Shown: positions 1-64,000 of the stretch, in pieces
Layout: each line of letters begins with the position of its first letter
Numbering within the stretch: position 1 is the first letter of the stretch
DNA from: Natrialba chahannaoensis JCM 10990
GTDB lineage: Archaea; Halobacteriota; Halobacteria; Halobacteriales; Natrialbaceae
Direction of reading: 5' to 3'
Assembly (NCBI RefSeq): GCF_000337135.1
Contig: NZ_AOIN01000060.1
Coordinates: forward strand, 1 to 64,000
DNA length: 64,000 nt
Made by a program: the position numbers and the translations under genes
The notes under the pieces: generated by a model
What the model saw: the letters and a program-made list of their open reading frames with translations, nothing else
The model's database searches: none
Told to the model about the DNA's origin: nothing

Positions 1-62
1 AAGCTACTGCGGAAACCAGGGAGAGAAGCGCTCAAACACGCTATCAAAGCCACACTGTGAAA

Positions 63-347
63 TCAACAAAGTGCTACACAAGAGCGTTCGATAATAAATG
101 TTGTTACAGAGGCCTGTGTATAGTCCTCTGTGGCGAGCGACCACCGTAAAGTCACTTGGACTTCTTCCCCTTCTGGTTTTGTGATATCAACTAAAGCGAC
201 TAGTTGATCGGGCTCAACTAGATATGCTTTAGCATCCTGGATTGAAGCTTGCACAGTATTATTTCGACTGGGCATTGAACATCCAGCTAAGCTAACGGCT
301 ATACCTGCAAGAAATAGACGTCGTGGTATTGTGGATTTATGACGCAT
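63..347 (-). CDS. small Tat-type lipoprotein, unknown function
   Basis: A 94-residue protein. Its N-terminus has a twin arginine (residues 9-10), a short hydrophobic stretch and a lipobox LAGC with Cys at residue 23. This is the usual layout of haloarchaeal Tat-exported lipoproteins anchored outside the membrane. The mature part is about 70 residues and I recognise no domain. The gene sits beside a decayed transposase, and its last residues (IIERSCVALC) look unlike a normal haloarchaeal end, so the 3' part may be truncated. Function not known. Confidence 0.55.
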   Translation of the reverse strand: MRHKSTIPRRLFLAGIAVSLAGCSMPSRNNTVQASIQDAKAYLVEPDQLVALVDITKPEGEEVQVTLRWSLATEDYTQASVTTFIIERSCVALC

Positions 348-410
348 CTGAATGACTGGTTTAGATTCCTAGCTACGTTCACATCAATAATTCTATCTTT
401 CCTCTGTGAG

Positions 411-583
411 TCACAGAGATCTGAAGCGTCTGAGCCAGCGTCTTGCGCTGTCTGGACTGCCCTTCCAGAACGAGTGAAAGCGGTCGATCCGCATTGAGAC
501 AGTTTGAAACCACTTTTCGACGTGGTTCTCTGTGAAGCGGGAGGTCTTCGTGTACACAACGAACACGTCCTGCTTCACTCCCT
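411..583 (-). pseudogene. IS6 (IS240-type) transposase C-terminal remnant
   Basis: Read on the minus strand this stretch gives about 56 residues containing the motif HVEKWFQTVSMRIDRFH and then SARRWLRRF. This is the C-terminal region of haloarchaeal IS6-family DDE transposases, where a segment of the form HIEKWFHTFKMRVDRFH is followed by SVREWIEQF. An in-frame TAG lies just upstream of the fragment, and a TGA ends it before the expected YYNRQRPHQSLDGRTPAE-type tail. There is no start and no catalytic DDE triad. The surrounding open frames in other phases are not convincing genes. Confidence 0.65.
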
Positions 584-897
584 AGTAAATTTGTCATTCC
601 CCCTGAGCTGCTAGCACGACGACACGAGTTCGATCGACCCTCTACTGTTAACGTTTGAGCGTCTAAACAAGGCCGAACCTCTGTATTCAGCAGGCGATTT
701 TTGCTATAATTCGGATAGATCGATACCGCTTCGGTAACTGCTTGCCCTCTCCTGAACGCGATCTTCACAAAACACTGCCCAAAAATCCAAATCACCAACT
801 GTTTCTCCCCTTCTGCGTTCGTCATCTGCTCTCGACTGCAGCGCCGACCGTCTGCCCCGACCTCACCTTTGATATGGTCTCCCCGGAAGTATCAGCT

Positions 898-1602
898 ATG
901 GTCGACGTTATCGCAGCCGAGATCAGTCGCTTCGTTCGCGCAGTTGGTCCCGAACCGGACGAGACGCTGGCGGAGATGGACCACTTCGCCGAGGAACACG
1001 GCTTTCCACACGTCGGTCCGGAGGTCGGCGCGTTCCTCCGGTTCGTCGCTCGCATGAGCGATGCCGAGCGTATTTTCGAGTTCGGCTCTGGCTACGGCTA
1101 CTCTGCCTACTGGTTCGCAGAGGCCCTCCCGAACGATGGCAGCGGCGAGATCGTCCTCACTGAGGTCGACGAGGACGAACTTGACCAGGCCCGTGAGTAC
1201 ATGGCCGCAGGCGGCTACGACGATCTCGCGCGGTACGAACTTGGTGACGCGGTCGAGACGGCCGGCAAGTACGACGGTCCGTTCGACGTAGTGTTGATCG
1301 ACATCCAGAAACACCAGTATGAGGACGCCTTCGAGGCGATCCGCTCGAAGGTGCCGGTCGGTGGCGTTATCATCGCGGACAACGCCATCTCGGCGAGCGT
1401 CATCGAATTCGAAAAACTACTCGACATGGTCGAGGCCGCACAGGCTGGCGACGATGCGGCGCGCCGCGTCATCGAAGCCGAGAGCAACGAACACACACGC
1501 GGCATTGCGGACTATCTCCAGCGCGTGACGGCAGACCCAGCATTCGAGACAGTCGTCATTCCGCTTGGAGAAGGAATCGCAGTGAGTTACCGCGTGGGAT
1601 AA
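898..1602 (+). CDS. class I SAM-dependent O-methyltransferase (COMT-like)
   Basis: About 234 residues of the O-methyltransferase family 3 / catechol-O-methyltransferase-like group, which transfers a methyl group from SAM to small hydroxylated substrates. The SAM-binding motif I is FEFGSGYGYSAYW, followed by the acidic loop LTEVDEDE and a motif DVVLIDIQKHQYEDAF that carries the metal/substrate-binding acidic residues. The open frame extends upstream, with ATG codons at 874 and 898; 898 gives the usual family length, and residues further upstream have non-haloarchaeal composition. Its 3' end overlaps the convergent membrane gene by 16 bases. The natural substrate cannot be read from the sequence. 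Confidence 0.88.
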   Translation: MVDVIAAEISRFVRAVGPEPDETLAEMDHFAEEHGFPHVGPEVGAFLRFVARMSDAERIFEFGSGYGYSAYWFAEALPNDGSGEIVLTEVDEDELDQAREYMAAGGYDDLARYELGDAVETAGKYDGPFDVVLIDIQKHQYEDAFEAIRSKVPVGGVIIADNAISASVIEFEKLLDMVEAAQAGDDAARRVIEAESNEHTRGIADYLQRVTADPAFETVVIPLGEGIAVSYRVG

Positions 1603-2126
1603 TCTGAGGTGTCGCCCTCGAGTACCTGTTCTTCTGGCGTGTCGGCACTGACTGTCGCGCCGTATTCTCGGAAGCCGAGGAACGTCGTTGCCGCACAGGC
1701 GGTTAGCAACGTTGCCCAGGTGAGCACCGTGAGCCCGAGGGCAACCACGCTGTCCGGGCCGGGCGCGACTGCGCCGATGGTTCCGAGTCCGACGAGGTGA
1801 GTCCCAGAGATTGCGAGAAAGCCACTCCAGAATGCCAGTGCGTTGGTGGCGAGCGATCGGCGTGAAACCCGATTCGCGTAGCGCGCGACCGTGTAGACGC
1901 CACCGATGGCGAGCGCCGTCGCTCCGAGTGTTGGACCAAGTGCGTCGGCGGTTGCCCCGGCAGCGCCCGCGACGCCAAAGCAGGCAAACGATACGGCAAG
2001 CAGGTGTCGATCCGAACGGATTGTTGTCGGAATCACGTCGTGCACCGCGTTGCTGGCACGTATAGCCGACTGAATATATAGCTGTTGGCTCCGGTACAGT
2101 AGCGTGATGAACAGCAGTGCCGTCAT
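1587..2126 (-). CDS. hypothetical multi-pass membrane protein
   Basis: A 179-residue protein with about four hydrophobic segments rich in Ala, Gly, Leu and Val. They lie at residues 42-60, 66-82, 98-116 and 124-146, with a polar C-terminal tail of about 30 residues. No catalytic or ligand motif is visible. It converges on the methyltransferase with a 16-base overlap. Codon use (GC-rich third positions) supports a real gene. Function unknown. Confidence 0.65.
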   Translation of the reverse strand: MTALLFITLLYRSQQLYIQSAIRASNAVHDVIPTTIRSDRHLLAVSFACFGVAGAAGATADALGPTLGATALAIGGVYTVARYANRVSRRSLATNALAFWSGFLAISGTHLVGLGTIGAVAPGPDSVVALGLTVLTWATLLTACAATTFLGFREYGATVSADTPEEQVLEGDTSDYPTR

Positions 2127-2139
2127 ATGATCGGTGGAG

Positions 2140-2322
2140 ACGCCGTCTCTCCGCTATCGGTCCGTTGCTACCGACCGCTCCCTGGCTGCGGATCGACGTG
2201 TGGGGACGGTATGAGGTCTGCTCGCCGAAGACGCCGTTCGGGCTGTTCTCGAAGGTGTCGTAGAACGTCGTCGTGCCGTGGACGCGTGCGGCGTCGTAGT
2301 CGAAGTCGACGACGCCATGCGT
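2140..2322 (-). other. coding-like relic without start codon
   Basis: One minus-strand frame through this interval has strongly GC-biased third positions and an acidic, haloarchaeal-looking translation with the segments [20 protein letters not shown] and SPNGVFGEQTS. It has no start codon and then loses coding character. The plus-strand frame here is arginine-rich and looks like its shadow. I take it as a remnant of a gene truncated next to nikR. The family is not recognised. Confidence 0.3.
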
Positions 2323-2328
2323 GATGAT

Positions 2329-2361
2329 AAACCTTAATAGATTTCTGCCACTGAGTTATTA
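2329..2361 (+). promoter_or_regulatory. leaderless nikR promoter with weak dyad
   Basis: An A/T-rich TATA-like stretch (AACCTTAATAG) is centred about 28 bases before the nikR ATG, the spacing expected for a leaderless haloarchaeal transcript. TAATA at 2335-2339 and TATTA at 2357-2361 form an inverted repeat separated by 17 bases that spans the likely start site. This could be a NikR operator, but the half sites are only five bases and the match could be chance. Confidence 0.4.
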
Positions 2362-2362
2362 T

Positions 2363-2791
2363 ATGGCAGTCGTCAGCGTCTCAATGCCGGACGAACTTCT
2401 CGATCGACTCGACCAGTTTGCAGAGGAACACGGCTACACCGGCCGCAGCGAAGTCGTCCGAGAGGCCTCGCGAAACCTCCTCGGCGAGTTCGAAGACACG
2501 CGTCTAGAAGACCGCGAGCTCATGGCGATCGTTACGGTCCTCTTTGATTACGAAACAACCGCTGTCGAGGAGCGCATGATGCACCTGCGCCACGAGCACG
2601 AGGGCCTCGTCGCCTCGAATTTCCACAGTCACGTCGGCGACCACTACTGCATGGAACTGTTCGTTCTCGAGGGCGAACTCGAGGATATTTCCACCTTCGT
2701 CGGGAAGATTCGCGCGACCAAGGATGCCCTGACGGTCGACTACTCGGTGACGCCAGTCGACAGTTTCGACCCGCTCAGTCAGGATCACTGA
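2363..2791 (+). CDS. nikR: nickel-responsive transcriptional regulator NikR
   Basis: A 142-residue protein. The N-terminal ribbon-helix-helix DNA-binding domain (residues 1-45) begins [17 protein letters not shown], and the C-terminal ACT-like metal domain follows. The four high-affinity nickel ligands are present at His77, His88, His90 and Cys96, in the HLRHEH and [11 protein letters not shown] segments, matching E. coli His76, His87, His89 and Cys95. NikR represses nickel uptake when nickel is sufficient. The ATG at 2363 was chosen because it gives the canonical N-terminus and lies about 28 bases behind a TATA-like box. No nickel transporter gene lies beside it here; only a coding-like relic lies upstream. 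Confidence 0.95.
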
Positions 2792-2872
2792 AACTGGCGG
2801 TCCCCAGGCTGAACCGCACTCGAAGCCGTACTGAACGCGTACCTTTACTGTGATCCGCGCTAAGAGTCAGCC

Positions 2873-3283
2873 ATGTCCTACCGGAAGGTGAACTACGAGG
2901 AGGTCGATCAGGTCTCGAGTGCGATGCACGTCCTGAGCGACCCACTCGAGACGGAGCAGGTTGGGGTGACGGTCGCCCGCTGTGATCCGGACTGGAAGAG
3001 CAAACCCCACGATCACACGGACAACGACCACGAGGAGGTCTACGTCCTCATCGAGGGCGAGGCGACGGTCGTGGTCGACGACGATCCGGTTGCAATGGAA
3101 GCCGGAGACGCGCTGTGGATCCCACCCGAATCCACGCGGCAGATCCGCAACGGCGACACCGAAAGCGCGTTCGTCCTCGTGAGCGCGCCAAGTCTGCGGA
3201 ACGACGACGGCGACGGCGATGGTGACGGTGACGGTGGTGGGAGCGGAAACGGTGAGTGGCTACTCTCCGGGTTCGCCGGCTAG
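2873..3283 (+). CDS. cupin domain protein
   Basis: A 136-residue single-domain cupin. The core has the two conserved motifs: HDHTDNDHEEVYVLIEGEA (metal-binding His/His/Glu) and GDALWIPPESTRQIRNG. The C-terminus ends in an Asp/Gly repeat tract of about 25 residues that is not part of the barrel. Cupins of this size bind a metal or small ligand in the cytoplasm and often act as isomerases, dioxygenases or sensors; nothing here tells which. It stands alone downstream of nikR. Confidence 0.8.
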   Translation: MSYRKVNYEEVDQVSSAMHVLSDPLETEQVGVTVARCDPDWKSKPHDHTDNDHEEVYVLIEGEATVVVDDDPVAMEAGDALWIPPESTRQIRNGDTESAFVLVSAPSLRNDDGDGDGDGDGGGSGNGEWLLSGFAG

Positions 3284-3547
3284 AGTCGCGCCAGTACCGT
3301 TACAGTGATCGATTGCACACTGACGCCGGTTCACCGGCCACTGAACACTGTTTCCAGACGGAGCAGTCGCTTCCCGACGCCACACGACAATGTACACGCC
3401 GAGACAGCTATCCGCTATGTTCGTTGGAACCGCTGGGATCGATAGGTCCGTTGTGTCCGTCGACGACACCACCTCCCCTACGCCCACCACAGCCGCTACT
3501 CTCACCCCAACGCCCACGACACCATCACCAGGTGCGAGTGCCCCACT

Positions 3548-5896
3548 ATGAGCCGCGCACGTGTTCTCTGCATCAGCCGCGACTCATCAACGCGAGCAGC
3601 ACTCACACTCGCGTTCACCGACGCACCCGTGAGTGTTAGCATCGTTCCGGATCCCGACCTCGCCGTCGACCAACTCGAGTTCAGTCGTAATCAGGACTTC
3701 CCGGAGGAGGGCGACTGGAGTGACTCGAAGACGGCTGCTGGACGACGACACGAACGAACCGACCACGAGCACCACGAACGCGTCGACGTGATCATTGTCG
3801 ATGTCAAAACCGTCGACTCGGTGTCGGCGTTCGTAGCGCAACTCGAGAAGGATGTGTCGTCGCCACCCTCAGTATTCGCGTACTGGGACGGAAGTGAGAC
3901 CGCAGGCGAGGGAACTGCTCTCGCGCCGTCGCAGCCAGTACTCGCCGAACTCTCGGTCCCGGGTACGCCGTCGGGAACTGCGGACGGGCCACAGGACCGG
4001 TCGTCCACACGCCCCATGCGAGAGGCGAACGCGACTGCGGGGTCCGGCGGTCTCGCCGCGACTGTCCTGTCGAGCATCGATGCCGGAGCACCGAACGGAC
4101 GGTCTGGCTTCCCCGAACTCGAGCGGACCGGCGTTGAATCCAGTGGTCGATCCGACGACGGCGAGGCAGTCGACGTGTCCCACCCCGAACTTGTCGCGAC
4201 CGTTCGGCGCGAACTGGCCGACGCGACCTCGCCCCAAACGGTCGAGCGAGTGCTTCGAACCGTCTTCACGGAGCGCGACGCGTTCGTCTTCGCCTGGGTC
4301 GGCGAGTACGACCGCGGCGAACGCTCGGTCGTTCCCTGGGCGACAGATCCGGACGCGACCGAGTGGCCCATCCATCGCACGTTCCGTGTCGGAAACGGTG
4401 CAAATCCGCTTCTCGAGCGGGCGCTGTACTCCCAGCGCCTCCAGACGCAGAATCTCACCTCACAGCCTGACCTAGCCATCTCGGGCGGGGCGTTCACCCC
4501 TGCGCCGTTTCACGACCGGGCACGTGACCATGGCGCTCGTTCAATTGCAGTTGCTCCGCTCGCAACGGAGTCAGACCGGTATGGCGTCCTCGTCGTCTAC
4601 GCACCGACGACGTTCACAGCCAGCACCCGTCGGACGATTCGCGCCGTCGCCGGCGTGGCTTCCCACGTTCTCGAGACGATCGCGATTCGTGGCCAACTCG
4701 AACAACAAGAGCGAACGCTGCACCGGTACGAACGCCTCGTGAAGACCGCAGGTGACGGAATATTCGTTCTCGACGGCTCGGGTCACGTGATGACGGTGAA
4801 CGACGCGTTCGTCGAGATGACCGGCTACAGCCGTGAATGGCTCCTCGGCGAACACATTTCCTTGCTCTTCGACGACCAGACGATCGAACACGCCACAGAG
4901 ACCGTTCAGTCGCTCGTTGAGGCCGACCGCCGATCGGCGACGATCGAAGTGCCCCTAGAGACGAAGACCGGCTCGTACGTCACCTGTGAGGCACAGATTG
5001 CTGTCCTCGACCGTCCCAGTGGTGACGGTACCAACAACGACAGCGGGAGTGCCAGTGGGAGCGGTACCGACAGTGGCGGCGACATTGATACTGCCACCGA
5101 TACCGGCACTGACACCACTATCACCATTGGCGGTACCGTCGGTGTCCTCCGTGACATCACCGAACGAAAACAGAACGAGCGCCGCCTACGTAAACAGAAC
5201 GAGCGCCTCGACGCCTTCGCACGCATCGTCAGCCACGACCTTCGCAACCCCCTCGGCATCGCCCAGGGCTATCTCGACCTTATCGACGAAACCGGCTCGC
5301 TCGAACACCTCCCAACGGCTCAGCGGAGTCTTGACCGCATGGAGGCGATCATACACGATGTCCTCGCCATCGCCCGCGACGGCACGTGGGCAAGCGATAC
5401 CGAGCGCGTCGACCTCGAAACCGTCGCCAGGGAGGCCTGGGAACACGTCTCGACGGGCGAGGCCACACTCACGCTGACCGAGACAACGACGTTCATGGCC
5501 GACCGATCGCGGCTCCTGCGCGTCTTCGAGAACCTGTTCCGAAACGCCATCGAACACGGCTGTCCCAATGGGGAGACCGACGAGTTGGCCATGCGTGTGG
5601 GGGTACTCGAGTTCGAGTCCAGCGACCAGCGACGGCTCTCGATAGCGGGTGGAGACGAGCAGACAGGCGACCCGTGTGGCTTTTTCGTCGCGGACAACGG
5701 CTCCGGATTGCCAGACGATCTGGCAGCAAACGACGACCTGTTCGACCCGTCGATTTCGTCGGCGACAGACAGTCTTGGGATCGGGCTCTGGATCGTTCGC
5801 GAGGTGGCGACGGGCCACGACTGGCAGGTGACGGCGCGTGAGAGCGAGGCTGGTGGGGCACGATTTGAGTTCGTGACTGGGAACGCCGAGCAGTAA
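3548..5896 (+). CDS. hybrid sensor histidine kinase (receiver-like, GAF, PAS, HisKA, HATPase)
   Basis: A 782-residue cytoplasmic sensor kinase. Residues 1-115 look like a degenerate receiver domain: VLCISRDSSTRAA, and VDVIIVDVKTVDS in the phospho-acceptor strand, but no clear conserved Lys near YWDG. A linker follows, then GAF (about 211-378), then PAS (about 394-545, with NDAFVEMTGYS) interrupted at 492-527 by a Gly/Ser/Thr/Asp-rich insertion. The HisKA domain carries the phosphorylated His563 in RIVSHDLRNPLG. The ATPase domain has an N-box (ENLFRNAIEHG, near 665), DNGSGLP (near 717) and LGIGLWIVRE. No transmembrane segment is seen. This is the bat/HTR-like architecture common in haloarchaea. 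No response regulator is adjacent. Confidence 0.9.
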   Translation: MSRARVLCISRDSSTRAALTLAFTDAPVSVSIVPDPDLAVDQLEFSRNQDFPEEGDWSDSKTAAGRRHERTDHEHHERVDVIIVDVKTVDSVSAFVAQLEKDVSSPPSVFAYWDGSETAGEGTALAPSQPVLAELSVPGTPSGTADGPQDRSSTRPMREANATAGSGGLAATVLSSIDAGAPNGRSGFPELERTGVESSGRSDDGEAVDVSHPELVATVRRELADATSPQTVERVLRTVFTERDAFVFAWVGEYDRGERSVVPWATDPDATEWPIHRTFRVGNGANPLLERALYSQRLQTQNLTSQPDLAISGGAFTPAPFHDRARDHGARSIAVAPLATESDRYGVLVVYAPTTFTASTRRTIRAVAGVASHVLETIAIRGQLEQQERTLHRYERLVKTAGDGIFVLDGSGHVMTVNDAFVEMTGYSREWLLGEHISLLFDDQTIEHATETVQSLVEADRRSATIEVPLETKTGSYVTCEAQIAVLDRPSGDGTNNDSGSASGSGTDSGGDIDTATDTGTDTTITIGGTVGVLRDITERKQNERRLRKQNERLDAFARIVSHDLRNPLGIAQGYLDLIDETGSLEHLPTAQRSLDRMEAIIHDVLAIARDGTWASDTERVDLETVAREAWEHVSTGEATLTLTETTTFMADRSRLLRVFENLFRNAIEHGCPNGETDELAMRVGVLEFESSDQRRLSIAGGDEQTGDPCGFFVADNGSGLPDDLAANDDLFDPSISSATDSLGIGLWIVREVATGHDWQVTARESEAGGARFEFVTGNAEQ

Positions 5897-6023
5897 CACT
5901 GTCGCAGACAGTGACAGCTCGGTCGTGTCGTAGCCGGCAAAAAATATCGAGTCGATTGCTGGCCACGGCCGGTTGTCGGCAGCCGTGTTCAGTTTCAGTT
6001 CCGGCTCCAGTTCCAGTTCGCTC

Positions 6024-7997
6024 TTACTTCCCTTCGAACTCAGGCTCGCCGTCGCCCATAAACGCCGTAATACCCTCCATCAGGTCGTCCGTCGCCATCA
6101 GGTGACCGAACGCGGAGGCCTCGTACTCGAGTCCCGCCTCGGTGTCGTCGCGACCCGCGAGCATCGCGCGCTTGGTGAACTTCTGGGCGATCGGCGGACC
6201 GCCAGCCAGTTGGGCGGCGAGATCGAACGCGGCGTCCTCGAGGTCGTCGTTCTCGACGACATCGTTGACGAAGCCATAGTCTGCCATCACGTCGGCTTCG
6301 TAGCGCTCTGCGGTGAATATGATCTCCTTCGCACGGCCTTCGCCGACGATCTGGGAGAGTCGCTGCGTGCCGCCCCAGCCGGGGATCAGGCCGAGGTTGA
6401 GTTCTGGCTGACCGAACTCCGAACGCTCGCTTGCAACGCGGAGGTCGGCGCAGGTGGCGAGCTCCATTCCGCCGCCGAGACAGAAGCCGTCGATACCGGC
6501 GACGACCGGCAGGTCACAGGACTCGAGTTCGCCAAAGGTAGATTGGCCGTTCTTCGAGAGCTCAATCGCGCCGAGAGAGTCCGCGCCGCCGGCAGCCATG
6601 CTCTGGACGTCGGCACCGGCGGAGAAGGCCTTCTCGCCCTCGCCGGTGATGAGGATCGCACGGACCTCCTCGTCGGCTTCGAGCAGGTCGATGGCCTCAG
6701 AGAGCTCGGCGAGCAGGTCGTCGCTGATCGTGTTCATGCGGTGTGGCCGGTCGAGGACGATGTGGCCGACCATCTCGCCGGGGTACTCGACGCGGATGGC
6801 GTCGAAGTCGACGCCGTCCTCGTCCTCGTCGCTCTCGTAGAAGCCGCCCTCGTCGGCGCGCTCCGCGAGGAAGTCTGCCGGCTCGTAGCGCTCGTGGCCG
6901 GTCTCGTCGTAGGCCTCTTCGAGCGTCTCGAGCAGGGTGTCGAGGCCGTACTCGTCGACCAGCTTGACCGGCCCATCCGGGAAGCCGGCACCAAGCTGTA
7001 CTGCCTCGTCGATCGAGGCCGGCGGCGCGACGTCGTTGCCAATCAGCTTCGCGGCCTCGTTGGCCATCGTCGCCAGCAGGCGATCCTTGACGAACTCCGA
7101 CTGCTCGTCGGTCGGAATATCGGCACCGGGACCGTCCTCGTAGTCGTAGAAGCCCTTGCCCGTCTTCTTGCCGAGCTCTTCGTTCTCGACCTTCTCCTCG
7201 AGAAGTGGCGCTGGCTCGTAGGCCTCACCGAGCACGTCGTGCATGTACTCGAGGACGTGGAAGCTCACGTCGTTGCCGACCTGGTCGCCGAGTTCGAAGC
7301 TGCCCATCGGGAGCCCCATGTCGTACTTCGTGGTCGAGTCGACCTCCGAGATGGTCGCCTCGTCCTCGCTGACGAGCCAAGAGGCTTCGTTCATCAGGGG
7401 GACAAGGATGCGGTTGACGATGAAGCCTGGCGAGTCCTTGTGGACGCGGACCGGCGTCTTGCCGAAGTCGTCGGCGAGTTCCTCAATGACGTCGAGCGTG
7501 TCGTCGGAGCTCTCCGCACCGGAGATAACCTCGACGAGCTGCATGCGGACTGGCGGGTTGAAGAAGTGCATGCCACAGAACTGCTCGGGGCGCTCGGTCA
7601 CGTCAGCGAGGTCCGTGATCGAGAGACTCGAGGTGTTCGTCGCGAAGATGGTGTGGTCGGGCGCGTGCTCCTCAACCTCACCGTAGACGTCCTTCTTGAT
7701 CTCCATCTTCTCCGGGACGGCCTCGATGACGACGTCGGCGTTGCCGACGGCTTCCTCGACATCGACGATCGGCGTGACGCGCTCGAGTGCGGCGTCGGCT
7801 TCGTCCTGGCTGAGCTGGTCCTTTTCGGCGAGCTTGTTGAGTGACCACTCAATCTGTTCGTAGCCGTTCTGGACGAATTCTTCTTTAATGTCGCGCAGTG
7901 CGACGTCGTAGCCAGCCATCGCGGCGACCTCCGCGATGCCGTGTCCCATGTTCCCTGCACCGAGAACTGCGACGGTGTTGATGTCTTCCAGTTCCAT
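6024..7997 (-). CDS. 3-hydroxyacyl-CoA dehydrogenase / enoyl-CoA hydratase fusion
   Basis: A 657-residue bifunctional beta-oxidation enzyme. Residues 1-290 form the NAD-binding and C-terminal domains of 3-hydroxyacyl-CoA dehydrogenase: VAVLGAGNMGHGIAEVAA, and the catalytic region GMHFFNPPVRM. A second 3HCDH C-terminal-like unit follows. From about residue 400 a crotonase domain begins (IVLDRPHRMNTISDDLL), with the oxyanion motifs AFSAGADVQSM and GFCLGGGMELA. The order dehydrogenase-hydratase is the reverse of bacterial FadB and is usual in haloarchaea. It is divergent from an acyl-CoA dehydrogenase across a 115-base promoter region, so both probably respond to the same fatty-acid signal. A long open frame on the opposite strand is a shadow. 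Confidence 0.95.
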   Translation of the reverse strand: MELEDINTVAVLGAGNMGHGIAEVAAMAGYDVALRDIKEEFVQNGYEQIEWSLNKLAEKDQLSQDEADAALERVTPIVDVEEAVGNADVVIEAVPEKMEIKKDVYGEVEEHAPDHTIFATNTSSLSITDLADVTERPEQFCGMHFFNPPVRMQLVEVISGAESSDDTLDVIEELADDFGKTPVRVHKDSPGFIVNRILVPLMNEASWLVSEDEATISEVDSTTKYDMGLPMGSFELGDQVGNDVSFHVLEYMHDVLGEAYEPAPLLEEKVENEELGKKTGKGFYDYEDGPGADIPTDEQSEFVKDRLLATMANEAAKLIGNDVAPPASIDEAVQLGAGFPDGPVKLVDEYGLDTLLETLEEAYDETGHERYEPADFLAERADEGGFYESDEDEDGVDFDAIRVEYPGEMVGHIVLDRPHRMNTISDDLLAELSEAIDLLEADEEVRAILITGEGEKAFSAGADVQSMAAGGADSLGAIELSKNGQSTFGELESCDLPVVAGIDGFCLGGGMELATCADLRVASERSEFGQPELNLGLIPGWGGTQRLSQIVGEGRAKEIIFTAERYEADVMADYGFVNDVVENDDLEDAAFDLAAQLAGGPPIAQKFTKRAMLAGRDDTEAGLEYEASAFGHLMATDDLMEGITAFMGDGEPEFEGK

Positions 7998-8112
7998 GGG
8001 TCAGTGTGCAATGGGAACCCGTTTGAACGTTTCCCTCTTTGCGGAAGGAAACTCTCTTTGAGTTTACAGCCGGTTACAAAGCTCTTTATCGCTCGGAAAG
8101 TAACGATTGTCC

Positions 8113-9264
8113 ATGGAATTCGGTCTCTCCGAAGAACAGCAACAGATCCGCGAAGAGGTACAGCGGTTCGCCGAGAACGAAATCGTCCCCGTCGCCGAGG
8201 AGTACGACACCGAGGAGAAGTACCCACACGAGGTCATCGACAAGGCCGCCGAAATGGGGCTGACCGGCTCGTACATCCCGATCGACTACGGTGGTGCCGG
8301 CTACTCCATCCTCGACACCGCGATCATCACCGAGGAACTGTTCTCCTACGACCCCGGTATCGCGCTGTCGATCGTCTCGACATCCTTCGGCTGTGAGGCG
8401 ATCATGAACTTCGGCACCGAAGACCAGAAGGAGCGCTACCTCGAACCCGTCGCGATGGGCGAGAAGATCTCCGGCGCTGCAATCTCCGAGCCCGACACCG
8501 GCTCTGACGTCTCCTCCGTCTCGACGCGTGCCGAGAAGGACGGCGACGAGTGGGTGATCAACGGCACCAAGATGTGGATCACCAACGGTACCGTCGGCGA
8601 CTTCTTCGTCGTCCTCTGTAAGACCAACCCCGACGCACAGGGCCGGTACAACGGCTTCAGCCAGATCGTCGTCGAGTCCGATCGCGACGGTTTCTCTGCC
8701 GAGAAGATCACCGGCAAACTGGGCATCCGCGCCTCCGACACCGCCGAACTCGTCTTTGACGACGTCCGCGTCCCCGAAGAGAACCTCATCGGCACCAAAG
8801 ACGCCGCGTTCATGCAGCAGATGCAGTTCTTCGACGAGACCCGTACCGCCGTCGCCGCACAGGGCGTCGGCATCGCCAAGGGTGCTACGCGCGCTGCACT
8901 CGAGTACGCCCAGGACCGCGAGCAGTTCGGGCAGTCGATTTCGGAATTCCAGGCGATCCAGCACAAGCTTGCTGAGATGGCGACGGACACCGAGGCGGCC
9001 CGTAACCTGACGTACAAGGCGGCCTGGAACGTCGACCAGGGCAACGACATCACGAAGCTGGCCTCGATGGCGAAGGAGTACGCCTCCCGTATCGCTGTCG
9101 ACGTTGCTGACGAGGCTGTCCAGATCCACGGTGGCGCTGGCTACGTCAACGACTTCCCGGTCGAGCGACTCTACCGCGACGCGAAGATTACGCAGATCTA
9201 CGAGGGAACCTCGGAGATTCAGAAGAACGTTATCGCGCGCGAGATGCTCGGCAAGGGATTCTAA
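8113..9264 (+). CDS. acyl-CoA dehydrogenase
   Basis: A 383-residue FAD-dependent acyl-CoA dehydrogenase for the first step of beta-oxidation. It starts [19 protein letters not shown], which fixes the ATG at 8113 rather than the TTG two codons earlier. The family signatures [13 protein letters not shown] and GTKMWITNG lie in the middle domain. The C-terminal domain carries the [20 protein letters not shown] motif and the catalytic-base region [11 protein letters not shown]. Length and all domains are complete, unlike the related pseudogene at 40.4-41.6 kb. It is transcribed divergently from the hydroxyacyl-CoA dehydrogenase/hydratase. Confidence 0.95.
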
Positions 9265-9311
9265 GCAAACACCCGAGAGGACCGCTACGACAGCGGATGT
9301 TACCACGTTGC

Positions 9312-9317
9312 TTTTTT
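9312..9317 (+). terminator. possible T-tract terminator after acyl-CoA dehydrogenase
   Basis: A run of six T on the coding strand begins 48 bases after the acyl-CoA dehydrogenase stop, in an otherwise mixed sequence. Oligo-T tracts of this kind end transcription in archaea. There is no supporting hairpin, so the call is tentative. Confidence 0.35.
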
Positions 9318-9604
9318 GGAGACGATCCACGCAGTAGCAGGAGTAATAGAGTGGCGATTCGCAGTTTGTGCAGTGCAGTCGCCTGGCATGAGTGTACTTG
9401 AGTAACCGTCGTTATGACTCAAGCGAGAAATCGACTCTGTACCTTCCGTCACGCTTCCGGTTGCGTCAGGACTGCGAGCAGTCAACCAATTTCCACGCCG
9501 TGCAACTCATACACCAAGCAACTCTGCAGTGACAGTATGCGCTGCAGGTCCCTCCTTACCAGCACTGTTTCAGACTTTGGCGGTGGCTGCCCATCGTGTT
9601 TAGT

Positions 9605-9830
9605 TTAGCGAGTTTCACCAGGCGGCGGAGGGTTGCAGCCACGGTTCTGCGGTTGCTTGATCGGCGTGGCTAAAGCTATCTCTGAATGAGGGGGTTCACC
9701 GTTTCATCTCTTCAAAGTACGTACAACAGCGTTCCGAGTTCCATGGCGGGTGGGTTGAAATCGGAGTCCTGATCGACCTAATGCAGCCGCTAGGTGGTTT
9801 TCGCGCAATAGGGGTCAGTTTCCGGGCCTG
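9605..9830 (-). pseudogene. decayed IS transposase C-terminus (second IS type)
   Basis: Minus-strand translation, moving between frames, gives RFQPTRHGTRNAVVRTLKR, then PSFRDSFSHADQATAEPWLQ, then SAAW, a stop, and NSL. In haloarchaeal DDE transposases the C-terminus reads RYERHGNRNSVERVFREVK, then RRTSSFSNCFSHAEADTADNW, then SFAFAWNQLI, so the order and spacing match. Stops and frame changes show that the gene is dead. Sequence further upstream on the same strand (9765-9830) can be aligned loosely to the preceding part. The rest of the 9265-9931 interval shows no gene. Confidence 0.55.
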
Positions 9831-9931
9831 CCACCGAGTAGTGGTTGGTCAGTACTGTGTCGCATTCTTTCCCGGCCTAACGTCCGGAGTTCCCTGCTTG
9901 TAGAAAGATGGATTTGTTATTATCTGCCTGT

Positions 9932-10153
9932 CTATTTGTCCATCAACACAACAGCCTCTCCCTCAAGAGCCAGTTTCTCCTGCGTAGTGTTTCTGACAGT
10001 CGTGGAGAGGCAGTACTTACTGTCACCGAGTTCTTCAACGACTTCGACTGTCCCAGTCACGCGGTCATCGATCTGTACCGGCAAGTGAAACGCCACTCTT
10101 CTAAGAGAGAGAGAGATGTTCTGTCTCGAACTTGGGGAAAAGCCAAACGGCAA
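9932..10153 (-). pseudogene. MaoC-like dehydratase fragment
   Basis: About 73 residues. The last 55 (HLPVQIDDRVTGTVEVVEEL, then STTVRNTTQEKLALEGEAVV) are a clear match to the C-terminal half of haloarchaeal MaoC-like enoyl-CoA hydratase (hotdog fold) proteins. The N-terminal half with the catalytic Asp/His pair is missing, and the first 18 residues look scrambled. It lies in the same decayed interval as the transposase relic upstream. An overlapping plus-strand open frame here lacks protein-like character. Confidence 0.6.
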
Positions 10154-10217
10154 TTTGATCCCTACTCTGGAACGGAGCCAAACTGTTCAGTTGCAAAAAA
10201 GCGGAGCAGGTACCGGT

Positions 10218-10649
10218 TCACGATGTCTCGTACGCCGGCGACTCGGTTCGGACGACGTCTGAGAGATTGCTCATTTCGTCGTCAAGGAGCACAACCAGAT
10301 CGTCAAACGTGATGATCCCTGTCAGTGTGTCGTCCTTAATAACCGGCATGCGGCGCACGCCATGTTCGGCCATTGTCGCACAGAGTTCGAACACGCCATC
10401 ATCGGACGATACCGTGTGCGGATCACGGTTCATGATGTCGTCGGCTGTTAGATCTTCGAGGCTTTTCCCCTCTCCGAACGCCATACTGACGTCGCGGTCG
10501 GTGATAATCCCGGCTGGTTTGTTCTCCGATTCGATCACGACACAGCCGACCTTCTTGTCGTCCATAAGCTGACAGACCTCTCGTATGGACGCTGTCGGTT
10601 CTGCTGATACCAGTTCTTCACGTGGGCGAGCGATGTCTTTGACAGGCAT
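10218..10649 (-). CDS. CBS-pair domain protein
   Basis: About 143 residues consisting of two CBS domains in tandem (residues 8-60 and 73-125). CBS pairs bind adenine nucleotides or SAM and sense energy state. Each domain shows the usual pattern: VCQLMDDKKVGCVVIE then AGIITDRDV, and ELCATMAEHGVRRMPVI then TGIITFDDL. The ATG at 10649 gives the typical start MPVKDIAR; the frame could extend to 10715 but that extension is atypical. Standalone CBS proteins are common in haloarchaea and the partner is usually unknown. It is an intact gene between relics. Confidence 0.85.
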   Translation of the reverse strand: MPVKDIARPREELVSAEPTASIREVCQLMDDKKVGCVVIESENKPAGIITDRDVSMAFGEGKSLEDLTADDIMNRDPHTVSSDDGVFELCATMAEHGVRRMPVIKDDTLTGIITFDDLVVLLDDEMSNLSDVVRTESPAYETS

Positions 10650-10887
10650 GCGAGTCTCCTCCTCTCCTCTTGCGAGGAGTAATCGTGGCCAATGACATAT
10701 GTTAACATTGCCCACAGGACGAGTACCACGAGAAGCGGGAAATAGCTTCTAATGCTAGAACAAGAAAGTCTAGAAATCAGAACGGTGTGAAAGAACGAAT
10801 GGTGTCTTGCTGCTTGAGATGAACCACTACTCGGCATTCTTCGCTGTCATTGTTGCTTCTCCACCGGTAAGCGTTGATCAACCTGTG

Positions 10888-11146
10888 GGTTATGTTCGAT
10901 GCTCTCATCGACCTCCGATTCGACTCCGTTGAGGCGATGTGTACCGTTCTCGTTGCGGGAACCAGACGGCTGTACGCACTGACCGAGAGTGTACCGCCGA
11001 TATTACGATAGGGTCGTACCGAGTTTCACTCGAGTTCGATGACGGCGTTCGGAGCGTATCGAAGTGTTCGAGTCCAACCTAGAGAGGACGCTAGAGGTCG
11101 AAGAAACACTTCTTGAGCGTAACAGAGCCGTAACCGATGAGACGAA
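10888..11146 (+). other. possible decayed reading frame
   Basis: Plus-strand frames here give protein-like pieces: LIDLRFDSVEAMCTVLVAG followed by a stop, then YRVSLEFDDGVRSVSK in another frame, then LERTLEVEETLLERNRAVTD ending at a TAG at 11144. They are collinear but in different frames, as in an eroded gene. I do not recognise the family. The rest of the interval between the CBS gene and the permease (10650-11146) holds nothing else I can name. Confidence 0.25.
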
Positions 11147-12559
11147 TTAGTCGTCTCCCGGATTTGGCACAGCAGCGTCTGCGCTACTGGTGTCTTCAGG
11201 AGATGCGGCGTCGAACAGCGGACTCTGCTCTCCAGGGACGATGGTGTTGAGCATGAGCGCCGAGAGCGCGGTCAGGATCACCGGTTCACCGAAGAACGTC
11301 TGGGCCGCGTTCGGCAGCCCGCTAATCGCTTCGGGGGTCGTCGCGATCCCGAGTCCGAGACCGAGCGAGACGGCAACGATGACCATGTTGCGGCGGTTGA
11401 GTTCGGTATGCAGGACGATTAATCGGAAGCCGCTGGCGGCGACCATCCCGACCATCAGGAGGACCGCACCACCGAAGACGGCGCTCGGAATCGTCGTCAC
11501 CAGGGCACCGGTTACCGGGCTGAGACCGAGTATCGCGAGAATGACGCCACTGATACCGACGACGTGGCGGCTCATCACACCCGTGAAGGTGACGATACCG
11601 ACGTTCTGTGAGAACGAGGTCACCGGAAACGTGCCGAAGATAGAGCCGAGCGAACTCAGCGACCCGTCGTTGAAGAGTGCACCGCGGAACTCGCGGTCAT
11701 CGGGGTTTCGCCCCTCTGCGGCAGTGACGCCGGACATGTCACCGACAGTTTCCATTGCGGAGACCAGAAAGAGGAACGCGAAGACGAGGATTGCGATCGG
11801 TTCGAATTCGAACCCAAAGTGGGTCGGTGACGGGAACGCGATTGCATCCGCACTCCCCACTGACGAGAAGTCGACGAGTCCGAAGCCGTAGACCACATCC
11901 AATGCGAGCGCGGCAGCGTAGCCGGCAGCGATTGCAACAAGGACGCTCAACAGCCGCGTCACCCCGCGCGTGAGCATATTGAGCCCGACAGCGATAGCCA
12001 GCACCAGCGCTGCCAGTCCGATGTGCTGAATCGCGCCGAACTCGCCGGCGTCTTGTGCTGCGGACCCGCCAGCGGCGTAGTCCATGCCCACCGGAATCAG
12101 ATACAGGCCGATAATCACGACGACGAGCCCGGTCACGAGCGGCGGGAAGAAGGGTTTGATGCGCTTGAACTGCCAGCCGATGAAGCCCTCGACGACGAAC
12201 CCGGTGACGAGAATCGCCCCGAAGACGGCGGCCATCCCGAACTCGATACCGATCGTCGTCGCTGCGCCGACGAACGTGAAACTCGAACCCATGACAATCG
12301 GCAGCTTTGCACCGACGGGACCGATCGTGTACGCCTGGATAACCGTCGCCAGGCCGGAAAAGAGCAACACCATCTGGACGATGTAGGCCGTGTCAGCCCC
12401 ATCGAGTCCGACGTTGCCGGCGACGATGTATGCCACCGCCGTCGCCGGCACAATCATCACCGCCACGTGTTGCAACCCGAGCAGGATTGACTTCGCCATC
12501 GGCGGCTTCTCGTCGAGCCCATACTCGAGTTCGATGCCATCCCCAGGATCGTTCGTCAT
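11147..12559 (-). CDS. NCS2-family nucleobase permease (xanthine/uracil type)
   Basis: A 470-residue polytopic membrane protein with 12-14 hydrophobic segments. It belongs to the nucleobase:cation symporter-2 family that imports uracil, xanthine or urate with protons or sodium. The N-terminus LEYGLDEKPPMAKSILLGLQ and QHVAVMIVPATAVA, and the segment VGDMSGVTAAEGRNPDDREF in the middle, are typical. The latter contains the conserved acidic residue of the substrate site. A phosphoribosyltransferase gene lies just upstream on the same strand, which suggests uptake and salvage of the same bases. Substrate cannot be assigned further. Confidence 0.9.
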   Translation of the reverse strand: MTNDPGDGIELEYGLDEKPPMAKSILLGLQHVAVMIVPATAVAYIVAGNVGLDGADTAYIVQMVLLFSGLATVIQAYTIGPVGAKLPIVMGSSFTFVGAATTIGIEFGMAAVFGAILVTGFVVEGFIGWQFKRIKPFFPPLVTGLVVVIIGLYLIPVGMDYAAGGSAAQDAGEFGAIQHIGLAALVLAIAVGLNMLTRGVTRLLSVLVAIAAGYAAALALDVVYGFGLVDFSSVGSADAIAFPSPTHFGFEFEPIAILVFAFLFLVSAMETVGDMSGVTAAEGRNPDDREFRGALFNDGSLSSLGSIFGTFPVTSFSQNVGIVTFTGVMSRHVVGISGVILAILGLSPVTGALVTTIPSAVFGGAVLLMVGMVAASGFRLIVLHTELNRRNMVIVAVSLGLGLGIATTPEAISGLPNAAQTFFGEPVILTALSALMLNTIVPGEQSPLFDAASPEDTSSADAAVPNPGDD

Positions 12560-12752
12560 CTATGACTGGGATCTACGTATCGAGGCGTAAAAGATTTCGT
12601 ATGTACGCTCATAATGGTGTTCTCTTCGCACCAATCTATACACTCTCGTGGATATAATTTGAGAACTGTGAAACACAACACGCGCTTATCAGTTGGTGGT
12701 ATTGGGAATGAGCGCGCTATGTACTCGAGTCCAGTGGAATGCAGAGTGCAGT

Positions 12753-12838
12753 CTATAGTAGCCACTGCAAGTCAATGCGCACCTGATCGCACGACGGCTG
12801 TGCGATCAGTGTGTAAATAGTTGCAGTTGTTACTATAG
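12753..12838. mobile_element. 86-bp palindromic MITE-like element, copy 1
   Basis: Imperfect terminal inverted repeats of about 40 bases cover nearly the whole element. The left end is CTATAGTAGCCACTG... and the right end read backwards is CTATAGTAACAACTG..., both continuing to a shared TGATCGCAC core. It codes for nothing. It lies 44 bases past the stop of the phosphoribosyltransferase, in the 323-base gap before the permease. A second copy with the same left end is at 18563-18743. Confidence 0.7.
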
Positions 12839-12882
12839 TACAGTCCAGTCTCGCCCAGCCGAGTCCAGTTCCAAACGCGCGA

Positions 12883-13428
12883 TCAGTGAACGACAACCTC
12901 GCCGTCTTCGACCGTGATGTCGATGAGACTCGTTGCGTCGAACTCGGTGTCATCGAGGGCGGAGGGACCGACTTTTCGCATGACAACGATGATGTCAGAG
13001 ATGTCGGCACCAATGTCGTCCAGGGCGGTACAGATCGAGGCCAGGGTGCCACCGGTCGAGAGCATGTCGTCAATGATGACGACGCGGTCGCCGGGTTCGA
13101 CGTCGTTAATGTACATCTCCGATTCGGAGTAGCCGGTCTCCTGGTGGAGCGAGACTTCGCCGTCGAGGCCGTACTCGCGCTTGCGGATGACGACGAGCGG
13201 GATGTCCGTCTGGAGCGAAACGGCGGTTGCGAGATGGATGCCCATCGCTTCGGGGGCGACGATCTTGTCGACGTTCAGGTCGGCGGTTTGCATGACCTCG
13301 ACGACGACCTCGCGCAGCAGTGCGGGGTCGAGCATCGGGACGCCGTTGCTGATCGGGTGGACGAGGTACTCGTAGCCGTCCTTGTCGATGATTGGCGCGT
13401 CGTCGAGCGACTCGAGGAGTCGGTCCAT
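12883..13428 (-). CDS. hpt: hypoxanthine/guanine (purine) phosphoribosyltransferase, archaeal type
   Basis: A 181-residue type I phosphoribosyltransferase that converts a free purine base and PRPP to the nucleoside monophosphate. The PRPP-binding loop is [14 protein letters not shown]. The N-terminal region [20 protein letters not shown] and the [16 protein letters not shown] segment are those of archaeal Hpt/Apt-like proteins. It lies upstream of an NCS2 permease on the same strand, separated by 323 bases that contain a MITE, so the two may have lost a shared transcript. Base specificity (adenine or hypoxanthine/guanine) is not certain from sequence. Confidence 0.88.
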
Positions 13429-13529
13429 GGGGTGGGTTGGGTCAATCGTGGCAAAAGGGGTTCGTTCTCGGCTCCGGTTGAGAGTGTTTCGCCCGGATGG
13501 GCAGAAGACGGAGGTATTGGCGTCTCCGG

Positions 13530-14129
13530 CTATCCGTCGTGGTCCGAATCGGTGTCGCCGTTGCCGGTGTCTGAATCGGTATCACCGTTCGCGCGGTCTG
13601 CGTTAGTATCCGAATCAGTGTCACCGTTGTCGGAGTCCGAATCGCTGTCTGAAGCAGTCTCACCGTTGCCGCCGTTCGAGTCGCTATCCGAATCAGTGTC
13701 GCTGTCCCCATCTGCGTCGGTATTGCCGTTGTTACCCGACTCGGAGTCCGAATCGCGCCCACCTGGCGGGTGCATCAGCGCAGTTTCCGGGTCGGCTGGC
13801 TCCGTCTCAGTCTCAGTCTCTGTCACAGATCCGACACCGACCTCGCTACGTCCTCTGGCATCGGTTCCTTGTTCTTCGCTGCGGTCGCTATCACTAGCGG
13901 CTGCACGCTCGCGAATCCGGTCCGGTGCCAGCAGGTACAACGCGACCGGTGGAATGACGTAGCTGGCGATCGCGAGCGCAGCGAACCACGGGTCGAGAAA
14001 GACGAGAAGCCCGAAGATCGCAAGTCCCGCCGCGGCGGCCGCGTGCGCAGCCGTCTTCGTGTAGTGGCGGTAGAACGTCCAGAAATCACCGAGCACTGCT
14101 GCCGTGTGAGTGTCTGTTGGCCGCCCCAT
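13530..14129 (-). CDS. membrane protein with acidic Ser-Asp repeat tail
   Basis: About 199 residues from the ATG at 14129. Two adjacent hydrophobic segments (about residues 27-45 and 48-70: [20 protein letters not shown] and [16 protein letters not shown]) are followed by a cytoplasmic or external tail of about 120 residues made of D, S, T, G, N and E with short DSDS and GDTDSDT repeats. The frame is open to 14288 but the upstream part has atypical composition. The tail resembles other haloarchaeal acidic linkers and has no enzymatic motif. It is divergent from the HTH_10 regulator; the 5' ends are about 60 bases apart. Confidence 0.7.
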
Positions 14130-14188
14130 GCGAACTGTACACGACCAATCGGGAAACCATTTGTCGCGCGAGCACCTACACACAGCCG

Positions 14189-14977
14189 ATGAGAGAGTTC
14201 GTCTTCGCCCTGGAGTACGAACCGGGGACCAACCCGGTCGCTGATGTCCTCGCGGATCACCCCGACGCGTCGGTTCGCTCCCTGTCATGTCACGTCAGCG
14301 CTGACAGCCTCTGGCGCGTCGACCTCGCGACCGGCTCCGAAACTGCCCTCGCCGAGCTCGAGGCCGCCTACAAGACGGCGGACTACTTTGCAGACTGTCT
14401 CGTGAAGGACGACTGCGGAGCAGACTGTGAAGTCCAGGTTCTCGACCGCTCGAGCGACACGCTCGTCGTCTATACCTACTGGGACCGAACCGACGTCTGC
14501 ACGTCGGTCCCCCACGTTGCACGGGAACACCTCGGCGACGGCATGCTGTTCGAGACCTACCGCGAGGGGCGACGCTACCGCTGGCGGATCGTCCTCGCAA
14601 GCGATGCACCGATCCACGCGTTCTTCGACGCACTCGGCGAGGAGGTCGGCGAGTGTACCGGCATGGAGATGATCCGACTGACAGAACTCGATCCGGAACA
14701 CGGCGGGAACGGCGCGGCTGCCGGCGCTGAAACCGGTGGTGTCGCCAACGGCTCCCTCGCTGGTGCTCTCCCAACGGAACAGCGAGAGGCCCTGCAGGCG
14801 GCGGTCGACCGTGGTTACTACGAGACGCCGCGCCGGATCGACCTCTCGGAGCTCGCCGAGGAACTCGACGTGCCGCGCTCGACGCTCTCCTACCGGCTCC
14901 GTCGGGCTGAGGCGACGCTTGCGGCGACGTTCGTCGACGAGACAGAGTCGATCGAGCAGCTCGCCGCTGGCCTGTAA
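14189..14977 (+). CDS. HTH_10 (bacterio-opsin activator-like) regulator, cysteine-rich
   Basis: A 262-residue transcription regulator. The C-terminal 60 residues form the HTH_10 domain typical of Halobacteria (ALQAAVDRGYYETPRRIDL, then LAEELDVPRSTLSYRLRRAE). The N-terminal 180 residues are a sensor region containing at least six cysteines, in CHVS, DCLVKDDCGADC, DVCTS and GECTGM. That number is unusual for a haloarchaeal protein and fits metal binding. The next gene downstream, after 274 bases, is a P1B metal ATPase, so a role as its metal-dependent activator is a reasonable inference. The ATG at 14189 gives MREFVFALEYEPG, a normal start for this family. Confidence 0.88.
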   Translation: MREFVFALEYEPGTNPVADVLADHPDASVRSLSCHVSADSLWRVDLATGSETALAELEAAYKTADYFADCLVKDDCGADCEVQVLDRSSDTLVVYTYWDRTDVCTSVPHVAREHLGDGMLFETYREGRRYRWRIVLASDAPIHAFFDALGEEVGECTGMEMIRLTELDPEHGGNGAAAGAETGGVANGSLAGALPTEQREALQAAVDRGYYETPRRIDLSELAEELDVPRSTLSYRLRRAEATLAATFVDETESIEQLAAGL

Positions 14978-15139
14978 TCAGCGATATCCGCCGTTTTCAA
15001 CCACCCGACAGCCCTTCCTGATAGCGGCCCGACCGAGCGTTCGAGGATGGCTATACTACTCGAGTGCACCTGAGAGGTGACAGCCGGTACCCCCTTCGCA
15101 ACGCTGACCCGGATCAGTAGTGCTATCCTCGCTACAGGC

Positions 15140-15159
15140 GGCTGCAGACGACTGCAGCC
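15140..15159. promoter_or_regulatory. perfect dyad upstream of metal ATPase gene
   Basis: GGCTGCAG, a 4-base spacer ACGA, and CTGCAGCC form a perfect 8-base inverted repeat about 93 bases before the ATPase start. It could be an operator for the upstream HTH_10 regulator, or a hairpin in the leader or 3' region. There is no T-tract after it, so a terminator is less likely. The rest of the 14978-15251 interval shows no gene. Confidence 0.35.
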
Positions 15160-15251
15160 GACCGTAACAAACGCTCGGTTGGCATATCCCGACCCCCAAG
15201 TTGGCGCACGCCAAACAACCTGTATGCTATCCCGGCCAGTAGACACTGGTA

Positions 15252-17981
15252 ATGAGAGATTCCACCCCCGGTGTGCCGCCCGATTCGGCGGATTCGGCGG
15301 GCTCGACGACTGCGACAGATGTGAATCAGTGTGCGGACGACTGCTGTTCGGACTCGGACGCGAAATCGAGTACGACGCGTACGCTCGAGCTACAGGTTCC
15401 CGAGATGGACTGTCCCTCCTGTGCGAGCAAGGTGACGAACAGTGTCGAGCGACTCGATGGCATCGACGACCTCGACGCACAGGTGACGAGCGGCCGTCTG
15501 CTGGTGTCCTACGATGGGGCTGTGACAAGCCAGTCGGAGATTCGAGACCGCGTTCGCGCGGCGGGGTACGAAATCGTTGGCAAGCGTGGTGGTAGCGGCG
15601 ATGCCGGTGCCGACGGAACCGCCGGTACCGCGTCGGCAGGTGAGCAGTCGTTCTCGGTTCCGGAGATGGACTGCGCTTCGTGCGCATCCAAGGTGGAGAA
15701 CGCACTTCAGAACACCGACGGCGTGAGCGAAATCGAAACCCAGCCTACGTCGGGCCGTGTCACCGTCTCGACCGACGGCGACACTGATACCGCAACCGTC
15801 GTCACCGCCATCGAATCAGCCGGCTACGACGCCTCACTCATCGACGACGGTAGCAAACGGATGGGTGACAAACAGGCCGTCTGGAAGAGCCGCCGCGCCG
15901 TCGGCACCGCAGTTGGCGGCGTCCTCGTCACGATCGGGATGGTACTCGAGTTCGTTCTCCCGGCACTCGATCCGGCGCTCGGGACCGTCGCGGGCCGGAC
16001 CTACGAACTCTCGCACCTGCTGTTCATCGCGGCGGTCGTGGTTGCGGGGACGCCGATCATCAGAAACGGCTACTACTCGGCGCGAAACCGGAGTCTGGAC
16101 ATCGACTTCCTGATGACCGCCGGTATCCTCGCCAGCGTCGCGGCTCACCACCCCTTCGAGGGAGCAATGCTCGCGGTGCTCTTCTCGGTCGCAGAGCTGT
16201 TGGAGCGCTTCTCGATGGATCGTGCGCGTGACTCGCTGCGAGAACTGATGGATCTCTCGCCGGAGACGGCGACTATCCGTCGCGAGGACGGCACCGAAGA
16301 GACGGTGCCTGCGGATGAACTCGAGGTCGGCGACGTGGTCGTCGTTCGACCGGGTGAGAAGATCCCGGCCGACGGCGTCGTCCGCGAGGGCGAGAGCGCG
16401 ATCGACCAGTCGCCCATCACCGGCGAGAGCGTCCCAGTCGACAAGACAGCGGACGACGAAGTTTTCGCCGGGACGATTCCCGAGTCCGGCTACCTCGAGA
16501 TCGACGTCGAGAGCGAGGCCGACGAGTCGACTATCGCCCGCATCGTCCGGATCGTCGAGGACGCAGAGCGCGAGCAGACCAAACGCGAGCAGTTCGTCGA
16601 CCGCTTTGCGAGTGCCTACACGCCGATCGTCGTCGTGCTCGCACTCGCCGTCGCAATTGCTCCACCGCTCGTCGCCGGCGCGTCCTGGAACACCTGGTTC
16701 CTGCGCGGGCTCACGCTGCTGGTCATCGCCTGCCCCTGTGCGTTCGTCATCTCGACGCCGGTCAGCGTCGTCTCAGGAATCACGAGCGCCGCCCGCAACG
16801 GCGTGCTGATCAAGGGCGGCCGCCATCTCGAGGTGACCGGCGAGAGCGACGTCCTCGCGGTCGACAAGACCGGGACGCTGACCCAGGGCGACCTCTCCGT
16901 GACGGACGTGATCCCACTCGAGGGCGCGACTGACGAAGATGTACTCCGCCGTGCTGGGGCAGTCGAGCGACGCAGTGAACACCCGATCGGACAGTCGATT
17001 GTCGGCTACGCCGAGGAACAAGGTGTCGCTATCGACGAGCCTGATATCTCGGCGTTCGAGGCGCTGACCGGCAGGGGTGTTCGAGCGGATATCGACGGTG
17101 AAACCCACTACGTCGGGAAGCCGGACCTCTTTGACGGTCTGGCGGATCTGAAACACGTCCACGCGACGACCGACGGCGGCATGAACGTCGCGAGCGCAAC
17201 GCGTCCGAAGCGCCAGTGTGAGCGCGAGAACTGTCTCGACGTGCTCGAAGATGTCGTCCCCAAGCTGGAGGCAGAGGGCAAGACGATCGTCATCGTCGGC
17301 ACCGAAGACGGCCCGATCGGCGTGATCGCTGTCGCAGACCAGGTCCGCCCAGAGGCCGCTTGGGCCGTCTCACGGCTGCAAGATCAGGGCGTCCGCGTCG
17401 TGATGCTTACCGGCGACAACGAGGGCACGGCCCGTGCAATCGCAAACGAGGTCGGCATCGACGAGTTCCACGCGGAGTTGCTCCCCGAGGAGAAACTCGA
17501 GTGGATCCAGCGACTCGAACGGGAGGCTGGCGATGGGGCTGACGACGGCACCGGCCACGTCGCCATGGTCGGCGACGGCATCAACGACGCGCCCGCGATG
17601 GCGACCGCGACCGTCGGCATCGCCATGGGCGCGGCCGGCACGGACACTGCACTCGAGACAGCGGACGTGGCGCTGATGGGCGACGACCTCACGCGCCTGC
17701 CCTACCTCTACGAGCTCTCGGGGAAGGCAAACGGCGTCATCCGGCAGAACATCTGGTCGAGTCTGGCTGTGAAGGCGGTGCTCGCCGCCGGTGCACCGGT
17801 CGGAATCGTCACAGTGATTCACGCGGTCATCATCGGCGACATGGGGATGAGCCTCGGCGTGACGGGGAACGCGATGCGCTTAGCGAACGTGGAGCCGGAG
17901 ACGCCGGCTGATGCGGAGTTAGAATCGGTTGCTGGGTCCGCTAATGCTGCTGCCCCCGCCGACTCCGCTGCCCCCCGCTGA
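15252..17981 (+). CDS. zntA: P1B-type heavy-metal ATPase, ZntA-like (Zn/Cd/Pb export)
   Basis: A 909-residue cation-export ATPase. The N-terminus has a Cys-rich stretch (QCADDCCSDSD) and two HMA metal-binding domains with MDCPSC (near 55) and MDCASC (near 140). The core has the TM6 metal site CPC (about 494-496), the phosphorylated Asp538 in DKTGTLTQGD, EHPIGQS, and GDGINDAPAM near 775. The final membrane pair has a Lys in NIWSSLAVK (near 841) and an Asp in IIGDMGMSL (near 863). Those are the marks of the P1B-2 subgroup, which exports zinc, cadmium and lead, rather than the copper subgroup. A short insertion with two cysteines (RQCERENCLD) lies in the nucleotide-binding domain. Likely regulated by the cysteine-rich protein encoded upstream. 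Confidence 0.93.
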   Translation: MRDSTPGVPPDSADSAGSTTATDVNQCADDCCSDSDAKSSTTRTLELQVPEMDCPSCASKVTNSVERLDGIDDLDAQVTSGRLLVSYDGAVTSQSEIRDRVRAAGYEIVGKRGGSGDAGADGTAGTASAGEQSFSVPEMDCASCASKVENALQNTDGVSEIETQPTSGRVTVSTDGDTDTATVVTAIESAGYDASLIDDGSKRMGDKQAVWKSRRAVGTAVGGVLVTIGMVLEFVLPALDPALGTVAGRTYELSHLLFIAAVVVAGTPIIRNGYYSARNRSLDIDFLMTAGILASVAAHHPFEGAMLAVLFSVAELLERFSMDRARDSLRELMDLSPETATIRREDGTEETVPADELEVGDVVVVRPGEKIPADGVVREGESAIDQSPITGESVPVDKTADDEVFAGTIPESGYLEIDVESEADESTIARIVRIVEDAEREQTKREQFVDRFASAYTPIVVVLALAVAIAPPLVAGASWNTWFLRGLTLLVIACPCAFVISTPVSVVSGITSAARNGVLIKGGRHLEVTGESDVLAVDKTGTLTQGDLSVTDVIPLEGATDEDVLRRAGAVERRSEHPIGQSIVGYAEEQGVAIDEPDISAFEALTGRGVRADIDGETHYVGKPDLFDGLADLKHVHATTDGGMNVASATRPKRQCERENCLDVLEDVVPKLEAEGKTIVIVGTEDGPIGVIAVADQVRPEAAWAVSRLQDQGVRVVMLTGDNEGTARAIANEVGIDEFHAELLPEEKLEWIQRLEREAGDGADDGTGHVAMVGDGINDAPAMATATVGIAMGAAGTDTALETADVALMGDDLTRLPYLYELSGKANGVIRQNIWSSLAVKAVLAAGAPVGIVTVIHAVIIGDMGMSLGVTGNAMRLANVEPETPADAELESVAGSANAAAPADSAAPR

Positions 17982-18250
17982 TTCCGCTGGCTCCGCAACC
18001 GAGACGAACACAGTAGCCGAGTAACGTCAGTTCGGTATGACGTTGGTCCGGGTCACTCGAGTACATCACTCCTGCGCACTGTTGCAAACCATCCGTTCTC
18101 TTTCGTGGCGGAGTGAAGCAAGATCTCATCGGAGACCGTTCTGAGTTGGGATAGAACTGGGGTAGAAGACTGGAACAACCGGTGCGGTCGTCGCTGGCCT
18201 GGTCACGTGGTTCCCTCGAGGCAGTGTTACAGTAGATTTTCCTCACGTGT

Positions 18251-18511
18251 TCACCACTCATACGGCCATAACAGACCGATATGAAAGCAGATGACTGCAG
18301 AGGCCACGAATATGATCTGTTCCATAGGGAGGATATAAAAAGACAGCCCTGTTCCGGTAATCCCGATACCAAAGACGGGTGTTGTTGCCCATTCCGGAGG
18401 GAGAAAATCGAATTTCGCATACCTATCCGCGGCAAGAATAAGCAATACTGTTACCAATGCAGATAATGAGATGGCCTGTAGATAGATCATTACTTCTACT
18501 GGTTCATCCAT
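18251..18511 (-). CDS. small membrane protein, unknown
   Basis: About 86 residues from the ATG at 18511 with two or three hydrophobic segments (IYLQAISLSALVTVLLILAA; FGIGITGTGLSFYILPM; IIFVASAVICFHIGLLW). Base composition is markedly more A/T-rich than its neighbours, with codons uncommon in the rest of the window, suggesting recent acquisition or relaxed selection. Its 5' end is about 50 bases from a MITE. No family recognised. The 17982-18250 interval downstream holds no gene I can support. Confidence 0.5.
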   Translation of the reverse strand: MDEPVEVMIYLQAISLSALVTVLLILAADRYAKFDFLPPEWATTPVFGIGITGTGLSFYILPMEQIIFVASAVICFHIGLLWPYEW

Positions 18512-18562
18512 GAGCTTAATCCATCCGCTCTGAGCTGCATCAAAGCACACAGAAATGCCGAA

Positions 18563-18743
18563 CTATAGTAGCCACTGACAGCCAGTGCACACCCAATCGC
18601 ACGAAGGCAGCGCGGTTCTCGCTCACTTTATTCGCTCCAAACCGCGGACCGCGAGCGGAGAACACTGTAACCTGCGAACAGTGAACTGAATCAGGACCCC
18701 GAAACTGCGATTGGTGTGTGACCAGTCTCAGTTGTTATTATGG
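18563..18743. mobile_element. 181-bp palindromic MITE-like element, copy 2
   Basis: The left end CTATAGTAGCCACTGACAG is nearly identical to copy 1. The right end read backwards begins CCATAATAACAACTGAG and continues to ACACCAATCGCAG, matching the left arm through ACACCCAATCGCAC. The middle (about 18610-18670) contains a further imperfect dyad (GGTTCTCGCTC with GAGCGGAGAAC) absent from copy 1. The right terminal repeat overlaps the last codons and stop of the membrane protein gene that ends at 18728. Confidence 0.7.
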
Positions 18744-19000
18744 AACGAGTGGCTTCTGACCCACCGAACGAGTCCAATCGTGCCGAGTACGGCGAGAACG
18801 AGCCACATCCCGATGATGAGTACGGCAAGTACCTGAACGACGATGGCCCGCGGGTGCTCGACGGACGAATCCAGTACTGCGAGTTCGATGCCGAGCCACT
18901 GGACGACGGCGACTCCCGCGACGACGAGACAGAGTACGAGCAGCCGGTCCCGGAAGAACTCGCGGCTCAGATAGTATTCCAGATAGTCGTCTTTGTCCAT
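18728..19000 (-). CDS. small two-helix membrane protein with MITE-derived C-terminus
   Basis: About 90 residues starting MDKDDYLEYYLSREFFRDRL, with two hydrophobic segments (LLVLCLVVAGVAVVQWLGIE and VVQVLAVLIIGMWLVLAVLG). The layout resembles short haloarchaeal proteins of unknown function with an N-terminal charged helix. The last residues, HNNN and the stop, are encoded by the terminal repeat of the MITE at 18563-18743, so the original C-terminus was replaced by the insertion. The frame could start at 19030 but the ATG at 19000 gives a better N-terminus. Confidence 0.6.
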   Translation of the reverse strand: MDKDDYLEYYLSREFFRDRLLVLCLVVAGVAVVQWLGIELAVLDSSVEHPRAIVVQVLAVLIIGMWLVLAVLGTIGLVRWVRSHSFHNNN

Positions 19001-19173
19001 GCGCGTTCGGACCCTCGTCTCGGTGAACACGGCTGGGGAGAAAGTGTCTTTCTCTTGTGTTGCTCATACTGCCGGACAGAACTATTCGAAGATCGGTCGC
19101 GCTACTGCGGCCGTCCCCGAGGTGACGGCCGCGACTGTCCGACCGACTTCTCACTGACTTCTGTCCGACAGTA

Positions 19174-19710
19174 TCACTCGCGGCGGACGGCCCGAACGAT
19201 CGGTTCCGTTCCAGGATAGCCGTCGGCCCGCCAGAGCGCGATTCCGGCGACGAGGATCACTGCCTCGAGCCACAGCGTCGTGACTGTTATCTCGAGTGCC
19301 GGCACGGTCCCGAGCGGTTTCGTCCCCGTGTACTCGGGCATCGGCGTGAGCGGCCAGAGCAGAAACCCGAGTTCGTGAAGATCGCCCGAGAGCACGTGCC
19401 ACGGGATGTCCGTCGCGATATGCGACCCGTAGCCGATGGCGAAGGCAATCCCGAGCGCTTGCTGGCCCCGTACTCGAGAAAGGAGCCAGACGGCGGCGAC
19501 GACTGGAATCGCAAACAGTAGTGAGTGCCCGATCGTTCGTCCGACGTCGACGAGGCCGGCGAGCCAGATCGGCTTATCGAGCAGGTCGGGGAGCGCCGCG
19601 CCTGCAATGGCGACGAGCGCTGCCGTCTCGGTTGGGATACGTCCGGTACGCCAGCGCGTGTACAGCGCGTAGCAGATGTACCCCACTGCGAGGTGAACGA
19701 CCGGTTGCAC
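19174..19710 (-). CDS. membrane-bound hydrolase-like protein (YdjM/DUF457-like)
   Basis: About 178 residues if a GTG at 19710 is the start (VQPVVHLAVGYICYALYTRW); the frame is open to an ATG at 19824, but that extension lacks family character. Four to five hydrophobic segments. His-rich and Asp motifs sit at membrane borders: VHLAVGY, AALPDLLDKP, GRTIGHSLLF and YGSHIATDIPWH. These match the inner-membrane metal-dependent hydrolase family typified by YdjM. The biochemical role of that family is poorly known. It stands alone, downstream of a Tat-exported protein gene on the same strand. Confidence 0.72.
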   Translation of the reverse strand: MQPVVHLAVGYICYALYTRWRTGRIPTETAALVAIAGAALPDLLDKPIWLAGLVDVGRTIGHSLLFAIPVVAAVWLLSRVRGQQALGIAFAIGYGSHIATDIPWHVLSGDLHELGFLLWPLTPMPEYTGTKPLGTVPALEITVTTLWLEAVILVAGIALWRADGYPGTEPIVRAVRRE

Positions 19711-19984
19711 GAGTGGTGAGTACGACACCGGAGGCGAAAAATGTCCGCGTAGCGATACCGTGGTGTTGGGTTGCTGTGGTCTACTCCTGATCGAGCCCGC
19801 TGTCAGTGAGGGTTCACCTGTCACTTCGATCAGGACAGGGCAAACGAGTACCGAACCGATAGTCAGAGTTACTGAGACCTGTCGAGAGCGACGGGCTGGC
19901 GACTGGCTACTGTTACACGTGTGAGCTCTACCACTGCCACCCTGTGCTCACTGGTCACGGGAATTCAACGGCCAGCAACCGTGT

Positions 19985-20950
19985 CTATTCGATGTAGAAA
20001 TCGAGAACTGCAGACAAAAATACCTCGGCTGTGTTAGTGAATTCCTCGACTGATCCGCGATACTCGGTGAGGACTCGTGTCCCCCCTTGCGTGGTGATGT
20101 CCGTGTTGTTGGCAATCGACTGTGGAAGCAACCCGTCTTCGTCGTCTCGGCCAATCAATTCCCGAGAGAGTGCCTCGGACAGGTCATCCCTTTCGTCTGC
20201 CGGTGTTACCGCATAGACCCTCGCGACACACACGTCAGTGCCATAGACGAGCTTCCCCCAGACTTCCCTGACATGGTCGTGGAGCTGCCAGTCATCAGCG
20301 GTAGTGTCCGTTTCGAGACAACTGAACGCAACATCTCCTTCGGGTAGCGAGCGCTCGTGGACGGAGACGATGTCACCGCCGGCGTGCTGACTGTCGTTTC
20401 GTAACCCTGCAAACCGGCGGACAGCGTCCGGCTCACCGACAATCGTCGGACGAATTGTGGCTGCAAGGGAGTCAGTTTCGTATATCGTCTCTGCTCTCTG
20501 TGTTGTCTCCTGGATTGAGTCGTCGAGACCGAGATTCCCCAGTACCTCGTCGTCGTCCCAGTTCGTCCATAGACGGGTTGCCGTTGTCCCGTCTGTGAGC
20601 CCCATTTGCAACACGGAACGAACCTCTGTCGCCGCCACGTCGCTCCCGTCGAGAATGCCGGCTACCGTTCCAGAAGCGGGTGCAAGGGCCAGTTTTCGTG
20701 CGAGAACGCGAACGTCGTCGATCATAGTCGCGTCACGTTCGCCGGGGAGATTGATCTGTAAGAGTCTAGTCGTCTCTTCGTGTATTGAGCGCATATCGAG
20801 TGCCGCAACAGGCTCCAAATCGCCATCGAGAAGACCGGCATCCAACTGTGCCCCAGTCCAACCGATGGCAACGCCAATGCATCCAGCAGCACTCATCGTC
20901 AGGATATCTCGTCGCTGCAGCGGGCCAGACTGAGAGTGTTCGTTGTTCAT
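19985..20950 (-). CDS. Tat-exported protein of unknown function
   Basis: A 321-residue protein with a twin-arginine signal (QRRDILTMSAAGCIGVAIG, residues 12-30), so it is probably exported folded and may stay membrane-attached. The mature part is acidic, with segments such as LARKLALAPASGTVAGILDG, GKLVYGTDVCVARVYAVTP and a C-terminal AEVFLSAVLDFYIE. I recognise no domain. Base composition is somewhat lower in GC than that of its neighbours. Confidence 0.65.
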   Translation of the reverse strand: MNNEHSQSGPLQRRDILTMSAAGCIGVAIGWTGAQLDAGLLDGDLEPVAALDMRSIHEETTRLLQINLPGERDATMIDDVRVLARKLALAPASGTVAGILDGSDVAATEVRSVLQMGLTDGTTATRLWTNWDDDEVLGNLGLDDSIQETTQRAETIYETDSLAATIRPTIVGEPDAVRRFAGLRNDSQHAGGDIVSVHERSLPEGDVAFSCLETDTTADDWQLHDHVREVWGKLVYGTDVCVARVYAVTPADERDDLSEALSRELIGRDDEDGLLPQSIANNTDITTQGGTRVLTEYRGSVEEFTNTAEVFLSAVLDFYIE

Positions 20951-21099
20951 ACTATTAGACCGACACCAGAATATTATTTAGAGAAGTAATATAGAAACAC
21001 AAGTACTTTCGGTTAGCTGTGTCTGCTCACTTGCATAGAGCCAGCCAGTCCGAACCGAGACGCCTTTGCCTTCTCAAACCCGTATTACGGTACTTTCGT

Positions 21100-21729
21100 A
21101 TGATAGACGAGGCCGAACCCGTACTCCGAGCGGACCCGATCATGGACCGGCTGGTCGACGCACACAACCCCTACGTCGAACCCGACTGGACCGAGTACGA
21201 GCGCCTCTGTATCTCGATCATCAACCAACAACTCTCGACTGCGAGCGCGGCAGCCGTCCGCGAACGCGTCTTCGACGTCCTCGAGGACGAGGTCACTCCC
21301 AAAACCGTCCTCGCGGCGGACGATCAGGCGCTCCGTGACGCCGGCCTCTCCCGGAGCAAAATCGAGTACATCCGCAACGCTGCTCGCGCCTTCCAGGAAG
21401 AGGACTTCACGCGAACGGGGCTGTCCGGCGTCGACAATGACGAGGTGGTCGACCGTCTCACCGAAATCAAGGGTATCGGTGAGTGGACGGCTAGAATGTA
21501 CTGCTTGTTCGTCCTGAAGCGACCCGATATTCTGCCACTCGGTGACCTTGCCGTTCGACGCGGGATCGAACAGCTCTACGGCAACGGCGACGAACTGACG
21601 CGAGCCGAGATGCGCGATATTGCCGACAGCTGGCGTCCCTACCGCAGCGTCGCGACCCGCTACATCTGGGCCGAGTACGAGGCGGACTCGAGTATCGACC
21701 TCGATGACGTGGACGCACTTGAGAACTGA
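21100..21729 (+). CDS. DNA-3-methyladenine glycosylase II (AlkA-like, HhH-GPD)
   Basis: A 209-residue base-excision repair glycosylase that removes alkylated purines. The helix-hairpin-helix is LTEIKGIGEWTARMYCLFVL (about residues 121-140), and the catalytic Asp is about residue 149 in LPLGDLAVRRGIEQLYG. The N-terminal part ISIINQQLSTASAAAVRERV is the standard HhH-GPD start. The ATG at 21100 gives MIDEAEPVLRADP; the frame upstream is open but non-conserved. The protein lacks the N-terminal beta domain of E. coli AlkA, as is usual for short archaeal members. Confidence 0.9.
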   Translation: MIDEAEPVLRADPIMDRLVDAHNPYVEPDWTEYERLCISIINQQLSTASAAAVRERVFDVLEDEVTPKTVLAADDQALRDAGLSRSKIEYIRNAARAFQEEDFTRTGLSGVDNDEVVDRLTEIKGIGEWTARMYCLFVLKRPDILPLGDLAVRRGIEQLYGNGDELTRAEMRDIADSWRPYRSVATRYIWAEYEADSSIDLDDVDALEN

Positions 21730-22035
21730 GTGATCGCTGCAGAGAGCCTGCTAAACTGAGTCGTTGGCCGGCCGGTAATACGTTACTGTCTGCCCCCCTC
21801 GGAAAGCCCTCGGCTACGTTTGGCGGTGGTGAATCGTAATGAGTCGACTTGGTTGCGATCTGACTGTCGTCACCCCGTCGTTCGAGAGTGGGCTGGAGAG
21901 CGTTCCCCCAATCCATGATTACGTTTCTGGCAGTGGACTCGAGTCCCCCGACGACTCCGTTAGGGACGGAAATCAACGACTGATTCGCAGAGACGGCCCT
22001 GTCGACTAAAGTACAGCTCGGATGCAGATGGGAAC
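21730..22035. other. intergenic stretch, no supported gene
   Basis: Between the glycosylase and the repeat protein. A minus-strand frame here is open and has readable pieces (DWGNALQPTLERRGDDSQ), but it runs through the glycosylase in antisense and has no recognisable family. I see no RNA gene, hairpin or repeat that I would name. Confidence 0.3.
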
Positions 22036-23616
22036 ATGTCCGAGGAGGAACCCAACAGTGATCCGACCGAGACGATGGATGACCGTCGGGCGAGCGACCG
22101 CGGCGCGCATCGGCGGATGACGACGGACCCGGAACACATTCGTGAGTGGGCAGAGTCACACGGTGCTGTTCCGGTATCGACACACGGCGGCGAGGGCCAC
22201 GGCCACTCGTTCGTTCGACAGGGCGACCTCAGCGAAGAACACGAAGAGCAATCTTGGAACGAGTTTACAGAGACGTTCAGAAACGAGGATCTGGTGTTCG
22301 TCTACGAGGAGTACGAGCGGTCTGAAGCGGGAATGGGAGATGAGCTGGAGATGGAACGCGAGGCAAATACCGACATGGACGATATGGAGGCAGACGCTGA
22401 CATGGCAGACATGGACGCCGACGCCGATCAAGCCGAAGCGGCCGGTGACGAAAGCGGACGCAGCCGCGACCTCGGTACCTTCGAACTCATCGAGCGCACC
22501 GAGGCCTTCGACCGCGCCGAGATCGGTGCCAGCGAGCTTGAAGACCAACTCCGCCAGGGTGAACGCGTCACCACCGAACTCGTCGAAACACAGGTTATCG
22601 AGCGCGAAATCACCGAACGCGACACACTCGAGAGCCAGGTCGTCGACACCGAACTCGTCGAACGCCACGTCGTCGACTCGGAACTGGTTGACCGGGACGT
22701 GGTCGACATCGAATTCGTCGACGCCGATTACATCGAGGTTACGACCGACGAAACGCGACTCGAGACGATCGAAGAGATCGAACGCTACACCGTCGAGAGC
22801 CGTGTGGTCGATGTCGATATCGACCACAGCGAGGCGATCGCCCGCGACGAGATCGAGACAGACGTTGCACTCGAGTTCGTCCAGCAGTCGATACTCGAGA
22901 GCGACATCGTTCGGACTGACGTCAAAGCCGAGGAGGTGATCGAACAGGAGGTGATCGAAAGCCAACGCGGCGAGGGTGATACGGTCCGGAGTGATCTCAT
23001 CGAACGCCGAACAGTCGAAGAGCAGGTCGACGAGCGGACGCTGATGCGGTTTACACTCGAGGACAGCGAGATCATCGAGTCGGAGTTGGTTAGCAGCGAG
23101 CTGTTAGAGGGGGAGATCATCGACAGCGAGGAGTACGAGACACTGCGTGCAGGGAGAGAGACGACTGCGGAGACGAGCGAGATGGAGGGTGTGGGTGTCG
23201 AAGCGCAGCAGGGTGAGATCGGCGACACGGACGAAATGAGTGGGATGGCGGCAGATGACGAGATGGCGGCAGACGATGCGATGACGACACCCGAGAGAGA
23301 CAGCGAGCCCGCGGGTGTTGCTGGCGGTGAGGCCACAGGTGCTGATGACGAGCGGCCGACCGTTGACGAGGAGGCAGCAGCGACCGTGACGAGGGACGAC
23401 CAGGGGAAGAATGTCGTCGACGAGACGGGCAACCAGATCGGGATTATTTCGGCCGTCGAGGAGGGGACGGCCTACGTCGACCCGGAGCCGGGGCTCACCG
23501 ATCGACTCAGAGCACGTCTCGACTGGGGCTCACACAGCAGCGACGAATATCCGGTCGAGCCCTCGCAAATAAAAGCGGTCACGGACGACGAAGTCGTCGT
23601 CAGAAGTGAATCGTGA
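22036..23616 (+). CDS. acidic repeat protein with C-terminal PRC-barrel-like domain
   Basis: A 526-residue, very acidic protein. Residues 20-95 form an N-terminal unit (DPEHIREWAESHGAVPVS, then EQSWNEFTETFRNEDLVFVY). A Met/Asp-rich linker follows. Residues about 150-375 are a long run of short repeats with the theme xELVExxVI/DxE, for example TELVERHVVDSELVDRDVVD, which looks like a beta-rich solenoid or stacked strands. A second linker leads to a C-terminal unit of about 70 residues (NVVDETGNQIGIISAVEEGT, then EYPVEPSQIKAVTDDEVVV) with the features of a PRC-barrel. No signal peptide, so cytoplasmic. Function unknown; PRC-barrels in archaea often take part in RNA or membrane-linked assemblies. 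Monocistronic by spacing. Confidence 0.8.
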   Translation: MSEEEPNSDPTETMDDRRASDRGAHRRMTTDPEHIREWAESHGAVPVSTHGGEGHGHSFVRQGDLSEEHEEQSWNEFTETFRNEDLVFVYEEYERSEAGMGDELEMEREANTDMDDMEADADMADMDADADQAEAAGDESGRSRDLGTFELIERTEAFDRAEIGASELEDQLRQGERVTTELVETQVIEREITERDTLESQVVDTELVERHVVDSELVDRDVVDIEFVDADYIEVTTDETRLETIEEIERYTVESRVVDVDIDHSEAIARDEIETDVALEFVQQSILESDIVRTDVKAEEVIEQEVIESQRGEGDTVRSDLIERRTVEEQVDERTLMRFTLEDSEIIESELVSSELLEGEIIDSEEYETLRAGRETTAETSEMEGVGVEAQQGEIGDTDEMSGMAADDEMAADDAMTTPERDSEPAGVAGGEATGADDERPTVDEEAAATVTRDDQGKNVVDETGNQIGIISAVEEGTAYVDPEPGLTDRLRARLDWGSHSSDEYPVEPSQIKAVTDDEVVVRSES

Positions 23617-23733
23617 CATAGCGAGGTGGACGTTCTCAGCACCTCGTAGCGTCGTCGGTTCGTGGTCGTTGGGGTCCGTCTGAGACGGCGATGCTGGACA
23701 GCCTGCGATGACTGGCTGCCGCGCGGGCTGTGA

Positions 23734-25982
<2,249 letters not shown>

Positions 25983-26176
25983 CCCAAACAATTTTTCCGA
26001 CATGAGAATTTTGTCGCGATCAGCCCGTCGGTGTTGGCTGCCAGTGCAGTACTGAGAAAGGTGTGATTCCTCCGACGAGAGCCGTGCTTCGACGCCGCTG
26101 GTATCTGTCGTGCTGTCTCTCTTGTGCTAGTAGATCAGTACCGCGCGCCGTACGCTCTTTATTCTCCTTACTCTCG

Positions 26177-27520
26177 TTACTCTTCTTCCTCGGGGCTGTC
26201 CTCTGTATCCTGGTCTACGCGCCGACCAACGTCGACCCGATAGTTCGAGAGAATATCCCGACCGAGCAGAACTGGGTAGTCCATATGGTCTCGATCCTCG
26301 ATACTCGCGGTCACGGTGTGTTGATTGCCGCCAACGCCAACCACGACGTCGACGACCGGACGGCTGCGTGCCGTCTTTCTGCTGCCGGATTTGACGCGTG
26401 TAATCGACTTGATCGGGCCGGCTCCGATCTCCGCTGCGAGCCCGGTGTCAATGCTTGTTCTGGTCGCGCCAGTGTCTGATTTTGCAAGCACAGACGTCGA
26501 TCCGCTCGTCCCGGAGAGGACGACCTCTTCGGTGTAGCCGATGACGGTCGGCTCTGTCTCTGTGATCACTCGGGTAATGGGCTGTGCCGTCGGTGTCGAG
26601 TCATCGAGCCTCGTGGCGAGTTCCTGAACGCGGTCCTCATCGACGCTTCCGCCCGCCCGCTCGATTGCGAGTTTGGCAATGTACGGTGCCGGGCTGATCT
26701 CGGTGGCCTCGTAGAGCCCCTTGAAGCCGGCTGTCGGATTCACCTCGAGAACGAACCAGCCCTCATCGCTCTCGACGAGGTCGACGCCGGCGTAGTCAAG
26801 TCCGATGGCGTCGGCTGCCCGTGTCGCCAGTTCTCGGGCATCTGATGGGAGATCTTCGGTTGCATCCTCGACGCTGCCACCGAGTGCGACGTTCGTCCGC
26901 CAGTCGTTATCCGGCGCGTAGCGGTACATCGCGCCGACGATCTCCCCGTCAACGACGTAAATTCGTACGTCGCGGTGGCGCTCATCGTCGCGCTCAATGA
27001 GTTCCTGCAAGAAGGCGTAACGATTGCCAACCTTGGCGTTGATCGGGTCCTCCGGACCGACTTTCCACGTCCCGCCGCCGTGGGTGCCGATGGCCGTCTT
27101 GTAGACTGCCTCTTCACCGTACTGGTCGCGAACGGCGTTCAGTTCGTCGCTGCTGAGTGCGAGAACCACGTCCGGTGTTTGGACATCGGCCACCGCGAGC
27201 GTCGTCGCCGTCGAGAGCTTGTGCATCGCTGTCAGCACCGTCGCCGGCTCGTTGAGCATTGGGACGACTCGTGCGAATGTGTTCGCGAGTCCAAGCTCTT
27301 CGGCGGGCTGTTCGGTGTTCGAGAGCAACATTCGATTGGCGATCACGTCGACATCTGGCTCGAGTACCACCTGGCCATCGGCGACACTGATCGTCGTGTT
27401 TTCCTGTCGTAACCACTCGGTATCGTGGCCGAGTTCCTCAACCGCGTTGAGTATCGCTTTTGTCTCTTTGCTTGTGTGCAGGCTCAGTACCCCGACGTTG
27501 ACGGGATCGGCAGCGGCCAT
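26177..27520 (-). CDS. ATP-grasp RimK-like ligase fused to RimB-like aspartyl protease domain
   Basis: A 447-residue fusion. Residues 1-300 form an ATP-grasp enzyme related to RimK. VYKTAIGTHGGGTWKV, FLQELIERDDERHRDVRIYV and LDYAGVDLVESDEGWFVLEV, then NPTAG, carry the ATP and magnesium sites. Residues 320-440 resemble the RimB/'ATP-dependent zinc protease' family, a retropepsin-like fold with the catalytic Asp in AKSDTGATRTSID and the late strand YPVLLGRDIL. RimK adds glutamates to protein or cofactor C-termini and RimB-like proteins trim them, so one polypeptide could both build and edit tails. The target is unknown. No adjacent partner gene. Confidence 0.85.
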   Translation of the reverse strand: MAAADPVNVGVLSLHTSKETKAILNAVEELGHDTEWLRQENTTISVADGQVVLEPDVDVIANRMLLSNTEQPAEELGLANTFARVVPMLNEPATVLTAMHKLSTATTLAVADVQTPDVVLALSSDELNAVRDQYGEEAVYKTAIGTHGGGTWKVGPEDPINAKVGNRYAFLQELIERDDERHRDVRIYVVDGEIVGAMYRYAPDNDWRTNVALGGSVEDATEDLPSDARELATRAADAIGLDYAGVDLVESDEGWFVLEVNPTAGFKGLYEATEISPAPYIAKLAIERAGGSVDEDRVQELATRLDDSTPTAQPITRVITETEPTVIGYTEEVVLSGTSGSTSVLAKSDTGATRTSIDTGLAAEIGAGPIKSITRVKSGSRKTARSRPVVDVVVGVGGNQHTVTASIEDRDHMDYPVLLGRDILSNYRVDVGRRVDQDTEDSPEEEE

Positions 27521-27768
27521 AGGGGCTCCACACCGACCGGAGGGAAAAGTATTGGTTCACTGTGTCTCGACAAGTTACCGTCCTGCTGGCAGCGATCTCC
27601 GATCAGGAGTGACGGTCGCTGTCCGGCAGTGTTCATCAACGGATCGACAGACTACAGGACAAACCACAGAACAGATCACAGACGAGAGCGGTGGGTGACA
27701 CAAAATAAAGCGCATGCACCCACCTTCAGGCGGGGATCGAGCGGTAGGCAATGTCGATCAACTACCGG

Positions 27769-27912
27769 CTACTGCCTGTCTGGGGCCTCCTCGAGGACGC
27801 GCTTCTCGCCTTCAAGGACCAACCCCTTCCACGTCAGTCCGTGGTGTTGCTTCAGTTCCTTCAACCGCTCATACTGTTCATCATCGTCGAATTCGATGCG
27901 GATCTCAACCAT
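27769..27912 (-). CDS. small protein (47 aa) divergent from tnpB
   Basis: A complete 47-codon gene, ATG to TAG, encoding MVEIRIEFDDDEQYERLKEL and then KQHHGLTWKGLVLEGEKRVL. It is charged and predicted helical with a short N-terminal strand, recalling small ribbon-helix-helix or antitoxin-like proteins, though I cannot assign the family firmly. The ATG lies 53 bases from the tnpB ATG on the other strand with an A/T-rich promoter region between them. Codon use is normal for the host, so it may still be expressed although its tnpB partner is broken. Confidence 0.6.
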   Translation of the reverse strand: MVEIRIEFDDDEQYERLKELKQHHGLTWKGLVLEGEKRVLEEAPDRQ

Positions 27913-27965
27913 ATACCATCACAAAAATCCCACATTTATGTGTGTTCCGGACCAAGAAATAGTTG

Positions 27966-29157
27966 ATGAAGCGGACCAACCAGTTCGTCGTTCGCCCCCA
28001 ATCCGAACAGGATCGGAAGCTACTGCACGAACTGTTGGACGCTTCCGCCAGTCTTTGGAACGAGATCACCTACGAACGACGTCAGCAATACTTCGACGGC
28101 GAGACCGTCTGGGATACCGAGGATTACCGCAAGAAGTACGTCGGTGTTCTCGGATCAGCCACTGCCCAACAGGTGATCCGGAAGAACAAGAGCGCTTGGA
28201 AGTCGTTCTTCGCTGCCAAGGAAAACGGCGAGGACTCGAATCCTCCCGGTTACTGGGGCAACGAAGACGACGGTCGGGAGTTACGGACCTACATCCGCAA
28301 CGACCAATACACGCTCAAGATGGGCGATCGGTCTCGTCTCGAGATCCCGGTCGGCCAAGACCTGAAGAAGAAGTACGGACTCGGCTACCGAGAGCGCCTA
28401 CGCCTCGAGGTTGCTGGCGATCCAAAGTGGGAAGGAAATCAAGGTCAATTGGAGTTGTACTACGACGAACGCTCGAACCAATCCAGAGCCTTTCAGCCAG
28501 TCACTGTCGACGATTCTCGACTGGATTCACCATTAGCCGACGAATCGGCTGCTCTGGATATCGGTGTGAACAACATCGTAGCGTGTACAACTACGACTGG
28601 CCAGCAGTACCTCTACGAAGGTCGCGATCTGTTCGAGCGATTCCGCGAAACAACGCAGCGAATCGTCGAGCTTCAATCGAAGCTGGACAATCAGCACCGG
28701 ACCAGCAAGCGGATCGACCGCTTGTACCGACGACGGTGTTTCGACAGTGCACGTCGGCAGCCTAACCGACGTCCTCGAGACACACTGGTCGGTGCGGACG
28801 AACGAGAAGTTGCACAACTTCTGGGCGTTCCGCCGGTTCATCGAGAGACTCGTCGATACTGCCGAGGAGTACGGGATCTCGATCGAGGTTCGATCGGAAG
28901 CCTGGACATCGCAGACGTGTCCGAACTGCGGTTCAACCGAGGACACGACCCGGCACCAGGATACGCTCACCTGCCTGTGCGGGTTCGAAGGTCACGCGGA
29001 CCTCGTAGCGAGCGAGACGTTCATGAGACGGCACGAATCGGTAGCACGGCCGATGGCACGGCCCGTGTGCCTCAAGTGGGACGACCATACATGGTCGGAG
29101 ACACCACACTCTCACCGTCCCAACGAGGAGCACACAAACCGGAGTATCCACGTATAG
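27966..29157 (+). pseudogene. tnpB: broken RNA-guided endonuclease TnpB (IS1341-type)
   Basis: The N-terminal two thirds ([20 protein letters not shown] onward, with the RuvC-I Asp in [14 protein letters not shown]) is open to codon 260 (RLYRRR). The coding sense then jumps to another frame, resuming at [19 protein letters not shown] and running through the zinc finger CPNCG...CLCGFEG and the RuvC-III motif HADLVASE to the stop at 29157. About 20-25 residues that family members have between RLYRRR and the HVG segment are missing. The junction carries CGACGACGG, so a deletion between short repeats is likely. The start is ATG 27966 (a TTG precedes it). The product would be inactive. Confidence 0.8.
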
Positions 29158-29244
29158 GAGAAAGTCGCCCACGTGGTGGTTCGACATGAGCCGAGACCCC
29201 CAACGTGAGGATTCCCGCGCCTTTAGGCGCGTGGAGGATGTCAA
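29158..29244 (+). ncRNA. probable omega (reRNA) scaffold / IS right end
   Basis: The 87 bases after the tnpB stop contain CCCAACGTGAGG, the hairpin CGCGCC-TTTA-GGCGCG and the terminal GGAGGATGTCAA. In IS605-group elements the guide RNA of TnpB overlaps the gene's 3' end and this right end. The second element has the same order of blocks. Expression cannot be judged, and TnpB itself is broken here. Confidence 0.35.
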
Positions 29245-29286
29245 TCGGACGTTCCTCTGTACCTAACCACGAAACTCGGTACCTAC

Positions 29287-30759
29287 TCACGTAATCACTG
29301 CCCGCACCTCATCCGGATCCACGAGCCCGCTGACGACGGCGAGGACTGCCCACGTAAACCCGCCGAGTCCGACCGCTGCAAAGAGCATGAACAGGTTCGA
29401 GACCAGCGGCGTGACGAGCAAGACCGCAACCGCCATCACACCCGTGATCCCACAGATCATCGCGACCGAGCGACCGAGTGACTCGAGTCGAAGCGAGAGT
29501 TCGGAGTGGACGATGTAGAGATTCACGGCAACGTACACCGTGTGCGTAATGACCGTTGCAATCGCCGCCCCAATCACGCCGATCATCGGGATGAGAAGGA
29601 TGTTCAGCCCGAAATTCGCGATCGATGTTCCTCCCTTTGCGATCGCGCGGGACCGCGCGCGACCAAGGTAATCCAGACTGTCACTGGTCAGGTTCGTAAT
29701 CGCCTGCAGGACGACAAATCCAGCAAGGATCTGCAGAACCGGGACCGCACCGGCGTAATCGCCCCCGAAAATCATCGTGATGAACGGCTCTGCGATGAGC
29801 ACCAGCCCGACCGCGGCCGGAATGTACAGCAACATCGTCTGCACCAGTGATGTCTCATAAATCTCGCGTGCCTGCTCGAGTTGGTCTGCCGCCTTCTGTT
29901 CGCCGAAGTTGGGCGAGATCGTAAAACCAAGCGCCTCCGCCGGCGCGAGCACGAAATCCGTGATCTGCTTGCCCAGCGTGTAGAATGCGACCGCCGCCGG
30001 CGTCAGGAAGACACCAACCAGCACCGTGTCGATCTGCTTGTCGACCACGTTCGCACTCCGCGTCGCCGTCAGCGGCACGCTGTACTCGAGTAGCCGCCGC
30101 GCCAGTCCGGACTCGTACTCCTCGGCGGGTTCGTACTGGCGGTAAAAGCGTTCATAGAGGATGGTGATGCCGACTGCGGCGGCGATGGTGTAACCGACGA
30201 TGTAGCCAAAGAGCGCGCCGAGTGCGCCGAAGCCGGCGAGGACGAGCGCGACGACGAAGATGAGGCGAGCGACGCCGGAGATTGCCTGGATGGCGGCGCT
30301 GTAGCCGAGTTTGTTGAATCCCTGAAAGGCGATCTGCGAGAAGCCGTTGAAGGAGTTGACGACGATGTAGATGACGCCGACTGCGAGGAAGGGGGCTGCC
30401 GAGGAGTCACCAAGCAGTACTGCAAGTTCCTCGTGGAAGAGAAAGAGCGTAGAGCCGACGACGCCGATGACGATCAGCTTGTAGGCGATGGTCGTCCGCA
30501 GCAGGTACGGGATTTGGCCGGGGTCTTTCTCGTTGTATTCGGAGATGTATCGCGCGGTCGACTTCCCGAGGCCGACGTCTGCGAGTAGCTGAACGACGGC
30601 GAGAATGCCGATGACCCAGTAGAGCGTCCCGTAGCCGTCGGGATCGAGGAGGAACCGAGCGAGAATGAACATCAACAGCGCACTCGAGACCATGTAGATG
30701 GCCCGAGAGACGAGCGTTGCCTTGAACCCGCGGAGGATGTGATCCTGTGTTGTACTCAT
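29287..30759 (-). CDS. polysaccharide/oligosaccharide flippase (Wzx/MATE-like)
   Basis: A 490-residue membrane protein with about 14 hydrophobic segments, of the polysaccharide biosynthesis (RfbX/Wzx) family that flips lipid-linked sugars across the membrane for glycans or S-layer N-glycosylation. Typical parts are the start LRGFKATLVSRAIYMVSSAL, the amphipathic LADVGLGKSTARYISEYNE, and the mid-protein SVPLTATRSANVVDKQIDTV. No glycosyltransferase lies next to it, so it is an orphan copy rather than part of an agl cluster. Its 3' end is 42 bases from the IS605 right end. Confidence 0.88.
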   Translation of the reverse strand: MSTTQDHILRGFKATLVSRAIYMVSSALLMFILARFLLDPDGYGTLYWVIGILAVVQLLADVGLGKSTARYISEYNEKDPGQIPYLLRTTIAYKLIVIGVVGSTLFLFHEELAVLLGDSSAAPFLAVGVIYIVVNSFNGFSQIAFQGFNKLGYSAAIQAISGVARLIFVVALVLAGFGALGALFGYIVGYTIAAAVGITILYERFYRQYEPAEEYESGLARRLLEYSVPLTATRSANVVDKQIDTVLVGVFLTPAAVAFYTLGKQITDFVLAPAEALGFTISPNFGEQKAADQLEQAREIYETSLVQTMLLYIPAAVGLVLIAEPFITMIFGGDYAGAVPVLQILAGFVVLQAITNLTSDSLDYLGRARSRAIAKGGTSIANFGLNILLIPMIGVIGAAIATVITHTVYVAVNLYIVHSELSLRLESLGRSVAMICGITGVMAVAVLLVTPLVSNLFMLFAAVGLGGFTWAVLAVVSGLVDPDEVRAVIT

Positions 30760-31024
30760 GTGTTAGGGGGAGGGGGATAGCGCAGGGGCTGACGGGGTGT
30801 GCTGCAAGTCGTGCTGTCGGGTATCTCTGACTGGCAGCTTCGTCAGCCGAACACCGGAGAGAGCCGCCTACGTCGTGCTACTCGCTCGAAAGTGAGCGTC
30901 CCAAATTGTAATGCACAGACAACAGCTGTATGGTCGGCGTACCGCACGTCTCCCTGCAGCGAAACGACCGTCTAGCGTGTACAAAGAGTGTCCTGGCTAC
31001 ACCGACTCACCGGGTCAGAACGCA

Positions 31025-31774
31025 CTAGAGATACGACGCATCCCACCGCGTTGCCTTCCGCCGATTCCCACAGACGTTACACTCGATTCGCCCCATCGCA
31101 TCCATCGCGTTCTCGAGTGAGTCGCAGTTTCCACAGAACCAGCCGTACTGTGTGTCTCGTTCCTGACTCTCGTAGGCGACGTAGAACGGCGATTTCGAGC
31201 CTCGGGTCGCCTCACCGTAGTTGACGTAGATCGTCTTGCCGTCGGTCTCGAGTTCGTCGAGGGTCGCCCACTCCTCGTCGCCGATCTCCTGTTCGACGTA
31301 GACGTTCTCGGTGTACGTCTCCTCGCCGATGTCGACCTTGCGTTGGCCTGCCTGCTCGAATCCCTGCTCTGCGTAGAACTCGTTGCCACGCTCGTTGTCC
31401 GCGAGGACGAGACACTGAATCTGGTCTGCATCCTCATCGAGGAGGCGCTCGCGGGTTCTGACGAGCAGTCGCACGCCGATACCGCTGCCGCGCGCGTCCG
31501 GATCGACGTGCAGCCAGAGGATACGGCCGGTGCCGTGTTGCTGGCCAACAAGATCGCTCTGAGAGAAAGCGACGACCTCGTCGTCCTCTTCGATAACGAG
31601 GACGAGCGAGTGATCGGACGTGAGTTCGTCCGCAAACTCCTCGCCGTACCACTGTTCAATCGCGTCGTCAATCACGTCAGCGGTGAGGAAGTCGGTGTAC
31701 GTCGAATTCAGCGAGTTGGCTGCGATAGATCGAATCGTCACGACATCGTCCTCGGTCGCTTCACGGAGTTCCAT
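31025..31774 (-). CDS. GNAT N-acetyltransferase with C-terminal zinc ribbon
   Basis: About 249 residues. Residues 1-165 form a GNAT acyltransferase with the acetyl-CoA motif WLHVDPDARGSGIGVRLLV and the motif-B region ERGNEFYAEQGFEQAGQRK. The last 70 residues are a separate domain ending in a zinc ribbon with two Cys pairs (WFCGNC and ECNVCGNRR). The fusion of a GNAT with this domain (similar to DUF5816) is found in Halobacteria. The ATG at 31774 (MELREATEDD) is the classical GNAT start; an ATG five codons upstream is possible. Substrate unknown. Confidence 0.85.
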   Translation of the reverse strand: MELREATEDDVVTIRSIAANSLNSTYTDFLTADVIDDAIEQWYGEEFADELTSDHSLVLVIEEDDEVVAFSQSDLVGQQHGTGRILWLHVDPDARGSGIGVRLLVRTRERLLDEDADQIQCLVLADNERGNEFYAEQGFEQAGQRKVDIGEETYTENVYVEQEIGDEEWATLDELETDGKTIYVNYGEATRGSKSPFYVAYESQERDTQYGWFCGNCDSLENAMDAMGRIECNVCGNRRKATRWDASYL

Positions 31775-31963
31775 GCGGTAGTGTAACATGACCTCGTATA
31801 AAACGTATGCCCACGGGACGACGCTTGCCGCTGTCTCATGTGTTGTCGTGGGTTGTTGGCCAAACCCCAGTTCAACGGGTATCGTGGCTGATGGCCGACA
31901 ACTGACTGGCGAGGGCGAGAAACCGAGACGAAGATTCACGGTGCTGCCTATCGAGGAAGTCCT

Positions 31964-33121
31964 ATGAGCGGAGAGACCCCGACCGACGAGTCGTCACAGG
32001 AAGAGACGGCGACAGCGTCGGCTGGTTCATCGGCCGCGAGCGAGGCGAGTGACGCTAGTGCAGACGCGACGGCTACCGAGGGTACGGCGGACGCAGAGCC
32101 GTTCATCTACGATGGCGGCAGCGTTGCACCCGGCGAATCGGCGAACATCCGCTACGGCATCAGCGAGACGTATCTTGGCGATCCGGTCAGAATCCCGGTG
32201 ACGATTATCAACGGCGAGCAGCCAGGTCCCACAGTCTTTCTCTCAGCGGCGGCCCACGGCGACGAACTCAACGGCATCGAGGTCGTTCGCGAGGTCGCAC
32301 ACGATTGGAATCACTCCGAACTCTACGGCACCCTCGTCTGCCTGCCGGTGATGAACGTCCCCGGCTTTCTCGCACAGGAGCGATACTTGCCGATCTACGA
32401 TCGGGATCTGAACCGATCGTTCCCCGGCCGACAGGGCTCGACGAGCGCGCGCCGGATGGCACACCGCATCTTCACGAACTTTATCGAACCCTGCGACCTG
32501 GGAATTGATTTTCATACGTCCACACGCGGACGAACCAACATGCTCCACGTCCGGGCGAACATGGACGACGAAACTGTTCTCCGACTCGCGAACGCCTTCA
32601 GTTCGAACGTCATCATCGGCGGCGAAGGACCGTCCGGGACCCTCCGCCGAGAGGCGACAGAGGCCGGCGTTCCGACGATCACCGTCGAGATGGGCGAAGC
32701 CCACCGGTTCCAGCGGCGACTAATCGACCGCGCGCTGACCGGCGTCGCGAGCGTCCTCGCCGAATTCGGCTGCCATCGTGACTCGTCAGTCCACTGGCCC
32801 GGCTGGCGCGTCGTCATCGATAGCGACGACGAAAAGACCTGGCTCCGGGCCGACGCGGGCGGCATCGTCGACATGAAACGCGGTCGCGGTGCTCTCGTTG
32901 AAGACGGAGAGATCATCTGTACAATCACGAACCCGTTCAAAGAAGAAGACGACATCCTCGATGTCGAGGCCCCCTTCACTGGGCTCATCGTCGGGATACT
33001 CGAGAACCCCGTCGTCTATCCGGGCAATCCACTCTGTCACCTGGTCGGATTGAAACACGAAACGCGCGTGGCCCTAGAGCGCGAACGCAGGACGGAGCGC
33101 TCGCGCTCTGAGTTGCGGTGA
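31964..33121 (+). CDS. succinylglutamate desuccinylase/aspartoacylase family amidohydrolase
   Basis: A 385-residue zinc-dependent deacylase-like protein of the AstE/AspA (M14-related) family. Zinc ligands are expected in AAHGDELNGIEV (His, Glu) and in LGIDFHTSTRGRTNMLHVR (His), with the catalytic Glu in TITVEMGEAHRFQRR. Residues 1-50 are a Ser/Thr/Ala/Asp-rich disordered leader. The C-terminus DDILDVEAPFTGLIVGILEN forms the beta-domain that occurs in this family. Such proteins in haloarchaea are often paired with RimK ligases, but none is adjacent here. The N-acyl amino acid or peptide substrate is unknown. Confidence 0.85.
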   Translation: MSGETPTDESSQEETATASAGSSAASEASDASADATATEGTADAEPFIYDGGSVAPGESANIRYGISETYLGDPVRIPVTIINGEQPGPTVFLSAAAHGDELNGIEVVREVAHDWNHSELYGTLVCLPVMNVPGFLAQERYLPIYDRDLNRSFPGRQGSTSARRMAHRIFTNFIEPCDLGIDFHTSTRGRTNMLHVRANMDDETVLRLANAFSSNVIIGGEGPSGTLRREATEAGVPTITVEMGEAHRFQRRLIDRALTGVASVLAEFGCHRDSSVHWPGWRVVIDSDDEKTWLRADAGGIVDMKRGRGALVEDGEIICTITNPFKEEDDILDVEAPFTGLIVGILENPVVYPGNPLCHLVGLKHETRVALERERRTERSRSELR

Positions 33122-33298
33122 GTAACTGAGAGTGGGAACGCCCGTGAATGCAGTCGACCACAGGCGAAGTGAGTCGGGTCCCACTCGAGTGCTGTCGGAC
33201 GAGTCGTCGGTGACCAATGCGGCGCGTAGCCGAATAGGGCAATGGGAGCGACAAAAGTAACTTCTATACCCCCACGGTCTAACGGTCAAGATGAGCGT

Positions 33299-33730
33299 AT
33301 GAGTCAGTCTTACAATCGCGGCCTCATCGAGGACTTCAGTCGCTGGAAGGAGTTCTCGGCCGGCATGTGGGCGTGGATCTTCCACAAGTTCACTGGGTGG
33401 ATGTTGATCGGCTATCTGTTCACCCACATTGCCGTGCTGAGTAGCGCCATCGCAGCGGCGGACGGTCAAACGATGATGCTCGCCGGAGAAGAAGTCAATG
33501 CATACACCGGGACGCTGCAGGGACTCGAGAGTCTCTTCATCGTTCGGGTGCTCGAAGTCGGACTACTGGCAGTCGCCGTCTTCCATATTCTGAACGGCAT
33601 TCGGCTGTTGATGGTTGACCTCGGAGTGGGACTCACTGCACAGGATAAGAGTTTCTACGCCTCGCTCGTTCTGACGGGAATTATCACCGTCGCGAGCGTG
33701 CCAACCTTCATGGCAGGGGTGGGACTCTAA
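33299..33730 (+). CDS. sdhC: succinate dehydrogenase membrane subunit C (cytochrome b556)
   Basis: A 143-residue protein with three hydrophobic helices. [20 protein letters not shown] contains the SH/HR-type quinone-site region, and His ligands for haem lie in LFTHIAVLS and [14 protein letters not shown]. First gene of the sdhCDBA operon (complex II of respiration, TCA cycle). The ATG at 33299 was chosen from the start [18 protein letters not shown]-like CTATACC lies 30 bases upstream. The stop overlaps the sdhD start. Confidence 0.92.
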
Positions 33731-34095
33731 TGGCAGAACGCTACTCTTCGTTCACGACCGGGGGAACCGCCTGGTTCCTCCAGCGTGTGACGGCAGCGTT
33801 CTTGATCGTTGTGCTTGCTTTCCACTTCTTCCTCTTGCACTTCGTCAATCACGCGTCCGAAATCACGTTCGCGGGGACGCAAGCCCGCATGGAGAACATT
33901 GGCTACTTCCTGACGATGGTGTTGTTCCTCATTGCCGGCGCGTTCCACGGCGTCAACGGCGTCTACAACGCGCTCGTCAACCAGGGCCTCAGCGGAACCC
34001 CAAAGAAGGTAGTGCTCGCAGTCCTAGTGATCGCAGCCGGACTCCTCATCGTCCAGGGTGTCTGGGTCGCTCTAGTCATGCGGGGGATGATCTAA
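33730..34095 (+). CDS. sdhD: succinate dehydrogenase membrane subunit D
   Basis: A 121-residue protein with three hydrophobic helices. The first (FLQRVTAAFLIVVLAFHFFL) begins with the Q/R motif and a haem-binding His pair, and the second holds FHGVNGVYNALVN. It pairs with SdhC to anchor SdhAB and bind ubiquinone/menaquinone. The start ATG shares one base with the sdhC stop, so translation is probably coupled. The length is typical of haloarchaea. Confidence 0.92.
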   Translation: MAERYSSFTTGGTAWFLQRVTAAFLIVVLAFHFFLLHFVNHASEITFAGTQARMENIGYFLTMVLFLIAGAFHGVNGVYNALVNQGLSGTPKKVVLAVLVIAAGLLIVQGVWVALVMRGMI

Positions 34096-34096
34096 T

Positions 34097-34975
34097 ATGA
34101 GTACGCAACAGCAGGAGCCAGAGAGCCAGGAATCGCCTCAGGACCCCGAGATGAAAGGGGCCGAGTCGCCACAGCAGCGACGACTCAAGGAAAAACAGGA
34201 GGGAATGGTCGACGAACACGCAGAGGACGAGGCCGAAGCGGCCGGCGAGACGGTCCACATCAAGGTCTTCCGCTACGACCCGGAAGTCGCGGACAAACAG
34301 GAACCGCGCTTCGACGACTTCCACGTTCCCTTCGAGAAGGGGATGACGGTCCTCGACGCGGTCATGTACGCCCGTGACGAGTTCGACTCCTCGCTTACGT
34401 TCCGCCACTCCTGTCGCCAGGCTGTCTGTGGCTCCGACGCCTTCTTCGTCAACGGCTCGCAGATGCTCGGCTGCAAGACGCAGCTTTCGGAACTCGAGCA
34501 GCCGGTTCGCATCGAGCCGCTGCCACACCAGGAGGTCGTCAAGGACCTGGTCGTCGACATGGATCACTTCTACGACCAGATGCACGCCGTTGAGCCGTAC
34601 TTCCAGGACGAAGACACGCCAGCCGCGAGCGACCTGGAAGAACAGCGCCAGACGCCAGAAAACCGCGAGAAGATCAAGATGTCCTCGCGATGTATCTGGT
34701 GTGGTGCCTGTATGTCTTCGTGTAACATCGCAGCCGGCGACAACGAGTATCTCGGGCCGGCCGCGATCAACAAGGCCTACAAGTTCGCGATGGACGACCG
34801 CGAGAGCGAGGAGATCAAAGAGCACCGACTCCGCATCTTGGAGCAAGAACACGGCGTCTGGCGCTGCCAGACCCAGTTCTCCTGCACCGAGGTGTGCCCG
34901 AAGGACATCCCGCTTACCGAGCACATTCAGGAGCTCAAGCGGGAAGCGGTCAAGAAGAACCTGAAGTTCTGGTAA
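34097..34975 (+). CDS. sdhB: succinate dehydrogenase iron-sulfur subunit B
   Basis: A 292-residue iron-sulfur protein. After a charged leader of about 45 residues with KGAESPQQRRLKEKQEG, the 2Fe-2S domain has CRQAVCGSDAFFVNG and GCKTQ, with Asp in the third cysteine place as in E. coli SdhB. The C-terminal domain has CIWCGACMSSC and CTEVCPKD for the 4Fe-4S and 3Fe-4S centres. It passes electrons from SdhA flavin to the quinone site. It starts two bases after the sdhD stop. Confidence 0.96.
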   Translation: MSTQQQEPESQESPQDPEMKGAESPQQRRLKEKQEGMVDEHAEDEAEAAGETVHIKVFRYDPEVADKQEPRFDDFHVPFEKGMTVLDAVMYARDEFDSSLTFRHSCRQAVCGSDAFFVNGSQMLGCKTQLSELEQPVRIEPLPHQEVVKDLVVDMDHFYDQMHAVEPYFQDEDTPAASDLEEQRQTPENREKIKMSSRCIWCGACMSSCNIAAGDNEYLGPAAINKAYKFAMDDRESEEIKEHRLRILEQEHGVWRCQTQFSCTEVCPKDIPLTEHIQELKREAVKKNLKFW

Positions 34976-34976
34976 T

Positions 34977-36806
34977 ATGTACGAACACGACGTTCTCGTG
35001 GTTGGTGCCGGTGGCGCTGGCCTCCGCGCCGCGATCGCAGCGCACGAGGCGGGAGCCGACACGGCGATCGTCTCGAAACTCCACCCCGTCCGCAGCCACA
35101 CCGGCGCGGCGGAGGGCGGAATCAACGCCGCCCTACAGGAGGGCGACGACTGGGAACTGCACGCTTACGACACGATGAAAGGGTCTGACTACCTGGCCGA
35201 CGCGCCGGCAGTCGAGACTCTCGCCCAGGATGCCCCCGAAGACACGATGCGCCTCGAGCACTGGGGAATGCCGTTCTCCCGCGAGGAGGACGGTCGCGTC
35301 TCCCAGCGCCCATTTGGTGGGCTCTCCTACCCGCGAACCACCTACGCCGGCGCAGAGACCGGCCACCACCTGCTGCACACGATGTACGAACAGGTCGTCA
35401 AGCGTGGCATTCAGGTCTACGACGAGTGGTACGTGATGAACCTTGCGACGACCGACGAGGCAGACCCGAACGACCGCCAGTGTGAGGGGATCGTCGCCTA
35501 CGACGTCCAGACCGGCAAGGTTGAAGGCTTCAAGGCTAACCAGGGCGTTATCCTCGCGACCGGTGGTCCCGGGCAGGCGTTCGATCACACCACCAACGCC
35601 GTCTCGTGTACCGGTGACGGTCACGCGATGGCCTACCGTGCGGGTGCACCGCTCGAGGACATGGAGTTCATCCAGTTCCACCCGACCTCGCTTCCATCGA
35701 CCGGCGTCCTCATCAGTGAGGGTGTCCGTGGCGAAGGTGGCATCCTCTACAACAACGATGGCGAGCGCTTCATGTTCGAGTACGGCTACGCGAACAACTC
35801 CGGCGAACTCGCCTCCCGCGACGTCGTCGCCCGCGCCGAACTCGACGAGGTCGCCGAAGGCCGCGGTGTCGAAGACGAGTACGTTCACCTCGACATGCGC
35901 CACCTCGGCGAGGATCGCATTCTCGACCGTCTGGAGAACATTCTCCATCTCGCAGAGGACTTCGAGGGCGTTGACGGCCTCGTCGAACCGATGCCAGTCA
36001 AGCCCGGCCAGCACTACGCGATGGGCGGCATCGAGGTCGACGAGAACGGCCAGACCTGTATCGATGGTCTCTACGCGGCCGGCGAGTGTGCCTGTGTCTC
36101 CGTCCACGGCGGTAACCGCCTCGGTGGAAACGCATTGCCGGAACTCATCGTCTTCGGCAAACGCGCGGGCGCTCACGCCGCTGGTGACGACCTCGGCGAG
36201 CCCGAGATCCGGACCGGCTACGGCGACGATGTCGAGGACGATGACACCGAGCTTCCGGTCGCACCTGGGGCGTCCGGTCTCGACTCGGCCGACGCCGTCG
36301 CCGACGGTGGCGTCGCCGCAGAGACGGGGGCACTCGAGCAGGCCGTCGAACGCGAACGCGCTCGCGTCGACCGACTGATGGACAAGGACAGCGGCGTCCA
36401 GCACGCCGAAATCCGCGCGAAGCTCCAGAACGCGATGACCGACTACGTCAACGTCTTCCGCAACGAGGAAGGCATCGAGAAGGCACTCGAGATCATCCGC
36501 GAGTGCCGCGAGGAGTACCAGGACGTCTACGTCGACGACCCGTCGACGACGTTCAACACGGACCTCCAGCAGACGATCGAAACGCGCAACCTGATCGACG
36601 TGGCCGAGACCATCGCCCTCGGCGCGCTCGTGCGCAACGAGTTCCGTGGCGCTCACTGGCGTCAAGAGAACCAGGTGCGTGACGACGAGAACTGGCTCAA
36701 GCACACGCTCGTCTCGTGGGACGACGGCGAGCCGTCGATCTTCTACCGCCCGGTGATCCTCGAAGGCGAGGAGAAGACCTACGAGCCGAAGGTCCGCAGT
36801 TACTGA
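34977..36806 (+). CDS. sdhA: succinate dehydrogenase flavoprotein subunit A
   Basis: A 609-residue flavoprotein that oxidises succinate to fumarate. FAD-binding GAGGAGLRAAIAAHE at the N-terminus, the covalent-flavin His in SHTGAAEGGINAAL, substrate and catalytic regions FIQFHPTSLPSTGVL and SREEDGRVSQRPFGG, and the late motif GAHWRQENQVRDDENWLKHT are all present. Residues 395-440 form an acidic insertion. It ends the sdhCDBA operon; the next gene starts 158 bases later. A short tandem repeat GCGTTCT x3 follows the stop. Confidence 0.97.
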   Translation: MYEHDVLVVGAGGAGLRAAIAAHEAGADTAIVSKLHPVRSHTGAAEGGINAALQEGDDWELHAYDTMKGSDYLADAPAVETLAQDAPEDTMRLEHWGMPFSREEDGRVSQRPFGGLSYPRTTYAGAETGHHLLHTMYEQVVKRGIQVYDEWYVMNLATTDEADPNDRQCEGIVAYDVQTGKVEGFKANQGVILATGGPGQAFDHTTNAVSCTGDGHAMAYRAGAPLEDMEFIQFHPTSLPSTGVLISEGVRGEGGILYNNDGERFMFEYGYANNSGELASRDVVARAELDEVAEGRGVEDEYVHLDMRHLGEDRILDRLENILHLAEDFEGVDGLVEPMPVKPGQHYAMGGIEVDENGQTCIDGLYAAGECACVSVHGGNRLGGNALPELIVFGKRAGAHAAGDDLGEPEIRTGYGDDVEDDDTELPVAPGASGLDSADAVADGGVAAETGALEQAVERERARVDRLMDKDSGVQHAEIRAKLQNAMTDYVNVFRNEEGIEKALEIIRECREEYQDVYVDDPSTTFNTDLQQTIETRNLIDVAETIALGALVRNEFRGAHWRQENQVRDDENWLKHTLVSWDDGEPSIFYRPVILEGEEKTYEPKVRSY

Positions 36807-36964
36807 CTCTCACCCGATTTTCGCTTCGCGTCTCGCGTTCTGCGTTCTGCGTTCTGATTTGGGTTTCCCAGACAGGCTTTCAGTTCTCGTAGATCATCAG
36901 CGCCAAGACACCAGCTTCGCCGATCACCAGAGCTAAGGCACCACCCCCGCTACCCTGTGGCGAT

Positions 36965-38269
36965 ATGTTGCTGTCGGGAACCGTCGTCGCCGACGCGGAC
37001 ACCGTCATTCCCGACGGTGCCGTCGTCGTCGCAGACGACGAGATCGTCGCCGTCGGTGATCGCTCGACCTGTCTCGAGGAGTATCCAGACCACGAGCACC
37101 ACTCCTGTGACGTGCTCGCCCCCGGCACCGTCGGCGGCCACGTCCACTCCGTCCAGAGTCTCGGGCGTGGTATCGCCGACGACACAGAGCTACTCGAGTG
37201 GCTCTCCGACTACGTCCTTCCCATGGAGGCCTCCCTCTCTACTGCGGGCATGCGTGTCGCGGCGGAGTTAGGCTATCTCGAACTGATCGAGAGTGGGACG
37301 ACGACCTGTATCGACCACCTCTCGGTGGCACACGCCGACGAGGCGTTCGAAGCAGCTCGGGAACTCGGTATTCGCGGTCGCCTCGGAAAGGTGCTGATGG
37401 ACAAGGAGTCGCCGCCGGGGCTACTCGAGGACACGGACGAGGCGCTGGCCGAGAGCGAGCGGCTCATCCAGGAGTACCACGGCGCGGCAGACGGCCGGAT
37501 TCGCTACGCGGTCACGCCGCGCTTTGCCGTGAGCTGCACGGAGGCGTGTCTGCGCGGCTCGCGGGAGCTCGCAGATGCGTACGAGGGTGTGACGATCCAC
37601 ACGCACGCAAGCGAGAACCGTGGTGAGATTGCAGCTGTCGAGGAGGAAACTGGCCAACGGAACATCCACTGGCTCGACGAGGTCGGCCTCACGGGTGAGG
37701 ACGTGGTACTAGCCCACTGCGTCTGGACGGACGAGGACGAGCGCGAGGTGCTTGCCGAGACTGGCACCAACGTGACTTACTGCCCGTCTTCGAACATGAA
37801 ACTCGCGAGCGGGGTCGCGCCGGTGCTCGACTACCTGGACCGCGGCATCAACGTCGCGCTGGGGAACGACGGGCCGCCGTGTAACAACACGCTCGATCCG
37901 TTTACTGAGATGCGCCAGGCGAGCCTGCTCCAGAAGGTCGATCACCTCGATTCGCAGGCACTCCCAGCTGACACGGTGTTCGAGATGGCGACAGTCAACG
38001 GCGCGCAGGCGGCCGGTTTTGAGCGCGTTGGCAAACTCCGCGAGGGATGGAAGGCGGATATCATCGGCCTCGAGACCGATATCACCCGCGCAACGCCGTT
38101 ACACGACGTACTCTCGCATCTCACGTTCGCAGCCCATGGCGACGACGTGCAGTTCACGATGGTCGACGGCGAGGTGCTCATGCGCGACGGCGAGGTGCTC
38201 GTCGCCGATGCCGACGAAATTCGGGCGCGGGCACGCGAGTTCGCGGCTGAACTCGACGTGGCCCCCTAA
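36965..38269 (+). CDS. amidohydrolase: 5'-deoxyadenosine / MTA / SAH deaminase-like
   Basis: A 434-residue metallo-dependent hydrolase of the TatD/MtaD class that deaminates adenosine-like by-products of radical SAM and SAM chemistry (5'-deoxyadenosine, methylthioadenosine, S-adenosylhomocysteine). The metal motif HxH appears in GGHVHSVQSLGRGI, with further ligands in HTHASEN, LAHCVW and NDGPPCNN (Asp). An N-terminal beta domain of about 60 residues (MLLSGTVVADADTVIPDGAV) and a C-terminal beta segment (FTMVDGEVLMRDGEVL) complete the barrel. It may recycle cofactor by-products. Substrate within the family is an inference. Confidence 0.85.
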   Translation: MLLSGTVVADADTVIPDGAVVVADDEIVAVGDRSTCLEEYPDHEHHSCDVLAPGTVGGHVHSVQSLGRGIADDTELLEWLSDYVLPMEASLSTAGMRVAAELGYLELIESGTTTCIDHLSVAHADEAFEAARELGIRGRLGKVLMDKESPPGLLEDTDEALAESERLIQEYHGAADGRIRYAVTPRFAVSCTEACLRGSRELADAYEGVTIHTHASENRGEIAAVEEETGQRNIHWLDEVGLTGEDVVLAHCVWTDEDEREVLAETGTNVTYCPSSNMKLASGVAPVLDYLDRGINVALGNDGPPCNNTLDPFTEMRQASLLQKVDHLDSQALPADTVFEMATVNGAQAAGFERVGKLREGWKADIIGLETDITRATPLHDVLSHLTFAAHGDDVQFTMVDGEVLMRDGEVLVADADEIRARAREFAAELDVAP

Positions 38270-38361
38270 GTCAAAGACAACGATGGCCAACCGACGGGAG
38301 TCGACTGACGATAGCAACTCGTTTTGACGAAAGTGGTATTCGACAGTCGACGTGACTATCG

Positions 38362-38556
38362 TCAGAACCCGATTGAATCCAACACGTTGAGACTGAGTCC
38401 GGCCGCCTGCACGAGTTTGTAACCCAGAAAGAGCCCTACAATCCCCATGAGACCGGGGAGCTCTGGCGGTGCCGGAATCGGTACGTCGACGAGCGCGAAG
38501 AACGCGCCGGTGAGTGCGCCAGTCAGCAGTCCTAGGACGATGAGCTGCAAATCCAT
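38362..38556 (-). CDS. XapX-domain small membrane protein
   Basis: A 64-residue protein starting MDLQLIVLGLLTGALTGAFF and continuing LVDVPIPAPPELPGLMGIVG with a Gly-Tyr-Lys end. It has two hydrophobic helices around the PIPAPP loop, the hallmark of the XapX family. Function is unknown even for family members. It is divergent from the small HTH gene, with 152 bases between their starts, and the shared region holds promoter elements. Confidence 0.8.
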   Translation of the reverse strand: MDLQLIVLGLLTGALTGAFFALVDVPIPAPPELPGLMGIVGLFLGYKLVQAAGLSLNVLDSIGF

Positions 38557-38651
38557 ACCGGTGTGAGTGTGGGAACCGCCAAAAGAACGCTGACTTGAGC
38601 TGCCACCAACCGGGTGTGTCGATTCAGGAACGATCCACGTTCCTCGCCCCG

Positions 38652-38691
38652 AATATCGACAATTGACGATGCTCAATTTTAATATCGTCGA
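38652..38691 (+). promoter_or_regulatory. promoter of the small HTH gene with repeated AATATCG
   Basis: TTTTAATA at 38677-38684 sits about 28 bases before the ATG, fitting a leaderless TATA box. AATATCGAC (38652-38660) and AATATCGTC (38681-38689) are direct repeats that could be a binding site for the encoded regulator itself. Confidence 0.4.
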
Positions 38692-38708
38692 AGACAGGAG
38701 ACTGTGGT

Positions 38709-38933
38709 ATGCAACTCGACGGACAGTCACAGACAGATGTCACGGTTCCCGACGAGTTCGACTCGGCGCAGGCAAAGGTCGTCTACCTCTATCTGCACGT
38801 CTGGCCGGACTCGACCGCGGACGATCTCTGCGGAGCGCTTGGGATCAACAAGGGAACGGTACTCTCGATCGTTCGAACGATGCGAAAACAGGGCTACGTC
38901 GAGCGCGTCGACGGGCGGTATCGACTCTCCTGA
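38709..38933 (+). CDS. small winged-helix HTH regulator
   Basis: A 74-residue protein consisting of a winged-helix DNA-binding domain. KVVYLYLHVWPDSTADDLCG, then GINKGTVLSIVRTMRKQGYV, then ERVDGRYRL give helix, recognition helix and wing, as in MarR/TrmB-like regulators. Nothing else is present, so it probably acts as a dimer. It is divergent from the XapX gene and converges on the HD protein. It may control itself and the XapX gene. Confidence 0.85.
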   Translation: MQLDGQSQTDVTVPDEFDSAQAKVVYLYLHVWPDSTADDLCGALGINKGTVLSIVRTMRKQGYVERVDGRYRLS

Positions 38934-38946
38934 GCAGTGACAGCGC

Positions 38947-39795
38947 CTACAGCTCGATTCGTTCGACCAACTGCTCGTGATTCTCGTTCGTGTTGACCGC
39001 GACGATCCGTACATGATCCTCGAGCCCCGAATCACGAAGCTTCGCCTTTAGCAGGTTGTCAACCTGGTAGACACCCGCTGCGTTGGTCATCGCGATTTCG
39101 ACCATCACGGGACTGCTCTCGCCCTCGTAGAGCGAGACGCGTTTGATCGCCTGGCTCGAGAGCGTGTTGATCCCGCGGCCACCGTGCTCGTAAGGAATGC
39201 GCGAGCGTCCACTTTCCATATCCAGTGCGTCCGAGACGCGGATGACGCCGGCCTCGGTCGTCAGCGGCGTCTCAGCCGTGTGGTGACAGAGAATCGCGTG
39301 AAGCACTTCACCTTTGACGCGGACCTGATCAGCGAGGTCGTAGAACTCCGGCAACACGCGGTCCAGAATGTCCGCAGCGAGCGGAATCGAGTAGTAGACG
39401 TGCTCGTCGCGGTGGACCACGTGGCCCACGTCGTGCAACGTTGCTGCGAGCGCAATGATCACCGACTCATCCTCCTCGGCAAGCCCCTGCTGGCGTGCGC
39501 CGTTAAAGTCGACGTTGCCCGCCTTCAACAGATCGTACAGGCAGAGCGCCCGGTTGCGGACGATCTCGATATGTTTCTTGCCGTGGTCGTTGTAACGCAT
39601 CCGGTCGACAGCGTTGACGTTCTGGGCCTCGAGATAGGTTTGGATCTCCTCGTCCGCGTCGATGTACTCGAGTACGGCGTTCAGTTTTGCGTCGGGAAAG
39701 TTGTGGTTAGCGTCGGGGTCGTAGACGCGACTGCCGGTGCCGTTCTCACGGCTCTCGTCGCTGTCCTGGCTCGCAGTGTCAGTCATACCGTTCAC
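38947..39795 (-). CDS. HD-domain metal-dependent phosphohydrolase
   Basis: A 282-residue HD superfamily protein. Metal-binding residues are in YNDHGKKHIEIVRNRAL, LAATLHDVGHVVHRDEHVYY (His-Asp) and HAILCHHTAETPL. Residues 1-30 are a disordered acidic leader, and the C-terminal 80 residues form an alpha/beta extension (SSPVMVEIAMTNAAGVYQVD). HD enzymes hydrolyse nucleotides or phosphoesters; the substrate is not evident. A start three codons downstream (MTDTASQ) is possible. It sits between the HTH and peroxiredoxin genes without overlap. Confidence 0.85.
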   Translation of the reverse strand: MNGMTDTASQDSDESRENGTGSRVYDPDANHNFPDAKLNAVLEYIDADEEIQTYLEAQNVNAVDRMRYNDHGKKHIEIVRNRALCLYDLLKAGNVDFNGARQQGLAEEDESVIIALAATLHDVGHVVHRDEHVYYSIPLAADILDRVLPEFYDLADQVRVKGEVLHAILCHHTAETPLTTEAGVIRVSDALDMESGRSRIPYEHGGRGINTLSSQAIKRVSLYEGESSPVMVEIAMTNAAGVYQVDNLLKAKLRDSGLEDHVRIVAVNTNENHEQLVERIEL

Positions 39796-39855
39796 GTCGG
39801 GTGCGGACTAAAAAAGCGCTGCGCCGGGAGTCGACGTGTCGAAATGAGCCGTCGT

Positions 39856-40335
39856 TTACGCTGTTGCGTCGACTGCGTCCTCGACTTCTGCGTACTCTGG
39901 CTCGACGCCGGGGTCGTCGCTGACCCACGAGTACGTAACCTCGCCGTCGGCGTCGACGACGAACACAGAGCGCTTGGCGACGCCGTAGACGCCGAGATCC
40001 TCGAAGTCCATCTCGACATCGTAGGCCTCGATGATCTCCTTGTTGAAGTCGCTGATCAGGCCGAAGTCAAGGTCGTTCTGGTCACGGAACTCGTTGAGCG
40101 TGAACGGTGAGTCGCGACTGACGCCGTAAACCGTCGCGTCGACGTCGTCGAACGCTGCGAGGCGGTCCTGGAACGTGCACATCTCGTCCGTACAGACGCC
40201 GGTGAACGCGGCCGGGAAGAACGCGAGCACGACAGGTGCGTCCTCGGAGAGGGCGTCCGAAAGGCTGAATTCGTCGACGTCGCCGTTTGCGAGCGGTGCC
40301 GTGAAGTCGGGTGCGGAATCGCCAGTTGCTGGCAT
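39856..40335 (-). CDS. peroxiredoxin (AhpC/TSA, AhpE-like)
   Basis: A 159-residue thiol peroxidase. The peroxidatic cysteine lies in FTGVCTDEMCTFQDRLAAF, with a second Cys five residues later. The active-site Thr/Arg surroundings and ESAPDFTAPL-like start (here MPATGDSAPDFTAPLANGD) are typical. It reduces hydrogen peroxide and organic peroxides using thioredoxin. The ATG at 40335 gives the family start; an ATG at 40389 adds 18 non-conserved residues. Together with KatG it adds to peroxide defence in the window. Confidence 0.93.
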   Translation of the reverse strand: MPATGDSAPDFTAPLANGDVDEFSLSDALSEDAPVVLAFFPAAFTGVCTDEMCTFQDRLAAFDDVDATVYGVSRDSPFTLNEFRDQNDLDFGLISDFNKEIIEAYDVEMDFEDLGVYGVAKRSVFVVDADGEVTYSWVSDDPGVEPEYAEVEDAVDATA

Positions 40336-40426
40336 CACCTGCACCTTACGTCCAGGCGGGAAAGACAGTTTCGTTCGTGGATTAGTCACTGTCTGGTGAG
40401 TATCGTCGGACCCGACACAGGGGGAG

Positions 40427-41602
40427 TTAGTAGGACGTTGGCAATCCGAGTGCGTGCGCTGCGATGTGATTTTTCACCATCTCGTTGGAAATGGGCGCAA
40501 TGACGTTGATCATCGTCTCGCGCTAGTAGCGCTCCACGTCGTACTCGCTCGCATAGCCCATCCCGCCATGGTCACCCGAACCGCGCGCTCGCAGGGTCGG
40601 GTAGATCTCGCTCGCTCAGAGTTTCACCGCGTTCGCCTCCGCACCGCAGTCGCGGTCGTTGTCGGAGAGCCAGGCCGCCTTTCGGGCCATCAACTCGTCC
40701 TGTTCCAGTTTCGACCACGAGTCCGCAAGCGGGTGCTGGATGCCCTGATAGCTCCCGATTTCGTTTCCGAAGACGACGCGATCATCCGCGTAGGCCGCGG
40801 CCTTCTGGAGTGCGGCCTGGCCGATGCCGACGGCGTTCGCGGCGAGGGCGATTCGCTCCGTATTCGCAAACCGCAGCAGGTAGCGAAAGCCCTCACCCTC
40901 CTCGCCGATGCGGTCCTCGATGGGGATGTCGTACTCGTCGAACCAGACTTCGTTCGAGTCGGAGGCACCGCGGCCGGCTTTCGGGATTTCGGTGACGTCG
41001 ACGCCAGCCTGATCACGGTGAAAGTCGGTGAAAAAGAGCGTGAGTCCTCCGAAGCGGTCGGCCTCCTCTCGCGGCTTCGTTCGGGCGAGCAGCATGATCA
41101 CGTCGGCCTCCTGTGCCTTCGAGGTCCAGATTTTCTGCCCGGAGACGAGGTAGACGCCTGCCTCGTCGTCGCGTTCGGCGGTCGTTTCGATCCGTGAGAT
41201 GTCCGTTCCTGCGTTCGGTTCGGTGACGCCGGTACAGACCTGCACGTTGCCGGTGGCAACCTTCGGGAGGTAGCGCTCCTTGTGCGCCTCGTCGCCGAGC
41301 GCGACGAGCGGTTCGGAGCTAAACGTGTGGTGGGCGGTGATCGACGTGCCGGCCATTGCAGCGCCCGAACGCGCGATTTCCTGCTGGACCAGCGCGGCTT
41401 CCTGAACTCCATATCCCTGGTCGCCGTACGCTTCAGGTATTGTCAGCCCACACCAGCCGTGTTCCGCAAACGTCTCGAAGACCGATTCGGGGTACTCGTG
41501 GTTCAGGCCGCGCTCACGCCAGTAGTCGTCGCCGAACTCGCCACAGAGGTCGCGAATCTCCGAGCGGATGAGTTGCTGTTCGTCCGTGATATCGAAATCC
41601 AT
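40427..41602 (-). pseudogene. acyl-CoA dehydrogenase with two in-frame stops
   Basis: Codons from ATG 41602 encode a normal acyl-CoA dehydrogenase (MDFDITDEQQLIRSEI, CTGVTEPNAGTDISR, DNDRDCGAEANAVKL). A TGA occurs at 40616-40618, where family members continue with ASEIYPT. Translation past it in the same frame gives ASEIYPTLRARGSGD, HGGMGYASEYDVERY, a TAG at 40523-40525, then RETMINVIAPISNEMVKN, and a final TAA at 40427. The C-terminal domain with the catalytic-base region is therefore present but cut off by two stops without frame change. A short segment after the second stop is also missing. The gene is probably dead, since the truncated 328-residue product lacks the last helix bundle. Confidence 0.85.
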
Positions 41603-41897
41603 AGATCAAGTCTCTCTCGCGAAGTATGGTAAGTATATTCGCCCCACATCCAGTCACCGCTGACAGCGGCGGCCTCGTGGCGAGTAGTCGAAAGAGCACT
41701 GACCAAGTGGGGACTTTCGCAACTGAGAGGTGGGTCAGGGATCAAATCGTAACCCGTATGGATGACACGACACGAAACGAACTGCTATCGGCGACCGAGC
41801 ACAGTTGACTCGTGGACGAATGCATCCATTACGTGAACTGTCGTCAGTACTTGGTTGACATCCACCTCCGCCTGAAGGCGGAGGGATCCCGAGTCAA

Positions 41898-41938
41898 GCG
41901 AATCGAAGATTCGCGTACATCGCAAATCTCCGATTTGC
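41898..41938. repeat. double-hairpin repeat, copy B
   Basis: On the plus strand: stem GCGAATC, loop GAA, stem GATTCGC, 7-base spacer GTACATC, stem GCAAATC, loop TCC, stem GATTTGC. Both stems are perfect. It sits between the tnpB stop and the right-end hairpin, exactly where the guide RNA scaffold would lie; the first element has no such insert at the matching position (after CCCAACG). Copy A (42993-43037) has the same loops, order and spacer length with other stems. Confidence 0.75.
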
Positions 41939-41952
41939 TCAGCGTTGGGATA

Positions 41953-43265
41953 TTAGGGTTTGCAGTCTCCCTGCTCTCTCGGTGTGAACCGTCCGCTCTC
42001 GCGGTCGAACAGGAAGACTCCGGGCTGTGCCAACCAGCCGTTACTCATATCCCCCGTCGGGGGACTCTGAGTTATCCTTCTGTGAATGTTCACCGCACCG
42101 TTCACGTCTGCGTTCATCGTCGTTTTGCACGATGAACAGACGTACAGCCCGCGCTCCACGCGATTCGAGTCATGAATCTGCCCGCAACACGAACACGTCT
42201 TCGACGTATTCTCCTCGTCAATTCGATCAACGAGAATGCCGTGTTCCTCCGCCTTGTATTCAAGAAGGCGAGCGAATCGGTCAAACTCCCACCCGTGGAG
42301 TTTTTTTGTTCCCCGACGAACCCCAGTTCCGCGAGTCGCCGTTCTCATCCTCGCGGATGTCGCTGAGGTCGCCAACTGCGATCTCCCCCACACATTCTTC
42401 TACACACCGGTCAACGATGTGCCTTGAGAGCGTGTGGAGGAAGTGGTCTTTGCGCCGGGAGAGTTTCTGCCTAGCCTTCAGCGCACGTTTGGACGGGCCG
42501 TTCTCGCCTTCGGTCTGGTATTCCTCGCGGGTGAAGTAGTGCTTGTCTTCTTTCAGCACGTTCCCCGGGTACAGCTCGGCAGGACCGTCTTCGTAGTCGA
42601 TGGCAAGATAGTTGCTGATACCGAGGTCGATCCCCGCTGTCCTGTCACCGGGTGCGTCTTCGACGGGGATCTCTTTTTTGCAGACGAGGTGGAGTTCCCA
42701 CTCGTCGCCGTTCCAGACAGCACGCACCTGTTGGATGTTCTCGGCTTCTACGTCGGGACGGGTTTTGTACTCCGCGAGGATGAAGTCAGACCGACCCTCT
42801 TTCAGGTTGAATCCTTTCGAGAGACGGAGTTGGCCGTGTTTCGTGTCGTGCTTGATGGCCCGTTTCTTCCACGTCACGGTAGAGCGTGGGTGTCGGTCGC
42901 CATGTTTCCGGTAGCCCGGTGGGTTGTTGCCGTCGTCGGACTTGTACCAGCCGGTGAACGCCTCAGCAAGTTCTTCGAGAACTCGCTGTGCTCAATGAGC
43001 GAAGCTCATTGGCATCACGAGACGGCTCCGCCGTCTCGAACGAACTTGACTGAGAATGCAGGTCACTGTAGCGTTCGTGGTCTTTCAACTCCGTTTTGAG
43101 TTCGGCTTCGTCAGGTATCTCACCGTCTTCGTCCCACCGACCTTGGATATAGTAACGTCCGACGTTCCACAGTTTGGATGCTGCGAACCCGCACTGGTCG
43201 AGGTCGTCACGAACCTGACTGTGGTTCGGGATACGAGCGACGTATGTGCGGGTTGTCTCCAGCAT
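41953..43265 (-). pseudogene. tnpB: broken TnpB (IS1341-type), two frame breaks
   Basis: The N-terminal piece (MLETTRTYVARIPNHSQVRD onward) is open until a double-hairpin insertion near 43037. After it the frame shifts, and coding resumes with VLEELAEAF and then MTWKKRAIKHDTKHGQLRLS. The RuvC-I Asp lies in GIDLGISNYLAI. At 42301-42307 a run of seven A (coding strand) breaks the frame again between GNKK and LHGWEFDRFARLLEYKAEEH, after which the zinc finger CSCCGQ...CSSCK and the RuvC-III region MNADVNGAVNIHRR follow to the stop. The A7 tract could slip, but the insertion makes the gene inactive. This tnpB is a different subtype from the one at 28 kb. Confidence 0.8.
42993..43037. repeat. double-hairpin repeat, copy A (inserted in tnpB)
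   Basis: On the plus strand: stem CAATGAGC, loop GAA, stem GCTCATTG, 7-base spacer GCATCAC, stem GAGACGGC, loop TCC, stem GCCGTCTC. Stems are perfect 8-mers. The element, with a few flanking bases, splits the tnpB frame after the codons for SQSS; the expected continuation QRVLEELAEAF resumes in another frame. Same loop triplets, order and spacer length as copy B. Confidence 0.75.
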
Positions 43266-43468
43266 CGCACTATGTTCATAACTTGGTATGTGGACCTCTA
43301 TATTAAAGCATGGGCTCGTGGAATATCCAACCGATTCATAGAATTGGAGCCTGTGAGATGGGTTGTCGGATTCATCTTGCGGCTAAAGCCGCAGGTATTC
43401 TCCTTGCCGATCTATAACTGAGCGGTCCAAAAAGGTTATAATTGCCAGCGGGTAAGCCACGCATAGAG

Positions 43469-43783
43469 ATGGTAGTCGAAATCGCACCGCTGTTCATCCC
43501 TGGTGCACCCGGGGGTCCGGAACTATTGATCATCCTTTTCATCGCCATTCTGCTGTTCGGGGCGAACAAGATCCCGAAGCTGGCACGGTCGACCGGCGAG
43601 GCCATGGGCGAGTTCCAGAAGGGGCGTGAAAAGGTCGAAACAGAACTCGAGGAGATGCGCGACGGAGACTTCGAGGGCGACCTCGACGAGGACGACGAGT
43701 TCGTCGACACCGAACCGGTGACGTCCGAAGACGACGAAACCGAGACCGAGACCGGGACCGAAACGGAAACGAGCACGAACTAA
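43469..43783 (+). CDS. tatA: twin-arginine translocase subunit TatA
   Basis: A 104-residue Tat pore-forming subunit. One N-terminal hydrophobic helix (PELLIILFIAILLFGANKIP), a short hinge with the FG/N motif, and the amphipathic helix KLARSTGEAMGEFQKGREKV precede an acidic Asp/Glu/Thr tail of about 40 residues (DDETETETGTETETSTN) typical of halophiles. It exports folded proteins, probably including the two Tat-signal proteins in this window. The ATG at 43469 gives MVVEIAPLFIPGAPGG, the normal haloarchaeal start. It is intact although its surroundings are full of broken genes. It lies just upstream of a tRNA gene. Confidence 0.93.
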   Translation: MVVEIAPLFIPGAPGGPELLIILFIAILLFGANKIPKLARSTGEAMGEFQKGREKVETELEEMRDGDFEGDLDEDDEFVDTEPVTSEDDETETETGTETETSTN

Positions 43784-43794
43784 CAGTTTTCCCG

Positions 43795-43867
43795 GGGCGT
43801 GTGGCCTAGCGGAGAGGGCAGAAGGTTCCTAACCTTCTGATCGTGGGTTCAAATCCCGCCACGCCCG
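43795..43867 (+). tRNA. tRNA-Arg (anticodon CCT)
   Basis: The cloverleaf reads directly: acceptor GGGCGTG with CACGCCC and discriminator G, D-arm GCCT...GGGC, anticodon stem GAAGG/CCTTC around loop TTCCTAA (anticodon CCT, decoding AGG), five-base variable loop, and T-arm GTGGG-TTCAAAT-CCCGC. CCA is not encoded. All stems pair, with G-T only at two places. It follows tatA by 11 bases. Confidence 0.95.
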
Positions 43868-44169
43868 TCCGCGACGAATGGACGTGAGGAGCGGACGGGG
43901 ACGGGATTTGAACGAGAGAAGACGCGCACAGCGCAGCGAGCACGTCGTCGCGTTGTTCGAATCCCGCCACACCACCGAGCCGCACCACGAATCACGCTTC
44001 CGTTTTCTCTTGGACGACACAGGACAGGCTACAGCACGACGAAAAAGCAACAGCACCAGGCACCTTGTACTCGAGTACGATCCAATTTTGGATTCGTCTC
44101 TCGATTGCTGTCTGTTCCTGTCGTTAGCCGCCGTACTGCTTTAATCCGTCTACCCCACCTACGAGACAA
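43868..44169. other. intergenic stretch with tRNA-derived pieces
   Basis: The 302 bases after tRNA-Arg hold no protein gene. They contain an inverted copy of the T-arm (GGGATTTGAAC, 43903-43913) and a direct copy of the tRNA 3' end (43954-43973). A minus-strand open frame rich in WRDLNPR-like residues is produced by these tRNA pieces and is not a gene. The remainder up to the SDR stump shows nothing recognisable. Confidence 0.55.
43954..43973 (+). repeat. duplicated tRNA-Arg 3' end (att-like)
   Basis: GTTCGAATCCCGCCACACC matches the T-arm and 3' acceptor strand of the adjacent tRNA-Arg (43847-43865) at 17 of 19 positions, 107 bases downstream and in the same direction. Duplication of a tRNA 3' end is what integrases leave behind. 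No integrase gene remains nearby. Confidence 0.5.
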
Positions 44170-44385
44170 TCACTGAGCCGTCCAGTCGCCGTCGGCTTTG
44201 ATCTTGGCGACGACCGACTCGAGTTTGTCGGTTGAGCGGGCGATGGGGGGAGGGTGATGGGAACAGACAGCAGTGTCCGTGGCCGCAAGTTCGCAGGCGA
44301 TTGCGCGACCAATGCTGCGGCCGCCGCCGGTGACCAGTGCAACCGTGTCCTCGAGTGTGAACGCGGTCGTCGGAGTCGTGCTCAT
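44170..44385 (-). pseudogene. truncated short-chain dehydrogenase (SDR)
   Basis: About 71 residues. The NAD(P)-binding start FTLEDTVALVTGGGRSIGRA with the Gly-rich motif and the segment ARSTDKLESVVAKIKADGD are those of an SDR enzyme. However, a short foreign-looking stretch (CSHHPPPI) interrupts it, and the protein stops after about 70 residues, before the catalytic Ser/Tyr/Lys. It is a remnant in the scarred interval. The original substrate cannot be told. Confidence 0.7.
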
Positions 44386-44625
44386 CGTGGTGAGTAAATG
44401 CACCGTGTGGCAGCCATATTAACGTACGCTCGTTGGCGGACAACAGACCGAACCCGTCGGCTTTCCTGATCTGTCTTTTTTCGAACAGTATCCCGCACCG
44501 GTCGACACGGTGTGTGCCACCAGACCACCAGCCGGCAGTACGTGTCGAGGAGTTGACCTCCTGAGTTATCAGATATGGTAATGAGCGGATGAATTTTTTG
44601 AAGGGTGACTGAGAGGGACGGTATA

Positions 44626-47600
44626 ATGGCTATTGACGAAGCCGACCAACCGGATGCTGATGGCGCGTCGACGGGTGAGGCGTCGGCATCTGGGTCGGGG
44701 GATGCAGGCTCCCACGAGTCGGACGCCGGTTCGGGATCCGGCGTGCGTGTCGGCGAGTATACGTGGGCGGATTTTATGGAGGAGTATGGGTACAGGGACG
44801 AGGTCGAAACGGTGTACTCGGGCCTCGAACGCGACAACGAGACTACGGACCAGCTCGGACTCGACACCGACGAAGCGCCCGAGCCGGTGGTTCCGACGGA
44901 CACAGACTTCGCGGATGTCTCGTTCGACCCCGAACCGTATCTCGGCTACACACCGGACGACCTTCATGACCGTGTCATTCCGATGGCTGGGTCGAACTAC
45001 GACGCACTCAAGGAGCCGTTCCTCGAGTACGTCGACCCAGAGACGACGCCGGTCGTCAAGGATGTCTGGACCTGGGAACACTACAAGTGGGAGTACTACT
45101 ACGAGGACGACGGCAGTCGACCGCGCGATAGTGACGGCGAAATTGTTCGCCACGACAAGGAGGAGTCCCTTGGGTTCGATCCAGACACACTCGAGGACCG
45201 CCTCTCGATCGCCGACGACATCGCGATGGAACTCGACGATGTCGTCGAGGAGCGGACGGTCAACATTCAGGACGACATCGACGAGGACGAGTTCTTCTCG
45301 ACCGCAGATGGGAACACGACCGTCAGCAACCGCTACGATCTCGAGAAGACGGTGCCGATGGAGAAGAAGACCCACTACCGCGAGATCGAGCGCTACTGGG
45401 TGAACAAACCCTACGCCTTCGTCGTCATCTTCCACTCCGAAAAGGAGAACGAGAAGAAGTACTACATGGTCGAACCGCACCTGAACGAGATCGAACTCGA
45501 GTTACAAGATTTTCTCTCGGGCAAACTCAGGAAGGCGATCAAGTACTCCGACGACGGCGTCAAGGAGAAGGCGAACGAGGACGGCCGCCGGATCGTTATC
45601 GAGGACGAAACACGCCAGTTGCTACAGCGCTATGACCTCTTCGAGAAGACATCGGGGAGCAACAAGGCAGGGATTATCGAGACGATTCAGACGCTACTCG
45701 ACGACGAGGAAGAAGACGATGAGGACGACGGCCCGGCCCAACTCGAGGGCATCGAGGTACGTCCAGAGCCGATCATCCTTCTGGAGGATCCCGACACGCT
45801 AAACGAATATCAGGTCGAGAAGCTACTCTACTTCCTCAAGCGCAACTTCATCGGCTACGAGCGGATCGACGGGATCAAACACGACATCAACGTCGAGGAC
45901 ATCTCCGTAGACGGCTACAACTCGCCTGTCTTCGTCTATCACTCCGAGTACGAGCAGATCATCTCGAACATCTACCACGGCGAGGATGAACTCGACGACT
46001 TCGTCGTCAAACTCGCTCAGCGATCCGGGAAGGGGATCAGTAAACGGCTGCCGCAGGTGGACGCGACACTACCGGACGGATCGCGTGCCCAGCTTACGCT
46101 TGGCCAGGAAGTCTCCGATCACGGGACTAACTACACCATCCGTCAGTTCAAGGACGTGCCGTTCACCCCGATCGACCTCATCAACTGGAACACCTTTAGC
46201 CTGGACGAGATGGCGTTCCTCTGGCTCGCTATCGAGAACCACAAGAGCCTGATCTTCGCCGGGGGTACGGCATCCGGGAAGACGACCTCGCTGAACGCGG
46301 TCTCGCTCTTTATCCCCTCGAGTGCGAAGATCGTCTCCATCGAGGACACACGCGAGGTCGAACTGCCCCAGCGGAACTGGATCGCGAGCGTCACCCGGCC
46401 TTCTTTCGCCGACGACGAGCAGGGTGATGTCGACGAATTCGACCTGCTGGAAGCCGCGCTCCGACAGCGCCCAGACTACATCGTGATGGGTGAGATCCGT
46501 GGTGAAGAAGGTCGAACGCTGTTCCAGGTCATGTCGACGGGTCACACCACCTACACGACGTTCCACGCAGACTCCGTCGACGAGGTCCTCAAACGATTCA
46601 CGACGGACCCGATCAACGTCTCGAAGACGATGTTCACCGCGCTGGACCTAGTCTCGATCCAGACCCAGACGCGGGTGCAGGGCAGGAAGGTCCGCCGGAA
46701 CAAGTCGCTCACCGAGATCAACCACTACGAGGCCGAACACGACGAGATCAACGTTCAGGACGTCTACCAGTGGCAGGCAGAAACGGACGAGTTCCTCAAG
46801 ATGGGGGACTCGAACACCTTAGAAGAGATCCAGTTCGACCGCGGGTGGAGCACCGAGAAACTCGAGAACGAACTGTTCAAACGCGAGGTCATCCTCGCCT
46901 ACCTCATCAAGAACGGCCTCAACACCTACGCCGAGGTCGCGGCGACGGTGCAGGCGTTCATCAACGACCCAGACACAATCTTGACGCTCATCGCGAACGG
47001 GCAACTCGAGAACAGTCTGGAGGACCTCCGCGAGATGGAGAGTGTCCTGATCGATGTCGACCAGGAGAAAGAGGAGCTCGTTCCCCGCCCGGACGCGACG
47101 AGCGAGACGTACAACCTCTCGATGGATCTGCTTGAGCGGGCCGAGGAGTCGCTGTTTGAGGAGTACCGCGGAAAGGTACCAAGCGGCCTCGCGAGTTCAT
47201 TGGGCGAGGTCGAGAGTGAGGACCCGATCGAGGTCGACAACGGGGACGACGAGTTCGACTTCGCAGGAGACATCGACGACGGCCTCGCGGACGAGTGGAC
47301 GTTCGGCGACGGGACGGCGCAGTTCGCGACGACGGCGGGAACTGCGACGGCCGACGCGGATGACGACGAACCGGACTGGTTCGATGGCTCCGACGACAGC
47401 GGGTTCGGTATCGAAGCGACCCCTGCTGAAACCGGAGCGAGCGCCGATTCCGGTCCTGCTGCTGGTCCCGCCCCCGGCTCAGGCTCTGACTCGACGGCCA
47501 ACACGGACTCCGAACCGTCGGGTGTCGGGGCATCGGTCGACGGCGCAACGGCTGGCGGCACAACTGACGTTCCAGACACTGCCGACGACTTCGGGTCCGG

Positions 47601-48798
47601 AGAGCCGCCAGCGTGGAACGTTGACGAATCGGCTGACGACGAAAGCCTCTTCGACGGTTCAGCGGCCGGTTCTTCCCAGCAGTCAACGCCAGCAGGTCAC
47701 CAGTCGCCAGCGTCGACAGCCGAGACAGACACGCACGACGATGTCACAGTCTTCCCATCGGACGACCCCGACGACAGCGACTTCGGCGGCCTCTTCGACG
47801 ACATGGGCGAGACGCTGGACGAACTCGAGTCCGCCGCTGCAGAGTCGCCAGAGACGGACGACGCAGAGCGTGTGTCGACGGCTGATGGCGATGCGATGTT
47901 CTCGGGCGACGAACTCGAGGACGTGTTCGATCCGGACCCGGAACCGATTGCGGACGATAACGAAGGAGACGTTCCGGAATCGTCGACGAAAACGGGGGCG
48001 ACAGCTGGGGCGACTGGGGATGAAGATGTAGCTGCGGATGCAGACGACAATGCAACGGAGGCAGGAACCGAAACGACACCAGAAACAGCGGCCGACTCCG
48101 CTGTCGATGAGACGACCAACGCCGAAGGTCGCAACGATCAGCGCGACGACGACAGCGAGTCCGCTGACACGTCCCAATCGTCGGCCGACCAGCCAACCGT
48201 CCCCGACAGCGCGGTTCCGTCAATCGAACTTGGCTCCGGGACTCCCGTCGACGGGCACGGACCCGGTGTCGGTGCTGGCCCCGGTACCGGGCCAACAGCC
48301 GAATCTGAATCTGGATCCGAACCTGTATCCAAATCCGGAGCTGGCGAAAACGAGCAGGCCGAAGAGGCGGAACTGTCGTTCGACGAGGCGGATATTGATG
48401 CCGACGATGGAGGTGCTGGTACTGGAACTAGTGCTGCTCCTGATGCTGACGACCAGCAATCCACCGAGGACGACGCAGTCGAGTCGGACGCTGCCACCGA
48501 GGAATCGAACTCGATCTTCGGTGACCAGTCCGAACCGGTCTTTGGTGCGGACGAATCGGACGCAGACGCACAAGCTGTCCGAGACGACGCAGAAGACGGG
48601 TCGCTGTTCGACGATGCAGAGAGTGGGCCGAAATCCAGTATCTTTACGGATACCGACGACGCTGGCGAAGTGAGCGACGTGCCGGAAGATGGTGGAGACC
48701 CGTCCAACGACGGTGGGGACGATAGCAACGCTAACACCGAGAGTACCGACGACAGCAACACCAGCGCCGGCAGCAACACAACGGAGACCGACGAATGA
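44626..48798 (+). CDS. pilB: type IV pilus assembly ATPase PilB (GspE/VirB11-like) with very long acidic tail
   Basis: About 1390 residues from ATG 44626 (a GTG at 44605 is possible). Residues 1-110 are an acidic leader and residues 110-500 the N-terminal domain of archaeal secretion ATPases. The motor has Walker A GGTASGKTTSLNAVS (about 546-554), the Asp box IEDTREVELPQRNW, Walker B DYIVMGEIRGEEG (near 620) and the His box TGHTTYTTFHAD. The family normally ends near residue 850; here a further 510 residues rich in D, E, S, T, G and A follow, without predicted fold. It overlaps pilC by four bases (ATGA). It powers assembly of the pilin-like proteins encoded downstream. Confidence 0.92.
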   Translation: MAIDEADQPDADGASTGEASASGSGDAGSHESDAGSGSGVRVGEYTWADFMEEYGYRDEVETVYSGLERDNETTDQLGLDTDEAPEPVVPTDTDFADVSFDPEPYLGYTPDDLHDRVIPMAGSNYDALKEPFLEYVDPETTPVVKDVWTWEHYKWEYYYEDDGSRPRDSDGEIVRHDKEESLGFDPDTLEDRLSIADDIAMELDDVVEERTVNIQDDIDEDEFFSTADGNTTVSNRYDLEKTVPMEKKTHYREIERYWVNKPYAFVVIFHSEKENEKKYYMVEPHLNEIELELQDFLSGKLRKAIKYSDDGVKEKANEDGRRIVIEDETRQLLQRYDLFEKTSGSNKAGIIETIQTLLDDEEEDDEDDGPAQLEGIEVRPEPIILLEDPDTLNEYQVEKLLYFLKRNFIGYERIDGIKHDINVEDISVDGYNSPVFVYHSEYEQIISNIYHGEDELDDFVVKLAQRSGKGISKRLPQVDATLPDGSRAQLTLGQEVSDHGTNYTIRQFKDVPFTPIDLINWNTFSLDEMAFLWLAIENHKSLIFAGGTASGKTTSLNAVSLFIPSSAKIVSIEDTREVELPQRNWIASVTRPSFADDEQGDVDEFDLLEAALRQRPDYIVMGEIRGEEGRTLFQVMSTGHTTYTTFHADSVDEVLKRFTTDPINVSKTMFTALDLVSIQTQTRVQGRKVRRNKSLTEINHYEAEHDEINVQDVYQWQAETDEFLKMGDSNTLEEIQFDRGWSTEKLENELFKREVILAYLIKNGLNTYAEVAATVQAFINDPDTILTLIANGQLENSLEDLREMESVLIDVDQEKEELVPRPDATSETYNLSMDLLERAEESLFEEYRGKVPSGLASSLGEVESEDPIEVDNGDDEFDFAGDIDDGLADEWTFGDGTAQFATTAGTATADADDDEPDWFDGSDDSGFGIEATPAETGASADSGPAAGPAPGSGSDSTANTDSEPSGVGASVDGATAGGTTDVPDTADDFGSGEPPAWNVDESADDESLFDGSAAGSSQQSTPAGHQSPASTAETDTHDDVTVFPSDDPDDSDFGGLFDDMGETLDELESAAAESPETDDAERVSTADGDAMFSGDELEDVFDPDPEPIADDNEGDVPESSTKTGATAGATGDEDVAADADDNATEAGTETTPETAADSAVDETTNAEGRNDQRDDDSESADTSQSSADQPTVPDSAVPSIELGSGTPVDGHGPGVGAGPGTGPTAESESGSEPVSKSGAGENEQAEEAELSFDEADIDADDGGAGTGTSAAPDADDQQSTEDDAVESDAATEESNSIFGDQSEPVFGADESDADAQAVRDDAEDGSLFDDAESGPKSSIFTDTDDAGEVSDVPEDGGDPSNDGGDDSNANTESTDDSNTSAGSNTTETDE

Positions 48799-50855
48799 GC
48801 CTCAAAACCGATAGCAGCGGGACATCCAGCACCGGCGGCGTTGCCGGCGGCTCTGACCACCTCGGTGAGACGTTCTACCCGCTCTATGACTTGCTCTTCA
48901 ACGAGGACAGCGAGTTCGTCAAGGACGTCGAGACGAAACTCGCCCAGGCTCGGATGACCGATACGGTCGAGATGTACCTCTCCCGGTCGCTCGGTATCGG
49001 CTTCATCAGCGGCCTCGCACTCTGGCTGATCGGACTGACGCTTGGCTATCTCCTGTTCGCAACCGGACTCATCGCCGTCGACGTCATCATCGGCTTCCCC
49101 GTCGGCAACGAGACACTGCTCGCGATCATCGATGCACTGCGGGTTCCGATTCTGATCTTCGTTACCGGACTTATATTCGGGACGATCGGCTTCGCCCTCG
49201 GCTTTGGCTCACTGGTCGCGATTCCCTACTCTCGTGCCTCCGCTCGAAAGCGCGAGATCAACATGCTGCTCACCGACTCCGTCTCGTTCATGTACGCGCT
49301 GTCGGTCGGTGGTCTGAACCAACTCGAGATCATCGAGGCGATGGCCCAGGCCGACGACACCTACGGCGAGGTTGCAAAGGAGTTCCAGAGTATCGTCAAG
49401 GAAACCGAGTACTTCGACGTCGACTACCGAACTGCGATCCGGAATCAGGCGATCGAGACGCCGAGTGACGAACTTTCACAGTTCTTGACGGACATGCTCT
49501 CGATCGTCAATAGCGGCGGAGACATGGAGAGCTTCCTCGAGGACAAGAAAGAAAAGCACATGCGTACCGCCAAACAGGAACAGGAGATCACCCTCGAGAC
49601 ACTCGAACTCTTCGGCGAGATGTACATGACCCTCTCGCTGTTCCCGCTCTTGTTGATCATCATTATGGTCGTCATGCAGATGATTCCACAGGCGGAAGTC
49701 ACCAACGAGATGCTGTATATGACCGTCTACGGGCTGATTCCGCTCACAGGTATCGGCTTCCTCGTCCTCGTTTCGACGGTCAAACACGATGAGCCGGGTG
49801 ATGGCTTCCTCTCGAACACGACCGGTGACAAACACGTCCAGAGCGAGTCCGAACGAGGTCTGCTCAATCTTGGACTCGTCGAACAGTTTACTGGCGAGCA
49901 CAGCGTCTTCGACCGCATCAAGAACCGCGAGGGAACCCACGAGACCCTTAAGGTCCTCAAACGTCCCCACATCTTCTTCCGGGACAATCCGCTGTACACC
50001 CTCGGGGTGACGGTGCCGACTGCGCTCGTCGTCGTGACGACCGCAATGATGACCGGCGCAGCGCCGCTGTCCTGGAGTGCACTGCTCAATAACGTCATCT
50101 GGGGGACGGTGCTCTACGTCTACATCCCGTTCTACATCATCGCGATCCCGCTCTCAATCTTCCGCGAGTGGAACGTTCGCCACCGCAACACCGTCGTCAA
50201 TACGCTTTCGGAGGACCTCCGAAAACTCTCGAGTGCGAACGACACGGGACTGACTCTACTCGAGTCGTTCCAATCCGTGGCGGATACGACGAACGGCAAG
50301 CTGGCCCGTGAGTTCGAGTTGATGCACACGAAAGTCAACTACGGGACGAGTTTGAAGGCGGCACTCATCGAGTTCAACAACAAGTACCACATTCCACGAC
50401 TCGCACGGACGACGCGGCTGATTACGGAAGCACAGGAGGCATCGAATCAGATCACAGACGTGCTCCGAACGGCTGCAAGCGCGAGTGAGAATCACGACGA
50501 TATTGAGCGTGAACGCAAGTCTCGGACCCGGATGCAGGTCGTCATCATTATCATGACGTTCCTGACGGTGCTGGCCGTGATTGCGATCCTCAAGACCCAG
50601 TTTATCGATACGATGGCAGGTCTAGAAGCAGGCGGTGGTGATGCCGGTGCTGACAGCGAACTCGCCCAGGCAGATTTGAGTGATAACATCAATATCGACA
50701 TGCTGTCGGCGTTGTTCTTCCATGCGGTGACGCTGCAGGGGATCATTTCCGGGTTCATCTGTGGCTATATCCGGGATGCGGACGTACTGAGCGGACTCAA
50801 GTACGCGATCGTGCTTGCGACGATTGCGCTTCTCGGCTGGACGCTGGTGGCCTAA
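48795..50855 (+). CDS. pilC: type IV pilus membrane platform protein PilC (GspF/TadC-like)
   Basis: A 686-residue inner-membrane platform with two T2SSF units. Hydrophobic pairs lie near residues 70-130 (GFISGLALWLIGLTLGYLL; ILIFVTGLIFGTIGFALGFG), 280-330, 390-450 and 570-680. The cytoplasmic region SFMYALSVGGLNQLEIIEAM and its later counterpart AREFELMHTKVNYGTSLKAA are the duplicated T2SSF cores. It anchors PilB and the growing filament. Translation is coupled to pilB by ATGA and the next gene begins two bases after its stop. Confidence 0.92.
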   Translation: MSLKTDSSGTSSTGGVAGGSDHLGETFYPLYDLLFNEDSEFVKDVETKLAQARMTDTVEMYLSRSLGIGFISGLALWLIGLTLGYLLFATGLIAVDVIIGFPVGNETLLAIIDALRVPILIFVTGLIFGTIGFALGFGSLVAIPYSRASARKREINMLLTDSVSFMYALSVGGLNQLEIIEAMAQADDTYGEVAKEFQSIVKETEYFDVDYRTAIRNQAIETPSDELSQFLTDMLSIVNSGGDMESFLEDKKEKHMRTAKQEQEITLETLELFGEMYMTLSLFPLLLIIIMVVMQMIPQAEVTNEMLYMTVYGLIPLTGIGFLVLVSTVKHDEPGDGFLSNTTGDKHVQSESERGLLNLGLVEQFTGEHSVFDRIKNREGTHETLKVLKRPHIFFRDNPLYTLGVTVPTALVVVTTAMMTGAAPLSWSALLNNVIWGTVLYVYIPFYIIAIPLSIFREWNVRHRNTVVNTLSEDLRKLSSANDTGLTLLESFQSVADTTNGKLAREFELMHTKVNYGTSLKAALIEFNNKYHIPRLARTTRLITEAQEASNQITDVLRTAASASENHDDIERERKSRTRMQVVIIIMTFLTVLAVIAILKTQFIDTMAGLEAGGGDAGADSELAQADLSDNINIDMLSALFFHAVTLQGIISGFICGYIRDADVLSGLKYAIVLATIALLGWTLVA

Positions 50856-50856
50856 T

Positions 50857-51396
50857 ATGCGCGACGAACGCACGATTTCAGTCGGGACGCTGGACTGGGA
50901 GCGCGGGCAGACGACTCAGGATTTCGTCGTCGGTATTGGAATCTTTATCCTGGCGATCGCGTTCGTCTTCTCGTTTCTCCCATCGTTGATCACGCCGTTT
51001 GACTCGCCAGCCGGTGGGGCCGAGACGGCACAGGCGGATCGGATCGCGGATCAGGTCGTCGCGAATCTCTCAGAGAGTCAGCAGGCAAACGAAATCGAAC
51101 GGACTGCGTTCGACTCGCGGTACGCGTCTGCTGACGATTCGACACTAGCCGAACGGATCGGTCTTCGAGCGAACGCGGACGGACACGTATACGACAATGT
51201 GAACATCAGTATCGAGGTGCTCAACCCACAGGACGCGGGAAGCCGATACGTGGATACGGACGAACTCGCTGCTGGTGACACGTACGACAACCAATCGGCG
51301 GCGAGTGCGTCGCGAATCGTCACTGTTGTCGAGGAAGACGGAACAGATGTCTCTGGCTGTGACCCTGCCTGCAGACTCGTCGTGAGGACGTGGTGA
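50857..51396 (+). CDS. pilin-like protein 1 (class III signal; DUF7287-like)
   Basis: A 179-residue secreted protein. Its N-terminus reads WERGQTTQDFVVGIGIFILA: a charged stretch ending in RG, then Gln and a 20-residue hydrophobic helix. This is the site cleaved by the archaeal prepilin peptidase PibD, and the helix would form the filament core. The mature domain is acidic and contains two cysteines (SGCDPACRLV), possibly a disulfide. It is encoded two bases after pilC. Probably a minor pilin or adaptor; the exact role is unknown. Confidence 0.75.
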   Translation: MRDERTISVGTLDWERGQTTQDFVVGIGIFILAIAFVFSFLPSLITPFDSPAGGAETAQADRIADQVVANLSESQQANEIERTAFDSRYASADDSTLAERIGLRANADGHVYDNVNISIEVLNPQDAGSRYVDTDELAAGDTYDNQSAASASRIVTVVEEDGTDVSGCDPACRLVVRTW

Positions 51397-51398
51397 GC

Positions 51399-52052
51399 AT
51401 GAACCGAGGGACTACACACAATACAGACACAGAACCGCACACTGATCGCGGTCAGGCCTACACACTTGAGGGATTCATCGGCGCGATGGTCGTCCTGATG
51501 GCGGTGCTCTTTGCACTCCAGTCAGTCGTCATCACACCAACGTCGGGTGGACTGGCAGATCGCTCCGTCCAGTCACAGGTTCAGCAGGAAGCCCAGGACG
51601 CACTGGTAGTGAGCGACCAGCACGACAACCTGTCGGCGCTCGTTCGCCACTGGGAGGGCGATGGATCATTTGCAGGCGCTTCTGGGTCGACAGCTCCCGA
51701 AGGAGGGTATCAAACATTCAGCCAGAACGACCTCGAGAACGCCTCTATCTTGGGACAGGTGTTGAACGATCGGTTTGCCGACCAGGGCTGGAACTACAAT
51801 CTCGAGTACCACTATACGGATGGCACGCAGTTCGATAACAAGACGGCGGTTTACCAGGGAAGCCCACCCTCGGATGCGATCACCGCGAGCTACATGGTGA
51901 CGCTATACGATGATCAGTACGTCAAACCAGATAATGAGGAGACACTCGAGGAGTTCGAGCAGGATCCGGGGAACGAACCAATGATTCCGCGCGCAACGAA
52001 CGTCGAGGAACCGGTCTACAACGTTGTGGAGGTGCGACTGGTCGTATGGTAG
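51399..52052 (+). CDS. pilin-like protein 2 (class III signal; DUF7288-like)
   Basis: A 217-residue protein with the signal TDRGQAYTLEGFIGAMVVLM: RG before the hydrophobic helix and a Glu six residues into it, at or near the Glu5 position that aligns pilin subunits. The mature part is a mixed alpha/beta region with NYNLEYHYTDGTQFDNKTAV and a C-terminus PVYNVVEVRLVVW. It starts two bases after the previous stop (ATG 51399; an in-frame GTG lies nine bases earlier) and overlaps the next gene by seven bases. Confidence 0.75.
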   Translation: MNRGTTHNTDTEPHTDRGQAYTLEGFIGAMVVLMAVLFALQSVVITPTSGGLADRSVQSQVQQEAQDALVVSDQHDNLSALVRHWEGDGSFAGASGSTAPEGGYQTFSQNDLENASILGQVLNDRFADQGWNYNLEYHYTDGTQFDNKTAVYQGSPPSDAITASYMVTLYDDQYVKPDNEETLEEFEQDPGNEPMIPRATNVEEPVYNVVEVRLVVW

Positions 52053-52864
52053 GATCCACAACCGACTCCGAGGCCAGCCAGGCAAACACCAGCCAACGCG
52101 ATCGCGGCCAGGTTATCCTCATCGGCGCGATTGCACTCGCGTTCATTATCCTCGGGATCGTTGTCGTTTTCAATGGCGTCCTCTACATCGAGACGATCTC
52201 CTCGAGTGCGACGAGTCAGAGCGCTGCCGATGCGGCGGTGACACAGCACGAACTCGAGAAGGGTGTTGCAGGAATCATCCACCGACAAAACATCGACGAC
52301 ACGGAGTATGGCACTGAACAGTACAGTACCTTGTTTACGAACGTCTCGTCGAACAGCGGACCCGTGATAACCGATATTTCAGTGACAGACGACTCGAGTA
52401 GCGGTGCGGCAGTGGCTACTGGTGAGATTGACTCCGACGTATTCAATGGAAACAATATTTCACGGGATGGCGAGGACCCACAGGTCGGCCATCTCCGCCT
52501 CGAAGTAGAGGAATTCGGTGGCTCTCTCGATATCGACACACCGGAGGAGTCAGTCACAATAGATGATCAGATGGTTGATCATGAACCCGCACAAATTGAT
52601 CTCGTAGCTGGAACGGTAAACGGGACTTCACATTCAGAGTTACAATTGTTTGACCCAGAAACGAGTTATGAACAGGTCGAAGCCGAGCTTCACGGCGATA
52701 TCGAGGGTGAATATGAACTCGTGACGAAAGACGAGAACACCCTCGCACCGAGATTTAGCGGGACCACCGGTTCCTGGGCAATTGAAGCAACGGTGACATA
52801 CGACTCGAACGACGTCTCATTCAGCCAGACGTACGATATCCCGGTCTACGGTGGTGACCCATGA
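52046..52864 (+). CDS. pilin-like protein 3 (class III signal; DUF7261-like)
   Basis: A 272-residue protein. RDRGQVILIGAIALAFIILG gives the RG cleavage site and the hydrophobic helix. The mature part has long acidic beta-rich stretches (DGEDPQVGHLRLEVEEFGGS; TGSWAIEATVTYDSNDVSFS) suggesting an Ig-like surface domain. It is the largest of the five small proteins and a candidate for a pilus tip or adhesin-like subunit, which is inference. It overlaps the next gene by four bases. Confidence 0.72.
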   Translation: MVGSTTDSEASQANTSQRDRGQVILIGAIALAFIILGIVVVFNGVLYIETISSSATSQSAADAAVTQHELEKGVAGIIHRQNIDDTEYGTEQYSTLFTNVSSNSGPVITDISVTDDSSSGAAVATGEIDSDVFNGNNISRDGEDPQVGHLRLEVEEFGGSLDIDTPEESVTIDDQMVDHEPAQIDLVAGTVNGTSHSELQLFDPETSYEQVEAELHGDIEGEYELVTKDENTLAPRFSGTTGSWAIEATVTYDSNDVSFSQTYDIPVYGGDP

Positions 52865-53367
52865 CTCGAACCCGCAGCACCGAGCGCTCGCCTGACACGA
52901 ACCTGGGTTCTGACCGTGGAATGTCCATCGCCGTCACGCACGTCCTCACGATTGGGATCACGACAATCTTGATCGCGATGTTGCTCACCAGCGCCGGCGG
53001 GCTACTTGATACGGAAACCGATCGCTCTGCGGAACGATCACTGGAAACGATCGGTGAGCGGATTGCAGGTGAGGTCGAGAGCGCCGACCAACTCGCCGAC
53101 GAGGACGACTCGGACGTGACGATTACGGCAGCACATCCACGCACCGTGGCGAACTCCGGCTACACCGTCGCGTTGCGTGAGGACTGTGAAGGACCATTGC
53201 TTGATGGTGAGACCGATTGTATCCAACTGACGGCGAGTAACGCTGATGCCGTGGTGTACGTTCCGTTCACAACAGAGCGAGGGATAGACGAGAGCGAAGT
53301 ATCCGGTGGGACAATCGAAATCGAGACCGATGGTACTGAAATATGGCTCACTGGAGGAAACCGATGA
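52861..53367 (+). CDS. pilin-like protein 4 (class III signal; DUF7266-like)
   Basis: A 168-residue protein. SDRGMSIAVTHVLTIGITTI supplies RG, then Met-Ser and the hydrophobic helix. The mature region has two cysteines (REDCEGPLLDGETDCIQLTA), probably paired, and ends in a short beta-rich part (TIEIETDGTEIWLTGGNR). ATGA overlaps join it to both neighbours, so translation through this set is coupled. Confidence 0.72.
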   Translation: MTRTRSTERSPDTNLGSDRGMSIAVTHVLTIGITTILIAMLLTSAGGLLDTETDRSAERSLETIGERIAGEVESADQLADEDDSDVTITAAHPRTVANSGYTVALREDCEGPLLDGETDCIQLTASNADAVVYVPFTTERGIDESEVSGGTIEIETDGTEIWLTGGNR

Positions 53368-54143
53368 AGCGATCTGAACACACGTCGGGATACTTCAGTC
53401 GCGACAACCGCGGTGTCTCCGAGGTCATTGCGTTCGTCCTCGTCTTCGGGATTATCCTCTCGTCGGTCGCACTGCTGTCGATGACTGGCTTCCAGGCGAT
53501 GGAAGACTACCAGGAAAACGAACAACTACAAAATGCTGAGCGGGCGATGGATGCCCTCGCGGAGAACTACAACGACGTGTTACAACACAGCGCAATCGAA
53601 GAGCGCTACGCCGAACTATCGCTGCGGGAGGGGACGGTGTCAACCGGTAGTGATGGAACGGAGCTCACTATAACGATTGAACGATCGGACGGTACCAGTG
53701 ATATAGTCAAGCACGACTTCGACATCGGTGGAGACAATACGGATTCCTTCAGTCTCGGTGAATTCGCCTACACCACCGGTTCGGATACCATCGCGTACGA
53801 TGGTGGGGCCGTCGTTCGGGAAAGCGAGTATGGCAGTGCCGTCGTCAGGCAACCACACCTAAAATGCAGCGACGACCGGGCTATCATCTCGCTCGTGACG
53901 ATCGACACCGACGAGCGGTCGATTCAGAGCAGTGACGGTCTTGGCTTCACGATGTCAGTTGAGAACCGAACGGCAGAATTGTACGACGAGGATATTGAAG
54001 ACGTCAGGATTACTGTCGACTCACCTACTGCCGAGACTGCCTGGGAGGATCACATCCTCGACCGTGGCAACTGGGACGACGGAACCTGTGAAGACATCGA
54101 GGAAGTCCTCGTAACAGTTGTTGAGGTTTCCGTCGACTACTGA
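53364..54143 (+). CDS. pilin-like protein 5 (class III signal; DUF7289-like)
   Basis: A 259-residue protein, last of the operon. DNRGVSEVIAFVLVFGIILS gives RG, then a typical archaeal pilin-like helix. The mature part (NAERAMDALAENYNDVLQHS, later GGAVVRESEYGSAVVRQP) resembles the DUF7289 group of haloarchaeal exported proteins, with a conserved cysteine pair (KCSDDR, GTCEDIEE). The ATG at 53364 overlaps the preceding stop. A run of five such proteins after pilB and pilC argues for a dedicated pseudopilus rather than a single-pilin fibre. Confidence 0.75.
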   Translation: MKRSEHTSGYFSRDNRGVSEVIAFVLVFGIILSSVALLSMTGFQAMEDYQENEQLQNAERAMDALAENYNDVLQHSAIEERYAELSLREGTVSTGSDGTELTITIERSDGTSDIVKHDFDIGGDNTDSFSLGEFAYTTGSDTIAYDGGAVVRESEYGSAVVRQPHLKCSDDRAIISLVTIDTDERSIQSSDGLGFTMSVENRTAELYDEDIEDVRITVDSPTAETAWEDHILDRGNWDDGTCEDIEEVLVTVVEVSVDY

Positions 54144-54180
54144 TCACACAACCACCACAACCACCGCGACTCCTCACCTC

Positions 54181-55569
54181 TTATTCGTCCTTCCACGCAC
54201 CCGTCAACATCGCCCGTAACCCTGCTCGCTTCGTGAGTGCCTCGACTCGAGTACCATGCATCTCAGGCGTGCCGGCCGTTTCGAGGGAGAGCCCGTTCGA
54301 GAGTTTGCGTGGCTTGGCCATGGGCGTTCCATCGGCGGTGTGAGGGGTGTCGTTCAGGATCGTTGTTGAAGGGGGACTCGAGTTAGTGCTGTCTCTGGGA
54401 ACGCTACTGTTGGATTGCTCGGTATCTGCTTCCCGGTCTGGTTCCACGTCTGCCGGATTCCAGGGGACCGAAATCCCGCTGAGGCCGCGTTCGAAGAGGT
54501 ACTCTGTGGCCTGTACGAGTGCTTCTTGCGACTGTGAGTGGCCGATCGCGCCGATCGAGCCGCGATCATTGAAAAAGCGGACGACGTAAGATTCGGTTGC
54601 TGTGTCGTCGGCGCTATCTGCCGTGGAGTCGACGCCGTCGGCTGCGTCCGTTGCGTCCTCGGGCTCCGACGTCTCGGCTGTTTCACGTGTGCCCTCATTT
54701 TCATCCCCGACAGAATCACGTTGGTCCGCACTGTCGTTCGGAACCGGTGCTGACTCGTCCTGCGTGTTCGGTGCAGCCTCTGACGATGGCGCTGGTTCTG
54801 GCTCACCCCCTTCTCCCTCGTTCCCTACGGTCGTTCCATCACCAGCGACAGCAGTCTCGTCCGCTGTTGACTCCGTAAACTGGAGTGACACGTCCTCGTG
54901 GACATCGCCAGCAGCACCCGGTAGTCGCACCCCATCGTCGGATCCGAACGAGACAAGTAGTTGATCAACGAACCGCTCCGTCGCCGTCTCGAGTGCCGCC
55001 GCGCTCGCTGCCTCGCCCGTCGCGTCAGTGAGCGTCGTGACGATTTCGTCGACCAACTGCGGTCGCTCGAGTGCAAACTGTCGCGCAACGGCCTGGCGAC
55101 TGGTTGGATCGAGGCGCTGACCCACTGTGGCACGCGTGAAGTGGTCGATCGATTCCTCGTGGTCGACAAGCTCGTCGAGTGGGCAGGCAAGTCGGTCGAT
55201 AGTGCCCGACCCCGTCGCCGTCCCGGCGAGAAAGAGGAACTGCCGGCCGTTCGTGTAGAGTGCCCGGTCGATCCCGCTCCAGACCATGGCTTCGAGCAGG
55301 GAGCGCGCCCGGTCCTTCTCGAGTGTCTCGGTTGCAGGCTCGACGGCGACGAGAAGGGCAGGGACGCCTTCGACAGCGAAGACGTACTCGAGTGCCGTAC
55401 CGTCAACTGTCGTTTCGGCCGCACACGAGTCGGTGTGGATGTCCCAGCCGAGCGTCTCGAGGAAGGGATCGACAAGCCAGGTGCGCGTCGCCGGGCGCAC
55501 AGCCGGTGGGGAAGACTCGACCACGGAGCGTGATCGAGCGATGAACGTGCGAAGCGCAGCGCCGGTCAT
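54181..55569 (-). CDS. restriction-enzyme N-domain-like protein without catalytic ExK
   Basis: About 462 residues from ATG 55569. Residues 20-170 follow the fold pattern of type I restriction HsdR N-terminal (PD-(D/E)xK) domains: TRTWLVDPFLETLGWD, then the strand EYVFAVEGVPALLVAVEP, then SGIDRALYTNGRQFLFLA. In active enzymes the strand carries E-x-K, whereas here it reads LLVAVEP, so catalysis is unlikely. A 110-residue acidic linker follows, then YVVRFFNDRGSIGAIGHSQS and a C-terminal part ending TKRAGLRAMLTGAWKDE. It is convergent with the pilus operon and upstream of no methylase. A structural or DNA-binding role is possible; function unknown. Confidence 0.7.
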   Translation of the reverse strand: MTGAALRTFIARSRSVVESSPPAVRPATRTWLVDPFLETLGWDIHTDSCAAETTVDGTALEYVFAVEGVPALLVAVEPATETLEKDRARSLLEAMVWSGIDRALYTNGRQFLFLAGTATGSGTIDRLACPLDELVDHEESIDHFTRATVGQRLDPTSRQAVARQFALERPQLVDEIVTTLTDATGEAASAAALETATERFVDQLLVSFGSDDGVRLPGAAGDVHEDVSLQFTESTADETAVAGDGTTVGNEGEGGEPEPAPSSEAAPNTQDESAPVPNDSADQRDSVGDENEGTRETAETSEPEDATDAADGVDSTADSADDTATESYVVRFFNDRGSIGAIGHSQSQEALVQATEYLFERGLSGISVPWNPADVEPDREADTEQSNSSVPRDSTNSSPPSTTILNDTPHTADGTPMAKPRKLSNGLSLETAGTPEMHGTRVEALTKRAGLRAMLTGAWKDE

Positions 55570-55730
55570 GTGACAGCAGTACTCGGCCAAGGGTCATGTA
55601 ACGCTCGGCTGACTTTCAGGGGGTGAGGACGGACGCTGGCTCATCGCTTTCTGAGTGTGAGCTGTCGCTCACTGGGCCGTTCTGTTTTGGTACTCGAATC
55701 TACTCTCGCTGGCAGAAGCGTCTCCGTATG

Positions 55731-56651
55731 CTAAGGTTTGTCGCACTGGTAGATCCGACGGCGTGCGTCGCGGACCTCGAAGGCAGATTTGAGTGATGGT
55801 GGAATCGTCTCTGCCTTGCCGATGACGAGGAAGCCGTCGTCGGTGAGCGAGCGGGCGATCGTCTGGAGCATTGGACGCTTGAACTCGTTATCGATGTAGA
55901 TAAACAGGTTACGGCAGACGACGAGGTCGAAGTCGGTGGTCGATTTCGGCTCGTCGTTGATGAGGTCGTGGCGTTCGAACGTCACTGACTGCCGAATGTC
56001 GTCGCCAAGTTTGTAGGTTCGTTCCTGGTGTTCGACGTACTGTTCGTAGTCCTCGTCGTACTCCTCGAGAAACGAGAGTTGGTCGTCAAGGTCGACGGTG
56101 CGGGGCTCCTTGTAGACGCCTTTCCGAGCGGTCTCGAGCGCCGGTTCGCTGATGTCGGTGCCGAGGATTTCGACGGCGTCCGCGTTGATTTCGGGGTCGA
56201 GATGGGCGAGCAACGACAGCGAGTACGGCTCGCGACCGTCTGCACAGGCTGCACTCCAGATTCGGACCGTCTCGTCGGTGTCCTGGGCACGAGCGCTACA
56301 GTGGCGTAGGATCTGGCGGATACTGTCCCAGACCTCGGGGTTTCTGAAAAAGCCGGTGACGTTGATGCTGAATGACTCGAGGAGGGACTCCTGCTCGTCG
56401 GGATCGCTTCGAAGCAGGTCGACGTACTCGGTGTAGGTGTCAGTCTGTGTCCGGCGCATTCGCGAGGAGATTCGCCGGTCGAGATAGCTGTCGTTGTAGT
56501 GACTTGTCGCGAAGTTGAGTTCGGCTTCGACGAACGCGAGGAGGTCGTCGAAGGCGTCTGGATCTGTCTCCGTGGAGGGTTCTGAGTCTGTATGTGAGCT
56601 TGAGCCTGATTCTGTATCGATCTCACGATCGGTTGCTGACTGCTCGCTCAC
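55731..56651 (-). CDS. cheR: chemotaxis protein methyltransferase CheR
   Basis: A 306-residue SAM-dependent methyltransferase that methylates glutamates of chemoreceptors. The SAM site is VRIWSAACADGREPYSLSLL, and the later motif DFDLVVCRNLFIYIDNEFKR is standard. The N-terminal helical domain (ALVEAELNFATSHYNDSYLD-like region after a 30-residue Ser/Asp leader) binds the receptor tail. Its start overlaps cheD by four bases. It is the last gene of the che operon on this strand. Confidence 0.95.
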   Translation of the reverse strand: MSEQSATDREIDTESGSSSHTDSEPSTETDPDAFDDLLAFVEAELNFATSHYNDSYLDRRISSRMRRTQTDTYTEYVDLLRSDPDEQESLLESFSINVTGFFRNPEVWDSIRQILRHCSARAQDTDETVRIWSAACADGREPYSLSLLAHLDPEINADAVEILGTDISEPALETARKGVYKEPRTVDLDDQLSFLEEYDEDYEQYVEHQERTYKLGDDIRQSVTFERHDLINDEPKSTTDFDLVVCRNLFIYIDNEFKRPMLQTIARSLTDDGFLVIGKAETIPPSLKSAFEVRDARRRIYQCDKP

Positions 56652-57169
56652 AGCTCCGTCACTTCCTGCGTGCCATCTTCGTTCGAACTCTTCACCATGA
56701 GTGTTCCCGTTCCGGGGGTGAACTCGACCGTTCGGCCGCGATCACCACCCAGATCGGCTGCGACCAGTGGCACACCGAGCTTCTCGAGTTCGGCCTTGGC
56801 TGCGGCGATGTTTCGTTGGCCAACGCCGTCACCAAAGCTATCGAAGTCGAACATGTCGCTGCCGCCCGCGAGTTTGGCCTCGACGGACGTGTAGCTCGCG
56901 CCGCGCTCGACCATGCGCCGGAGCAGTGCGCGGATAGCGGTATCCGCGTACTTGCCCGGTTTTCGGTCGCTGTTCTCGGCTGCGTCGCCGTCAGGGAGCA
57001 TCGTGTGGGCGAGGCCGCCAATTTCCGTCTCGGGATCGTAGAGAGCGATTGCAACACAGGAGCCAAGCCCGTAGGATTTGAGTGTATCGTCGCCGTCGCT
57101 GACGGTCAGCTCGGAGATACCGACCTGGACCGGCGTCGGCGCGCCCGGTTCTGTTCCGTAGGTCTTCAT
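56648..57169 (-). CDS. cheD: chemoreceptor glutamine deamidase CheD
   Basis: A 173-residue CheD that deamidates receptor glutamines and works with CheC. The catalytic Cys is in GLGSCVAIALYD, the His in GLAHTMLPDGD and the Thr/Ser region in KLAGGSDMFDF. The start MKTYGTEPGAPTPVQVGISE is typical of haloarchaea. It overlaps both cheR and the downstream-in-coordinate cheC by four bases each, so the proteins are made together. Confidence 0.95.
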   Translation of the reverse strand: MKTYGTEPGAPTPVQVGISELTVSDGDDTLKSYGLGSCVAIALYDPETEIGGLAHTMLPDGDAAENSDRKPGKYADTAIRALLRRMVERGASYTSVEAKLAGGSDMFDFDSFGDGVGQRNIAAAKAELEKLGVPLVAADLGGDRGRTVEFTPGTGTLMVKSSNEDGTQEVTEL

Positions 57170-58434
57170 GAGTCAGTAACGTTTTGGAATTCGGCGGTCG
57201 TCGGTGCCTGTTCGATGCGGTCGACATCGAGATCGTTCAGCGCGCGTTCGAGATCCGACTCGTCCGGAATCGCGTAGATCTCACAGTCGAACTCCTGTCC
57301 GTCGGCGACGATAACCGTGTCGAAGACGAACGCGAACTCCTGCTCTTCGCCGAGCTGGATCACGACGGGATCGACGGCTGCAGCGCCGATATCGTGGATG
57401 AACTCCGGCGTCGAGTGGTCGATTGTCGTATCGAGCACGTTGGCCCAGCCGTCGAGGAACCCGCTGGCCATAATGTTCCCCAGTTCCTTGATCGCACTCT
57501 GGCCCATCTGTCCGAAGCCGTCCTCGTCGACCTCCATCGGGACCATCGCGTCGATGATTTCGTTTGCCGACTCCTCGTCGAACAGGAACAGCAAGTACCC
57601 ACTCGGAAGGCCGTCGAACTCGAAGGCGACACCGACGAGTCGTTCGTCGGGTACCTGCTCTGGAATCGTCTCGAGTGAGACGAAGTTAAGCCGACGGATT
57701 TCGACGCTCGTATCGATGCCGGTGAGCGTCGTGGCGGTCTTTGCGACCTCCTCTGCACCGCGTTCGGCCATACGGTCGAAGCCGTCGAGTTTGTCGTACT
57801 CGATCCCGTCACTGGCTCGGAGTTGTTCGAGAAGCGACGCCATCGACTCGCGTTCGGGGAAGAGATAGTGGCTGAACCCGACCTGGGTCTCGATGGTCTC
57901 GATCTGACTCTGGAAGAGTAGTGCGAGATCATCGCCGGCGGGTGCTTCCTCGACGTCGTCGAAGAAGGTCTCGGCCGAGTGTCCCTCGATGAATTCGGGC
58001 GTCGACACGTCGATCACCGTCTCGAGGACGTCCGCCCAGCCGTCGATGAACCCGTTGTTCATGATGTTGCCGACCTCAGTGGCAGCACTCTTTGTCATCT
58101 CGTCGAACTCCTCGAGTTCGCCGTCATCGTTGGTGGCGTCGGCGTCAGTCGCCGACTCCTCCAGAAGCGTCTCGACGATTCGAAGCGCGTTCTCGCGCTC
58201 GAAGACGATGACGGAGTAGCCATCGATTGCGCCGGTGAGTTCGACCCGAACGCCGACTTTTGCGGTCGAATCCTCGAAGTCGCGACGGATCTCTCGGCCG
58301 CGCATGAAGTTGAGCTTCGTCACGCCGGCACGGGTTTCGACGTCAGTCATGTGTGTCAGCCGCCCTGCTGCGAGGCCGGCACCTTCTCGGGCCATCCGGT
58401 AGAACGTCCCGAGCGCGTTGACGTCGAGTTTCAT
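57166..58434 (-). CDS. cheC: CheC-type phosphatase, two-domain form
   Basis: A 422-residue protein with two CheC-like halves (residues 1-205 and 206-422). Each has the phosphatase helix motif E/D-x3-N: EVGNIMNNGFIDGWADVLET in the first and IKELGNIMASGFLDGWANVL in the second. CheC dephosphorylates CheY-P, tuned by CheD. Gene overlaps on both sides (four bases) place it in the operon. The double form is common in haloarchaea. Confidence 0.93.
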   Translation of the reverse strand: MKLDVNALGTFYRMAREGAGLAAGRLTHMTDVETRAGVTKLNFMRGREIRRDFEDSTAKVGVRVELTGAIDGYSVIVFERENALRIVETLLEESATDADATNDDGELEEFDEMTKSAATEVGNIMNNGFIDGWADVLETVIDVSTPEFIEGHSAETFFDDVEEAPAGDDLALLFQSQIETIETQVGFSHYLFPERESMASLLEQLRASDGIEYDKLDGFDRMAERGAEEVAKTATTLTGIDTSVEIRRLNFVSLETIPEQVPDERLVGVAFEFDGLPSGYLLFLFDEESANEIIDAMVPMEVDEDGFGQMGQSAIKELGNIMASGFLDGWANVLDTTIDHSTPEFIHDIGAAAVDPVVIQLGEEQEFAFVFDTVIVADGQEFDCEIYAIPDESDLERALNDLDVDRIEQAPTTAEFQNVTDS

Positions 58435-59036
58435 GCTGGTTGCACGTCGATACCGTTGACCAGTTCGACGAACTCTTCGAGATCGGGGAAGGCGTAGATC
58501 TCGGCCTCGATCTGGTAGCTCGGAACCGTGAGGTCCGAGTCGAAGAACAGGGCGAGATCGTCGTTCCCGAGTCCCGCAGTTCGCGTGACGATTTCCTCAC
58601 CGGGCGCGTAGACGAGTTGTGGGGCCGCCGTGTCGATCATGCGTCCCATCACGTCCGCCCAGCCGTCGATAAAGCCACTCGCCATCATGTTCCCCATCTC
58701 CTCGACGGCGCTGCGGGCCATCTTTCCGGAGACATCGGACATGTCGTCGACCACGTCGTTGAGCATGATCGCGGTGATTTTCTTCGCACTCTCCTCGGGG
58801 AAGAGGATGAGAATGTGCCCGTGTGGTGGGTTGAGTAGGCGAACCCGAACCCCAACTCGCTTGCCGGGCTCGAGCTGGGAGTCGAGGTCGTCTACGTCGA
58901 TGAAGTTCGTCTTCATCACCTCCATCTGGGCGTCCTCCCCGGTCAGTTTGGTCATGTTGTCGGCGACGCCGTTCGTCCCGACCTTTGCCATTTCGTTAAT
59001 GAAACTCAGTTTCCGAATGTCGACCATCAGCGTCAT
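58431..59036 (-). CDS. cheC: CheC-type phosphatase, single-domain form
   Basis: A 201-residue CheC domain protein. The helix motif AVEEMGNMMASGFIDGWADV is intact once; the second half has a weaker version. The start MTLMVDIRKLSFINEMAKVG is family-like. It lies 76 bases downstream of cheA, and its stop overlaps the start of the longer cheC by four bases. Two cheC genes side by side suggest division of labour, one perhaps binding CheD. Confidence 0.92.
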   Translation of the reverse strand: MTLMVDIRKLSFINEMAKVGTNGVADNMTKLTGEDAQMEVMKTNFIDVDDLDSQLEPGKRVGVRVRLLNPPHGHILILFPEESAKKITAIMLNDVVDDMSDVSGKMARSAVEEMGNMMASGFIDGWADVMGRMIDTAAPQLVYAPGEEIVTRTAGLGNDDLALFFDSDLTVPSYQIEAEIYAFPDLEEFVELVNGIDVQPA

Positions 59037-59112
59037 GAATTCCTCTGTCGATATACGTCTGTGTCTGCGTCCGCAGCCAGTTGTCCGTGTCTCGATACCG
59101 TTTCGTTCGCGT

Positions 59113-62100
59113 TCATAGTGTCGTCACATCCAGGATATTCACGATCTTTCCACGGCCACGGACCGTCGCACCGCTCAATCCGGGCAGATTCGCCATGAAC
59201 CCCTCGAAGGGTTTGACGACGACCTCCTGCTGGCCGTGCACAGCGTCACAGCGGAGTGCGATTGGCCGCACGTCCTCTCGAATCCGGACGACCATTCCGT
59301 GGGCAGGAGTCCGAAGCTCCTGTTCGTCGCTGTCGCCCTCACTCGAGTACGTCGCGCCGTCGTCGGACTCCGATGCAAGCACGTCATCGAGCTGAAGAAC
59401 CGGCGTTCCGGGGCTCGACTCCTCGGTGTCGGCTGCATCGTCGTTCGAGACGGCTGTGTCATCACGATCCGACTCGGTTCCGGCGTCCGCAGTCGCATCC
59501 GGAGCCATCCCAGAGACCACCGCAGAGTCGTCGCCTTCGGCGCGTGCCTCGTCGTCGCGAAGCACCGGTTCACCGTCCGCGGTCTCGATCAGTTCGACCG
59601 GCACAATGTCCGACACGGCCTTCGTGGGAATGCCGTACTCTTCGCCACCGCTTTCGACGAAGAGCACGTCGTCGATCGCGATCGAGACGGGGACCGTCAT
59701 CGTCACGGTCGTTCCCTCGCCAGGCTCGCTGTCGATTGCGACTGTTCCGTCTAAGTCTTCGATCGTCCGCTTAACGACGTCCATCCCGACGCCACGGCCG
59801 CTGACGTCGGTTACTTCGCTTGCGGTCGACAGCCCGGGATGGAAGATAAGTTCGGTGATCTCCTCGTCAGCAAGGGCAGCTGCGTCGGCTTCAGAGAGCA
59901 CGTCAGCTTCGACCGCTTCGGATCGAAGCCGTTCGGGGTCGAGGCCGCTGCCGTCGTCAGAGACCGTGATCGTTACTCGATCGCGTTCCCGCTCGGCCGT
60001 CACCTCGACCGTTCCCTCTTCGGGTTTGTCCGAATCTGCACGCTCCGACGGCGATTCAATGCCGTGGTCCACCGCGTTTCGCACGAGGTGGATCAGCGGA
60101 TCGCGCAGTCGGTCGAGAATACTCCGGTCGAGTTCGACATCGTCGCCGGACATCTCGAAGGCGACGGTCTTCTCCTGTTCGCGAGCGATATCGCGGACGA
60201 CCCGCGGCAGCCGGTTCGCGACCGTCCGCAACGGGACGAGACGGACATCCATCACCGTCTCCTGTAAGTCCGTCGTCAGCGATTCGAGATCGTCGAGTTC
60301 GGCTGTGATTGCGCCGGTGTCTGCCACCGCCTCAGCGAACTCTCCGGATTCGACCTCGTGCCGGAGCCGGACACGGCTCGTCACTAGACCCTCGACGAGC
60401 GTCAGCAACTCGTCAATCTGTTCGACATCGACGCGGACGGACTGGGTTTCGTCTGCCTCTCGTTCCGTATCCGGGCGGTCCGCTGTCTCTGGGACCGTGA
60501 TCTCGGGAATATCGAAATCCGGTTCGTCGACGATCGGCCCGCTGTCGGCGTCTGTTCCGAATCCGGCGGGAGCGTCGACAGTGGTGTCGGTCTCGGACCC
60601 GGTTGTGTCCGCTTCGTCGAAGCCCACGGTACTCGAGTGCTCGTCGCCGAACGAGTCTCCCTGCGGAACGGATTCGACGCCTGTAGCGTCGTCACCAAAG
60701 TCGATGTTGAGGTCGGCAAACGCGTCGTCCTCAAGGGTGTCGTCGAAGCTATCGGTGTACGAGTCGTCTTTGGCTTCGGTTCCGGTTCCGGTTCCGGTTC
60801 CAGTTCCAGTTCCGATTTCGGTTTCGGTGTCGGTGTCGACTCCGTCATCCGAATCGGTCTCCCAGTCGTCGACCGAGTCGGCTTCGGAGACGTCCCCTTC
60901 CTCAGCGTCCACGTCGCTCGTGAACGCGTCGGCGTCGGCTGCGTCCGCTCTGTCGCTGTCACTGAAGGCGACATTGTCCTGAATCGACGGATTGAACGCC
61001 GTGTCTGCGGTCGTGAACTCGCTGTCGGCAGTCGCGGTTGTGAAGTCATCGTCAGCCGTGTCCGTACCTTCGTCAGCCAACGTGTCTGTGAAGTCATCGT
61101 CAGCACCATCCGCGTCCGCGTCCGCGTCTTCGCTCACGCCCACGAATTCGCCACCAGTCGACTCCGTTGCCTCGAAATCGGTATCGAGGTCGGAATCACT
61201 GCTTGAATCGACAGTAAAGTCGGCTTCACTGTTCAGGTCGGCGTTGAACTCGGAGTCAGAGTCGGAGTCGGGTTCAGCGTCGACGGTGAACTGGGAATCG
61301 GAATCGGAATTGGAGTCGAATTCTGAACCGGACGTGGACTCGAGTTCAGCCTTGTCTTCGAGTTCCTCGTCAGGTTCGTCATCGACGGTGTCGGAGTTAT
61401 CTGCTGTCGCTGGCTCGTTGTCTTCGGTGACCGAGACCGACGCCTCGTCCGTCGGTGCGTCAGTTGCGTCTGCAGCGTCGTCTGCTGTGTCACTCTCATG
61501 ACCGAACGGTGTCGGACTCGATCCGGTGTCGGTGTTGGGATCTTCGAACCAGGATGCGACGTCGTCGGATCCCGATTCGTCGTTTGCGGCTGTGGTTGTG
61601 GTCGTGGTCGTGGTCGTAGTTGTCGAGTCGGACGCTGTGTCAGTGTCATCGCTGTCGTCCACCTCGGTCTGACCCTCGTCAACATCGATGCCGAAATCGA
61701 ACGCGTTGTCATCAGTTGGTTCGGTCGGCTCCGCCACATCGGGGCCGTCGTCGGCCACTGCCGAGTTGTCGTCAGTAGCAATCGTGTCAGTCAACTCATC
61801 TGCACCGGTGTCAACCGACTCGTCCACACCGGTTCTGGTGTCATCCGATTCGTCGGAATCGGTCCCAGTGTCAGTCGACTCATCACCATCGGCCCCAGTG
61901 TCGGTCGGCTCATCCCCAGTGATATCGGTATCAGTCACCGTCTCCGCATCGGTCCCAGTCTCGATACGCTCGTCTGTATCGGCTGCAACTGCTGTCGCAG
62001 ATTCGTCAACAGACTCTTCATCATCTGCCACAGCCACGGCAGAATCTGTCTCCGCAGACACGGACTCGTTGACCAGCAAGTCGTCGAGTTCCCCGTCTGA

Positions 62101-63576
62101 AACCGCCGTAGTGGTGTCGGACTGGGGTTCAGTCTCGGGATTGTGTCCCGATCCGGACTCGGACGCAGACCCGGGCTTGGGCTCGGATTCGGCGCTATCG
62201 ACTGACTCCGAGCCCGGCCCAGCAGCAGTATCAGCCAGGAACGGCTCGTCCGGGTCTGCCGCATCCCCGAGGAGTTCGTCCATGCTGACCTCGTCTTCCT
62301 GATCGAACTCGTCGAACTCGAGTTCATCGAGTTCGTCCTGAAGTTCGTCGAAGCCGACGGTGTCGACCTCGGCTTTGAGTTCGGCGAAAACGGCCTCTGC
62401 GTCCTCGACTTCGTCGTCTGGCGAGCCGGGATCAACTGCCGGTGTCGGCGACTCCGCCCCCGTGGTGTCGGCCGAGTCGTTTCCTGCGTCCATCTCGGCG
62501 TCGCCAGCAGCGGGTTCGGCCGCGCTGTCACCAGCAGCGTCGCCCACATTCGTGGCGTCCGCGAGCGTCTCGCCCTCGAAATCGGCATCTGCGTCAGCGA
62601 GCAGATCGTCGAACGAGCCCGCATCGCCCATGTCGTCGAAGACATCGAGGTCGCTGTCGTCAACTTCTTCGACCTTCTCATCGAGGTCGTCGAACTCCGT
62701 GAACTCATCGAGCAGATCGTCGACCTCAAGGTCCTGTGCTTCGTCCGCGCTCAGCGCAGCCCCCGGAGCGGGTTCCGGCTCGGAGCCGTCGCCGGTAGCG
62801 ATGGCGGCAAACTCCGCTGAGACGTCGACGAGTTCGAAATCGGCAACCTCCCCGACTGGGTCGAGCCCCGAAGCGATCGACTCCTCGCCAACCGCGGTGC
62901 CGAAAACAGCATCAAACGTCGCGCTGTAGGCACCGTCTGCGATCGTCTGACGGTCCGGAACGGTGCCAATCAGATCGAACGCGTCGATGAGTGCCTCAAC
63001 AACCAGCAAGCCGTTGTCGATGTCGTCGTGGCCGTGTGGCCCATCTCCGTCGCCCGCCGCGTCGGTATCAACCTCGATACGCGCAAAGTAGGCATTGTGG
63101 TTGGCATCAGCCGGCGGCTCGAACCGTGAAAGCACGTTCTCGATCTCACCCTGCGACGGCTCGGTGAGGCCGATTGTCGCGTCCGCGTCACCGGCGGCGG
63201 CAGCAGACTCAAGTTGTGCTCGCAGCGCGTCGATCATCGGCTGGGGGTCGGTCTGGATCTCGCCCTCGAGTGCGACCTCTTCGATCAGCTTCTCGAGTTC
63301 GTCGACGCCGTCGAAGATAGCGTCCATCAGCTCCGGCGTGACCTCGAGTCTGTCGCGTCGGACGGCATCGAGCACGTCCTCGATCGCGTGGGCGAGATCG
63401 CTCGCGGACTCGAGTCCCGCCGCGCCGCAGTTGCCCTTGAGCGTGTGGGCGATGCGGAAGATGTTCTCCATGGCCTCCGCGTCGTCGGGCGAGCGCTCGA
63501 GTGTCAGGAGCGCGTTGTTCAGTTCCGTAATGCGGTCTTCGCTCTCGCGAACGAAGTCGGTCCAGTACTCTGTCAT
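59113..63576 (-). CDS. cheA: chemotaxis histidine kinase CheA, giant form with acidic linker
   Basis: A 1487-residue CheA. P1 (Hpt) carries the phosphorylated His44 in RIAHTLKGNCGAAGLESA. A P2-like region lies at about 165-260. From about residue 265 to 1040 the sequence is almost wholly D, E, S, T, G, A and V in short tandem patterns (SDSDS, DTGTD, GTGTGTGTG). The rest is complete: dimerisation domain from about 1047 (VRVDVEQIDELLTLVEGLVT), N-box near 1160 (HLVRNAVDHGIESP), ATP motifs DDGSGLDPERLR and GRGVGMDVVK, and a CheW-like P5 interrupted by an acidic insertion of about 75 residues. Most CheA proteins have 600-700 residues, so this is more than twice normal. It overlaps cheB by four bases. 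Confidence 0.95.
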   Translation of the reverse strand: MTEYWTDFVRESEDRITELNNALLTLERSPDDAEAMENIFRIAHTLKGNCGAAGLESASDLAHAIEDVLDAVRRDRLEVTPELMDAIFDGVDELEKLIEEVALEGEIQTDPQPMIDALRAQLESAAAAGDADATIGLTEPSQGEIENVLSRFEPPADANHNAYFARIEVDTDAAGDGDGPHGHDDIDNGLLVVEALIDAFDLIGTVPDRQTIADGAYSATFDAVFGTAVGEESIASGLDPVGEVADFELVDVSAEFAAIATGDGSEPEPAPGAALSADEAQDLEVDDLLDEFTEFDDLDEKVEEVDDSDLDVFDDMGDAGSFDDLLADADADFEGETLADATNVGDAAGDSAAEPAAGDAEMDAGNDSADTTGAESPTPAVDPGSPDDEVEDAEAVFAELKAEVDTVGFDELQDELDELEFDEFDQEDEVSMDELLGDAADPDEPFLADTAAGPGSESVDSAESEPKPGSASESGSGHNPETEPQSDTTTAVSDGELDDLLVNESVSAETDSAVAVADDEESVDESATAVAADTDERIETGTDAETVTDTDITGDEPTDTGADGDESTDTGTDSDESDDTRTGVDESVDTGADELTDTIATDDNSAVADDGPDVAEPTEPTDDNAFDFGIDVDEGQTEVDDSDDTDTASDSTTTTTTTTTTTAANDESGSDDVASWFEDPNTDTGSSPTPFGHESDTADDAADATDAPTDEASVSVTEDNEPATADNSDTVDDEPDEELEDKAELESTSGSEFDSNSDSDSQFTVDAEPDSDSDSEFNADLNSEADFTVDSSSDSDLDTDFEATESTGGEFVGVSEDADADADGADDDFTDTLADEGTDTADDDFTTATADSEFTTADTAFNPSIQDNVAFSDSDRADAADADAFTSDVDAEEGDVSEADSVDDWETDSDDGVDTDTETEIGTGTGTGTGTGTEAKDDSYTDSFDDTLEDDAFADLNIDFGDDATGVESVPQGDSFGDEHSSTVGFDEADTTGSETDTTVDAPAGFGTDADSGPIVDEPDFDIPEITVPETADRPDTEREADETQSVRVDVEQIDELLTLVEGLVTSRVRLRHEVESGEFAEAVADTGAITAELDDLESLTTDLQETVMDVRLVPLRTVANRLPRVVRDIAREQEKTVAFEMSGDDVELDRSILDRLRDPLIHLVRNAVDHGIESPSERADSDKPEEGTVEVTAERERDRVTITVSDDGSGLDPERLRSEAVEADVLSEADAAALADEEITELIFHPGLSTASEVTDVSGRGVGMDVVKRTIEDLDGTVAIDSEPGEGTTVTMTVPVSIAIDDVLFVESGGEEYGIPTKAVSDIVPVELIETADGEPVLRDDEARAEGDDSAVVSGMAPDATADAGTESDRDDTAVSNDDAADTEESSPGTPVLQLDDVLASESDDGATYSSEGDSDEQELRTPAHGMVVRIREDVRPIALRCDAVHGQQEVVVKPFEGFMANLPGLSGATVRGRGKIVNILDVTTL

Positions 63577-64000
63577 CGGGTATCACTGGCGGTGTCGCCG
63601 CCGTTCTGGTTGGTTGTCTCTGCAAATGTGTCGACGATCGCCGGGACGATCGCATCGTCCGGAGCGACGGTCTCGACACGACCCGTTTCGATTGCCTGAC
63701 AGGGGATTCCAAAAACGGGGCTGGTCGCCTCGTTCTGGGCGATCGTATAGCCCCCAGCGTCGGCGATTGCCTCGATTCCGGCAGCACCGTCACTACCCAT
63801 TCCTGTGAGGACGACCCCACAGAGCGGGCCGCTGACGTGTGTCGCCGCGGTTTCCATCGTTTCGTCGATCGCTGGCCGAAGTCCGTGACGACGAGGACCG
63901 TCGTCGAGGGTGACCTCGAGTGTGGTCCCGACGCTCTCGTCACGGCTCTCGCCGGCAGTAGAGTCGGTTGCGTAGGCATCGGTCACCTGCAGGTGCAAAT
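63573..64000 (-). CDS. cheB: chemotaxis methylesterase CheB, C-terminal part (cut by window edge)
   Basis: The final 141 residues or so of the CheB methylesterase domain. VVLTGMGSDGAAGIEAIAD holds the catalytic Asp, followed by GYTIAQNEATSPVFGIPCQA and a short Gln/Asn/Gly tail. The receiver domain and the catalytic Ser and His lie beyond the window, so the Met near the edge is not the true start. CheB removes receptor methyl groups added by CheR. It overlaps cheA by four bases as the first visible gene of the operon. Confidence 0.93.
   Translation of the reverse strand, partial: LHLQVTDAYATDSTAGESRDESVGTTLEVTLDDGPRRHGLRPAIDETMETAATHVSGPLCGVVLTGMGSDGAAGIEAIADAGGYTIAQNEATSPVFGIPCQAIETGRVETVAPDDAIVPAIVDTFAETTNQNGGDTASDTR

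Follow-up and report, generated by a model that had tools for sequence, protein, structure and literature searches.

Tiny palindromic mobile elements that lack a transposase are an open puzzle. Among the closest described systems are the small mobile repeats SMR-A and SMR-B of Haloquadratum walsbyi (Dyall-Smith et al. 2011, PMC3119063), which are haloarchaeal and transposase-less, cause no target duplication, lie mostly in IS605-type elements, which they have been proposed to inactivate, and whose mobilisation was called enigmatic. SMR-A elements measure about 110 bp (one SMR-B, 80 bp), are bounded by prominent terminal inverted repeats, keep a constant sequence and occur mostly outside ORFs (PMC3119063). 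Palindrome-associated transposable elements (PATEs) are likewise haloarchaeal, transposase-less and palindromic, reach down to 52 bp and insert without target duplication (PMC3119063). REP, BIME and REPIN sequences with their TnpA-REP are short non-autonomous palindromes, often composite, that belong with the IS200/IS605 enzyme class; REPs have a GTAG tag, and those of E. coli also have conserved stem positions (PMC8266576); the RepRanger paper on REPs holds no haloarchaeal detail. The double-hairpin elements of fungal mitochondria are short adjacent hairpin pairs with evidence of mobility and no flanking duplication, organellar and mostly intergenic, and are not known to target transposon genes site-specifically (PMC10085805, PMC2800124).

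Comparison with these systems frames the two double hairpins described here, A and B, which on balance are probably copies of two related families of putative transposase-less mobile micro-elements (about 49–67 bp) of Halobacteria. Like the SMRs, they show no target duplication and a preference for IS605-type elements (B mostly in tnpB; A in tnpA, tnpB and right ends), but by description they are set apart by their size of 49–67 bp rather than ~110 bp, two hairpins, fixed linkers, variable stems and frequent position inside tnpB or tnpA codons, and terminal inverted repeats are absent from one family (TCGTT...AGCA) and weak in the other (CTGAGC...GCTTGA). PATEs carry IS605 end palindromes and a terminal oligonucleotide; the hairpin pair of A and B is another one, and their ends differ too. 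The stem-base tag of REPs and REPINs (GTAG or CGTC) is missing, and in its place there are free stems and the fixed parts TCGTT, TGATGC and AGCA, or CTGA, GAKGTMC and TTGA. The mitochondrial elements, compared by description, match A and B in behaviour: hairpins in adjacent pairs, evidence of mobility and insertion without flanking duplication. The sequence-only reading of this DNA knew of no such family. Searches of open-licence papers turned up no account of prokaryotic double hairpins with fixed linkers and variable stems, but the statement calls for qualification, as the Haloquadratum SMRs (PMC3119063) and the fungal mitochondrial elements are close in kind.

Both copies lie on the minus strand of a single IS605-type element in the window, which is the whole 64 kb stretch of DNA that was analysed. 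The features are as follows.

41864..42077, minus strand: sot0042-like RNA (sense overlapping transcript, omega-RNA region; Rfam RF02656), containing copy A
41865..41884, minus strand: right-end terminal hairpin CCTCCGCC-TTCA-GGCGGAGG, then GTGGATGTCAA, seen in the sequence and conserved in the alignment of relatives
41894..41942, minus strand: A-type element (copy A), 49 bp, read on the minus strand as CTGA-(GCAAATC GGA GATTTGC)-GATGTAC-(GCGAATC TTC GATTCGC)-TTGA
41898..41914, minus strand: second A-type hairpin, 7 bp, TTC loop (GAA on the plus strand)
41915..41921, minus strand: A-type linker GATGTAC
41922..41938, minus strand: first A-type hairpin, 7 bp, GGA loop (TCC on the plus strand)
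41953..43265, minus strand: tnpB of an IS605-type (tnpB-only) element, from ORFs and OrfB_IS605 and Cas12f1-like_TNB domains
42989..43043, minus strand: B-type element (copy B), 55 bp, TCGTT-(CGAGACGGC GGA GCCGTCTCG)-TGATGC-(CAATGAGC TTC GCTCATTG)-AGCA, in tnpB between codons SQSS^QRVL
42993..43011, minus strand: second B-type hairpin, 8 bp; TGC...GCA lengthens the stem beyond a bulged A
43012..43017, minus strand: B-type linker TGATGC
43018..43038, minus strand: first B-type hairpin, 9 bp
Empty tnpB site: CAGTCAAGTCAGCGAG

On the plus strand copy A reads GCGAATC-GAA-GATTCGC (41898–41914), spacer GTACATC and GCAAATC-TCC-GATTTGC (41922–41938), and copy B reads CAATGAGC-GAA-GCTCATTG (42993–43011) and CGAGACGGC-TCC-GCCGTCTCG (43018–43038). 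No other hairpin in the 64 kb window combines a GAA or TCC loop with a stem of at least 7 bp, and folded as DNA the two elements reach z-scores of -5.3 and -6.8. The sequence-only reading had pointed out both double hairpins and the perfect pairing of all four stems, and it was right in this, with corrections on spacer, loops and family number. It gave the spacer as exactly 7 in both copies, but the second stem of copy B in plus-strand order is 9 bp long and the spacer is therefore 6 nt, against 7 nt in copy A. Because its two stems are alike, copy A can alternatively fold as a single long hairpin, a fold that A-type members with dissimilar stems should not adopt. The expected placement of one copy in the guide-RNA and right-end region agrees with the position of A in the sot0042 match (82.2 bits and E 5.6e-21, sub-threshold at a gathering score of 88 but strong), and copy B does split tnpB, as had been noted, with an exact empty site in relatives. 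The window tnpB is broken twice, once by the copy B insert and once more by a frameshift near 42330.

Alignment of the window element with 32 others from its own genome and relatives revealed exact empty sites for both copies. The A site, CCCAACG|CTCGGG in most of the 32, belongs to the sot0042/omega-RNA region, where by inspection it coincides with the loop of the small hairpin ATCCC-AACGCTC-GGGAT. The B site, CAGTCAAGT|CAGCGAG, is empty in most aligned relatives and occurs in its empty form in 91 of 243 genomes; the ends of the B insert are unambiguous. No target duplication accompanies either insertion. The comparison of empty and filled tnpB genes that had been suggested thus yielded exact ends for both copies, and the proposed behaviour as a small mobile unit is borne out.

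The sequence-only reading had treated both copies as one family. Because their ends and linkers differ, they represent two related families, and stems vary freely inside each. B-type elements (TCGTT-hairpin-TGATGC-hairpin-AGCA) keep their ends, linker and hairpin bases constant; the stem interiors, which vary by lineage, and the loops are variable, for a total length of 53 to 67 bp. With the fixed parts as query and gaps left free, it was found in 28 of 392 genomes of the haloarchaeal order, with no matches to a reversed-pattern control, and at 40 loci in GTDB contigs, every one haloarchaeal by title; it was absent from IMG/VR. When the linker was omitted from the query, TGATGC and the same right end still followed at all 18 of 18 left junctions. 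Insertions occupy mostly one codon boundary, SQSS^QRVL, across divergent tnpB genes and in the same orientation throughout, with a few intergenic sites (e.g., in Natronococcus, inside GTCGGCGCGAAG^CGCCGAC). Two Natronomonas loci (L146 and L102) hold 67-bp B-type elements with longer stems, 4-base loops and unchanged ends and linker.

The A-type (CTGA-hairpin-GA(T/G)GT(A/C)C-hairpin-TTGA), which shares this division into fixed ends, linker and hairpin bases and variable stem interiors and loops, occurs in 53 of 382 haloarchaeal genomes against three control matches, the linker GA(T/G)GT(A/C)C being part of the search pattern; several of the loci analysed come from MAGs. Four classes of A-type site were seen: IS right ends (the window case); CPK^YR in tnpA, in antisense orientation and with a joined ORF that encodes a Y1 transposase; LMR^YNDE in another type of tnpB; and TGA^TGA, the linker within an additional double hairpin, CGTT-hairpin-TGATGA-hairpin-AAC. 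This last class comprises nine nested copies, one of them in the own genome (L313), and three uninterrupted hairpins, and the nested copies therefore provide independent evidence of precise insertion. The invariant ends and linkers, the use of one insertion codon across many divergent tnpB genes, the A-type insertions in tnpA and the nesting all go beyond the earlier reading. Intergenic multi-hairpin arrays with the A-type exactly in the TGA^TGA linker were observed at L313 (G000:C92:85600-87600, where G000 is the own genome), L119, L185–L189, L191 and L196. Seven A-type pattern matches in viral contigs, considered as a sign of viral carriage, were chance, their arms mostly unpaired.

In the unique sequences compared (51 A, 34 B), Watson-Crick pairs made up 93–98% of the variable inner stem positions, compared to 60–68% when the 3' arms were shuffled among sequences, and the covariation of stems that had been claimed is confirmed. 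The conserved loops, conversely, did not survive the comparison: relatives sharing stems carry GAA, AAA, TTC, GGA, TCC and others, including both complementary forms (GAA and TTC) on identical stems. What recurs is the GNA loop, present in 56 of 85 triloops closed by C-G (29 and 27 on the two strands) but in 85 of 775 background short hairpins, and GNA loops form extraordinarily stable DNA mini-hairpins (PMC4686876). Mismatches were G.T in seven cases and A.C in eight, with no RNA-strand bias apparent. The enrichment of C-GNA-G on either strand and the equal G.T and A.C mismatches therefore point to folding of the A and B elements at the level of DNA rather than RNA.

Paired hairpins (stem of at least 7 bp, triloop, spacing of 3–12) are far from a background feature. 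The scan proposed earlier, in which pairs no commoner than in shuffled sequence were to count against the elements, found 18 against 0.8 in first-order Markov resamples for 1.2 Mb of a relative (G023) and 3 against 0 for 0.33 Mb of the own genome, and so that refutation fails. The loop-and-spacing pattern alone (CGAAG...CTCCG) was rejected as a family mark, its matches being mostly chance (4 in the window for the loose form, 3.75 expected).

It could be argued that the pairing reflects no selection and that template switching or cruciform repair copies one arm onto the other in each hairpin. The occurrence of GAA and TTC loops on the same stems and the perfect pairing of elements even in dead genes fit such copying, which nonetheless leaves the invariant ends and linkers, the GNA enrichment and the insertions themselves unexplained; as the source of the covariation it is unlikely, though it may operate in addition to the best explanation.

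That best explanation, a mobile micro-element, would involve an enzyme acting in trans that reads the double hairpin when the DNA is single-stranded and folded. Hairpin bases, linker and ends would be recognised by sequence and the stems by pairing alone, and stem interiors would be free to drift because pairing is all that counts. Joining would be precise, into a short conserved target and without target duplication, and the insertion would act as a hyperparasite of, or a brake on, IS200/IS605 elements. More tentatively, there may exist a class of prokaryotic mobile DNA recognised by paired DNA hairpins of arbitrary stems and fixed linkers and moved by a recombinase of single strands; through its specialisation on IS200/IS605 genes, such DNA would be a natural restraint on TnpA and TnpB elements.

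Part of the spread could run through homologous recombination between tnpB copies. In its strongest form, one old insertion per site would have been passed among tnpB copies by recombination or gene conversion via the flanks, without element-specific machinery. The single site and single orientation of every tnpB insertion would follow, as would the strong conservation of about 10 bases on either side of it and the homogeneity of inserts inside a genome, where tnpB paralogues have inserts that are 98–100% identical. The flanks of these paralogues are only 66–94% identical, however, and in nearly all comparisons still 14–34% diverged, and the non-tnpB, tnpA and nested sites require new insertion, so that conversion through tnpB flanks explains part of the spread only and as the sole process seems improbable. 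In two genomes, the tnpB genes L062 and L075 are almost identical, differing by an exact 55-bp block and scattered substitutions, and in a tree of 54 TnpB proteins, whose bootstrap had not fully converged, filled and empty copies are interspersed, with at least 7 changes forced by well-supported branches. One TnpB clade that seemed almost always filled reflects sampling bias, since its empty sites are common.

Should the micro-elements be minimal IS200/IS605 derivatives moved by TnpA (the Y1 HUH transposase), in the manner of PATEs or REPINs, the hairpins close to both ends, the lack of target duplication and the targets within the same IS family would be expected, as would the hairpin followed by GATG, which by eye resembles the IS right end (GGATGTCAA). 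Y1_Tnp was also somewhat commoner in carriers (21 of 27) than in other genomes (20 of 40; p = 0.04), though these are draft assemblies, past loss is possible, and carriers have more tnpB genes anyway (median 18, compared to 7 in comparison genomes). Against this origin, Y1_Tnp went undetected in six of the 27 draft carrier assemblies, one of them with three filled tnpB copies; the left-flanking words at non-tnpB B sites (AAGT, CAGT, GAAG, ACAG, GGTG and GCCG) do not form the fixed tetra- or pentanucleotide expected of it; and the perfect triloop stems are without the bulges and GTAG tag read by known TnpA and TnpA-REP (PMC8266576). TnpA is the first enzyme to suggest itself as the mover, yet a TnpA-driven derivative is doubtful.

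The effect on the host gene bears on the brake that the micro-elements are suggested to impose. Filled copies are a sporadic minority of tnpB sites, and in many of them removal of the insert in silico restores tnpB ORFs of 400–500 aa. Genes were otherwise intact in 18 of 33 filled and 29 of 30 empty cases (p = 1e-4), with filled loci found by the insert and empty loci by the empty site, a longer exact match that therefore somewhat favours intact genes. This decay argues that the insert most likely inactivates tnpB, is not silently removed and is often recent; alternatively, insertion may strike tnpB genes that were dead beforehand. Bulge-helix-bulge introns exist in archaea, and because the joined ORFs are intact an intron was initially suspected. 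A silent mini-intron or translational bypass, which would keep the insert out of the mature RNA or the protein and leave tnpB functional, was at first favoured for these restored ORFs, the exact and conserved site and the circular omega RNAs of haloarchaea (PMC12558985), but was dropped as very improbable after the filled-versus-empty comparison, as the decay of filled genes indicates no selection on the host ORF with the insert in place, filled copies are sporadic, the A-type lies antisense in tnpA, and neither matching take-off and landing codons nor a bulge-helix-bulge at the junctions was evident by eye.

For the puzzle posed by transposase-less palindromes, A and B supply precisely defined ends, invariant linkers, nested insertions and dozens of sites, filled as well as empty. 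Their freely varying stems make recognition of structure and of sequence separable by experiment, and both families mark conserved spots of tnpB and tnpA that have been struck repeatedly in nature.

Other double hairpins were observed along the way. A third kind, GACGAGACGC-AAA-GCGTCTCGTC, CGCACA, TCAGAACGC-GAA-GCGTTCTGA, lies in the C-terminal linker of tnpB at two loci of the own genome (L053:9080-9160 on G000:C80; L057:11550-11620 on G000:C44), and its half TCAGAA...TTCTGA-GGACG was seen again in G023 with other stems. On contig G023:C1 (L205–L264) more recurring double hairpins have fixed linkers of their own, e.g., CGCGGG..CCCGCG-AACCRTGCGA-ACGGGC..GCCCGT, and are probably additional families of like kind. 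Elsewhere in the window, tRNA-Arg(CCT) at 43795–43867 is followed by what by eye is a degraded repeat of its 3' arm in inverted orientation (GGGATTTGAAC...GTTCGAATCCC; region 43795–43980), possibly an old integration scar. Also by eye, a 1397-aa ORF (44605–48798) resembles an ATPase of the secretion type that carries a very long acidic tail, and a short ORF at 43442–43783 looks TatA-like.
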